Below are positions 1-35,469 of a stretch of 35,469 bases of DNA, piece after piece. The stretch's first letter is position 1. Every line of letters begins with the position of its first letter. Under the pieces are notes generated by a model. That model did no database searches, was not told the DNA's origin, and saw only the letters and a list, made by a program, of their open reading frames with translations. Position numbers and translations under genes: made by a program. Origin of the DNA: an uncultured delta proteobacterium (lineage in GTDB: Bacteria > RBG-13-61-14 > DRUE01). Location of the stretch: positions 1-35,469 of the forward strand of contig CAIYYW010000036.1 of the NCBI GenBank assembly GCA_903930515.1. The letters run 5' to 3'.

Positions 1-511
1 ATAAAGTGCCAGTTATGGTATATGCTGTATCTGATTCAGCTAGAGAGCGCTCTTTCTCTTCAAGTCTCTCCCATGGTCCTTGATTAAGCTCTGACTTTTG
101 CGGGGTAATATTGGAAAGATAATTAGTTTCCTGCCAACAATCAGTTCCCCTGAATGAAGCAAGGGGAGCTTGATGGCCTCTATCTGCTTTAAGAGCATTG
201 TTAGCTCCCAAATAATCCTTTGGCTCTAAGGCTTCATCCTTGCTCAGCAAGGGATCAACTTTCCAAATTCGGATTTGCCTAACCTTCCCAGTCACAGTAT
301 TTTTATCAAGCCGGTAAGCAACCCAGTCTGCAAATTTTGTATCACCATTATTCATCAAAGTGTAACAGTTGTGTTGAATCAATTTATTAGTTCCAGGGGA
401 TCCTTTGGGATAGCCGAACTTGCAATAAGATTGCTGGCCATTGCCATCAGCCAAGAGATAAACTGGGATTAGAATTAAGGATATGATAACAGATTTAAAT
501 AGCCCCTTCAT
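1..511 (-). CDS. Secreted DNA/RNA nonspecific endonuclease, Serratia NucA type (3' part cut off by window edge)
   Basis: This gene reads off the left edge; 170 codons are visible. Residues 1-21 form a signal peptide (basic start, then a run of I/L/V), so the enzyme is probably exported. The DRGH catalytic motif lies at residues 110-113, with His113 the expected general base. The following YLSNITPQ segment (131-138) supplies the expected metal-binding Asn134, and the LNQG..W.RLE stretch follows. From memory this block is very close to the Serratia marcescens nuclease, which cleaves DNA and RNA without sequence preference. The start ATG is 5 nt after the stop of the upstream small gene, with an AAGGA Shine-Dalgarno inside that gene's last codons, so the two form an operon. 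The base composition is more A+T-rich than the rest of the window, which suggests transfer. Family is seen directly; export and a nutritional or competitive role are inference. Confidence 0.93.
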   Translation of the reverse strand, partial: MKGLFKSVIISLILIPVYLLADGNGQQSYCKFGYPKGSPGTNKLIQHNCYTLMNNGDTKFADWVAYRLDKNTVTGKVRQIRIWKVDPLLSKDEALEPKDYLGANNALKADRGHQAPLASFRGTDCWQETNYLSNITPQKSELNQGPWERLEEKERSLAESDTAYTITGTL

Positions 512-516
512 TGACA

Positions 517-780
517 TCATTCCTTGGTTGGTGGGTTACAGACCTTGCATGGTATGTATCCAGCATTCAACGCTTCCTTGGCGGACTGAAATTTAACAAG
601 ATATTCTGGCTTAATTTTTTGCGCCCATTGGCAGGTTGGATAATGATACTTATTGGATTTTGAGGATCCAACATATTTATAATCAGAGGCTAATGCGATA
701 ATTCCACTCGCACTGACTAAAAGTAAAATTCCAATAATTGCAGCAAAATTTGCTTTCTTAATTGACCTTTCAATTTTCAT
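517..780 (-). CDS. Small exported or membrane-anchored protein with Ada-like zinc-binding motif
   Basis: 87 residues. Residues 12-31 are a hydrophobic segment that could be a signal peptide or a single membrane anchor. The rest carries the signature of the Ada metal-binding-like domain found in small secreted proteins and in some nucleases: KYHYPTC at about 44-50, then WA.KI, and GYIPCKVC near the C terminus, giving three Cys and a His as likely zinc ligands. A strong AAAGGAGG Shine-Dalgarno precedes the ATG. The gene is immediately upstream of the secreted nuclease and translationally close to it, so a shared role, such as DNA capture or folding at the cell surface, is plausible. This is not the methyl-accepting Ada repair protein: there is no methyltransferase domain. 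Confidence 0.8.
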   Translation of the reverse strand: MKIERSIKKANFAAIIGILLLVSASGIIALASDYKYVGSSKSNKYHYPTCQWAQKIKPEYLVKFQSAKEALNAGYIPCKVCNPPTKE

Positions 781-892
781 TGTTCCCTCCTTTGATTAGC
801 TCTTTTACTGGTAAAGAACCTACTCCCTCGGCAGGCATCCCCATATTCTTGTAATTTCTGCTCCTGCTGGCACCCTTTTTAATGCCCTAGCC

Positions 893-931
893 TCAAAACG
901 GGCTATGGTCTGCGCTACTGACTTTGCTCAT
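893..931 (-). other. Possible 12-codon leader ORF or decayed gene start upstream of the nuclease operon
   Basis: A good AGGAG Shine-Dalgarno (complement of 938-942), 6 nt from an ATG, opens a reading frame of only 12 codons that ends in TGA. An overlapping frame from about 929 to 825 stays open for 34 codons with protein-like composition but has no start. Either this is a translated leader peptide of the nuclease operon or a frameshifted remnant of a small gene. Nothing in it is recognisable. Confidence 0.2.
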
Positions 932-980
932 GTTTTTCTCCTTTTTTTGGACCCTACTCTTTTTAAGATACCCATTTAAA

Positions 981-1007
981 TGGTGATTATGGTATCAATT
1001 ATCACTA
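981..1007. promoter_or_regulatory. Imperfect 27-bp palindrome, candidate operator of the divergent XRE regulator
   Basis: The two 13-bp halves, centred on 994, match at 10 of 13 positions; the core GTGAT...ATCAC is symmetric. It lies between the leftward nuclease operon and the rightward XRE gene, where a regulator of both would bind. It would sit inside the regulator's coding frame if an upstream ATG at 980 were used, which favours the ATG at 1055. Regulation by the adjacent XRE protein is inferred. Confidence 0.5.
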
Positions 1008-1054
1008 CTATATTGGTATGGCTTTGTCAAGTCCCTCAGTCTACAATTTTCCAA

Positions 1055-1396
1055 ATGAGGCAAAAGGTTGATATCCGAAAGAGTGTGGGGGCTTGGCTTC
1101 GGGAGATTCGGCGAGAGAACGGGCTGACTCAGGAAGATGTTGCAGAGAAAGCTGGAGTATCCGTCAAATATTATTCGGAAGTGGAGCGCGGCTTGCGTAA
1201 TATAACTATTGGCAATCTGCAAAAGCTATTGCGGAGCATGAATGTCAATAAGGAAGAGGTAATCCGCTTGCTCATTACCGAAAATCTTTCCGAGGATGAT
1301 AAGGCAATCCTCAGCCTTACCATTCGAATTTTATCCAAAGGAAGACGGAAGACCAAGAGCCAAACTCGCCAAATCCTCCAGGCATTGGCAGATTGA
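1055..1396 (+). CDS. XRE-family helix-turn-helix transcriptional regulator
   Basis: 113 residues from the chosen ATG. Residues 5-60 are a Cro/C1-type helix-turn-helix: WLREIRRENGLTQEDVAEKAG, then VSVKYYSEVERG as recognition helix, then the ITIGNLQKLLRSMNV segment. The C-terminal 50 residues are charged and helical and may form a dimerisation tail. The frame is open upstream to an ATG at 980, but those 25 codons are hydrophobic, unlike any XRE N terminus, and would overlap the palindrome at 981-1007. No strong Shine-Dalgarno precedes 1055, so the start is not certain. The gene is divergent from the nuclease operon and probably controls it and itself. The nearby A+T-rich composition fits an acquired cassette. 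Confidence 0.85.
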   Translation: MRQKVDIRKSVGAWLREIRRENGLTQEDVAEKAGVSVKYYSEVERGLRNITIGNLQKLLRSMNVNKEEVIRLLITENLSEDDKAILSLTIRILSKGRRKTKSQTRQILQALAD

Positions 1397-1524
1397 TGCT
1401 GCTTCCAGTTTTAAGAGCCGGCGGGGCCGGGGCTTGAGGCTCTGCCGCCCAAATCCTTCTGACCGGACAGGATAAAACATCATTTCAAGGAGCGGAAGAA
1501 TTTATGATGGGGCAGCGGGAGAAG

Positions 1525-1541
1525 TCCCGCGGAACGCGGGA
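1525..1541 (+). terminator. Short GC-rich hairpin downstream of the XRE gene
   Basis: TCCCGCG and CGCGGGA pair perfectly around a GAA loop. There is no T-run after it, so intrinsic termination is possible but unproven. Confidence 0.3.
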
Positions 1542-1573
1542 TTCAGTTATTCGGCGCATATAGATAAATGATT

Positions 1574-1614
1574 AAATCTGAAACTCAAGGGCTATTTGGG
1601 CAATAGGCCCTTGA
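1574..1614 (-). repeat. Conserved hairpin repeat, copy 1 (inverted relative to copy at 35235)
   Basis: Read on the minus strand, 1614-1585 folds into a 12-bp stem with one bulged C around a GCCCA loop, followed by the tail GTTTCAGATTT. A second copy lies at 35235-35275 on the plus strand. Loop and tail are identical; four positions differ, all in the stem and all compatible with G-U pairing. No gene on the minus strand ends here, so this copy is not obviously a terminator of a visible transcript. Confidence 0.8.
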
Positions 1615-1804
1615 CATTTTACATAAGGGAGGTCTGGCTATCGCGCCTGAAGCCGCTCGCATATTGGAAGCAGACCATGCTTCGCTCTGACGAGCTTCGC
1701 AGGGCAGTGCTTGGAATGCAATGGAACGCCTTCCCGCTATCCACTGCTCACTATTGAGCGGCTTGACCAAGCGCGGGGAGTTATGATAGTTTGCGAGCGG
1801 ACCG

Positions 1805-2785
1805 ATGAAGACCGGACGGAAGAATGAGGTAATGTGTTTAGGAGAGGCGCTGGTGGACCTGGTGTCTTTGGATCCGGGCAAGGCGATCAAGGACACGCGG
1901 GACTGGCGGCTGACGCCGGGCGGAGCGGTTTGTAATGTTGCGGTGGGGCTGGCGCGTCTGGGTTTGAAGGTTGGCCTGATAGCCAAGGTGGGCTCGGACC
2001 CGTTCGGGCGGATGATGCTGGATTTTTTGAAGCAGGAAGGCGTGGACACCGAATGGATCAAGACCACGGATAGCGATCTAACGGCGCTGGTGTTCGTGGC
2101 GCTGGACAAAAAAAGGAAACCGCGCTTCTTCTTCTACGGAACCCCCGGCGCAGACCGGGGCCTCAGCTCGGAAGAGATCGGCAATCAGGCCTTTCAAAAA
2201 ATAAAAGTATTCCACTTCGGAACCATCTCGCTCTCAGTGGAGCCGGCTCGGAGCGCGACCCTTTGCGCAATCGAGATGGCGCAACAGGCCGGGGCGCTTT
2301 TGAGCTTTGATCCGAATTTGCGGTTCCATTTATGGAAGGACCATCGGGCTTTGAAAAAGATCGCCTGGTCCTTGATCCCGAAGGTGGACCTGGTCAAGCT
2401 CAACCAGGACGAACTGAATTTTCTGGCCGGCGGAAAGGGTTTGAAAAAAGGCGCGGAGATGCTGGTTAAGAGCGGCGCGAAAATTGTGGTCGTGACCTTG
2501 GGCGGGAAGGGCGCTTTTTTCGCCACGGAAAAATATCAGGGAACCGTTCCGGCTTTCAAGTTCAAACCGGTTGACACCACCGGCGCGGGAGACGCCTTTG
2601 CCGGCGCGATGATCTCGGGTCTCACCCGGTTCTCAAGCCTGCCGCCGGCCCGGGAAGAAATGATGAAAGCGGTCCGTTTCGCCAACGCCTTTGCCGGGCT
2701 GTCCACTTTGGAGCTGGGAGCGATCGAGGGCCTCAAAAGTTTCGCGGAAGTTAAAAGATTTCTTGGGAAAAATTACGCGGACTGA
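1805..2785 (+). CDS. PfkB-family sugar kinase, probably fructokinase
   Basis: 326 residues, the normal length for a ribokinase/PfkB kinase that transfers phosphate from ATP to a sugar. The first PfkB signature is present (GGAVCNVAVGLARLG from residue 39) and the second is intact: DTTGAGDAFAGAMISGL from residue 257, with Asp263 as catalytic base and the GAGD anion hole. Overall look (CLGEALVDL start, PGG sugar-contact loop) is closest to bacterial fructokinases, but the exact sugar cannot be read from sequence. No clear Shine-Dalgarno precedes 1805; an in-frame ATG at 1832 preceded by GAGG is an alternative that would remove nine residues. The gene stands alone and converges with the radical SAM gene, whose 3' end is 19 bp away. 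Confidence 0.9.
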   Translation: MKTGRKNEVMCLGEALVDLVSLDPGKAIKDTRDWRLTPGGAVCNVAVGLARLGLKVGLIAKVGSDPFGRMMLDFLKQEGVDTEWIKTTDSDLTALVFVALDKKRKPRFFFYGTPGADRGLSSEEIGNQAFQKIKVFHFGTISLSVEPARSATLCAIEMAQQAGALLSFDPNLRFHLWKDHRALKKIAWSLIPKVDLVKLNQDELNFLAGGKGLKKGAEMLVKSGAKIVVVTLGGKGAFFATEKYQGTVPAFKFKPVDTTGAGDAFAGAMISGLTRFSSLPPAREEMMKAVRFANAFAGLSTLELGAIEGLKSFAEVKRFLGKNYAD

Positions 2786-2804
2786 TTTTCGCCCGGCCTG
2801 AAAT

Positions 2805-4127
2805 TTATTCTTTGCATAGCGCCCGGAGCCGGCTGAGTTTCTGGGGGGTGAGGGAAGGATGGGCGCAGGAGAGCAGACTGCAATTCTGAAACAGGGGTTC
2901 ATTGACAAAATCAAACCGCGCCGAAGCACACGCCTCTTCCCATAAGTCAGTCCCCGGGATGGGCGAATATTCCGTGAGATAGGGACGGGCGCCCAGTTTT
3001 TTCACCGATTGAATATCCCGCTCAATTTCTTCCGCGGCCTGTCCGGGCAGACCGGCCAACATATAGATTCCGATCTCTTTTCGCGCAAAACCGGCTTGCT
3101 CAAGATCATCCAAAGCAGAGGCCAGGTCATCAATCCCGGCTTTGGGCCCGAGCATTTTCTGCCGGCCCGGGTCCGCGGTTTCCAGCCCGAACCGGATTAC
3201 CTGGAACCCGGATCGTTTCATCAGCTTCGCCAGCTCCCTGGTCATCGGCTTCAAATGCAAGCCGTTGGGGGTATGGAAATTAAGCGCAAGTTTCTTCCGG
3301 ATCACCCCCTCCAGGATCGGCATGATATGTTCTCCCGGGTCCACCAACAGCGCGTCATCGTAAAAAGCGATATTCCGGACCCCAAAATTTTCCGCCTGAC
3401 CGGAAATCTCTTCAACCGCCAGCTCCGGAGACTTCCTCCTCAGCGCCGGATGCAGTTTCCAACTGACGCAATACCGGCACCGGGACGCACAGCCCCGGCC
3501 GGTAATGACCACGCCGTATGCCGGACAAGAATACCATTCCAGCCCGATCCCGATTTGCTCCGGGCTTTTGAGCCTGGGCGCGGCCCCGAAAATTTTCCGG
3601 AAAATTTCCGGCAGGAAAGTTTCATAATCGCCGACGCAGAAGAAATCCGCGGGCAGATTTTTCCGGGCGTGCTCGGGCAGGAGGGTGACATAGAGTCCGC
3701 CGGCTATGATCGGGGCTTCCGGGAAAACCTTCCGGAGCAATTCCGAGGTCCGGACATAACCGGGATACCAATAGGTCATCGTGGTGGAGAGCAGGATCGC
3801 GTCCGGTTTGGTTATTGTCGCGAACAGACTTTCCGCCCGAGCCGGGTCAACCCCGTGCCGCTTATATTTCCGGGCGATATTTTTCAAAGCGGCCGGTTTG
3901 GGGATTTCCTCGGCAAAAAATTTACCCCGTCCGTCCGGCATCCTTCTCAATTGCCTGGGCAAGGGAGATTCCCGGTTCAGGAACGGATCGGTCAGGTCAA
4001 CCAACTCAATCTCAAACCCGGTTTCTTTCAAGGCTTCGGCGAGGGAGAGCAGGCCGATGGGCTTGAGCCAGAAATCATAGGCGGCAAAGTCAAAAATCCA
4101 GGGATTGACCAGCAGTAATTGAGGCAT
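2805..4127 (-). CDS. B12-binding-domain radical SAM protein
   Basis: 440 residues. The N-terminal 170 residues have the Rossmann-like layout of a cobalamin-binding domain (LLVNPW start, PIGLLSLAEALKETGFEIELVDL, then IIAGGLYVTLLPEHA), although the cobalamin-ligating DxHxxG motif is not apparent. The radical SAM cluster motif CxxxCxxC is at Cys213, Cys217 and Cys220 in GRGCASRCRYC. The remaining barrel includes FHTPNGLHLK and RFGLETADP segments typical of the B12-radical SAM group (methylations, cyclisations and similar chemistry). The ATG immediately follows the TGA of the upstream AMP-ligase gene with no intervening base, so the two are translationally coupled. The substrate is unknown; an acyl chain activated by the partner is one inference. 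Confidence 0.88.
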   Translation of the reverse strand: MPQLLLVNPWIFDFAAYDFWLKPIGLLSLAEALKETGFEIELVDLTDPFLNRESPLPRQLRRMPDGRGKFFAEEIPKPAALKNIARKYKRHGVDPARAESLFATITKPDAILLSTTMTYWYPGYVRTSELLRKVFPEAPIIAGGLYVTLLPEHARKNLPADFFCVGDYETFLPEIFRKIFGAAPRLKSPEQIGIGLEWYSCPAYGVVITGRGCASRCRYCVSWKLHPALRRKSPELAVEEISGQAENFGVRNIAFYDDALLVDPGEHIMPILEGVIRKKLALNFHTPNGLHLKPMTRELAKLMKRSGFQVIRFGLETADPGRQKMLGPKAGIDDLASALDDLEQAGFARKEIGIYMLAGLPGQAAEEIERDIQSVKKLGARPYLTEYSPIPGTDLWEEACASARFDFVNEPLFQNCSLLSCAHPSLTPQKLSRLRALCKE

Positions 4128-5645
4128 TCATTTTTGCCCGAGCCGGTATTTTTCCAAAAGCTTCTGCTTGAGCACCTCGCCGGTCGCGGACTTGGGCAGT
4201 TCCAGAACCGTCTGCCAGAGCTTCGGGCATTTATAATCAGCCAGGCGTTTATGACAATAGTCTTCCAGGAAATTGATCCGGACCCCGGGGGCATCCCGGG
4301 GAACGATAATCGCCATCACCTCTTCACCCCAGACCCGGTCCGGAATCCCGATCACCGCGGCTTCCAAAACCGCGGGATGAGTCAGCAGGACTTCCTCAAT
4401 CTCGCGCGGATAAATGTTTTCGCCGCCTCGGATGATCAATTCCTTTTTGCGGCCCTTGATGAAAAAATATCCCTCCCGGTCAAAATATCCGAGGTCCCCG
4501 GTCTTGAGCCAGCCGTCCTGCAAAACTTTTTCAGTCTCCGCCGGATTCTGGAAATATCCCCGCATCACATTCCCGCCGGAAATCCAGATCTCTCCGATCT
4601 GGTCCGGGCCCAACTCCCTGCCGGCATCATTGACCACCTTGATCTTCTGATTGGGAAGAGCCGGCCCCACTGAACCGGGTTTCCTCTTGCCGCCCGGCGG
4701 GTTCAAGGTGCAGGCGCAAGCGGCCTCGCTCAACCCGTAACCTTCCAGCAATTCCGCCTGATACTTCTTTTCAAACTTCTCCAGGACCTCGGCCGGAAGG
4801 GGCGCGCCGCCGCAAAGGGCATACCGGAGGTCGGACAGATTTGAGAGCCGGTCGCTCGGGAGGTTGTTGAGCAGGGAGTAAACCGTGGGCACGCCGGCGA
4901 AGACCGTGATTTGAAAATCCCGGAGCGCGGTCAGGACCTTGCGGGGAGAGAATTCCGAGAACAAGACCAGGCTGGCTCCGGTGTAAACCGGGGCCAGCAC
5001 CAGCACCATCTGCCCCAGGACATGAAACAGGGGGAGGATGCCCAGGAAGCGGTCGGTCTCCTGAATTTCCAGGATGCCGTTGATCTGACTGAGATTGGAC
5101 AGGTAGTTCTGATGCGAGAGCATCACTCCTTTGGGATTGCCGGTGGCGCCGGAGGTGTAAATAATACCGGCCGGCTGATCGTCGGATTCGGCTCTCAACT
5201 CCATCGGGTTATCCGAGAAAACCCTGGAATAATCCAGCCAATTTTTATCCGGCCGGCCTTTCACGACGATCATCTTGGAAAGGCTCAGCCCGGAGAGGTC
5301 CAGCCGGGAAACCTCGTCGGCCTTTTCCGAGGCAAAAATCAAAAACCGGGCCTGGGAATTTTTCAAAGAAAGATTCAACTCCCCGGCTTTCCATTGATAG
5401 TTGATCGGGAGCGCGACTCCCCCGGCGTAAACCGCGGCGTAAAAGGATTCAATAAATTCCGGGCACGCCCCCAGATAGATCGCCACCCGGTCCCCGGGCT
5501 GCAAGCCCAACTCGGTCAGCCCGGCCGCCAGGGCCTTCACCCGCTGGAAAAAATCCCCGTAATTCCACCGCACCCCTTCATAATAAAGGAAGATCCGGTC
5601 TTTGTCGGTCTTGGCCCTCTGCTCGAGAAGTTTTCCCAGTCCCAT
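4128..5645 (-). CDS. AMP-dependent acyl-CoA synthetase / fatty-acid ligase
   Basis: 505 residues, typical for an ANL-superfamily acyl-CoA ligase, which adenylates a carboxylic acid and passes it to a thiol. Diagnostic motifs: P-loop YTSGATGNPKG at 163-173, GYGLSEAACA (A5), KTGDLGYFDREGYFFIKGRKKELI (A7-A8 hinge region) and GGENIYPREIEEVL. The C-terminal catalytic lysine is expected in KSATGEVLKQKLLE. I start at 5645 because an AGGG Shine-Dalgarno lies 5 nt upstream; an ATG at 5657 would add four residues but has no ribosome site. It is coupled to the downstream radical SAM gene. Chain length of the substrate is not determinable; long-chain acid is a guess. Confidence 0.92.
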   Translation of the reverse strand: MGLGKLLEQRAKTDKDRIFLYYEGVRWNYGDFFQRVKALAAGLTELGLQPGDRVAIYLGACPEFIESFYAAVYAGGVALPINYQWKAGELNLSLKNSQARFLIFASEKADEVSRLDLSGLSLSKMIVVKGRPDKNWLDYSRVFSDNPMELRAESDDQPAGIIYTSGATGNPKGVMLSHQNYLSNLSQINGILEIQETDRFLGILPLFHVLGQMVLVLAPVYTGASLVLFSEFSPRKVLTALRDFQITVFAGVPTVYSLLNNLPSDRLSNLSDLRYALCGGAPLPAEVLEKFEKKYQAELLEGYGLSEAACACTLNPPGGKRKPGSVGPALPNQKIKVVNDAGRELGPDQIGEIWISGGNVMRGYFQNPAETEKVLQDGWLKTGDLGYFDREGYFFIKGRKKELIIRGGENIYPREIEEVLLTHPAVLEAAVIGIPDRVWGEEVMAIIVPRDAPGVRINFLEDYCHKRLADYKCPKLWQTVLELPKSATGEVLKQKLLEKYRLGQK

Positions 5646-5748
5646 TTCTGCCCTCATCGGAGATCAAACGCGCTTTAATCAGATTCTAATTTAAGGACTT
5701 TCAGGCGGATAGTCAAACTTTTCCGCGCCGGACCGGCCAAGGCGCTTT

Positions 5749-6666
5749 TTACCAGCGCTTGTAACGCCAGAAAGCGATCAGGCCGATCACCGAGACCGCG
5801 GCCAGACCCATTATCATCCAGAAGGCCTGGGGATGAAAAGCGATGGGTATTTTCACATTCATGGAAAACGCGCTGACCACGAAGGTGGGAACCATAATGG
5901 CGATGGTGACGATGTTCAGGGTTTTGATCAGGATGTTCAGGTTATTGCTGACGATGGATACCCGGGCGTCCATCAAGCTGGCCAGGATGTTGGAAGAGAT
6001 TTCCGCCTGCTTGATGCACTGGCTGTTTTCAATGATCAGGTCGTCCAGGAACTCGGTCTCTTCCGGGATGAACCCAACTTTCACCGCGTTCATCTTGAGC
6101 TTCTCCATCAGCATACTGTTGGAATTGATCGCGTTCAGGTAATAGACCAGGCCCTTCTCCAGGGTGAACATATTGATCAGGTATTTATTCTCCATTGACG
6201 CGTTGACCTTCTGCTCCAACTCGTCTGAAATCATGCCGATGATTTTTAAATGCTCCAGAAAATGATAGACCGACCGGAACAGCAATTTCAGCAACAGGTC
6301 ATTCAGGGAAACCACCCGCGAAAACTGCTTGCCGTCAAACAAGGGAGTATCATCGCTCAATACCACCACCAACCGGTCCTTGAACAAAAAAACTCCGCTG
6401 GAGCCGGTCTTGAACAGGAATTGATCCTTGCCCGAATAATTTTTAGGCCTTTTATAAATCAACGCGACATGCTCCGGCTCGAATTCCAGGCGCGACAACT
6501 CATCCGGGTCCAGGGCCGAATTCAAGGTATGCTCGTCAATCTTCAGCTCCTCCACCAAATATCGCTTTTCCTCTTTGTCCGGATCAATGAACACCAGGAT
6601 CTGATACTGTTCCTTGGAACAGCCTTCCGTAATCTTGCAACCCGAAATTTGGTAGTCTTTTCTCAT
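5749..6666 (-). CDS. CorA-family divalent cation transporter with SMN instead of GMN
   Basis: 305 residues: a large cytoplasmic N-terminal funnel domain, a long helix (about 150-245), then two C-terminal membrane segments (about 250-272 and 280-300) and a short basic tail RYKRW. This is the CorA/MIT topology of a homopentameric Mg2+ (or Co2+/Ni2+) channel. The selectivity loop at the end of the first membrane segment reads AFSMNVKIP, so the usual Gly-Met-Asn is Ser-Met-Asn. The gene is single, with its own extended -10 promoter about 75 nt upstream. No Shine-Dalgarno is obvious before the ATG. Transport of Mg2+ is the default expectation, not shown by sequence. Confidence 0.88.
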   Translation of the reverse strand: MRKDYQISGCKITEGCSKEQYQILVFIDPDKEEKRYLVEELKIDEHTLNSALDPDELSRLEFEPEHVALIYKRPKNYSGKDQFLFKTGSSGVFLFKDRLVVVLSDDTPLFDGKQFSRVVSLNDLLLKLLFRSVYHFLEHLKIIGMISDELEQKVNASMENKYLINMFTLEKGLVYYLNAINSNSMLMEKLKMNAVKVGFIPEETEFLDDLIIENSQCIKQAEISSNILASLMDARVSIVSNNLNILIKTLNIVTIAIMVPTFVVSAFSMNVKIPIAFHPQAFWMIMGLAAVSVIGLIAFWRYKRW

Positions 6667-6737
6667 TGGTCAAACCCGTTTTTTTATTATTTCGGCCGGT
6701 AAAAACCCGCTGAAAAACAATAATTTATCAGGCTATA

Positions 6738-6766
6738 ATTATAGCACCTAAATCCGTAACTTAAAG
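6738..6766 (-). promoter_or_regulatory. Promoter of the corA-like gene with extended -10
   Basis: On the minus strand a perfect TATAAT (6743-6738) is preceded by TGC, an extended -10, and 17 bp upstream is a weak CTTTAA -35. The expected start gives a leader of about 65 nt. Confidence 0.6.
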
Positions 6767-6840
6767 CTCCGGCCCCAAAAATTTTTCCTCCCGGCGATCC
6801 TTTTGATTTTTGGCGGGGTTGAGACTAATATTTTAAATTG

Positions 6841-7608
6841 ATGAAGGAAGCGGAAATTGGAATCAGTTCCAACGGGATCAGGCTCCGGGGCAGAATTTTT
6901 CAGCCGGACCCGGCGATCTTTGCGCCGGCCGTGATCATCCTCCACGGCATCCCCCGGAGCAAGCCCGCCCCGGGCGACCCGGGCTATTTTCCGTTGGCCC
7001 GGGAACTCGCGGAGCTGGGGTTCCTGACCCTGTTTTTCAACTTCCGTGGCGCCGGCGAGAGCGGGGGCAACTTTCAGATCCTGGGCTGGAGCGAGGATCT
7101 GAAAGCCGCGCTGGACTGGCTCGAGCAAAATCATCATCCGGAAAAGATCGCCCTGCTCGGCTTTTCCGGCGGAGCCGCGGTGGCCATTCACCGTTCCGCG
7201 CGGGACCCCAGGATCTCCGCGGTGGCCTCGCTCAGTTCGCCGGCCCATTTCTCCGCGCTGGAGATTGAGCAGGAGATTGAACTCTGGCTTAAGTCCTTCC
7301 GCGAGATCGGCCTGATCCGCGATCCGGATTTCCCGCGATCGGTTCCGGAATGGCTCCAGGAATTTGAGGAGGTCTCCCCGATCAATTGGGTCGATCAGAT
7401 CAGCCCGAGGCCGCTCTTGATTGTGCACGGAGACCAGGATGAGATCGTGCCGGCCCGGCACGCGGAACAGCTTTTTGCGAAAGCCGGCGCTCCCAAGGAA
7501 CTTTTCTGGATCAAGCAGGGGATGCACCGGCTGCGGGTTGATCCGCGCGCGCTGGAGAAAGCCAAAGACTGGCTCCAAGCCTGGAAAGAGAGCGGGGTCT
7601 CGGAATGA
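6841..7608 (+). CDS. Alpha/beta hydrolase (serine esterase / acyl-transfer type)
   Basis: 255 residues with a complete alpha/beta-hydrolase core. The oxyanion strand is VIILHGIP at 31-38, the nucleophile elbow is GFSGG with Ser109, the acid is Asp200 in HGDQDEIVP, and the catalytic His is probably His229 in GMHR. RGAGESGG at 69-76 resembles the serine aminopeptidase/monoacylglycerol-lipase-like subgroup. The ATG at 6841 is preferred over an adjacent TTG at 6838. It begins a tight operon: its stop overlaps the next start (ATGA). The substrate is unknown; association with a Na+-pump decarboxylase operon hints at thioester or acyl chemistry. Confidence 0.88.
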   Translation: MKEAEIGISSNGIRLRGRIFQPDPAIFAPAVIILHGIPRSKPAPGDPGYFPLARELAELGFLTLFFNFRGAGESGGNFQILGWSEDLKAALDWLEQNHHPEKIALLGFSGGAAVAIHRSARDPRISAVASLSSPAHFSALEIEQEIELWLKSFREIGLIRDPDFPRSVPEWLQEFEEVSPINWVDQISPRPLLIVHGDQDEIVPARHAEQLFAKAGAPKELFWIKQGMHRLRVDPRALEKAKDWLQAWKESGVSE

Positions 7609-7910
7609 TTAACGAGCCGGCCCTGAAATTCGGAATCCATATCGCCCTGGTCGGAATCGGCGTTACCTTCGGGTCGTTGATCTTTCTGTATTTCCTTCTC
7701 CGCGCCTTCCTGCGATACGAGCGCCGGGCCGCGGCAAAAGAAGAAAAACAGAAACCGGCCGGGGAGCCGATCCCGGAGGAGTTGGTGGCGGTGATCGGGG
7801 TCGCGATCGAGAAATACCTGGAGCAGGACCGGGAATATATTTCTCCGCAATGGCGGCTGGAGCTTAAGCCGGCGTCCGCCTGGAAAATTTCAGGGAGGCA
7901 AGGGGATTGA
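7605..7910 (+). CDS. OadG-like gamma subunit of a Na+-pumping decarboxylase
   Basis: 101 residues. One N-terminal membrane helix (about 10-32, with the VGIGVTFGSLIFLYFLL pattern) is followed by a charged cytoplasmic tail including PEELVAVIGVAIEKYL, a layout shared by OadG/gamma subunits that bridge the membrane beta subunit and the biotin/carboxyltransferase parts. The ATGA start overlaps the hydrolase stop and its own end overlaps the biotin-carrier gene. The assignment rests on topology and neighbours more than on strong motifs, since gamma subunits are poorly conserved. Confidence 0.8.
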   Translation: MINEPALKFGIHIALVGIGVTFGSLIFLYFLLRAFLRYERRAAAKEEKQKPAGEPIPEELVAVIGVAIEKYLEQDREYISPQWRLELKPASAWKISGRQGD

Positions 7911-8335
7911 AGATTTACGAGATAGAAATTAACGGCAAGGACTATCGGGTGGAAGTGGAATCCGAGCCCGGACATATTTTTAAAGTGGCGGTCAACGGCC
8001 GGGAGTATCGGGCGGAGCTGAAATCGGTTCAGTGCAACCGGCCGGACGCGTCCGGAGAAAGTCCGACGGTGGTTCGCCAGCAGATTTCAGAGGGAAACGA
8101 AGTCGCCGGCCTCCTGACCATTCGCGCGCCCATCCCGGGCGAGGTGAGGAAAGTTATGGTCAAGCCCGGCGACACCATCAAGGAAGGCGACATCGTCCTG
8201 GTGATTGAGGCTATGAAAATGGAGAACAATATCGTGAGCAGCGCGCCGGGCCGGGTGAAAGAAGTTTTGGTCAAAGAAGGCGAATTGGTCAAGCTCAACC
8301 AGGCCCTGGCCAGCCTGGAGGTGATGGGGAAATAA
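7907..8335 (+). CDS. Biotin carboxyl carrier protein of the decarboxylase
   Basis: 142 residues. The C-terminal half is a biotinyl/lipoyl domain with the canonical EAMKM motif; Lys104 is the biotinylation site. Two hallmark turns flank it (IRAPIPGEVRKVMVKPGD and APGRVKEVLVKEGE). The N-terminal 60 residues are a small beta region as in methylmalonyl-CoA and glutaconyl-CoA decarboxylase carrier subunits. The start is TTG, with GGAGG about 8 nt upstream, overlapping the gamma-subunit stop. It would shuttle the carboxyl group from an alpha subunit, not in this window, to the membrane beta subunit. Confidence 0.93.
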   Translation: MKIYEIEINGKDYRVEVESEPGHIFKVAVNGREYRAELKSVQCNRPDASGESPTVVRQQISEGNEVAGLLTIRAPIPGEVRKVMVKPGDTIKEGDIVLVIEAMKMENNIVSSAPGRVKEVLVKEGELVKLNQALASLEVMGK

Positions 8336-9480
8336 TGCAGGACGCTTTCCAGATCTGGTCCCTGTTCGGCTTTTCTCAACTGAGCTTGAAAGAACTGGTG
8401 ATGATCTTGATCGGGGGCCTGCTGATTTACCTCGCGATCAAGAAGAAATACGAGCCGCTCCTGCTCCTGCCGATCGGCCTGGGAATTATGATTGGAAACA
8501 TCCCGGCGATCGTGATTAACGGCAAGGAAGTTTTTTCCACCGACGCCTACAGTCCGGCCAGCCCGTTTTATTATCTCTACTGGGGCCTGGACAAAAGCAT
8601 CTATCCGGCCTTGATCTTCCTCGGGATCGGGGCGATGACCGATTTCGGCCCGCTCCTGGCCCGGCCCCGGCTGATCCTGATCGGCGCCGCGGCCCAACTC
8701 GGGATCTTCACCACCGTCCTGCTTGCGATCCTGATCGGGTTCAGCCCCCAGCAGGCCGGATCCATCGGGATCATCGGCGCCGCGGACGGGCCCAGCACCA
8801 TCTTCCTCACCTCCTTGGTCGCGCCCGAATTGCTCGCCCCCATCATCATCGCCGCTTATTCCTACATCGCGCTGGTGCCGGTGATCCAGCCGCCGATTAT
8901 GCGATTCCTGACCACCAAAACCGAGCGCCGGATCAAAATGAACCAAACCGAGGCCGAGCCTTCCCGCCTCCTTAAAATCATCTTCCCGATCGCCTTCTTC
9001 CTGATTGGAAGCCTGATCTCGCAGGGAGCCGCGATGTTGCTGGGAATGCTCGCGTTCGGAAACCTGCTCCGCGAAAGCGGGGTCACCGACCGGCTGGCCC
9101 GGACCGCCCGGACCTCCATCACCGACATCACCACCATCCTGATCGGGATCAGCGTGGGAGTGAGCGCCACCGGCGAGCGATTCCTCAATTACCGCTCCCT
9201 CCTGATCTTCGCCCTGGGCGCCGCGGCCTTCGTTATTTCCACCGCCAGCGGCGTGCTCTTCGCCAAGCTGATGAACCTGGTGAGCAAGGAAAAAATCAAC
9301 CCCTTGATCGGCGCGGCCGGAGTGAGCGCGCTCCCGGATTCCGCCCGGGTGGTCCAGATGGTGGCCACCGAGGCCGACCCGCACAATTTCATTCTGCTTC
9401 AGGCGATGGCCCCGAATGTGGCCGGCCAGATCGCCTCGGCCATCTGCGCCGGCATTTTATTCCGGATGTTAGGAGGATGA
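8335..9480 (+). CDS. oadB: Na+-transporting decarboxylase beta subunit
   Basis: 381 residues, nearly all hydrophobic, with about ten membrane segments. It matches the OadB/MmdB/GcdB family, in which decarboxylation of carboxybiotin drives Na+ out of the cell. The invariant Asp motif is present as GAADGPSTIFLTS (residues about 150-162). The GxGAMTDFGPLLARP segment and the C-terminal GVSALPDSARVV and NVAGQIAS blocks are also family features. The ATG overlaps the biotin-carrier TAA by one base. The usual alpha (carboxyltransferase) gene is not adjacent on either side, so the enzyme's substrate (oxaloacetate, methylmalonyl-CoA, glutaconyl-CoA or other) is undefined. Confidence 0.95.
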   Translation: MQDAFQIWSLFGFSQLSLKELVMILIGGLLIYLAIKKKYEPLLLLPIGLGIMIGNIPAIVINGKEVFSTDAYSPASPFYYLYWGLDKSIYPALIFLGIGAMTDFGPLLARPRLILIGAAAQLGIFTTVLLAILIGFSPQQAGSIGIIGAADGPSTIFLTSLVAPELLAPIIIAAYSYIALVPVIQPPIMRFLTTKTERRIKMNQTEAEPSRLLKIIFPIAFFLIGSLISQGAAMLLGMLAFGNLLRESGVTDRLARTARTSITDITTILIGISVGVSATGERFLNYRSLLIFALGAAAFVISTASGVLFAKLMNLVSKEKINPLIGAAGVSALPDSARVVQMVATEADPHNFILLQAMAPNVAGQIASAICAGILFRMLGG

Positions 9481-9485
9481 CTATT

Positions 9486-10424
9486 TTGAAAACCAGGGTA
9501 TGCGAAATTCTCGGGATTGAATACCCCATTCTCCAGGGCGCGATGGCCTGGGTCAGCTTCGCCCCGCTGGTGGCCGCAGTCAGCAATGCCGGCGGACTGG
9601 GCATCATCGGCGGAACCATTTTTATGCCCGACCAGATGCGCGCCGAGATCCGGAAAGTCCGCGAGCTTACCGACCAGCCCTTCGGCGTGAACATCATCTC
9701 CCTCCATCCCATGATCCAGGAAATTTTGGAACTGCTGATTGAAGAAAAAGTCCTGGTCGCCACCTACGGCACCGGCAACCCCAAAAAAATCATTGACCGG
9801 CTCAAACCCGGCGGGGTGATGAGCTTCCCGGTCGTGCCCACCATCTCCGCTGCGGCGCGAGCGGAAAAGGACGGCGCCGACGGCGTGATCGTTTCCGGCC
9901 TGGAAGGCGGGGGTCATGTCGGCCTGATGAGCACCATGGCCTTGATCCCGCAGGCGCGGGACCAGGTGAAAATTCCACTGGTGGCCGCGGGAGGGATCGC
10001 GGACGGAAGGGGGATGGCCGCGGCCTTTGCCTTGGGCGCGGAAGCGATCCAGATGGGCACCCGCTTCATCGTGACCAAGGAATCCCCGGCCCATCCCAAG
10101 ATCAAGGAACAAATCATTGCCAGCAAAGCCGAAGACACCCTGGTCACCGGAAATATCACCGGGCTTCCGGTCCGATGCCTGCGCAACCCGATGTCCGAAA
10201 AGTTCACCGAGATGGAATGCTCGGGCAAATCCAAAATGGAAATGGCCTTGTTCGGCTCCGGCAAAATGCAACTCGCCTTTGTCCAGGGAGACGCCGAAAA
10301 CGGGTCCATTATGGCCGGACAGATCGCCGGATTGATCCGGGACGAGCCGTCCTGCGCCGAGTTGATCCAGCGGATGCTTAAGGAATTCAAGGAAACGGTT
10401 CAAACCCTCCAATCCTTATTGTGA
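9486..10424 (+). CDS. FabK-like enoyl-ACP reductase / nitronate monooxygenase flavoprotein
   Basis: 312 residues from a TTG start. A perfect AGGAGG at 9471-9476 is 9 nt from this TTG but directly abuts an in-frame ATG at 9477, which is too close; starting at TTG also gives the KTRVCEILGIEYPILQG N terminus that FabK proteins have. FMN-barrel motifs: QGAMAWVS, NAGGLGIIGG, GADGVIVSGLEGGGHVG, and phosphate-binding VAAGGIADGRGMAAAF...GAEAIQMGTRF. FabK reduces the enoyl-ACP double bond in fatty-acid synthesis; nitronate monooxygenases share the fold and cannot be excluded. It closes the decarboxylase operon, overlapping the oadB stop region. Confidence 0.85.
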   Translation: MKTRVCEILGIEYPILQGAMAWVSFAPLVAAVSNAGGLGIIGGTIFMPDQMRAEIRKVRELTDQPFGVNIISLHPMIQEILELLIEEKVLVATYGTGNPKKIIDRLKPGGVMSFPVVPTISAAARAEKDGADGVIVSGLEGGGHVGLMSTMALIPQARDQVKIPLVAAGGIADGRGMAAAFALGAEAIQMGTRFIVTKESPAHPKIKEQIIASKAEDTLVTGNITGLPVRCLRNPMSEKFTEMECSGKSKMEMALFGSGKMQLAFVQGDAENGSIMAGQIAGLIRDEPSCAELIQRMLKEFKETVQTLQSLL

Positions 10425-10430
10425 GTGCGG

Positions 10431-10492
10431 CTTGCTCCCTGATCCTGCCGGGCAGGACTACCAAGGGCAAGTTAGTCGCGACTCTTCTTTTT
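10431..10492 (+). terminator. Hairpin followed by T-rich tract after the decarboxylase operon
   Basis: An inner TCCTGC/GCAGGA stem with a CGG loop is enclosed by outer CTTGC/GCAAG arms (10431-10471). A T-rich run lies some 15 nt later (10485-10492). The distance makes it an imperfect intrinsic terminator. Confidence 0.4.
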
Positions 10493-10533
10493 TCAACGCT
10501 GAAAATCCGCAGGCATCCCGGTTGGCAAAGGTT

Positions 10534-10563
10534 TTGGCAATCATTAAAAAATTGAATTAGAAT
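10534..10563 (+). promoter_or_regulatory. Sigma-70-type promoter of the purine salvage operon
   Basis: TTGGCA (10534-10539), an 18-bp spacer, then TAGAAT (10558-10563). The predicted transcript starts about 38 nt before the ATG at 10608. Confidence 0.65.
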
Positions 10564-10607
10564 TAGGGCTGGAAGGCGGGAGAAGATAAACTGGAAGGGG
10601 AAAGGGA

Positions 10608-11300
10608 ATGAAAATAGTCCGGCAAATCGATCGGATCGTCCGGGTGTCGGCGGAGGGAGTGGCCGCGGGATTGGGCGACCGGGAAACGGTTCCGGAGATG
10701 ATGCGGGACCGGATTGAGCGGGTGCTGATCACGCGCGCGGTGATAGAGGCGCGGGTGAAAGCGCTGGCCCGGAGCATGGCGAGGCATTATCGCAAGCGGG
10801 CCCGGCTCAAGCTGGTTTTCATTTTGGAGGGAGCCGGGATGTTCGCGCTGGATTTGGCGCGCGAGATTTATGACGCGGGCGGCCCGGAGCTTCGGATTCA
10901 ATCGATCAAGGCTCGCACCTACGGGGAGGAGTTGAAGCAGGACGGGGAAACCTCCCGGCAGGTGAAGATCATTTTCGCGCCCGGTAATCTGGCGGGTGAA
11001 GAAATCCTGATCGCGGAGGATATTGTGGACCAGGGGTTCACCCTGTCCGTGGTCAAGGAATGGCTGCTGGAAGAAGCCGGGGTGAAGGATGTGAAGATTT
11101 GCGCGCTTTTGGCAAAGCGGCTGGAGCATCCCACTCCCCAGGTCAGGGAAACCCGGAAGCGGCTCAAGCTGGACTGGACCGGGTTCACCATCCCGGACCG
11201 ATGGGTGGCCGGATACGGGATTGACGCGGGAGAGGATTTCCGCTGTTTGCCTTATATTGCGATTGTTCGGGAGCAGTATTATTTAAAGGAAAAAAAATGA
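10608..11300 (+). CDS. Divergent hypoxanthine phosphoribosyltransferase-family protein
   Basis: 230 residues, about 45 longer at the N terminus than a standard HPRT (near 180). The fold is recognisable: KLVFILEGAGMFALDLAREI at 68-87, flexible-loop region KARTYGEEL around 101-109, PRPP-binding IAEDIVDQGFTLS at 135-147, and the C-terminal purine-binding RWVAGYGIDAGEDFRCLPYI at 198-217. HPRTs make IMP or GMP from hypoxanthine or guanine and PRPP. Two normally conserved spots differ: the LKG loop has Glu for Lys (LEG), and the PRPP loop DTG/DSG is DQG. The next gene is adenine deaminase, whose product is hypoxanthine, so the pathway context supports purine salvage, though altered specificity is possible. 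Confidence 0.85.
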   Translation: MKIVRQIDRIVRVSAEGVAAGLGDRETVPEMMRDRIERVLITRAVIEARVKALARSMARHYRKRARLKLVFILEGAGMFALDLAREIYDAGGPELRIQSIKARTYGEELKQDGETSRQVKIIFAPGNLAGEEILIAEDIVDQGFTLSVVKEWLLEEAGVKDVKICALLAKRLEHPTPQVRETRKRLKLDWTGFTIPDRWVAGYGIDAGEDFRCLPYIAIVREQYYLKEKK

Positions 11301-11319
11301 GCGGGGAGCGGAGGATATT

Positions 11320-13098
11320 ATGACCGGGCTTTTGCTGAAAAATTGCCGGATGTTTGATCTGGCGAATCAAAAGGTGGAATGCGCGGACATTTTGATTGAG
11401 CGGGAAACGATCAAGCGGATCGCTCCGGTCGGAGGAATCAAAGCCAAAGGGATTCGGCCGGAGAATGTTTTGGACCTGAAAGGGAAATACCTGGCTCCGG
11501 GATTGATTGACGCGCACCTGCATATTGAGAGCAGCATGCTCACGCCGCTGGAGTTCGCTAAAGCCGCGGTGGTTCATGGGACCACTTCGGTGTTCGTGGA
11601 CCCGCACGAGATCGCCAATGTGCGCAAGGAAGGGATTGAGTTGTTTTTAAAACTGGCCGAGTTGACGCCGCTGGATTTGTATGTGGGGATTCCGAGTTGT
11701 GTGCCGGCCACCCACCTGGAAGACGCGGGAGCAATCGTGACGCTGGGGGAGATAAAAAAATTGATCGCTCATCCCAGGGTATATGGGTTGGCCGAGATGA
11801 TGAATTTTCCCGGGATCATCCACGGGTTCGGGGACGCCCGGGACAAGGTGGACCTGGTCTATGGCAGGGGCAAGCTGGTGGACGGCCATTGCCCGATGGT
11901 GGGGGGGGCCGCCCTTGTGAGCTATATTACAAACGGGAAAAATGACGGAGTGGTCCGGATTATGTCCGACCACGAGTCAACCGGCTACCAGGAAGCCCTG
12001 GAGAAGAGCCGGGCCGGAATGTATGTCGCGGTCCGGTATGGGAGCGCGAGCAAGGACTTGAATAAAATCCTGCCCGGCTTCATCAAAAACCAGGATTCCC
12101 TGGACCGGCTGATGCTCTGCTCGGATGACCTGGAGGCCGCGGAGTTGCTGGCGGATGGGCATCTGGACCGGACGATCAAACGGGCGCGCGAGCTCATCCT
12201 GGAAAATTCCGCAATCAACCTGGATCAGGCCACGATCATTGCGCTCCGGCTGGCCTGCCTGAATCCGGGAAAATATTTTGAGCGGTTCTTCAAGCTGGTT
12301 AAGGACAGCCCGATCGGCGAAATCAAGGAAGGGTATCGGGCCAACCTGGTGGTGTTCCGGGACCTGGAATCCCTGAAAGTTGATACGGTGATTGTGCGCG
12401 GCAAAGTCGCGGCGAGATCGGGAAAGCTGATCGCGAAGACGCGCCCATACAGCTTCAAGAAATTTTTGAACACGGTGAATTTGGGCAAAACTTTTACCGC
12501 CGAGGATTTCAAGATCAAAGCTCCTTCTTCGCGCCCGCTCAAAGTGAAGGTGATTGAGGCGATCCCGAACAGCTTGCTGACCAGAAAGCTGGTGCTGGAA
12601 ATTCGGGTGGAAGGCGGCGAGCTTAAGGCCGACCCGGAAAACGATCTGGCCAAGATCGCGGTGATTGAAAGGCATCAGGCCACCGGCAAATTCAGCCTCG
12701 GCCTGGTCAAGGGGCTGGGGATCAGAAAGGGAGCCGTGGCCGGCACGGTCGGACACGATTCCCATAACCTGATGGTGGTGGGAGTGGATGATTCGGCGAT
12801 GGCTGCGGCCGTGAACCACCTGGCCAAAACCGGCGGAGGCCTGATCGCGGTGTCAGGCGGCAAGAAGGTTTTTCATTCTTTGGAAGTGGCCGGGCTGATG
12901 AGCGCGAAGCCGGCGAAGCAGGTGGCCGCGAGCTGCCGGAAGGTCAAGGCCCAGGCCAAGTCGCAGGGAACTTTGCTGGACAATATTTTTATGACCCTCT
13001 CCTTCCTGGCCCTGCCCGTGATCCCCGAACTAAAAATCACCGACCAGGGATTGGTGGATGTGGCCAAGTTTGATTTCGTGCCGCTGATTGAGAGCTAG
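11320..13098 (+). CDS. ade: Adenine deaminase
   Basis: 592 residues, the usual length of bacterial adenine deaminase (amidohydrolase superfamily), which converts adenine to hypoxanthine plus ammonia. Seen: metal-binding GLIDAHLHIESSML around 66-79, FVDPHEIANVRKEGIE, DGHCPMV, SDHEST, and LMLCSDDL for the metal-binding Asp. The C-terminal domain has GHDSHNLMVVG, another family marker. A GGAGG ribosome site precedes the ATG. It follows the HPRT-family gene by 19 nt, so adenine can be deaminated and the hypoxanthine salvaged to IMP by products of one transcript. Confidence 0.96.
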   Translation: MTGLLLKNCRMFDLANQKVECADILIERETIKRIAPVGGIKAKGIRPENVLDLKGKYLAPGLIDAHLHIESSMLTPLEFAKAAVVHGTTSVFVDPHEIANVRKEGIELFLKLAELTPLDLYVGIPSCVPATHLEDAGAIVTLGEIKKLIAHPRVYGLAEMMNFPGIIHGFGDARDKVDLVYGRGKLVDGHCPMVGGAALVSYITNGKNDGVVRIMSDHESTGYQEALEKSRAGMYVAVRYGSASKDLNKILPGFIKNQDSLDRLMLCSDDLEAAELLADGHLDRTIKRARELILENSAINLDQATIIALRLACLNPGKYFERFFKLVKDSPIGEIKEGYRANLVVFRDLESLKVDTVIVRGKVAARSGKLIAKTRPYSFKKFLNTVNLGKTFTAEDFKIKAPSSRPLKVKVIEAIPNSLLTRKLVLEIRVEGGELKADPENDLAKIAVIERHQATGKFSLGLVKGLGIRKGAVAGTVGHDSHNLMVVGVDDSAMAAAVNHLAKTGGGLIAVSGGKKVFHSLEVAGLMSAKPAKQVAASCRKVKAQAKSQGTLLDNIFMTLSFLALPVIPELKITDQGLVDVAKFDFVPLIES

Positions 13099-13119
13099 GA
13101 ATTCAAATTGGAATTTGTG

Positions 13120-13175
13120 TGCCGGGCATCCTGCCCGGGCAAAGGATAAAAAGGATCGGCAGGCTGAAAGCCTGC
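13120..13175. terminator. Twin hairpins between convergent ade and secA
   Basis: First hairpin at 13121-13140: GCCGGGCA/TGCCCGGGC around TCC with one bulge. Second at 13159-13175: GCAGGC/GCCTGC around TGAAA. No long T-run follows on either strand. Position between two converging genes makes a bidirectional terminator or a repeat-derived element likely. Confidence 0.45.
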
Positions 13176-13195
13176 GTCACAACCATTCCTGACTA

Positions 13196-16100
13196 TTATC
13201 CGAACTTGGGAAAACAGCAATGCTTGTATTTCTTGCCCGAGCCGCAAGGACAGGAGGCGTTCCGGCCCACCTTGGCGCTGGCGCGGTGGATGGGCGCGAC
13301 CCGCTCCTCGGCCGGCTGGGACGGCATATTCCCGCCCATCGCCGATTGCGCGGAAACTTCCCCGCCTGCGCCGGAAGCGGCCACGGCGATCGCGCTGGCT
13401 TCGTCGTGGCGCATCTGGAGCGGCCGGACCGAAGGCCGTCTCCGCTGCGCCTGCGCCTTGGGCGCCGAGATCTGGACTAAGGCGAGCTTCTGGATCAGCT
13501 CCTCCGCGATCTTGGCCTGGAGTCCTTCAAACAACTCAAAGGCCTCGCGCTTGTATTCAATCAGGGGGTCGCGCTGTCCGTATCCGCGCAGGCCGATGCC
13601 TTCTTTCAGTTGGTCCATATCCAGGAGGTGGTCCTGCCAGAGGGTGTCAATGGTAAAGAGGAACACATCTTTTTCAAAATTCCGGAACGGCTCGTCCCCG
13701 GCCAGCTCGGTCTTGCGCTGATAGGCTTCCCGGGCCTTGCTCCGGAGCAATTCGGCCAGGGTTTCCGGAGTGACCATTTCCAAAGGCTGGGCGTTGAAAT
13801 CAAGCAACACCCCCAGTTGCCTCAGCGCCTTGCCGGACAGGCCCTTGAAGTCCCATTCGTTGGCCGGGGTTTTTTCGTCCCCGAACTCATAGACAATGTT
13901 CTCGGCCAGGTAGTCCATATATTCAAACACCCGCTCGCGGATGTTCCCGGAACGGATCGCCTCAATCCGGAGCTTGTAAACGATCTCGCGCTGCTTGTTC
14001 ATCACATCGTCATATTCCAGAAGCCGCTTCCGGATTTCAAAATTCTGCGCCTCAACCTTCCCCTGCGCCCGGGCGATCGCGCTGGAAACCAGACGGGCCT
14101 CAATCGGTTCGTTGTCCTCAATCCCGATCCGGGTCATTATCCGCGCCAAGCTATCCGAGCCGAAGATCCTCATCAAATCGTCTTCCAGCGAGAGGAAGAA
14201 CCGGCTCTGGCCCGGGTCGCCCTGTCTTCCGGACCGGCCCCGCAACTGGTTGTCAACCCGGCGGGATTCGTGCCGCTCGGTCCCGATCACATATAGTCCT
14301 CCCAGCGAGACCACATCCTTGTGCTCGCCCTCCCAGGCGCCCTGATGGTGCGTCAAAAGCTGTTGATATTTCTCCTCGTCCCCGCGCGAAAGGGTCTTGG
14401 CGATCATCTCCGGGTTGCCGCCCAGGATAATGTCGGTTCCGCGTCCGGCCATATTGGTGCTGATGGTGGCCGCGAGTTTCCTTCCGGCTTGGGAAATGAT
14501 CTCGGCCTCCCGCTCGTGATGCTTGGCGTTCAAGATCTGGTGCGGGATTTTTTTATTGCGCAGCAGCCGGTGCAGGAACTCCGATTTTTCCACCGAAGTG
14601 GTCCCGACCAGGACCGGCTGTCCCCGCTTATAGGCGTCCTCAATCTCGTGGACCACGGCGATAAATTTCTGCTTCTCGGTTTTATAGATCACATCCTGGT
14701 GGTCCTTCCGGATCATCCTCATATGGGTCGGGATCACCGCGACATCCAGTTTGTAAATCTTCCGGAACTCATCCGCCTCGGTGTCCGCGGTCCCGGTCAT
14801 ACCCGCCAGCTTCTTATACATCCGGAAATAATTCTGGATGGTGATGGTGGCGATGGTCTGGCTCGCCTTCTGGATGGACAGTTTTTCCTTCGCCTCAATC
14901 GCCTGGTGCAACCCGTCCGAGTATCTCCGGCCTTCCATCTTCCGGCCGGTGAACTCGTCCACGATCACCACCTTCCCCTCCTCCACGATATACTCGTCAT
15001 CCTTCTCAAACATGGTGTAGGCCTTGAGCAGTTGGTTCAGGGCGTGGAGCTTTTCCGACTTGGTCTGATACTCCTGGTGCAAACTCTCCTTGGCCAGGAG
15101 CTTGTCCTGCAAAGCCATTTGCTCATCCGTCTCAATCTTCTGCTCGGCCTCGGAAAGCTCGGGCAGGACAAACACGTCTCCGATATACCCGACCATCTCC
15201 TTCTGCCCCTCGTCGGTCAGCTCCAGGGCATTATCCCGCTCGTTGAGCGCGTAGAGCAATCCCTGTTTAAGCTTATGCTCCTCCTTGTTCATCCGGAGAC
15301 CGCCCTGAACCCGCTCCATATTCTTCTTGGTCTCCTTCTTCTCCGTGATCAGGGCGAACAGTTCCTTGTTCTTGGGGTCCCCGACCTGCACCTGGAGCAG
15401 CTTGAAATAATACTCGTCTTCCTGATCCGGCTTGTCCTTTAACAGTTGGGCCTCCCGGAAAATCTTCTTCACCACCGTAATCTGCTTGGTCACCAGCCGG
15501 TCAATCGCCGGGGTCATCTCCGCGAACGAGCTTTCATCCCGCTCCACCTCGCCGGAAATGATCAAAGGAGTGCGCGCCTCGTCAATCAAAATGGAGTCAA
15601 CCTCGTCCACGATCGCGTAATAAAGGGATTGGCGCTGGACCATATCCTCCAGCCGGTATTTGAGGTTGTCGCGCAGATAGTCAAACCCGAATTCGGAGTT
15701 GGTCCCGTAAAGGATGTCCCGCCGGTATAGCTCCCGCCGGAGCTTGTCGTCGTCATCGTGCTGGAGCGCGCCCACGGTCAAATTGAGCGCCTTGTAAATA
15801 CCGCCCATCCATTCCGAGTCTCTCCGGGCAAGATAGTCGTTGACCGTGACAATATGCACGCCCCGTCCCAAAAGCGCGTTCAAATAGATCGGGCTGGTGG
15901 ACGCCAAAGTCTTTCCTTCCCCGGTCTTCATCTCCGCGATGATGCCCTGGTGCAAAACTACGCCCCCGATCATCTGCACATCAAAATGACGCTGCCCCAG
16001 CCCCCGCTTCGCCGCTTCCCGAACCAGCGCGAAGGTCTCCGGCAAAAGCTCATCCAGCTTCGGTTGAAGCCGCGCCCAGTCCTCGTCGGTCAGTTCATTG

Positions 16101-16321
16101 AGCTTGGGCTGGAACGACTCCCAGTCCTGGGCCGATCCAAAGGCCTGGTCAAAGATACGGCCGCGCAAAACCCAGGTCTGCGCCCCCAGTTCCTCGTCGC
16201 TCATCGCCGCAAACCTCGGCTCCAATTCGTTGATCGTTAGTACCAGCGGACGGATCCGCTTGAGCAAGCGCTCGTTTTTGGACCCGAAAATCTTCTTCGC
16301 ATAGTCTCCGAAAAATGACAT
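13196..16321 (-). CDS. secA: Preprotein translocase ATPase SecA
   Basis: 1041 residues, longer than the roughly 850-900 of E. coli-type SecA. Walker A MKTGEGKT is at 131-138 and Walker B DEVDSILIDEARTP at 239-252; the arginine-finger helicase region NMAGRGTDI and QLRGRSGRQGDPG are intact. Extra length comes mainly from an insert between about 275 and 435, reminiscent of the larger SecAs of Bacteroidetes-like groups, and from a short duplicated segment at 67-91. The C terminus ends in a SEC-C zinc motif, CPCGSGKKYKHCC, that in relatives binds SecB or ribosomes. A GGAGGAG ribosome site lies 12 nt upstream of the ATG. It drives export of proteins such as the nuclease and lipoproteins here. Confidence 0.98.
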   Translation of the reverse strand: MSFFGDYAKKIFGSKNERLLKRIRPLVLTINELEPRFAAMSDEELGAQTWVLRGRIFDQAFGSAQDWESFQPKLNELTDEDWARLQPKLDELLPETFALVREAAKRGLGQRHFDVQMIGGVVLHQGIIAEMKTGEGKTLASTSPIYLNALLGRGVHIVTVNDYLARRDSEWMGGIYKALNLTVGALQHDDDDKLRRELYRRDILYGTNSEFGFDYLRDNLKYRLEDMVQRQSLYYAIVDEVDSILIDEARTPLIISGEVERDESSFAEMTPAIDRLVTKQITVVKKIFREAQLLKDKPDQEDEYYFKLLQVQVGDPKNKELFALITEKKETKKNMERVQGGLRMNKEEHKLKQGLLYALNERDNALELTDEGQKEMVGYIGDVFVLPELSEAEQKIETDEQMALQDKLLAKESLHQEYQTKSEKLHALNQLLKAYTMFEKDDEYIVEEGKVVIVDEFTGRKMEGRRYSDGLHQAIEAKEKLSIQKASQTIATITIQNYFRMYKKLAGMTGTADTEADEFRKIYKLDVAVIPTHMRMIRKDHQDVIYKTEKQKFIAVVHEIEDAYKRGQPVLVGTTSVEKSEFLHRLLRNKKIPHQILNAKHHEREAEIISQAGRKLAATISTNMAGRGTDIILGGNPEMIAKTLSRGDEEKYQQLLTHHQGAWEGEHKDVVSLGGLYVIGTERHESRRVDNQLRGRSGRQGDPGQSRFFLSLEDDLMRIFGSDSLARIMTRIGIEDNEPIEARLVSSAIARAQGKVEAQNFEIRKRLLEYDDVMNKQREIVYKLRIEAIRSGNIRERVFEYMDYLAENIVYEFGDEKTPANEWDFKGLSGKALRQLGVLLDFNAQPLEMVTPETLAELLRSKAREAYQRKTELAGDEPFRNFEKDVFLFTIDTLWQDHLLDMDQLKEGIGLRGYGQRDPLIEYKREAFELFEGLQAKIAEELIQKLALVQISAPKAQAQRRRPSVRPLQMRHDEASAIAVAASGAGGEVSAQSAMGGNMPSQPAEERVAPIHRASAKVGRNASCPCGSGKKYKHCCFPKFG

Positions 16322-16368
16322 CTATAAAATCAACTCCTCCGTTCCCTTACCTGTTTTTCTTCCCGCCT

Positions 16369-16397
16369 ATTATAAGTCCTTAGCGCCCGCTCTTCAA
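16369..16397 (-). promoter_or_regulatory. secA promoter
   Basis: On the minus strand, TTGAAG (16397-16392), 17-bp spacer, TATAAT (16374-16369). Predicted leader about 40 nt, containing the GGAGGAG ribosome site. Confidence 0.7.
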
Positions 16398-16553
16398 GCC
16401 TTCCCTATTCTAATTGGGCGCCTGCCCGGTCCGCCTTCCCCAGCCTCGGGAATCACCGCTTTTATTTTTTTTCCTACCCGGTTTTGCGAACTTGTCTCTT
16501 CTCCATTTAAATTGCGCGGTTCCAGACCAGATCTTCAATCGGATTATTGATGG
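16398..16553. other. Intergenic stretch between GT9 gene and secA
   Basis: Pyrimidine-rich on the plus strand with no convincing open frame, hairpin or repeat apart from the secA promoter at its edge. Confidence 0.5.
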
Positions 16554-17537
16554 TCAGGTTTTGATGAGTTCAATTATCTCTTCCTCGCTCACCGCAGCCA
16601 TACACCTCGGCTCCGGGCAATCGCGGCGGGTTTCATCCGTGCAGGGGGCGCAGGGAAACCTGCCAGCCGCCACTTTCACATTTCCCTGGGGAGGAGCCCA
16701 AACCAGCGGGTCAGTGGGGCCGAACACGGCGACGGTTTTTATTCCCAGGCTGGCGGCCAGATGGGTCGGCCCGGAGTCCATACCGAGATAAAGCTGGGCC
16801 TGGCTCAAGAGGTCCGCGAGCTTGAGCAGCGGGAGGTCTTTTACCAGTTGCGCGATCGGTCTCAATTTTTCCGGGCATTTTTTCACCAGCTCAAACACCA
16901 TCTGCTTTTCCACTTCCCCGGTGATGATGGCGATTTTTTGCCTGGGCATAATTTCCGCCAGCAGCTCCAGGATCCTGAAAAGTTTTGCCGCCGGCATCGC
17001 CTTTTTGGATGAACCGCTTCCGGGATGGATCGCGATAAAGGGTTTATCGCCGACGATGCTCAGGGCGGTTTCTTTGGCGGATTCCGGAAGCTTCAGGCGC
17101 GGAATAAAATCGCTGACCTCAATCCCGGCCTTCTGCACAGGCCGGGCAAGAATTTTGGAGATGGGTTCGGACCCGGGCGCGGGCGGAAACGGCTCCTGGA
17201 AAATTTCCGCTTTTCCCGCCAGGCGGGCGAGGTTTTTTTGATAAACTTCGGAATTCCTTCCCAGCCAACTGACCGCAAGCTCGGTCCCGGAAAAAATTTC
17301 CTCCAAAATCCGCGCCGGCTGAAAATTCTCGCTGAACAGGGTATGGAAGGAAATCGATTCGGAGCTAAGGGCCTGATCAAGAATTCCGGCATATTCCAGG
17401 AGCTGGAGCCGCTCGGAGCCGATCCCGATCAGCAGTCCGGCATTTTCCTTGATTGCCCGGATCGCGGGCACGGTGTTAATCAAATCCCCGAGGGCGCCCT
17501 GGTGGATGATGATGGCTTTTTTAATCGGCTTGTTCAT
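16554..17537 (-). CDS. Glycosyltransferase family 9 (heptosyltransferase-like)
   Basis: 327 residues from the chosen ATG. The N terminus IIIHQGALGDLINTVPAIRAIK is the classic acceptor-side signature of ADP-heptose:LPS heptosyltransferases. IAIHPGSGSSKKAMPAAK and LGMDSGPTHLAASLGIKTVAVFGPTDP form the nucleotide-sugar site. The Cys-rich end (CAPC...DCPEPRCM) is common in family GT9. An upstream GTG at 17597 would add 20 unconserved residues and overlap the surE promoter, so I prefer ATG at 17537, although it has no clear Shine-Dalgarno. Likely role: adding heptose or a related sugar to LPS core or another envelope glycan at the inner membrane. Confidence 0.9.
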   Translation of the reverse strand: MNKPIKKAIIIHQGALGDLINTVPAIRAIKENAGLLIGIGSERLQLLEYAGILDQALSSESISFHTLFSENFQPARILEEIFSGTELAVSWLGRNSEVYQKNLARLAGKAEIFQEPFPPAPGSEPISKILARPVQKAGIEVSDFIPRLKLPESAKETALSIVGDKPFIAIHPGSGSSKKAMPAAKLFRILELLAEIMPRQKIAIITGEVEKQMVFELVKKCPEKLRPIAQLVKDLPLLKLADLLSQAQLYLGMDSGPTHLAASLGIKTVAVFGPTDPLVWAPPQGNVKVAAGRFPCAPCTDETRRDCPEPRCMAAVSEEEIIELIKT

Positions 17538-17575
17538 TTGGCATTCTTGAGACCGGAAATTTTCCGCGGGAAAGT

Positions 17576-17604
17576 TTGACGCACCCGGCTCTTGCACTTA
17601 TCAT
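17576..17604 (+). promoter_or_regulatory. surE promoter predicting a leaderless transcript
   Basis: TTGACG (17576-17581), 17-bp spacer, TATCAT (17599-17604). The -10 ends only 8 nt before the surE ATG at 17613, so transcription should begin at or within a couple of bases of the start codon; surE has no Shine-Dalgarno. Confidence 0.6.
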
Positions 17605-17612
17605 AAAGTCCG

Positions 17613-18377
17613 ATGCTAATTCTAATCACAAATGACGACGGGATCAACGCGGAGGGGATTAAGTCCCTGGCCGGAGAGCTGGGAAAAGATTTCCATCTGG
17701 AAGTGGTTGCCCCGGACCAGGAGCGGAGTGCGTCCAGCCATTCCATCACCTTGAACCGGGATTTGAGCGTGTCGGAACCAAAGCCTCATTGGCGGGCGAT
17801 CACCGGGACTTCCGCGGATTGCGTTAATTTGGCGGTGAACAAGTTGCTCCCGCAAAAGCCGGACCTGGTGGTTTCCGGGATCAACCGCGGAGCAAATTTG
17901 GGCTGCGATGTTTTTTATTCCGGAACGGTCGCGGGGGCTCGGGAGGCCGCGATTTTGGGGATCCCGGCGTTCGCGGTCTCGGTAGATGTCCATGCCGGCA
18001 ATCCGGCTGACTATCAGCCGGCCGCGGAGTTCGCGCGCAAGTTCGCGCATTATCTCCTGGACCGCAAGCTCAACCACCGGCTGATCTTCAACCTGAATTT
18101 TCCGGGCATTCCCCGCGAGAAGATCAAGGGCGCCAGGTTCACCCGCCAGGGCATCCGGATTTATTCCACCCGGGTCCTGGAGCGGAACGACCATTCCGGG
18201 AACAAATGTTATTCCCTTAACGGCGCGGTCCTGGGCGGGCATAAGATAGAAGACTCGGACATTGTGGCGATTGAGCAGGGCTACATCTCCATCTCCCCGC
18301 TGGGACTGGATTTCACCGATTACGACACCCTGAACCAGCTCAAGGAATTCGACCCGGAGACCTTGCTGAAAAAATGA
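17613..18377 (+). CDS. surE: 5'/3'-nucleotidase SurE
   Basis: 254 residues, standard SurE length. The metal-binding N terminus ILITNDDG places Asp8 and Asp9, with Ser/Asn ligands in QERSASSHSIT and SGINRGANLG. SGTVAGAREAAILGIPAFAVS is a family hallmark. SurE removes phosphate from nucleoside monophosphates and sometimes short polyphosphate; it is a stationary-phase survival protein. The next gene, pcm, starts inside its stop (ATGA overlap). The order surE-pcm-lytM peptidase is the same as in Proteobacteria (surE-pcm-nlpD), where rpoS follows, but here no sigma factor follows. Confidence 0.97.
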   Translation: MLILITNDDGINAEGIKSLAGELGKDFHLEVVAPDQERSASSHSITLNRDLSVSEPKPHWRAITGTSADCVNLAVNKLLPQKPDLVVSGINRGANLGCDVFYSGTVAGAREAAILGIPAFAVSVDVHAGNPADYQPAAEFARKFAHYLLDRKLNHRLIFNLNFPGIPREKIKGARFTRQGIRIYSTRVLERNDHSGNKCYSLNGAVLGGHKIEDSDIVAIEQGYISISPLGLDFTDYDTLNQLKEFDPETLLKK

Positions 18378-19024
18378 TTGGCTTTTCCGACAAGCGCAGG
18401 CGGATGGTGCGCGAGCAGATTGAAGCGCGGGAGGTCCGCGACCTGTTCGTGCTCAAGGCGATGGAAAAAGTTCCGAGGCATTTGTTCGTTCCGGAGGCGA
18501 TGCTTGACCGGGCTTACGAGGATTCCCCTCTCCCGATCGGCCACAAGCAGACCATCAGCCAGCCTTACACGGTCGCGTTTATGACCGAGGCGCTGGAACT
18601 GACCGGCAAAGAGAAGGTTTTGGAGATCGGCGCCGGGTCCGGGTACCAGGCCGCGATTTTAGCCGAATTGGCCGGGGAGATTTATACCATTGAGCGGATT
18701 CCGGAACTGGCGGAGCAGGCGGAAAAAATCCTGAAGCAACTCGGCTATAAAAACATTCGGATCAAGGTCGGAGACGGCTCTTTGGGATGGGCGGAGCAAA
18801 GCCCGTTCCAGGCCATCATTGTCACGGCCGGGGCGCCGGCAATCCCGAAGCCGCTGCTGGAGCAGCTGGATGATCCGGGATTGCTGGTGATTCCGGTGGG
18901 AGACCGCTCTTCGCAGAATATGATCCGGGTGCGCAAGAAAAACCAAAAGGTCACCGAAGAATCCCTCGGCCCGTTCCGGTTCGTGGAACTGATCGGCGAG
19001 CACGGGCATCAAAAGAACGATTGA
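18374..19024 (+). CDS. pcm: Protein-L-isoaspartate O-methyltransferase
   Basis: 216 residues. It methylates L-isoaspartyl residues in aged proteins using S-adenosylmethionine, starting their repair. SAM-binding motif I is VLEIGAGSGYQAAILAEL (about 81-98); the substrate-recognition region PRHLFVPEAMLDRAYEDSPLPIGHKQTISQPY and the post-motif IVTAGAPAIPKPLLEQL are typical. The first ten residues before MVREQI are basic and may be partly optional. Co-expressed with surE by 4-nt overlap. Confidence 0.97.
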   Translation: MIGFSDKRRRMVREQIEAREVRDLFVLKAMEKVPRHLFVPEAMLDRAYEDSPLPIGHKQTISQPYTVAFMTEALELTGKEKVLEIGAGSGYQAAILAELAGEIYTIERIPELAEQAEKILKQLGYKNIRIKVGDGSLGWAEQSPFQAIIVTAGAPAIPKPLLEQLDDPGLLVIPVGDRSSQNMIRVRKKNQKVTEESLGPFRFVELIGEHGHQKND

Positions 19025-19107
19025 GGAATCGTTTGCGCCGGCCGCGGAAAAAGCCCGGCTGTTCCCAAAAAGCCTAATTCCCTATATCATCATATCTAGG
19101 AAACGGA

Positions 19108-19959
19108 ATGGAGTTTTTTTTAAAATGGAGCCGAACCCGGCCGGGGACCAAAGCGGCAAGGGAAATCGCGGCCCTGCTGATCTTTGCGCTCAGCCTGGCA
19201 ATGCTCTCATCCTGCGTGGAGAAGAAGACCGACCGGGAGGTCCAAAACCCGCCTTCGCGCAAGGAGCCAGGCCCAAAAGGCAAAACCTCAACCAAATCCA
19301 AAGCCGGAAACCATGCGGGAGTCTGGCACACGGTTGAGCCGGGCCAGACTTTATGGAGGATCTGTAAGGCTTATGGCGTGGATATGGAGATGGTAATCAA
19401 GGAAAATAAGCTGGATGACCCGACCCAGATTTCCACCGGCCTAAAAATTTTCATTCCGGGCGCCAAACACCTGCTCAAGGTGGAGCCGGCCCCGCAACTG
19501 GCCCAGCCCCAGAAGCCTCTGAAACCCTCAGACCCGGATGACCAGCCCGATCGGTTCCCGCCCCAAACCGGCGGCTCCGGGAAACTGCTTTGGCCGGTGG
19601 ACGGCGGAATCCTTTTTTCCAAGTTCGGAAACCGGAACGGCCAATTCCACGAGGGGATAGACATCTCCGCGCCCGAGGGCATTGCGGTCTTCGCCGCGGA
19701 AGACGGCAGGGTGGTTTACAGCGACAGCCGGATCCGCGGTTACGGCAATATGATTGTGCTCAAGCACCGCGGGAACCTGAGCACGGTTTACGCGCATAAT
19801 AAAGTCAACCTGGCCAAGGAGGGAGATTTTGTCAGGCGCGGCCAGAAGATCGCGGAAGTGGGCAAGACCGGAAACGCCACCGGCAACCATCTTCATTTTG
19901 AAGTCCGGGCCGGAAAAGAGGCGGTGGATCCTCAAAAATATGTGAGGGAAGATAAATGA
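19108..19959 (+). CDS. NlpD-like LysM plus LytM (M23) lipoprotein
   Basis: 283 residues. A signal peptide ends in a lipobox-like LSSC with Cys36 as the lipidation site. A LysM peptidoglycan-binding domain spans about 72-118 (WHTVEPGQTLWRICKAYGVD...LKIFIPGA). A Pro-rich linker leads to an M23 domain at about 165-280. The zinc ligands appear complete (His181 and Asp185 in HEGID, His263 in HLHFE, with catalytic His230 and His261), unlike E. coli NlpD, whose LytM domain is inactive. It may therefore be a real endopeptidase as well as, or instead of, an amidase activator in cell separation. AGGA precedes the ATG. Its stop overlaps the next gene. Confidence 0.93.
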   Translation: MEFFLKWSRTRPGTKAAREIAALLIFALSLAMLSSCVEKKTDREVQNPPSRKEPGPKGKTSTKSKAGNHAGVWHTVEPGQTLWRICKAYGVDMEMVIKENKLDDPTQISTGLKIFIPGAKHLLKVEPAPQLAQPQKPLKPSDPDDQPDRFPPQTGGSGKLLWPVDGGILFSKFGNRNGQFHEGIDISAPEGIAVFAAEDGRVVYSDSRIRGYGNMIVLKHRGNLSTVYAHNKVNLAKEGDFVRRGQKIAEVGKTGNATGNHLHFEVRAGKEAVDPQKYVREDK

Positions 19960-20570
19960 GCGGGGAAAACCAAAATCCATTAGAGCCGCAAAAATCCAAT
20001 AAGCTGAAATGGCTGATCCCGGGCGGGCTGTTCCTGATATTCCTGGCCGGAATCATTTTCAGCTACCGCCAGCATCCGGGCGGAACCCCGCGGGAACTGC
20101 CGCAGTTGAGTCAGGAACGGTTGAACAATGCCGGGGCGGCCCCGGATTTTGAAGTATCCGACCTGAACGGCGCCAAGGTCCGGCTGAAGGATTTCCGCGG
20201 AAAAGCGGTGCTGGTGAATTTCTGGAGCATCACCTGCCCGGCCTGCCTGATGGAGATGAAAAGCCTGGAGAGCCTTTCTCAGCAACTGTCCGGAAAACCC
20301 TTTGCCTTGGTCGCGATCACCAGCGATGATTCCGATCAGGTCCGGCAATTCCTGGATAAAACCGGCTCTAAAATACCCGCTTACTTTGACTATAAAAGCG
20401 AGGCGCATCAGAAATACGGCGCCTACTATCTCCCGGCCAGCTTCGTGATTGATCCGGAAGGGAGATTGGTGGATCAGTTCGCCGGAGCCGCGGATTGGAG
20501 CAACCCCTCGGTCATCTCCTATTTCCAGAAATTGATTGAGCTATATCAGCCTAATAAACCAGCCCCATAA
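19956..20570 (+). CDS. TlpA/ResA-like membrane-anchored thioredoxin
   Basis: 204 residues. One N-terminal membrane anchor (about 19-36) places a thioredoxin-fold domain outside the cytoplasm. The active site is CPAC (Cys94, Cys97) after VNFWSIT, and the cis-Pro loop is YLPASFVID. AhpC/TSA-like features (APDFEVSDLNG, LKDFRGKAVLVNFW) match TlpA/ResA proteins that reduce disulfides for cytochrome c maturation or envelope proteins. The ATG overlaps the stop of the LytM lipoprotein gene. Its last 20 nt overlap the 3' end of the convergent M50 gene. Confidence 0.92.
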   Translation: MSGENQNPLEPQKSNKLKWLIPGGLFLIFLAGIIFSYRQHPGGTPRELPQLSQERLNNAGAAPDFEVSDLNGAKVRLKDFRGKAVLVNFWSITCPACLMEMKSLESLSQQLSGKPFALVAITSDDSDQVRQFLDKTGSKIPAYFDYKSEAHQKYGAYYLPASFVIDPEGRLVDQFAGAADWSNPSVISYFQKLIELYQPNKPAP

Positions 20571-21561
20571 CCGCAAAAGGCATCGGGATAAAAGTCAGAA
20601 AAAAAACCAGGACCGCGGCCAGCGCCACCAGCCAGCGGGGCCGGTCCAGCTTCACCTCCGGATACAGCGGGGGCGGGTGCCGGATCCCTTTCGGCCCCAT
20701 CAGGATCAGGGCGAAAAGGGCGAAGAACAGCCAGCCTTCCCAGAAAATGCTGACCGAAAAAATTAAATCCGCCAGCATGGAAATCCCGCCCGCCAGCATC
20801 AGCAGGATCAAAACCGACCAGGAAAAATACCCGGTATATTTCCCCAGACAGGCGTAAGCGATATGTCCTCCGTCCAATTGTCCGATCGGCAATAAGTTCA
20901 ACATCGTGACAAACATCCCCACCCAGGCCGCGTCCAAAATCGGGCTTTGGATCATGCTCGCCTGGTCCGCGATCGGGAGCCAGCGGGCAATGGCGAGCTG
21001 GAACAAAATATTCGGGTTGAACAGGATCATCCCGCTGGAAGCATCCAACGGAACCACCTGGGCGGTCTTGATCCCGATCCCGAGCGCGAAGAGGCTGACC
21101 ACAAAGCCCGTGAGCGGGCCGGCCGCGCCGATGTCCAGGAGCGCCCTCCGGTCCCGGATCCGGCCCTTCATCAAGATCACCGCGCCAAAAGTCCCGACCA
21201 GGTTCGGCGCCGGGATAAAATAAGGCAGGCTGGCCTGGACATGGTGATATCGCGATAAAAAATAATGGCCCAACTCGTGCGAGAGCAGGATCACCATCAA
21301 GGTCAATGAAAAGGGCAACCCGTCCAGCCACCAGCCCGGATGATATTTCAACACAATCCAGAACTTGCGCAGGTCCGGATCAAAATGAGCCATATACGCC
21401 CCGAAAAACATTGTGGAGCAGATGGTCAGGAGGAAAAGGATTAGGTTCAGCCAGGGAAACCGGAAGGGCTCCCGCACCGGTTCCTCCGGAGGCCCGGAAG
21501 ATACCGGGATCGTGTAACTATATTTGGAAATCCCCTTTTCCTGGCCAGGAAAATCGTCCAT
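20551..21561 (-). CDS. Site-2 protease family zinc metallopeptidase (M50)
   Basis: 336 residues from ATG 21561. The zinc site HELGH is at 95-99 inside a membrane segment, and the third ligand is in LNLLPIGQLDGGH, as in S2P/RseP-type intramembrane proteases. There are six or more hydrophobic segments and no PDZ domain is evident; the closest shape is the FtsH-like/EGY1 short M50 group. Upstream in-frame residues up to 21654 would lie before a strong promoter (21570-21598), so they are excluded. An AGGG ribosome site overlaps the predicted transcription start. Its substrate, possibly a membrane anti-sigma factor, is unknown. Confidence 0.9.
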   Translation of the reverse strand: MDDFPGQEKGISKYSYTIPVSSGPPEEPVREPFRFPWLNLILFLLTICSTMFFGAYMAHFDPDLRKFWIVLKYHPGWWLDGLPFSLTLMVILLSHELGHYFLSRYHHVQASLPYFIPAPNLVGTFGAVILMKGRIRDRRALLDIGAAGPLTGFVVSLFALGIGIKTAQVVPLDASSGMILFNPNILFQLAIARWLPIADQASMIQSPILDAAWVGMFVTMLNLLPIGQLDGGHIAYACLGKYTGYFSWSVLILLMLAGGISMLADLIFSVSIFWEGWLFFALFALILMGPKGIRHPPPLYPEVKLDRPRWLVALAAVLVFFLTFIPMPFAVMGLVY

Positions 21562-21569
21562 CGTCCCTG

Positions 21570-21598
21570 ATTCTAGCACGCGGAGGACGGCCTGACAA
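21570..21598 (-). promoter_or_regulatory. Promoter of the M50 gene, near-leaderless
   Basis: Minus strand: TTGTCA (21598-21593), 17-bp spacer ending in TGC, then TAGAAT (21575-21570). The ATG starts 8 nt after the -10, so the transcript has a leader of roughly 0-3 nt. Confidence 0.65.
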
Positions 21599-21654
21599 TT
21601 TTGCGTTTTCTTATTAAAGGCGCGCGAATTCAAAATATTAATGAAGCCGGTCAA

Positions 21655-21764
21655 ATCGTTAAAGCCGGTGGAATTGGTGATTGACCAATTTTACCAGTTC
21701 AACCAATTCAACCCTTGATCGTTCACGGAGAACCATTCGCCTTTTAGCTATTGCGGCCCTGCTT
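21655..21764. other. Divergent intergenic region with tandem 9-bp motifs
   Basis: Three tandem 9-mers of the form ACCARTTYW lie at 21684-21710 in exact phase, and an inverted copy (GAATTGGT) lies at 21671-21678. AAGCCGGT also occurs twice at about 21642 and 21662. The motifs lie between divergent promoters, so they could be protein-binding repeats; no known family is recognised. Confidence 0.4.
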
Positions 21765-21794
21765 TTGACTAACTGCCTCAGAGCAAGCTAGAAT
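21765..21794 (+). promoter_or_regulatory. Promoter of the SPOR-rml operon
   Basis: TTGACT (21765-21770), 18-bp spacer, TAGAAT (21789-21794). An AAGGAGG ribosome site then lies 6 nt before the ATG at 21819. Confidence 0.7.
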
Positions 21795-21818
21795 AAAAGA
21801 AGGAGAAGGAGGCAGAAG

Positions 21819-22535
21819 ATGAAAGAATATTCTCGGCAAGGAGAGCGGGAAGTGATCCTGGAAAGGAAACAGGCGGTGTTGCTTTTTGCCGGAGGCGCCT
21901 TGGCGCTGATCCTGGTATTTGTGCTGGGCGTTTTGTTCGGGAGAAACCTGGCCAACCGCAAGTTGGCGCAGGAACAGGCCCAAGTCGCAAAACAAGCCGC
22001 CTTCCCGCAAGGGCCTCAGTCCCTGCCGGGCGCGACCGCGGCCGCTCTTCCGGAAATCGGCGCAACCGTCCAGACCGCCAAGTCCCCGGTTGCTTCGGGC
22101 GATACCATCTTGCAGAAGATCAGGGCGCAACAGCCCCCTTCTCGGTTGACCGGCCCGGCCAAAGGATCAACCGCCAAGCCGACCATTGCGGTCAAGCCGG
22201 CAAGCACAACTCCGACCACGACCAAACCAACAACCACGACACCCATCGCAACCAAGCCTCCGGCCACGACCAAGCCGGCAACCCAACCCCTGCCCAATTT
22301 CGCCATCCAGGTCGCGGCCTTCCCGGATCAGGCCAGCGCGGATGACCTGCTGAAAAAACTCAAGGCCGATAAATGGGATGTTTATTCCGTGCCCACGCAA
22401 ATACCCGGCAAGGGAATTTTCCAACGGGTCTATGTCGGCCGCTACTCCACCCGCGTGCAGGCGGACAAGGCGATTGTGATTTTCAAATCCAAGGAGCCGG
22501 ACCATCAGGACGCCTTTATCAGGAATCTGGAATAA
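21819..22535 (+). CDS. SPOR-domain membrane protein
   Basis: 238 residues. A single membrane anchor at about 19-41 follows a short cytoplasmic N terminus. A long Ala/Pro/Thr-rich periplasmic linker (about 100-160, with TTTKPTTTTP-type repeats) leads to a C-terminal SPOR domain (about 162-235: FAIQVAAFPDQASADDLLKKL ... RVYVGRYSTRVQADKAI). SPOR domains bind denuded peptidoglycan at division sites. It begins the operon with rmlA, 3 nt away, and has a strong promoter and ribosome site. FtsN-like localisation is inferred. Confidence 0.9.
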   Translation: MKEYSRQGEREVILERKQAVLLFAGGALALILVFVLGVLFGRNLANRKLAQEQAQVAKQAAFPQGPQSLPGATAAALPEIGATVQTAKSPVASGDTILQKIRAQQPPSRLTGPAKGSTAKPTIAVKPASTTPTTTKPTTTTPIATKPPATTKPATQPLPNFAIQVAAFPDQASADDLLKKLKADKWDVYSVPTQIPGKGIFQRVYVGRYSTRVQADKAIVIFKSKEPDHQDAFIRNLE

Positions 22536-22538
22536 GGG

Positions 22539-23603
22539 ATGAAAGCCCTGGTTTTAAGCGGAGGCCGGGGCACCCGGCTCAGGCCCATCACCCATACCCG
22601 GGCCAAGCAATTGATCCCGGTGGCGAACCAGCCGGTGTTGTTTTACGGCCTGAAGGCCATTGCCGAGGCCGGGATCAAACAGGTCGGGATCGTGGTGGGA
22701 GACACCGCGGAAGAGATCAAGCAGGCCGTCGGGGACGGGGAAAAATTCGGACTTCAGGTCACTTACATCTATCAGCAGGAGCCGCTCGGTCTCGCCCACG
22801 CGGTCCTGGTCAGCAAAAAATTCCTGGGCAGCGAGCCGTTCGTGATGTATCTGGGAGACAATTTGCTCAAGAGCGGTGTCAGAAAATTGGTGGAACAATT
22901 TAACCGCGAGAAAGCCAACAGCCGGATCCTGCTGGCCAAGGTGAAAAATCCCAGCCAGTTCGGAGTGGCCGAGTTGAAAGGAGACAAGGTGGTCCGGCTG
23001 GTGGAGAAACCGAAAAAGCCGAAAAGCGATCTCGCCCTGGTCGGGGTTTATATCTTTGATAAAAATATTCACCAGGCCGTGGCCGCGATCAAGCCCAGCG
23101 CCAGGGGCGAGCTGGAAATCACCGACGCGATCCAATGGCTGATTGATCAGGGCAAGAAAGTCTGCTGGCAGGTGGTGGACGGCTGGTGGAAAGACACCGG
23201 CAAGGTGGAGGATTTGCTGGAAGCCAACCGGATGATCCTGGACGAGCTGGAGGAAAAGATTGAAGGCAAGCTGGATTCGGAGAGCAAAATTGAGTTCCGG
23301 GTCAGGATTGAAAAAGGAGCCGTGATCAAAAGGAGCAGGATCCGCGGACCCGTGATCATCGGGCCGGGAACCGTCATTGAGGATTCCTATATCGGTCCCT
23401 TTACCTCCATCTCGGAAAATTGCCTGATCCGCTCCGCGGAGATCGAGCACAGCATCATCATGGCCGAAAGCAAAATTGAAAACCTCTCCCAGCGGCTCTC
23501 CGACAGCCTGATCGGAAGAAACGCCGTCATCAGATGCTCCAAACAAAAACCCGGCGCCTTCCGCCTGATCATCGGAGACAGATCGGAAGTGGATCTGGTT
23601 TAA
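22539..23603 (+). CDS. rmlA: Glucose-1-phosphate thymidylyltransferase, long form
   Basis: 354 residues, the long type with a C-terminal left-handed beta-helix (about 245-354, hexapeptide-like GPVIIGPGTVIEDSYIGPFTSI), rather than the 290-residue enterobacterial form. The nucleotidyl-transfer signature GGRGTRLRPITHTRAKQLIP starts at residue 8, and YLGDNLL carries the metal-binding Asp. It joins dTTP and glucose-1-phosphate to make dTDP-glucose, the first step to dTDP-rhamnose. Genes for the following steps lie directly downstream. Confidence 0.92.
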   Translation: MKALVLSGGRGTRLRPITHTRAKQLIPVANQPVLFYGLKAIAEAGIKQVGIVVGDTAEEIKQAVGDGEKFGLQVTYIYQQEPLGLAHAVLVSKKFLGSEPFVMYLGDNLLKSGVRKLVEQFNREKANSRILLAKVKNPSQFGVAELKGDKVVRLVEKPKKPKSDLALVGVYIFDKNIHQAVAAIKPSARGELEITDAIQWLIDQGKKVCWQVVDGWWKDTGKVEDLLEANRMILDELEEKIEGKLDSESKIEFRVRIEKGAVIKRSRIRGPVIIGPGTVIEDSYIGPFTSISENCLIRSAEIEHSIIMAESKIENLSQRLSDSLIGRNAVIRCSKQKPGAFRLIIGDRSEVDLV

Positions 23604-23618
23604 ATGAAGGAGAAAAAA

Positions 23619-24074
23619 GTGATTCAAGGCGTGATCGTAAAAAAACTGAAAGTGGTTCCGGACGAGCGGGGAATACTGATGGAGCTGCTCCGGTCGGATG
23701 ACGGGTTCTTTGAGAAATTCGGCCAGGCCTATATCACCAGCGCGTATCCGGGGGTGGTCAAGGCCTGGCACCGGCATAAGAAACAGGTGGACCATTTCGC
23801 CTGCCTCAAGGGAATGGCCAAGCTGGCGCTCTATGACGGCCGGGCAAAATCAAAAAGCAAAGGCGAACTAAACGAGTTCTTCATCGGCGAGCATAATCCG
23901 GTCCTGATCCGGATCCCGGCCGGGGTCTGGCACGGATACAAATGCGTGTCGGAAACCGAATGTATTTGCATCAATCTCCCGACCGAGCTTTACCAATACG
24001 ACCGTCCGGACGAGGAACGGATTGACCCGCATAAAAATAAAATCCCATATCAGTGGGAGAGAAAAGACCGCTAA
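23619..24074 (+). CDS. dTDP-4-dehydrorhamnose 3,5-epimerase-like cupin
   Basis: 151 residues from a GTG start. An ATG at 23604 abuts the rmlA stop, but a perfect AAGGAG (23607-23612) sits inside that extension, 6 nt before the GTG at 23619, and starting there gives the family-like MIQGVIVKKLKVVPDERG. It is shorter than classical RmlC (about 180). Features are VKAWHRHKKQVDHF (His51, His53), IPAGVWHGY and the C-terminal YDRPDEERIDPH. It would epimerise dTDP-4-keto-6-deoxyglucose at C3 and C5, or only one position. Context between rmlA and rmlB supports the pathway; strict RmlC activity is not proven. Confidence 0.85.
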   Translation: MIQGVIVKKLKVVPDERGILMELLRSDDGFFEKFGQAYITSAYPGVVKAWHRHKKQVDHFACLKGMAKLALYDGRAKSKSKGELNEFFIGEHNPVLIRIPAGVWHGYKCVSETECICINLPTELYQYDRPDEERIDPHKNKIPYQWERKDR

Positions 24075-24077
24075 GCA

Positions 24078-25097
24078 ATGAAAATACTGGTTACCGGCGG
24101 GTGCGGATTTATCGGGTCCAATTTCATCCGGCTGATCCTCAATGAGACCAGCCACCAGGTGATTAACCTGGACAGCCTCACCTACGCCGGGAACCTGGAA
24201 AACCTGAAAGAGCTGGAAGGCAACCCGCATTATCAATTCCTCAAAGGCGACATCCGAGATCAAAAACTGGCGGAAAAAATTTTATCCGCGGGCATTGACG
24301 CGATCATCAATTTCGCGGCTGAAAGTCATGTGGACCGATCTATCCTGGACCCGCAAAGTTTCCTCCAAAGCAACTATTTCGGATGCGCAAATCTTCTGGA
24401 ATCCTGCAGAAAATTCCCGGTCAAGATTTTTCTCCAGATCAGCACCGACGAGGTTTACGGTCCGTTCCCCAAGGGCCTGGCCGATGAGGGTTGCCGACTC
24501 AACCCCAGCTCCCCCTACTCCGCGAGCAAGGCCGGAGCGGACCTGCTCTGCTTTTCCTATCATAAGACCTTCGGCCTGCCCGTCACCATCGCCCGGCTAT
24601 CCAATAATTACGGCCCTTATCAATTCCCGGAAAAGCTGATCCCGCTCTTCATTACCAACGCCTTGGAAGATCAGCCGCTCCCGCTTTACGGAGATGGCTT
24701 GCAAGTCCGGGACTGGATTTTCGTGGAAGACGCCTGCCAAGCCCTGCTCTTGATTTTGGAAGAAGGACGGGCCGGAGAAATATACAATGTCGGGGGCGGC
24801 AACCAGAGGACCAATTTGGAAGTGACCCGGATCATCCTACAGGAATTGAAAAGATCAAAAAGGCTGATAAAATATATCCAGGACCGGCCCGGACACGACC
24901 GGAGATACGCGCTGGATTCAAACAAGATCAAAAAAGAACTCGGGTTTGCCCCCGCGCTTAAATTTGAAGACGGCCTGCTCCTGACCGTCAAATGGTATCA
25001 GGACCACAAAAAATGGTGGCAGAAGGTGAAAAGCGGGGAGTATCGGCTATATTATGAAGGATTTTATCGGCAGAAATTGGGGTTGAAGAAAAAATAA
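24078..25097 (+). CDS. rmlB: dTDP-glucose 4,6-dehydratase
   Basis: 339 residues, an extended short-chain dehydrogenase. The NAD-binding TGGCGFIGSNFIRLIL is at 6-21; the catalytic TDEVYG supplies the Thr, Asp and Glu residues that define 4,6-dehydratases; YSASKAGAD is the YxxxK motif. It converts dTDP-glucose to the 4-keto-6-deoxy sugar. The gene starts 3 nt after the rmlC-like gene. RLSNNYGPYQFPEKLIPLFI and YGDGLQVRDWIFVED are family signatures. Confidence 0.96.
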   Translation: MKILVTGGCGFIGSNFIRLILNETSHQVINLDSLTYAGNLENLKELEGNPHYQFLKGDIRDQKLAEKILSAGIDAIINFAAESHVDRSILDPQSFLQSNYFGCANLLESCRKFPVKIFLQISTDEVYGPFPKGLADEGCRLNPSSPYSASKAGADLLCFSYHKTFGLPVTIARLSNNYGPYQFPEKLIPLFITNALEDQPLPLYGDGLQVRDWIFVEDACQALLLILEEGRAGEIYNVGGGNQRTNLEVTRIILQELKRSKRLIKYIQDRPGHDRRYALDSNKIKKELGFAPALKFEDGLLLTVKWYQDHKKWWQKVKSGEYRLYYEGFYRQKLGLKKK

Positions 25098-25117
25098 ACC
25101 AAGGGAGGAAACAAAAA

Positions 25118-25873
25118 ATGAGACGACTAATGGCGATGATGATTTTATTCGGGGCGGCGCTCTGCCTGCTGCCGGTCGCGGGACATTCGGAAAATGTGGT
25201 TGCTGTTTTTGGCGGGCAGTGTTGGACCCGTCCTCACGACCTGACCGTGCAACAGCCCATCTCTAAGAATTACCTGGTGGTGGATGACGCCACTTTCCTG
25301 GACGACAGCTATGTGGGTCCCATTTATTACGGCATCCGGATCAGTCATTTCTTCAAGGACCATCCCAGTCTGGGGATTGAAGCCGAATTCTTTCATCCCA
25401 AGGCGCGGCTGAATGTGGACCGGGACGCGGATGTCCGGGGCGAATGGCACGGCAAGCGCATCAACCAGGAGGTTGATTTGAACGACTACATCCAGAGTTT
25501 TGAAATCTCCCACGGATTCAACTTCCTGCTCGTGAACGGGGTTTACCGCTACGGCTTCTTCAAGACCGACAAGATCCCTTACGGCCGGCTGCAACTGCTG
25601 ATGAGGGCCGGGGCCGGAATCACCATGCTCCATCCCGAGAGCATCGTGGATCATCAGCAACGATATATTGAAAGCGGCGGATACGAGCTCGGCGATTACG
25701 GGTTCCAGCTTTCGCCCGGACTGGAGTTTACCATCTGGAGAGGGATTGACGGGTTCTTGGAATACAAATACACCTACGCCGAGATGGACGATGTGACCAT
25801 CAAATACGGGACCGCGGACACCGTGTTCACCACCGACCATATCGCCTTCGGGATCTCATATCATTTTAAATGA
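25118..25873 (+). CDS. Outer-membrane beta-barrel protein
   Basis: 251 residues. A signal peptide covers about 1-24 (MRRLMAMM then a hydrophobic run, cut near GHS-E). The mature part alternates polar and aromatic residues in strand-sized segments, and the C terminus IAFGISYHFK ends in an aromatic just before the last residue, as in barrel proteins of the OmpA-like/OmpW-like type. The AAGGGAGG ribosome site is very strong. It lies between rmlB and rmlD with a 4-nt overlap into rmlD, so it is part of the polysaccharide operon; a role in surface-glycan placement is inference. No enzyme motif is recognised. Confidence 0.72.
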   Translation: MRRLMAMMILFGAALCLLPVAGHSENVVAVFGGQCWTRPHDLTVQQPISKNYLVVDDATFLDDSYVGPIYYGIRISHFFKDHPSLGIEAEFFHPKARLNVDRDADVRGEWHGKRINQEVDLNDYIQSFEISHGFNFLLVNGVYRYGFFKTDKIPYGRLQLLMRAGAGITMLHPESIVDHQQRYIESGGYELGDYGFQLSPGLEFTIWRGIDGFLEYKYTYAEMDDVTIKYGTADTVFTTDHIAFGISYHFK

Positions 25874-26727
25874 GTAATCGGCGAATCCTGCTTTTGGGAG
25901 GAGCCGGCCTGCTCGGATCGGCGCTGAAGGATGAGCTTTCAGCCGGGGGGCATCTCTTGCTCGCGCCCGCTCATTCCGAACTGGAGATCGCCGACTATGA
26001 CAAGATTCTGCTCTGTGCGAGGGAATTTAGTCCAGATACCATCGTCAATTGCGCCGGATTCAACCAGGTGGATGAATGCGAGCGCAGGAAGGAGCTGGCC
26101 TTCCAGGCCAACGCCTTCGGCGCCGGCAATTTGGCCCGGATCGCGGCGGAAATCGGCGCGGCCATTTTTCAGGTCTCCAGCGATTACATTTTCAAGGGAG
26201 ATAAAAAAGGCGAGTACCGGGAAGAGGATCTCCCGGACCCGCTCAATCTTTACGGAAAAAGCAAGCTGCTCGGAGAGAGCGCGGTCCGGGAAAACGCCCG
26301 GGAGTTTTGCGTCATCCGCGCCAGTTGGCTGTTCGGGCCGGGCGGTCCTAATTTCATCAGCAAGATTTTAACCAAATGGAAAGCCGGGGCTCAGGAATTG
26401 AAGGTGGTCTCGGATGAAAAGGGAAAACCCACTTACAGTCTGGACCTGGCAAACGCGATCCGGCTCTCAGTTGAGCGGAACCTGAGAGGGATATATCATT
26501 TCTGTAACCAGGGAACGGTGAGCTGGATGGAGCTGGCACAGGAGGTGTTTGAAATCATCGGGAAGGGGCCAAAGCTGATCCCGGTCAGCGCGGAAGCCTA
26601 CAGGCTCCCGGCCCAAAGGCCCAAAAACTCCGCGCTCAGCTCAAAAAAGATTGAGGCCGCCCTCGGGTTGACGATCCGGCCTCACCTGGAGGCCCTGAAG
26701 GATTATTTGGAAAAAATGGAAATCTGA
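25870..26727 (+). CDS. rmlD: dTDP-4-dehydrorhamnose reductase
   Basis: 285 residues. It reduces dTDP-4-keto-L-rhamnose to dTDP-L-rhamnose with NAD(P)H. The dinucleotide motif is LLGGAGLLGSAL at 7-18; NCAGFNQVDECE and VSSDYIFKGDKKGEYREED and YGKSKLLGE (YxxxK) follow, all family markers. Its ATGA start overlaps the outer-membrane protein stop. This completes a full rmlA-C-B-D set on one transcript. Confidence 0.93.
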   Translation: MSNRRILLLGGAGLLGSALKDELSAGGHLLLAPAHSELEIADYDKILLCAREFSPDTIVNCAGFNQVDECERRKELAFQANAFGAGNLARIAAEIGAAIFQVSSDYIFKGDKKGEYREEDLPDPLNLYGKSKLLGESAVRENAREFCVIRASWLFGPGGPNFISKILTKWKAGAQELKVVSDEKGKPTYSLDLANAIRLSVERNLRGIYHFCNQGTVSWMELAQEVFEIIGKGPKLIPVSAEAYRLPAQRPKNSALSSKKIEAALGLTIRPHLEALKDYLEKMEI

Positions 26728-26738
26728 AGGAGCAAGTT

Positions 26739-27287
26739 ATGAAACAAGTCTGCGCGTTTTGCGGGAGAGCCAAGGGGCAAGTCAAGGGCCTGTTCCGCGG
26801 GCCGGAGCTTCTGATCTGCAACGAGTGCATTGAGGATTACAATTCCCGACTGCACCAGGGCGAGGTCGGAACTAGCCGGGAGCTCCGGGAGGAATTGGAA
26901 CAGACGGTGGCGGACAGTTTCCGCAAGATGGTGGGCAACCTGGACCTGGGACCGCTCCACGACAAGTATCAGTTGCTGATGAAGGTGAAGTTCAAGGAGG
27001 AGCCGGGCGGGCCTACTTTTGAGAAGGTGTTTGACGAATTCAAGCGCGGGGTGGAGCAGGTGATCACCGCGGACGACTATCAGACCCACTACGACCTGGG
27101 GATCGCTTACCACGAGATGGGACTGAAGGATGACGCCTTCCGCGAGCTGATCCAGAGCATGCGCTATTCGCTCCGGCTCAAGAACTGGGAAAAGGCGATT
27201 GAGGTTCTGAGCGTGATCTTTTACATCGGATCCGATCCCAAACAGGTGATCGCGATGGTCTCCGAAATCTTCCAGGAAAGGGGATAG
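26739..27287 (+). CDS. ClpX-type C4 zinc finger fused to TPR-like helices (no ATPase)
   Basis: 182 residues. Residues 1-37 are a C4 zinc-binding domain like the N terminus of ClpX: Cys5-x2-Cys8 and Cys27-x2-Cys30 with the FCG and LICNECIEDYN pattern. There is no AAA+ Walker motif anywhere. Residues 47-110 are charged helices, and about 114-180 resemble TPR repeats (HYDLGIAYHEMGLKDDAFRELIQSM, then KNWEKAIEVLSVIFYIG). In ClpX the zinc domain dimerises and recruits substrates and adaptors, so this could be an adaptor or decoy for ClpXP, but that is inference. It is 11 nt after rmlD and 8 nt before ugd, inside the polysaccharide operon. Confidence 0.8.
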   Translation: MKQVCAFCGRAKGQVKGLFRGPELLICNECIEDYNSRLHQGEVGTSRELREELEQTVADSFRKMVGNLDLGPLHDKYQLLMKVKFKEEPGGPTFEKVFDEFKRGVEQVITADDYQTHYDLGIAYHEMGLKDDAFRELIQSMRYSLRLKNWEKAIEVLSVIFYIGSDPKQVIAMVSEIFQERG

Positions 27288-27295
27288 CAGGATAG

Positions 27296-28618
27296 ATGAA
27301 CATCGGCGTGATCGGGGTGGGATATGTGGGGCTGGTCGCGGGAACCTGTTTGGCGGAGAGCGGGAACGATGTGATCGCCGCGGATATGGACGAGGGGAAG
27401 ATCGCCCTGCTCAAGCAGAACCGGATTCCGATCTACGAGCCGGGCCTGGAAGAGTTGATTGCGCGTAACGCCAAGGAAGGCCGGCTAAAGTTCACCACTG
27501 ACATTGACCAGGCGATCCGCGACTCCGAGGTGATCTTCATCGCCGTGGGCACTCCCTCCAATGAAGACGGGTCCGCGGACTTAAGCGCGGTTTACGAAGT
27601 TGCCCGGCGGATCGGAAAAAATCTCGCCGGCTATAAGCTGATTGTGGATAAAAGCACGGTGCCGGTCGGGACCGGCGACCAGGTGGAGGAGTTGATCAAG
27701 GCGGAGAGCCATTCCACCAACTTTGATGTGGTGAGCAACCCGGAGTTTATGAAAGAGGGGACCGCGCTGGACGACTTTATGAAGCCGGACCGGGTGATCA
27801 TCGGCACCGGCTCGGACCTGGCTTATGAAGTGATGCACCGAATTTACGAGCCTTATGTCCGGACCGAGAACCCGATCATCCGGATGGACCGCCGGAGCGC
27901 GGAGATGACCAAGTATGTGGCCAACTCCATGCTCGCCACCAAGATCAGCTTCATCAACGAGATGGCCAACATCTGCGAAAATGTCGGCGCCGACATTGAC
28001 GCGGTCCGACGCGGGATCGGATTCGACCGCCGGATCGGGTTCCAATTCCTCTTCCCCGGGGTCGGCTATGGCGGGTCCTGCTTCCCCAAGGATGTGGACG
28101 CGCTCAGCCGGACCGCGGACCAGTCCGGGGCCCACGCCAAAATTCTCAAGGCGGTTCAGGAAGTCAACCTTCGCCAGAAACGCAAGATGGTGGACAAGGT
28201 CAAAAAGCATTACGGCAAGCATTTGAGCGGGCTGGCAATCGCGCTCTGGGGACTCAGCTTCAAGCCCAAAACCGACGATATGAGGGAAGCGCCCGCGATT
28301 GAAATCATCAACGGATTGATGGAACTGGGCGTCAAAGTCCGAGCCTATGACCCGGTGGCAATGGATCAGGCGAAAAAGATCTTCGGGGATAAAATTGAAT
28401 ACGGCGACAACCCCTACCAGACCTTGGAAAAAGCAAACGGACTCGTGATCGTCACGGAATGGAACGAGTTCCGCCGTCCCAATTTCCAGAAAATCAGACA
28501 ACTCCTCCTGGAGCCGGTGATCTTTGACGGCCGCAATATCTACGAGCCCAAGGATATGGCCAAGCTCGGATTTGTCTATTATTCGATCGGAAGACCGACG
28601 GTGAATGCGTCAAAGTAG
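27296..28618 (+). CDS. ugd: UDP-glucose 6-dehydrogenase
   Basis: 440 residues. NAD-binding GVIGVGYVGLVAGTCLAE at 4-21; NPEFMKEGTALDDFMKPDRVIIG in the substrate site; catalytic Cys262 in GYGGSCFPKDVDAL. It oxidises UDP-glucose to UDP-glucuronate, a precursor for acidic polysaccharides and, through decarboxylation, pentoses. The start is 8 nt after the ClpX-zinc/TPR gene, and it closes the sugar-nucleotide operon. Confidence 0.96.
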   Translation: MNIGVIGVGYVGLVAGTCLAESGNDVIAADMDEGKIALLKQNRIPIYEPGLEELIARNAKEGRLKFTTDIDQAIRDSEVIFIAVGTPSNEDGSADLSAVYEVARRIGKNLAGYKLIVDKSTVPVGTGDQVEELIKAESHSTNFDVVSNPEFMKEGTALDDFMKPDRVIIGTGSDLAYEVMHRIYEPYVRTENPIIRMDRRSAEMTKYVANSMLATKISFINEMANICENVGADIDAVRRGIGFDRRIGFQFLFPGVGYGGSCFPKDVDALSRTADQSGAHAKILKAVQEVNLRQKRKMVDKVKKHYGKHLSGLAIALWGLSFKPKTDDMREAPAIEIINGLMELGVKVRAYDPVAMDQAKKIFGDKIEYGDNPYQTLEKANGLVIVTEWNEFRRPNFQKIRQLLLEPVIFDGRNIYEPKDMAKLGFVYYSIGRPTVNASK

Positions 28619-28703
28619 GGATGGGGAGAGAACGAAAAAAATCAGGTCAATCCGAGTTCCAGGCTTGCACGAGCGGTTTGCTCAAACCAGAAACCCAATA
28701 AAA

Positions 28704-28784
28704 TCAGCCGAATAATTTCCTCGCCAGGCGGCTTCGCCCTGATTTGATCGCTCCCTCCGGACAGACCTCCTGAATGCAGAGCAG
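28704..28784 (-). pseudogene. Remnant of a DUF362/ferredoxin gene 3' end, copy A
   Basis: On the minus strand 26 codons read QEVCPEGAIKSGRSRLARK then LFG and a stop, matching the C terminus of the intact gene at 29532-30728. Compared with that gene it lacks 9 bp spanning the first stop and uses the next stop; one ferredoxin Cys position is replaced. No upstream coding remains. Confidence 0.75.
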
Positions 28785-28815
28785 GCGCCCGGGTTTTGGC
28801 GGTTGCATTCAGGAG
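28767..28815. repeat. Perfect 12-bp inverted repeat at the remnant/toxin-antitoxin junction
   Basis: CTCCTGAATGCA (28767-28778) and its exact complement TGCATTCAGGAG (28804-28815) are separated by 25 bp. The left arm lies in the ferredoxin-tail remnant and the right arm near the antitoxin promoter. It could be an operator, a terminator stem or a rearrangement scar. Confidence 0.55.
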
Positions 28816-28848
28816 TTAAGAGGGGTATTGTCAGAATTGGAGAGCGCT

Positions 28849-29082
28849 ATGAAAAGGTTTAAAAGAATCACTATCAATCCGGCGCAGATGGCAGGAGTGC
28901 CCTGCATCCGGGGCTTGAGGATTCCGGTTTCCACCATTGTGAAGATGGTTGCGGAGGGGATGACCGCGAGGAAGATTCTGGATAATTATCCGGATCTGAA
29001 GAAAGACGACATCAAGGAAGCGCTGAGATACGCGGCCGAGGTTCTGGAAGAGAGAGAAATACCGCTGATCTCCGCCAAATGA
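28849..29082 (+). CDS. DUF433 antitoxin-like protein
   Basis: 77 residues. It has the DUF433 pattern: ITINPAQMAGVPCIRGLRIPVSTIVKMVAEG, then ILDNYPDLKKDDIKEALRYAAE, a small winged-helix-like DNA-binding domain that in bacteria pairs with PIN-like toxins. I choose the ATG at 28849, preceded by GGAGAG at a 4-nt gap, over an upstream ATG at 28774 that would start inside the inverted repeat. Its stop overlaps the next gene by ATGA. Expected role: neutralise the adjacent nuclease-like toxin and repress the pair. Confidence 0.9.
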   Translation: MKRFKRITINPAQMAGVPCIRGLRIPVSTIVKMVAEGMTARKILDNYPDLKKDDIKEALRYAAEVLEEREIPLISAK

Positions 29083-29441
29083 AATTCCTGGTTGATAATG
29101 CGGTTTCACCCAAAATCGCCCTGGCTCTCAGAGAAAAAGGTTATGATGCCCGCCACCTGCGTGATTACAATATGCAAGGCGCTACCGATCGCGAGGTTTT
29201 TGATCTTGCCTTGCGCGAGAAAAGAATTTTAATCTCCGCGGATACGGATTTCGGCGCTATGCTTGCTTTTCAAAACTGGCAAGGACCATCCTTGATCCTC
29301 TTCCGGGAGATCACTCATATTCCCGAAAAGCAGGCGGAAGTTCTTTTGCTCAATTTAAGAAGAATCAGGCCCCACCTGGAAGAAGGCTGCGTGGTGGTTC
29401 TGGGAAAAAAGAGAATCAGGTTGAGATTATTTAACAAATAA
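29079..29441 (+). CDS. DUF5615 PIN-like toxin
   Basis: 120 residues of the DUF5615/Mut7-C-like PIN fold. Acidic residues expected at the metal site are Asp6 (FLVDN), Asp37 (TDREV) and Asp55/Asp57 (ISADTDFG), and the RRIRPHLEEGCVVVL end is typical of the family. Such proteins are predicted RNases paired with DUF433 partners. Translation is coupled to the antitoxin. The cell target and whether it is active are unknown. Confidence 0.9.
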   Translation: MKFLVDNAVSPKIALALREKGYDARHLRDYNMQGATDREVFDLALREKRILISADTDFGAMLAFQNWQGPSLILFREITHIPEKQAEVLLLNLRRIRPHLEEGCVVVLGKKRIRLRLFNK

Positions 29442-29463
29442 AACCGGAATTATTTTTTTCAAA

Positions 29464-29496
29464 TCACCCCGGCAACTTCCGCGCCAGCCAGCCGAT
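29464..29496 (-). pseudogene. Short third copy of the ferredoxin-gene tail, copy B
   Basis: On the minus strand 10 codons read GWLARKLPG plus stop, matching the last residues (SWLARKLLG) of the gene starting at 29532. Only about 30 bp are preserved. It lies between the toxin gene and the intact gene. Confidence 0.55.
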
Positions 29497-29531
29497 AATG
29501 CGAGGAACGAGGAACGAAAAATTCAGCCGAA

Positions 29532-30728
29532 TCATCCCAGCAACTTCCTCGCCAGCCAACTTCGCTCTGATTTGATCGCTCCCTCCGGGCAGACCTCCTG
29601 ACAGCAGAAGCAATGGATGCAATGCTTGCGCTTGATTTCAACCCGTTGCTTATATTTCGAGGAGGGGTTCGGTTCCGGCGCAAAAGACAAAACCTTTGCC
29701 GGGCAGATTTCAATACAGGCCCCGCAGCGCGTGCATTGATTATGATCAAACACCGGCTTCCAGGTCGCCCAGTCCCCGATGATCCATTTCGCCACCGGAG
29801 TGATCTTCCCGCTGGCCGGCGGTCCGGAATGGGAAAGCTTGAAATCTTTCACCCGAAGACCGGCAAGGTCCGCGCCCGAAATCTTGATCCGGTCCAGGTT
29901 CCCCTGCCCAACCCCGCGCTCGGTTCCCAGAGACGCCATCAGGTTATAGTCAAAGGGAAAATTCACCAGCTCCCCGGCCACCCGGTCCAGGGCCACCGCG
30001 TCGGTTGAAGCCAGCATCGCCCCCAGCTTCCTGGGATCGCCGTTGTTCGGACCATTCCCTTCCATAGCCACCACCGCGTCAATCACCGAAAGGACCGGCG
30101 AAAAATAACGATATATTTCCAGCATCAGCTCCGCGAACGATTTCAAATTATGCTCCGCCTCCAGATGATAGAGCGGCTTCCGTTTTCCCACCACGCATCC
30201 GAACATATTCTTCACCGCAAGGGTGAGCAAAAATAAATCGTGGGTCTTGAACTTGGCCAGGTTGATCACGCGCTCAAACCCGAGCGCCTCTTGCGCCAGC
30301 TCCAGCTTGCGATACCGGATCGGGTCCTTGACCTCCACCGTGGCCGGCTTCGCAAAATTAACGATTTCAATCCCCAGTTTTTTGGCCGGATCCAAAACCC
30401 CGATTTTCCCGCAAGCCATCTGAGCCGAGCCCCGGCTCGGGCTGTCCCCGATCGTAACCCTCGCGCCCAAATCCAGCAGGAGCTTGCAGGTTTCCAGAAT
30501 CACCAGCGGGTGCGTGGTCACCGCGCTCTCAGCCGGCTTGGCCGACAGGAAATTCGGCTTGACCAAGACCTTGTCGCCGGAGCGGATTTTTTTATCAGGC
30601 GGAATTAAGGCAAAGGCTGCTTCCAGAAAAGCGCGTATTTCCGGTTCCCGGTATTCAGGTATTTTCTGGATCAGTACTTCTGGATTCGGGATTCGCAGGT
30701 CGGGGTTCGGCGTTTGTGAAATTCCCAA
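29532..30728 (-). CDS. DUF362 protein with C-terminal 2[4Fe-4S] ferredoxin domain
   Basis: 398 residues from a TTG start. Residues about 18-290 are a DUF362 domain (VLVKPNFL, GDSPSRGSAQ, LAKFKTHDLFLLTLAVKNMFG, VVAMEGNGPNNGDPRKLG). The C terminus has two 4Fe-4S motifs: CTRCGACIEICP and CIHCFCCQEVCP. DUF362 proteins of this kind are thought to be iron-sulfur redox proteins, function largely unknown. Upstream of the TTG there is an in-frame stop, so no longer start exists; the TTG and the G-run before it lie inside a G-rich heptanucleotide repeat. This suggests the native start and promoter were replaced. It is downstream of rplC on the same strand and may be read through from it. Confidence 0.82.
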   Translation of the reverse strand: MGISQTPNPDLRIPNPEVLIQKIPEYREPEIRAFLEAAFALIPPDKKIRSGDKVLVKPNFLSAKPAESAVTTHPLVILETCKLLLDLGARVTIGDSPSRGSAQMACGKIGVLDPAKKLGIEIVNFAKPATVEVKDPIRYRKLELAQEALGFERVINLAKFKTHDLFLLTLAVKNMFGCVVGKRKPLYHLEAEHNLKSFAELMLEIYRYFSPVLSVIDAVVAMEGNGPNNGDPRKLGAMLASTDAVALDRVAGELVNFPFDYNLMASLGTERGVGQGNLDRIKISGADLAGLRVKDFKLSHSGPPASGKITPVAKWIIGDWATWKPVFDHNQCTRCGACIEICPAKVLSFAPEPNPSSKYKQRVEIKRKHCIHCFCCQEVCPEGAIKSERSWLARKLLG

Positions 30729-30754
30729 TCCCTAATCCCCAATCCCCGATTCCC
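30724..30754 (-). repeat. G-rich heptanucleotide repeat, potential G-quadruplex
   Basis: Minus strand holds five G-tracts (3,4,4,3,3) separated by loops of 3-4 bases made of A/T/C, unit roughly TTGGGGA. It begins 9 bp past the rplC stop and covers the DUF362 start. It satisfies the standard G-quadruplex pattern, so a fold in DNA or in the transcript is plausible. Confidence 0.65.
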
Positions 30755-30762
30755 GATTTGGA

Positions 30763-31437
30763 TCAGGCCGCGCTCTTTTTCTCCGCGGAAATTTTCCTCG
30801 GCTTCTTGACCGAAAGTCTCAGGATCAGGCGGCTGTTCTTGCCCCCGGGAACCGATCCTTTTACCAGGACCAGGTCTTGGTCCGGATATAATTCCAAAAT
30901 CTTCAGTTTCTCCATAGTTACCCGCTCGTTCCCCAAATGTCCGGGCATCTTGGTGCCTTTCAACACCCGACCGATCTTGGTGTGGGTTCCGATTGAACCG
31001 CCGTGCCGGAAATATTCGTGGGTCCCGTGCGCCGCGTCCGCGCCGTGCATGCCCCATCTTTTGAACACGCCCTGGAACCCTCTTCCCTTGGTCCAGCCAA
31101 CCACATCCACGATGTCGCCGACATTGAACACTTCGCTGAACTTGATCGTCTGTCCCGGCTTGAACTCCTCCTTGGTCCCTTTCGGAATCAGGATCTCCAT
31201 TATAAATTGCTTGGGCGTAACCCCGGCTTTTTGGAAATGGCCGGTCATCGCCTTGGTCGTGCTTTTCGGACGCTTCTCTCCCAACCCGACCTGGAGCGCG
31301 TCATAGCCGTCGGTCTTTTGGTTCTTGACCTGGAGCACAACGCACGGGCCGATCTCCAGAACCGTGGCCGGGACCGCATTCCCTTCCTGGTACACGGTGG
31401 TCATCCCCAGTTTCTTTCCCAATAATTCTTTGATCAT
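30763..31437 (-). CDS. rplC: 50S ribosomal protein L3, outside the S10 operon
   Basis: 224 residues from ATG 31437. The N terminus MIKELLGKKLGMTTVYQEG and the central signature FKRWGMHGADAAHGTHEYFRHGGSIG with GTKMPGHLGNERVT are diagnostic of L3, which binds 23S rRNA near the peptidyl-transferase centre. Upstream in-frame residues to 31563 are dropped because a promoter lies there. Usually rplC sits between rpsJ and rplD; here the neighbours are ndk (divergent) and a DUF362 gene. The C terminus is Lys-rich. Whether it is the sole L3 copy cannot be seen. Confidence 0.95.
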   Translation of the reverse strand: MIKELLGKKLGMTTVYQEGNAVPATVLEIGPCVVLQVKNQKTDGYDALQVGLGEKRPKSTTKAMTGHFQKAGVTPKQFIMEILIPKGTKEEFKPGQTIKFSEVFNVGDIVDVVGWTKGRGFQGVFKRWGMHGADAAHGTHEYFRHGGSIGTHTKIGRVLKGTKMPGHLGNERVTMEKLKILELYPDQDLVLVKGSVPGGKNSRLILRLSVKKPRKISAEKKSAA

Positions 31438-31468
31438 CGCCGGACACCCCTTGCTTTTAGTTCCGTGT

Positions 31469-31496
31469 AGGATACCAACTTTCATCTGAAAGTCAA
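31469..31496 (-). promoter_or_regulatory. rplC promoter
   Basis: Minus strand: TTGACT (31496-31491), 16-bp spacer, TATCCT (31474-31469). Predicted leader about 25-30 nt with AAGGGG upstream of the ATG. It supports rplC as an independent transcription unit. Confidence 0.55.
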
Positions 31497-31689
31497 GATT
31501 CCCGCGATCCGGCCGAGGCGATTGCTCAACTTTATTTAAGGCGCTGCTTTTGCTTCTCACCAAATCCCGCCACTCATTTAAAGGATTACCCCATCAAGGC
31601 AAATATGAAAGAGCTTAACTTAGCGCCATTCGGGTCAGGGCTATACTTTGAACTTAACGATCCAGGGATCCAGGCAACACCACCTCAAT

Positions 31690-31718
31690 TTCAAATTCCG
31701 GCGGGATGGTGTTATCAT
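31690..31718 (+). promoter_or_regulatory. ndk promoter
   Basis: TTCAAA (31690-31695), 17-bp spacer, TATCAT (31713-31718). A GGAGGT ribosome site follows at 31739-31744, 6 nt before the ATG. Confidence 0.5.
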
Positions 31719-31750
31719 CTTGCCATTCCAATAATTTCGGAGGTATGGGG

Positions 31751-32176
31751 ATGGAGCGGACGCTCGCCATAATCAAGCCGGACGCGGTTTCCAAAGGCGT
31801 AGCCGGAGAGATTTTAAGCCAATACGAAAAGGCCGGGTTCAAAATCCTGGCGATGAAAATGCTGCATTTATCCAAAAAGCAGGCCGGGGGCTTTTACGCG
31901 GTGCATCAAGGCAGGCCGTTTTACGAGAGCCTGTGCGCTTTTATGAGCAGCGGGCCTTGCATCGCGCTGGTATTGGAAGCCGGGGATGCAATCCAGAAAA
32001 ACCGCAAGCTGATGGGCGCGACCGACCCGGCCAAGGCCGAGCCGGGCACGCTCCGTAAGAAATACGCAACCAGCATTGAGCGCAACGCGGTCCACGGATC
32101 GGACGCTCCCGAGACCGCGAGGTTTGAGATCGGCTATTTCTTCAACGGGCTGGAACCGGTGGACAATCAAGGCTGA
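31751..32176 (+). CDS. ndk: Nucleoside diphosphate kinase
   Basis: 141 residues, normal NDK length. [12 protein letters not shown] opens the protein; catalytic His115 lies in [14 protein letters not shown]. It passes phosphate from ATP to other nucleoside diphosphates through a phosphohistidine. The GGAGGT ribosome site abuts an ATG at 31745 but is ideally spaced for 31751, which also matches the family start. It is followed 3 nt later by the secreted protein gene. Confidence 0.97.
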
Positions 32177-32179
32177 GCA

Positions 32180-33064
32180 ATGATGACGGCGCGCGGGAAA
32201 AAAACATCGGTCGCGGCAATTTTCGGATGCGCCTTCGCGCTCCTGATCATCGGCGCGGATGCCGGGGCCAAAGAGGAAAAAGTTCCGACCATCACCCTGC
32301 CCGAAAAACCGGCCGCGGTATTGCCCCTGCCCCTTCCGGATTCCTGCCATAGCCAGGGGCTGGCCCTGGACGATAATTTTTTATACCTGAGTTGCGTGGA
32401 CTTGAAAAACAAAAAAGGGTTGGTCTATCGGATCGCCCGGCCCGGGCTGGAATCCCCAAATGCCGGCGGACAGCTGAACTATCAAAAATTGGATTTGACC
32501 ATCGGCTCCCAATACCATCCCTCCGGGTTGGACCTCAATGGCCCCTGCCTCTGGGTGGCGATGTCCGAGTATCATCCGGCTCCGGCGAATTCCACCATCA
32601 TCTGCGTTGACCGGGAAAGTTTTCAGCCGGTGAAGGAAAAAAGATTTCCATTGGCCGACCATATCGGCGCCCTCGCCGCGGGCAAAAATTGGCTGATGGC
32701 CGCGAACTGGGACGCCGGGTATTTTTATCTATTGGATTACTCCGGCAAATTGCTGGTCAAAGGGGAGAACCCGACCGGGACCGCTTTTCAGGATTGCAAG
32801 TATCTTGAGGGCGATCTAGTCCTTTGCTCCGGACCGGCCGGGCGGATCTCCGGGAAGGGATACACGGATCTGATCAGGCTTTCCGACTTGAAGCCGGAAA
32901 GCTGGAAATTGGTAAAACGGATTGTCTCCGGCAAGGTTCCGGAGAAGTTCCAGCCTATGGCCAAAGAGGGAATGGCCTGGCAGGATGGTCATCTTTATTT
33001 TATGCCCCAGGACTTGCCGGGCGCGGTCGCTTACAAATTTGCGCTGCCGGAGCTGGAGCATTGA
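32180..33064 (+). CDS. Secreted propeller-like protein, DUF6454-like
   Basis: 294 residues. A signal peptide covers about 1-30 (basic start, AIFGCAFALLIIGADAGA, then K). The mature part consists of repeated short blade-like strands (QGLALDDNFLYLSCVD, HPSGLDLNGPCLWVAMSEYHP, IGALAAGKNWLMAANWDAGYFYLLDYSG, GMAWQDGHLYFMPQD), giving a beta-propeller character, as in DUF6454 proteins. No catalytic motif is recognised. It lies between ndk and rlmN in the same direction, 3 nt and 27 nt away respectively. Function unknown. Confidence 0.75.
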   Translation: MMTARGKKTSVAAIFGCAFALLIIGADAGAKEEKVPTITLPEKPAAVLPLPLPDSCHSQGLALDDNFLYLSCVDLKNKKGLVYRIARPGLESPNAGGQLNYQKLDLTIGSQYHPSGLDLNGPCLWVAMSEYHPAPANSTIICVDRESFQPVKEKRFPLADHIGALAAGKNWLMAANWDAGYFYLLDYSGKLLVKGENPTGTAFQDCKYLEGDLVLCSGPAGRISGKGYTDLIRLSDLKPESWKLVKRIVSGKVPEKFQPMAKEGMAWQDGHLYFMPQDLPGAVAYKFALPELEH

Positions 33065-33091
33065 TCTTGCGCGAAGCGCAGGCGGTAAGAG

Positions 33092-34129
33092 ATGGTTAAA
33101 GAAAAAGTCAATCTCTTGAATCTTTCCCAGCCCGAGCTTTCAAGTTGGGCCGCGGAACAGGGCCTGGAAAAATATCGGTCCCGCCAGGTCTTCCAATGGC
33201 TTTATAAAAAAACCACGCTCGATTTCGAGCGGATGACCGATTTGCCCAAGGATTTGCGCTCCGGCCTGAGCGAACATTTTTATCTGCGGCTCCCGAAAAT
33301 CGTTGAAACGAAAACCGCGGAAGACGGCGCGATCAAGTTCCTGCTGGAACTCGAGGACCGGAAGCGGATCGAGGCGGTGATGATCCCGGACCAGGCCGGC
33401 CAGGAAAACACCCTTTGCCTGTCCTCGCAGGTCGGCTGCAAACACGGGTGCGGCTTCTGCTACACCGGCTCGATCAAGTTCCAGCGCAACCTCGCCAGCG
33501 GTGAAATCCTGGGACAATATTTCGCGGTCCGCGCCAGGCTCCCGAAGCGGGCGGAAATCAACCGGCTGGTATTTATGGGGATGGGAGAGCCGCTGGATAA
33601 TTTTGAAGAGCTGAAAAAAGCTACCGGCATTTTCACCTCCCATTCCGCCCTGGACTGGTCTCCCCGCCGAATCACCATCTCCACCGCGGGGGTCACTCCC
33701 TTGATCCCAGAGGCCTGGACCCTGGGGGTCAATTTGGCGATTTCCATCAGTTCCCCGGACCCGCAAAAGCGCGAACAACTGATGCCGATCAGCAAGAAAT
33801 ATCCGCTTGAGGATTTGGTCCAGGTTTTGAATCAACTGGACACTTCCGGCCGGCAGAAGCTGACCGCCGAGTATGTTCTGCTCAAGGGTTTCAACGATTC
33901 AATCCAGGACGCGCATCGGCTGGCGCAGCTGCTTTCGGGTTTGAAGATTATGATCAACCTGATCCGGTTCAATCCGTTTCCGGGCTGCGGGTTCAAGCCG
34001 TCGGAAGAGGGGCGGGTGCTGGAGTTTCAGGAGCATTTGAAACAGGCCGGGTTTATGGTATTCATCCGCAAGAGCAAGGGCGGAAAAATCCTGGCCGCCT
34101 GCGGACAATTGGCCGGGAGGGGGGAATGA
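33092..34129 (+). CDS. rlmN: 23S rRNA/tRNA (adenine-C2) methyltransferase RlmN
   Basis: 345 residues. Radical SAM enzyme that methylates A2503 of 23S rRNA and A37 of some tRNAs. The N-terminal YRSRQVFQWLYKK and DFERMTDLPKDLR regions, the cluster motif Cys116-x3-Cys120-x2-Cys123 in VGCKHGCGFCYTG, the MGMGEPLDNF motif and the C-terminal catalytic Cys337 in AACGQL are all present. Its stop overlaps the next gene (ATGA). Confidence 0.96.
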   Translation: MVKEKVNLLNLSQPELSSWAAEQGLEKYRSRQVFQWLYKKTTLDFERMTDLPKDLRSGLSEHFYLRLPKIVETKTAEDGAIKFLLELEDRKRIEAVMIPDQAGQENTLCLSSQVGCKHGCGFCYTGSIKFQRNLASGEILGQYFAVRARLPKRAEINRLVFMGMGEPLDNFEELKKATGIFTSHSALDWSPRRITISTAGVTPLIPEAWTLGVNLAISISSPDPQKREQLMPISKKYPLEDLVQVLNQLDTSGRQKLTAEYVLLKGFNDSIQDAHRLAQLLSGLKIMINLIRFNPFPGCGFKPSEEGRVLEFQEHLKQAGFMVFIRKSKGGKILAACGQLAGRGE

Positions 34130-35238
34130 CGCAGAACTGGTTGATTCCGGGCATAATCGCGCTGGTGATTTTGGGGATTGCGGGTTCGGCCTGGCTGGTG
34201 CGCGCCCGGGTGAAAATCCCCGGAACCTTCCGGATAAAAAAACTATCCGCCGAGGGAATTGATCCCGCTTCCGAAAAGATCATCAGTTGGTATGACCAGG
34301 AACTGGGGCAACTCGGTTTTGAAAAAGCCGGTGATTTTGAAGTCGCGGATTTGGAGGGAGAAAACCTGCACCGGGTGTTCGTGCATCCCTCTGACGCCGT
34401 GGAGGCGATGGTGAGCGTCCTGATGACCGGTTTGCGCCGGGTTCCGCACCTGGAGTTTTACACCAAGTTCCAGGACCGGGGATCCTTGAGCACGGATCAG
34501 GCCACCGTGCCCAATTATTTTGAAATCCCCTCCGAGCGCGTGATCCAAAGGTTTCCCGGCCTGAAGCCGGCCCCTCTTTATCAAGTCCATCAGAAAAAAT
34601 CCCGCGAGATGATTGCCCAGGGCGCCCGGCCTCTGCTCCTGAGCAAGGACGCCATTTTTAAATTCATCGAGCAGGACCAGCAGGAGTTGTTAAGTTATCA
34701 GGTGAAACGCGGATATATGACCACCGATTCCGAGAACGACCTGATCCGGCCGACCTGGAAATTCTCCTTCTACTTCATCATCCGGAACCTGGACCCGATC
34801 CCGTTCGGGATCAGCCCGGTTAAATTGATCTCAGCCCTGCTTTCCTCCGCGGCCATAATGTTCAGCCTGTTCGCCCTGGCCAAATGGGGGAACCTGGAAG
34901 GGATCCTGCCCGGAATGGCGCTGACCCCGCCCCAGACGGCTTATGCGGCCGGCGCGCTCGGAGCCGTCATCTCCGGCGTGCTCCTCGGATGGGTCATCCA
35001 GCGACGCGCCTTTCTCTGGGCCGGATTGATCGCCCTGATCGGCGTGATCCTCCTGCTTAACAACCTCTTCCCCAATGACTGGATGGTGATCCTGATCGCC
35101 GCCCAAGCCGGCCTGGTCGGAAACCGCCTTTACGAATCCAGGCTCACCCGATCCCCCACTCGGCTTCCCTCCCAGTTGATGGTCTTGATCGTCCTGATCA
35201 TCATCGGATGGATGATGCTCAGCGGGGTCAGGTCTTGA
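34126..35238 (+). CDS. Uncharacterised multi-pass membrane protein
   Basis: 370 residues, not recognised. A hydrophobic segment at about 5-26 anchors a globular region (about 35-220) with SAEGIDPASEKIISWYDQEL, PSERVIQRFPGLKPAPLYQVHQ and a charged part. Four or five membrane segments follow (about 235-255, 268-292, 297-312, 318-335, 350-367). The stop overlaps the conserved hairpin repeat. Coupled to rlmN by a 4-nt overlap, but that does not reveal its role. Confidence 0.7.
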   Translation: MTQNWLIPGIIALVILGIAGSAWLVRARVKIPGTFRIKKLSAEGIDPASEKIISWYDQELGQLGFEKAGDFEVADLEGENLHRVFVHPSDAVEAMVSVLMTGLRRVPHLEFYTKFQDRGSLSTDQATVPNYFEIPSERVIQRFPGLKPAPLYQVHQKKSREMIAQGARPLLLSKDAIFKFIEQDQQELLSYQVKRGYMTTDSENDLIRPTWKFSFYFIIRNLDPIPFGISPVKLISALLSSAAIMFSLFALAKWGNLEGILPGMALTPPQTAYAAGALGAVISGVLLGWVIQRRAFLWAGLIALIGVILLLNNLFPNDWMVILIAAQAGLVGNRLYESRLTRSPTRLPSQLMVLIVLIIIGWMMLSGVRS

Positions 35239-35275
35239 GGGCCTGTTGCCCAAATAGCTCTTGAGTTTCAGATTT
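35235..35275 (+). repeat. Conserved hairpin repeat, copy 2, at the end of the rlmN operon
   Basis: 35235-35264 fold into the same 12-bp bulged stem and GCCCA loop as 1614-1585, followed by GTTTCAGATTT. It includes the TGA of the membrane protein gene (35236-35238). Placement at a gene end suggests a terminator or 3' RNA element. Confidence 0.8.
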
Positions 35276-35353
35276 GATTCAGGGTTGGTCATTTATATAT
35301 TGGATCCCGGAATTCAGCCTGATTGATCTAAAAGGCTGCCATTGCCCCAAAAC

Positions 35354-35469
35354 ATGCTCCCAAAAGCCAAAAATGAGTTCCAAAACCGGGATTCCAGCCT
35401 CTGGATCACCGCTCCCGAGTTCTTCCCCACCCCGTTGGAGATCAGGATCCGAAGGTTCTGGCAGGCCGC
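35354..35469 (+). CDS. Possible start of an unknown gene (runs off the window)
   Basis: An ATG at 35354 opens a frame that stays open for 38 codons to the edge, with codon use similar to neighbouring genes (SSLWITAPEFFPTPLEIRI). There is no ribosome site. A minus-strand frame (35469-35314) is also open. Either could be noncoding. Confidence 0.25.
   Translation, partial: MLPKAKNEFQNRDSSLWITAPEFFPTPLEIRIRRFWQA

Follow-up and report, generated by a model that had tools for sequence, protein, structure and literature searches.

A ClpX-type zinc finger joined to an SgmX-type module in a polysaccharide operon, a candidate small MglA effector

What does a short protein with the zinc finger of ClpX do among sugar-nucleotide genes when no ATPase follows the finger? 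The question was raised by a 182-aa gene in the window, by which we mean the whole stretch of 35,469 nucleotides analysed, from an uncultured delta proteobacterium (Table 1). The open reading frame starts with ATG, has a GAAGGAG-like ribosome site just 5', and lies 11 bases 3' of rmlD and 8 bases 5' of ugd. Orthologues were found in 3/3 examined genomes of this small phylum, with 74% (G001) and 49% (G002) identity to the window protein, and in the closest orthologue pair dN/dS was about 0.25 (NG86) and the third codon position was the most variable. The gene is real and under purifying selection across its homologues. Against G001, the module was 83%, the linker 75%, the zinc finger 73% and the C-terminal tail 56% identical to the window protein; against G002 the figures were 65%, 62%, 44% and 21%. 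The module stands above both the finger and the tail, therefore we regarded the module and the linker as the most constrained parts.

Table 1. Coordinates of the 182-aa gene, its parts and its neighbours in the window
Feature	Position	Strand	Evidence
Gene of the zinc finger-linker-SgmX module protein, 182 aa	26739..27287	+	Open reading frame; orthologues in 3/3 genomes of the phylum; codon pattern; dN/dS
ClpX-type C4 zinc-binding domain (ZBD), residues 4-36	26748..26846	+	Pfam, PDB search, Foldseek
Helical linker, residues ~42-89, no known family	26862..27005	+	Conserved across orthologues; AlphaFold confidence low here
SgmX module, residues 93-142, TFEKVFDEFKRGVEQVITADDYQTHYDLGIAYHEMGLKDDAFREL onwards; a helix and the opening repeat of the final three in SgmX	27015..27164	+	NCBIfam, bona fide SgmX, alignment
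C-terminal tail, residues 143-182; two helices predicted where SgmX has TPR13-14	27165..27284	+	Alignment, AlphaFold
rmlD, dTDP-4-dehydrorhamnose reductase family, upstream neighbour	25870..26727	+	Pfam RmlD_sub_bind, E 4e-81
ugd, UDP-glucose 6-dehydrogenase family, directly downstream	27296..28618	+	Pfam UDPG_MGDP_dh domains; synteny in 3/3 genomes
Genes of a sugar nucleotidyltransferase, an RmlC-like epimerase/cupin and an NAD-dependent sugar dehydratase	22539..25097	+	Pfam

The initial annotation had described a ClpX-like C4 domain with no ATPase behind it, and both statements held. The Pfam family zf-C4_ClpX (PF06689) matched residues 4-36 with E 6.3e-10 and 39.2 bits (cut-off 27), a phmmer search of the PDB up to an E of 1 returned ClpX chains only (best E 2.9e-5), C5, C8, C27 and C30 were invariant across the three orthologues, and the domain in the AlphaFold model superposed on the ClpX ZBD 2ds8 (Foldseek, rmsd 1.1 A over 40 columns). 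The domain thus groups with ClpX by profile, sequence and fold, and not with unrelated families. The AlphaFold model of the whole protein, computed from an input alignment without SgmX modules, was confident in the zinc finger (pLDDT block means of 77-90 over residues 1-40) and moderate in the C-terminal helices, with a pTM of 0.40; therefore the zinc finger was the sole structure match that we used. No AAA+ domain was matched by Pfam anywhere in the 182 aa, and the ClpX models scored 24-28 bits against cut-offs of 359-371. The Cys4 fold, the pattern CxFCG...GP...IC.EC and the N-terminal position are all shared with the ClpX ZBD; unlike in ClpX, no AAA+ ATPase comes after the finger and the gene lies outside the clpPX operon, clpX proper of the same genome being on a separate contig in the order tig-clpP-clpX-lon (tig, clpP and lon named from sequence). 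A broken ClpX was ruled out, since there is no ATPase remnant and the gene is under purifying selection.

The C-terminal half had been called TPR-like; it is helical, but more specifically it is the module that opens the MglA-binding TPR12-14 region of SgmX, which points to polarity signalling by MglA. All Pfam TPR families stayed below cut-off (the best, TPR_20, with E 0.007), and the NCBIfam model of SgmX, NF052243, fitted residues 94-142 far better (E 7e-13, 47.8 bits, profile positions 875-923 of 1065), so that the generic TPR assignment was dropped. A bona fide SgmX, that of G030 (1985 bits, cut-off 1800), aligned with the window module over its residues 848-892 with 25/45 identities (56%, E 5e-14). 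In this SgmX, as in the SgmX-like proteins of both G001 and G002, the match falls on the first of three repeats that fill the rest of the chain up to the C terminus; by this repeat count in relatives, the M. xanthus sequence itself aside, it is probably the counterpart of TPR12 in M. xanthus SgmX. When the window protein and its two orthologues were aligned with over 30 module proteins, all three kept F..VF.EFK.GV...V..D...HYDLGIAY.EMGL.DDA, of which the block from EFK onwards is shared with SgmX (MXAN_5766, NF052243), an MglA-GTP effector for type IV pili, again at the repeat that leads the final three. Beyond residue 142, TPR13-14 were not recognisable in that alignment, the sequence being divergent, and AlphaFold predicted two divergent helices. 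The window protein is not a whole SgmX, which is defined by more than 1800 bits with NF052243, a length of ~1,060 aa and 14 TPRs; only residues 94-142 match, the N-terminal TPR array is absent, and the zinc finger and the location in a sugar operon are foreign to SgmX. What it has of the C-terminal, MglA-binding part is the opening module, not the complete TPR12-14 unit.

How widely the combination occurs was examined with a profile of linker plus module against 386 genomes, three of which represent the phylum. No whole-profile match lay outside the phylum in the 386 genomes, the outside matches sitting in larger open frames of at least 337 aa. Among five genomes of the phylum of G180, the genome with the nearest MglA beyond the window's own phylum, only large module proteins and ClpX were found and the fusion was not. 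Relatives were not found on plasmids and viral contigs, and when contigs of named genomes were scanned with the three-member alignment, the zinc-finger motif being among the scan patterns, ClpX dominated the matches listed. The joining of a ClpX-type ZBD to the SgmX module is a new domain combination, rare and confined to the phylum on the present sampling of 386 genomes; the phrase "ClpX C4-type zinc finger" was likewise not found in the literature searched. Both relatives (G001 and G002) have a full-length SgmX homologue beside an ATPase-like gene, and none was found in the window's genome (G000, ~93% complete, 401 contigs), where its absence may reflect loss or an assembly gap.

Previous work showed that TPR12-14 of M. 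xanthus SgmX alone are sufficient for binding MglA-GTP, not MglA-GDP (PMC7668184; see also PMC11580455). We found MglA (195 aa) in 3/3 genomes of the phylum beside a Roadblock-domain gene, an mglBA-type pair, which in the window's genome is on another contig than the fusion gene. Across bacteria, MglA (E <= 1e-20) was present in 71/72 genomes with the module and in 143/386 overall (Fisher p 8e-36, to be read as indicative, since families share some dependence and the genomes sampled are chosen relatives); the lone module genome without MglA was G356, which is 91% complete. With one genome per family (G002-G153), MglA occurred in 33/33 with the module and 25/119 without. PilT was present in 312/386 genomes, and type IV pili were rejected as a confounder because the association persisted within PilT-positive families (32/32 with the module, 22/94 without). 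Larger SgmX-like proteins account for most of the co-occurrence, which is no test of the 182-aa protein. A closer genetic link was seen in G064, in which a protein that combines a weak receiver domain with the module and TPR13-14 (L161:2642-3655) is encoded one base upstream of mglA (L161:3657-4538), whose product has a long C-terminal extension. Like the window protein, it is short and has the same module joined to an unrelated N-terminal domain; unlike it, that domain is a receiver, TPR13-14 are kept and the gene is directly upstream of mglA. The module is thus also joined to other N-terminal domains and found immediately next to mglA, and we consider the G064 protein another candidate architecture for an MglA effector. 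Nor is the module the sole route to MglA, since Bdellovibrio SgmX1/2 do not align to the C-terminal part of SgmX and SgmX1 (Bd2492) is nevertheless reported as an MglA interactor (PMC11025332; PMC7668184).

Our leading answer, which we put at slightly under an even chance, is that the 182-aa protein acts as a small effector or adaptor of MglA, which dimerises or docks through its ZBD and couples the polarity switch to polysaccharide production. The ClpX-type ZBD would dimerise the protein or supply a docking surface, the SgmX-type module would dock on GTP-bound MglA, a Ras-like GTPase, and, being made together with dTDP-sugar and UDP-glucuronate enzymes, the protein would link the MglA polarity/type IV pilus switch with surface-polysaccharide production; in the simplest output, it would bring to MglA-GTP either an enzyme of the operon or a partner of ClpX. 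We infer MglA binding from homology to a region assayed with its three repeats together, and we infer the dimerisation and the output as well. The match to the SgmX module, its co-occurrence with MglA, the neighbour of mglA in G064, the mglBA pair in 3/3 genomes and the conservation of the module support this answer. The missing TPR13-14, the poorly conserved tail and the separate contig of mglBA count against it, as does the lone first repeat, because binding was shown for TPR12-14 together and not for TPR12 by itself; with only that repeat kept, binding may be weak, dependent on ZBD dimerisation, or lost. Polysaccharide-deficient M. xanthus mutants have fewer pili for an unexplained cause (PMC11580455), so that a direct link from MglA to a sugar operon would be testable, and the protein, if an effector, would connect the polarity switch with polysaccharide precursors. 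More broadly, our data suggest that the MglA-binding part of SgmX holds a portable, sequence-traceable module, which may help to single out candidate effectors of MglA in many families of bacteria.

An alternative that we consider unlikely is that the protein modulates ClpX: its free ZBD would pair with ClpX or capture adaptors, its module would bring a client, which might be MglA or an enzyme of the operon, and the turnover of this client by ClpXP would go up or down. The domain is clearly ClpX-type with four cysteines present, clpX and clpP exist in the window's genome, and previous studies indicated that ZBDs dimerise and bind LKxh-type peptides and that added ClpX ZBD inhibits RssB-dependent (RssB/sigma-S) degradation in vitro (PMC7226468); a free ZBD blocks adaptor-dependent turnover there, so such blocking is possible in principle. 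However, the ZBD is less conserved towards G002 than the module, at most 18/36 of its residues are identical to the sampled ClpX ZBDs, and the gene is distant from clpX. ClpX-type fingers were detected in 326/386 genomes, nearly all in one copy, and a single finger per genome was taken to be ClpX itself. The 12 genomes of the 386 with more than one included several ZBDs without ATPase, in other architectures and with no SgmX module. Proteins of G290 (L186), G217 (L189) and G349 (L194 and L196) resemble the window protein in having the finger outside ClpX and differ from it in that none has the SgmX module; among them, one combines repeat-like helices with two zinc fingers and one has a C-terminal finger. 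Because such architectures exist, a ZBD by itself implies no ClpXP role. For the window protein, contact with ClpX is not favoured over a purely structural role of the finger, and the ClpX idea, as an account of what the finger does, is compatible with the MglA effector reading. The protein at L196:1495-3066 of G349 has repeat-like helices, two ClpX-type zinc fingers at its C terminus and no ATPase.

The protein could instead be a local regulator, a scaffold of zinc finger and helices that binds Ugd without involvement of MglA or ClpX, which we likewise hold to be improbable. The argument for it is position: the gene is always directly 5' of ugd, G002 included, and in two of the three genomes it overlaps the ugd start by 4 bases. 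Of the two neighbours named in the initial annotation, only ugd is therefore retained in 3/3 genomes; rmlD is retained within the genus only, and in G002 it is absent between the dehydratase gene and the fusion gene. The SgmX-specific module and its tracking of MglA across bacteria would, however, be left unexplained by such a regulator. A further idea, a GTPase-controlled proteolysis switch in which the protein would bring MglA-GTP or its client to ClpX, or withdraw ClpX adaptors, via the zinc finger, and so set how fast envelope-sugar enzymes or polarity factors are turned over, seems to us quite a long shot. That a fragment of an SgmX-like gene and a zinc finger were joined without function, as the roughly one of three C-terminal SgmX repeats still recognisable might suggest, is most improbable in view of purifying selection, presence in 3/3 genomes at 49-74% identity and stable synteny.

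Two further observations were made around the operon. Between the dehydratase gene and rmlD, a predicted exported protein with no Pfam match is encoded at 25118-25873 (+), which is kept in G001 and absent at this place in G002. In addition, just after ugd, at 28774-29441 (+), a DUF433 gene overlaps a DUF5615 (PIN-like) gene, in the arrangement of a toxin-antitoxin pair.
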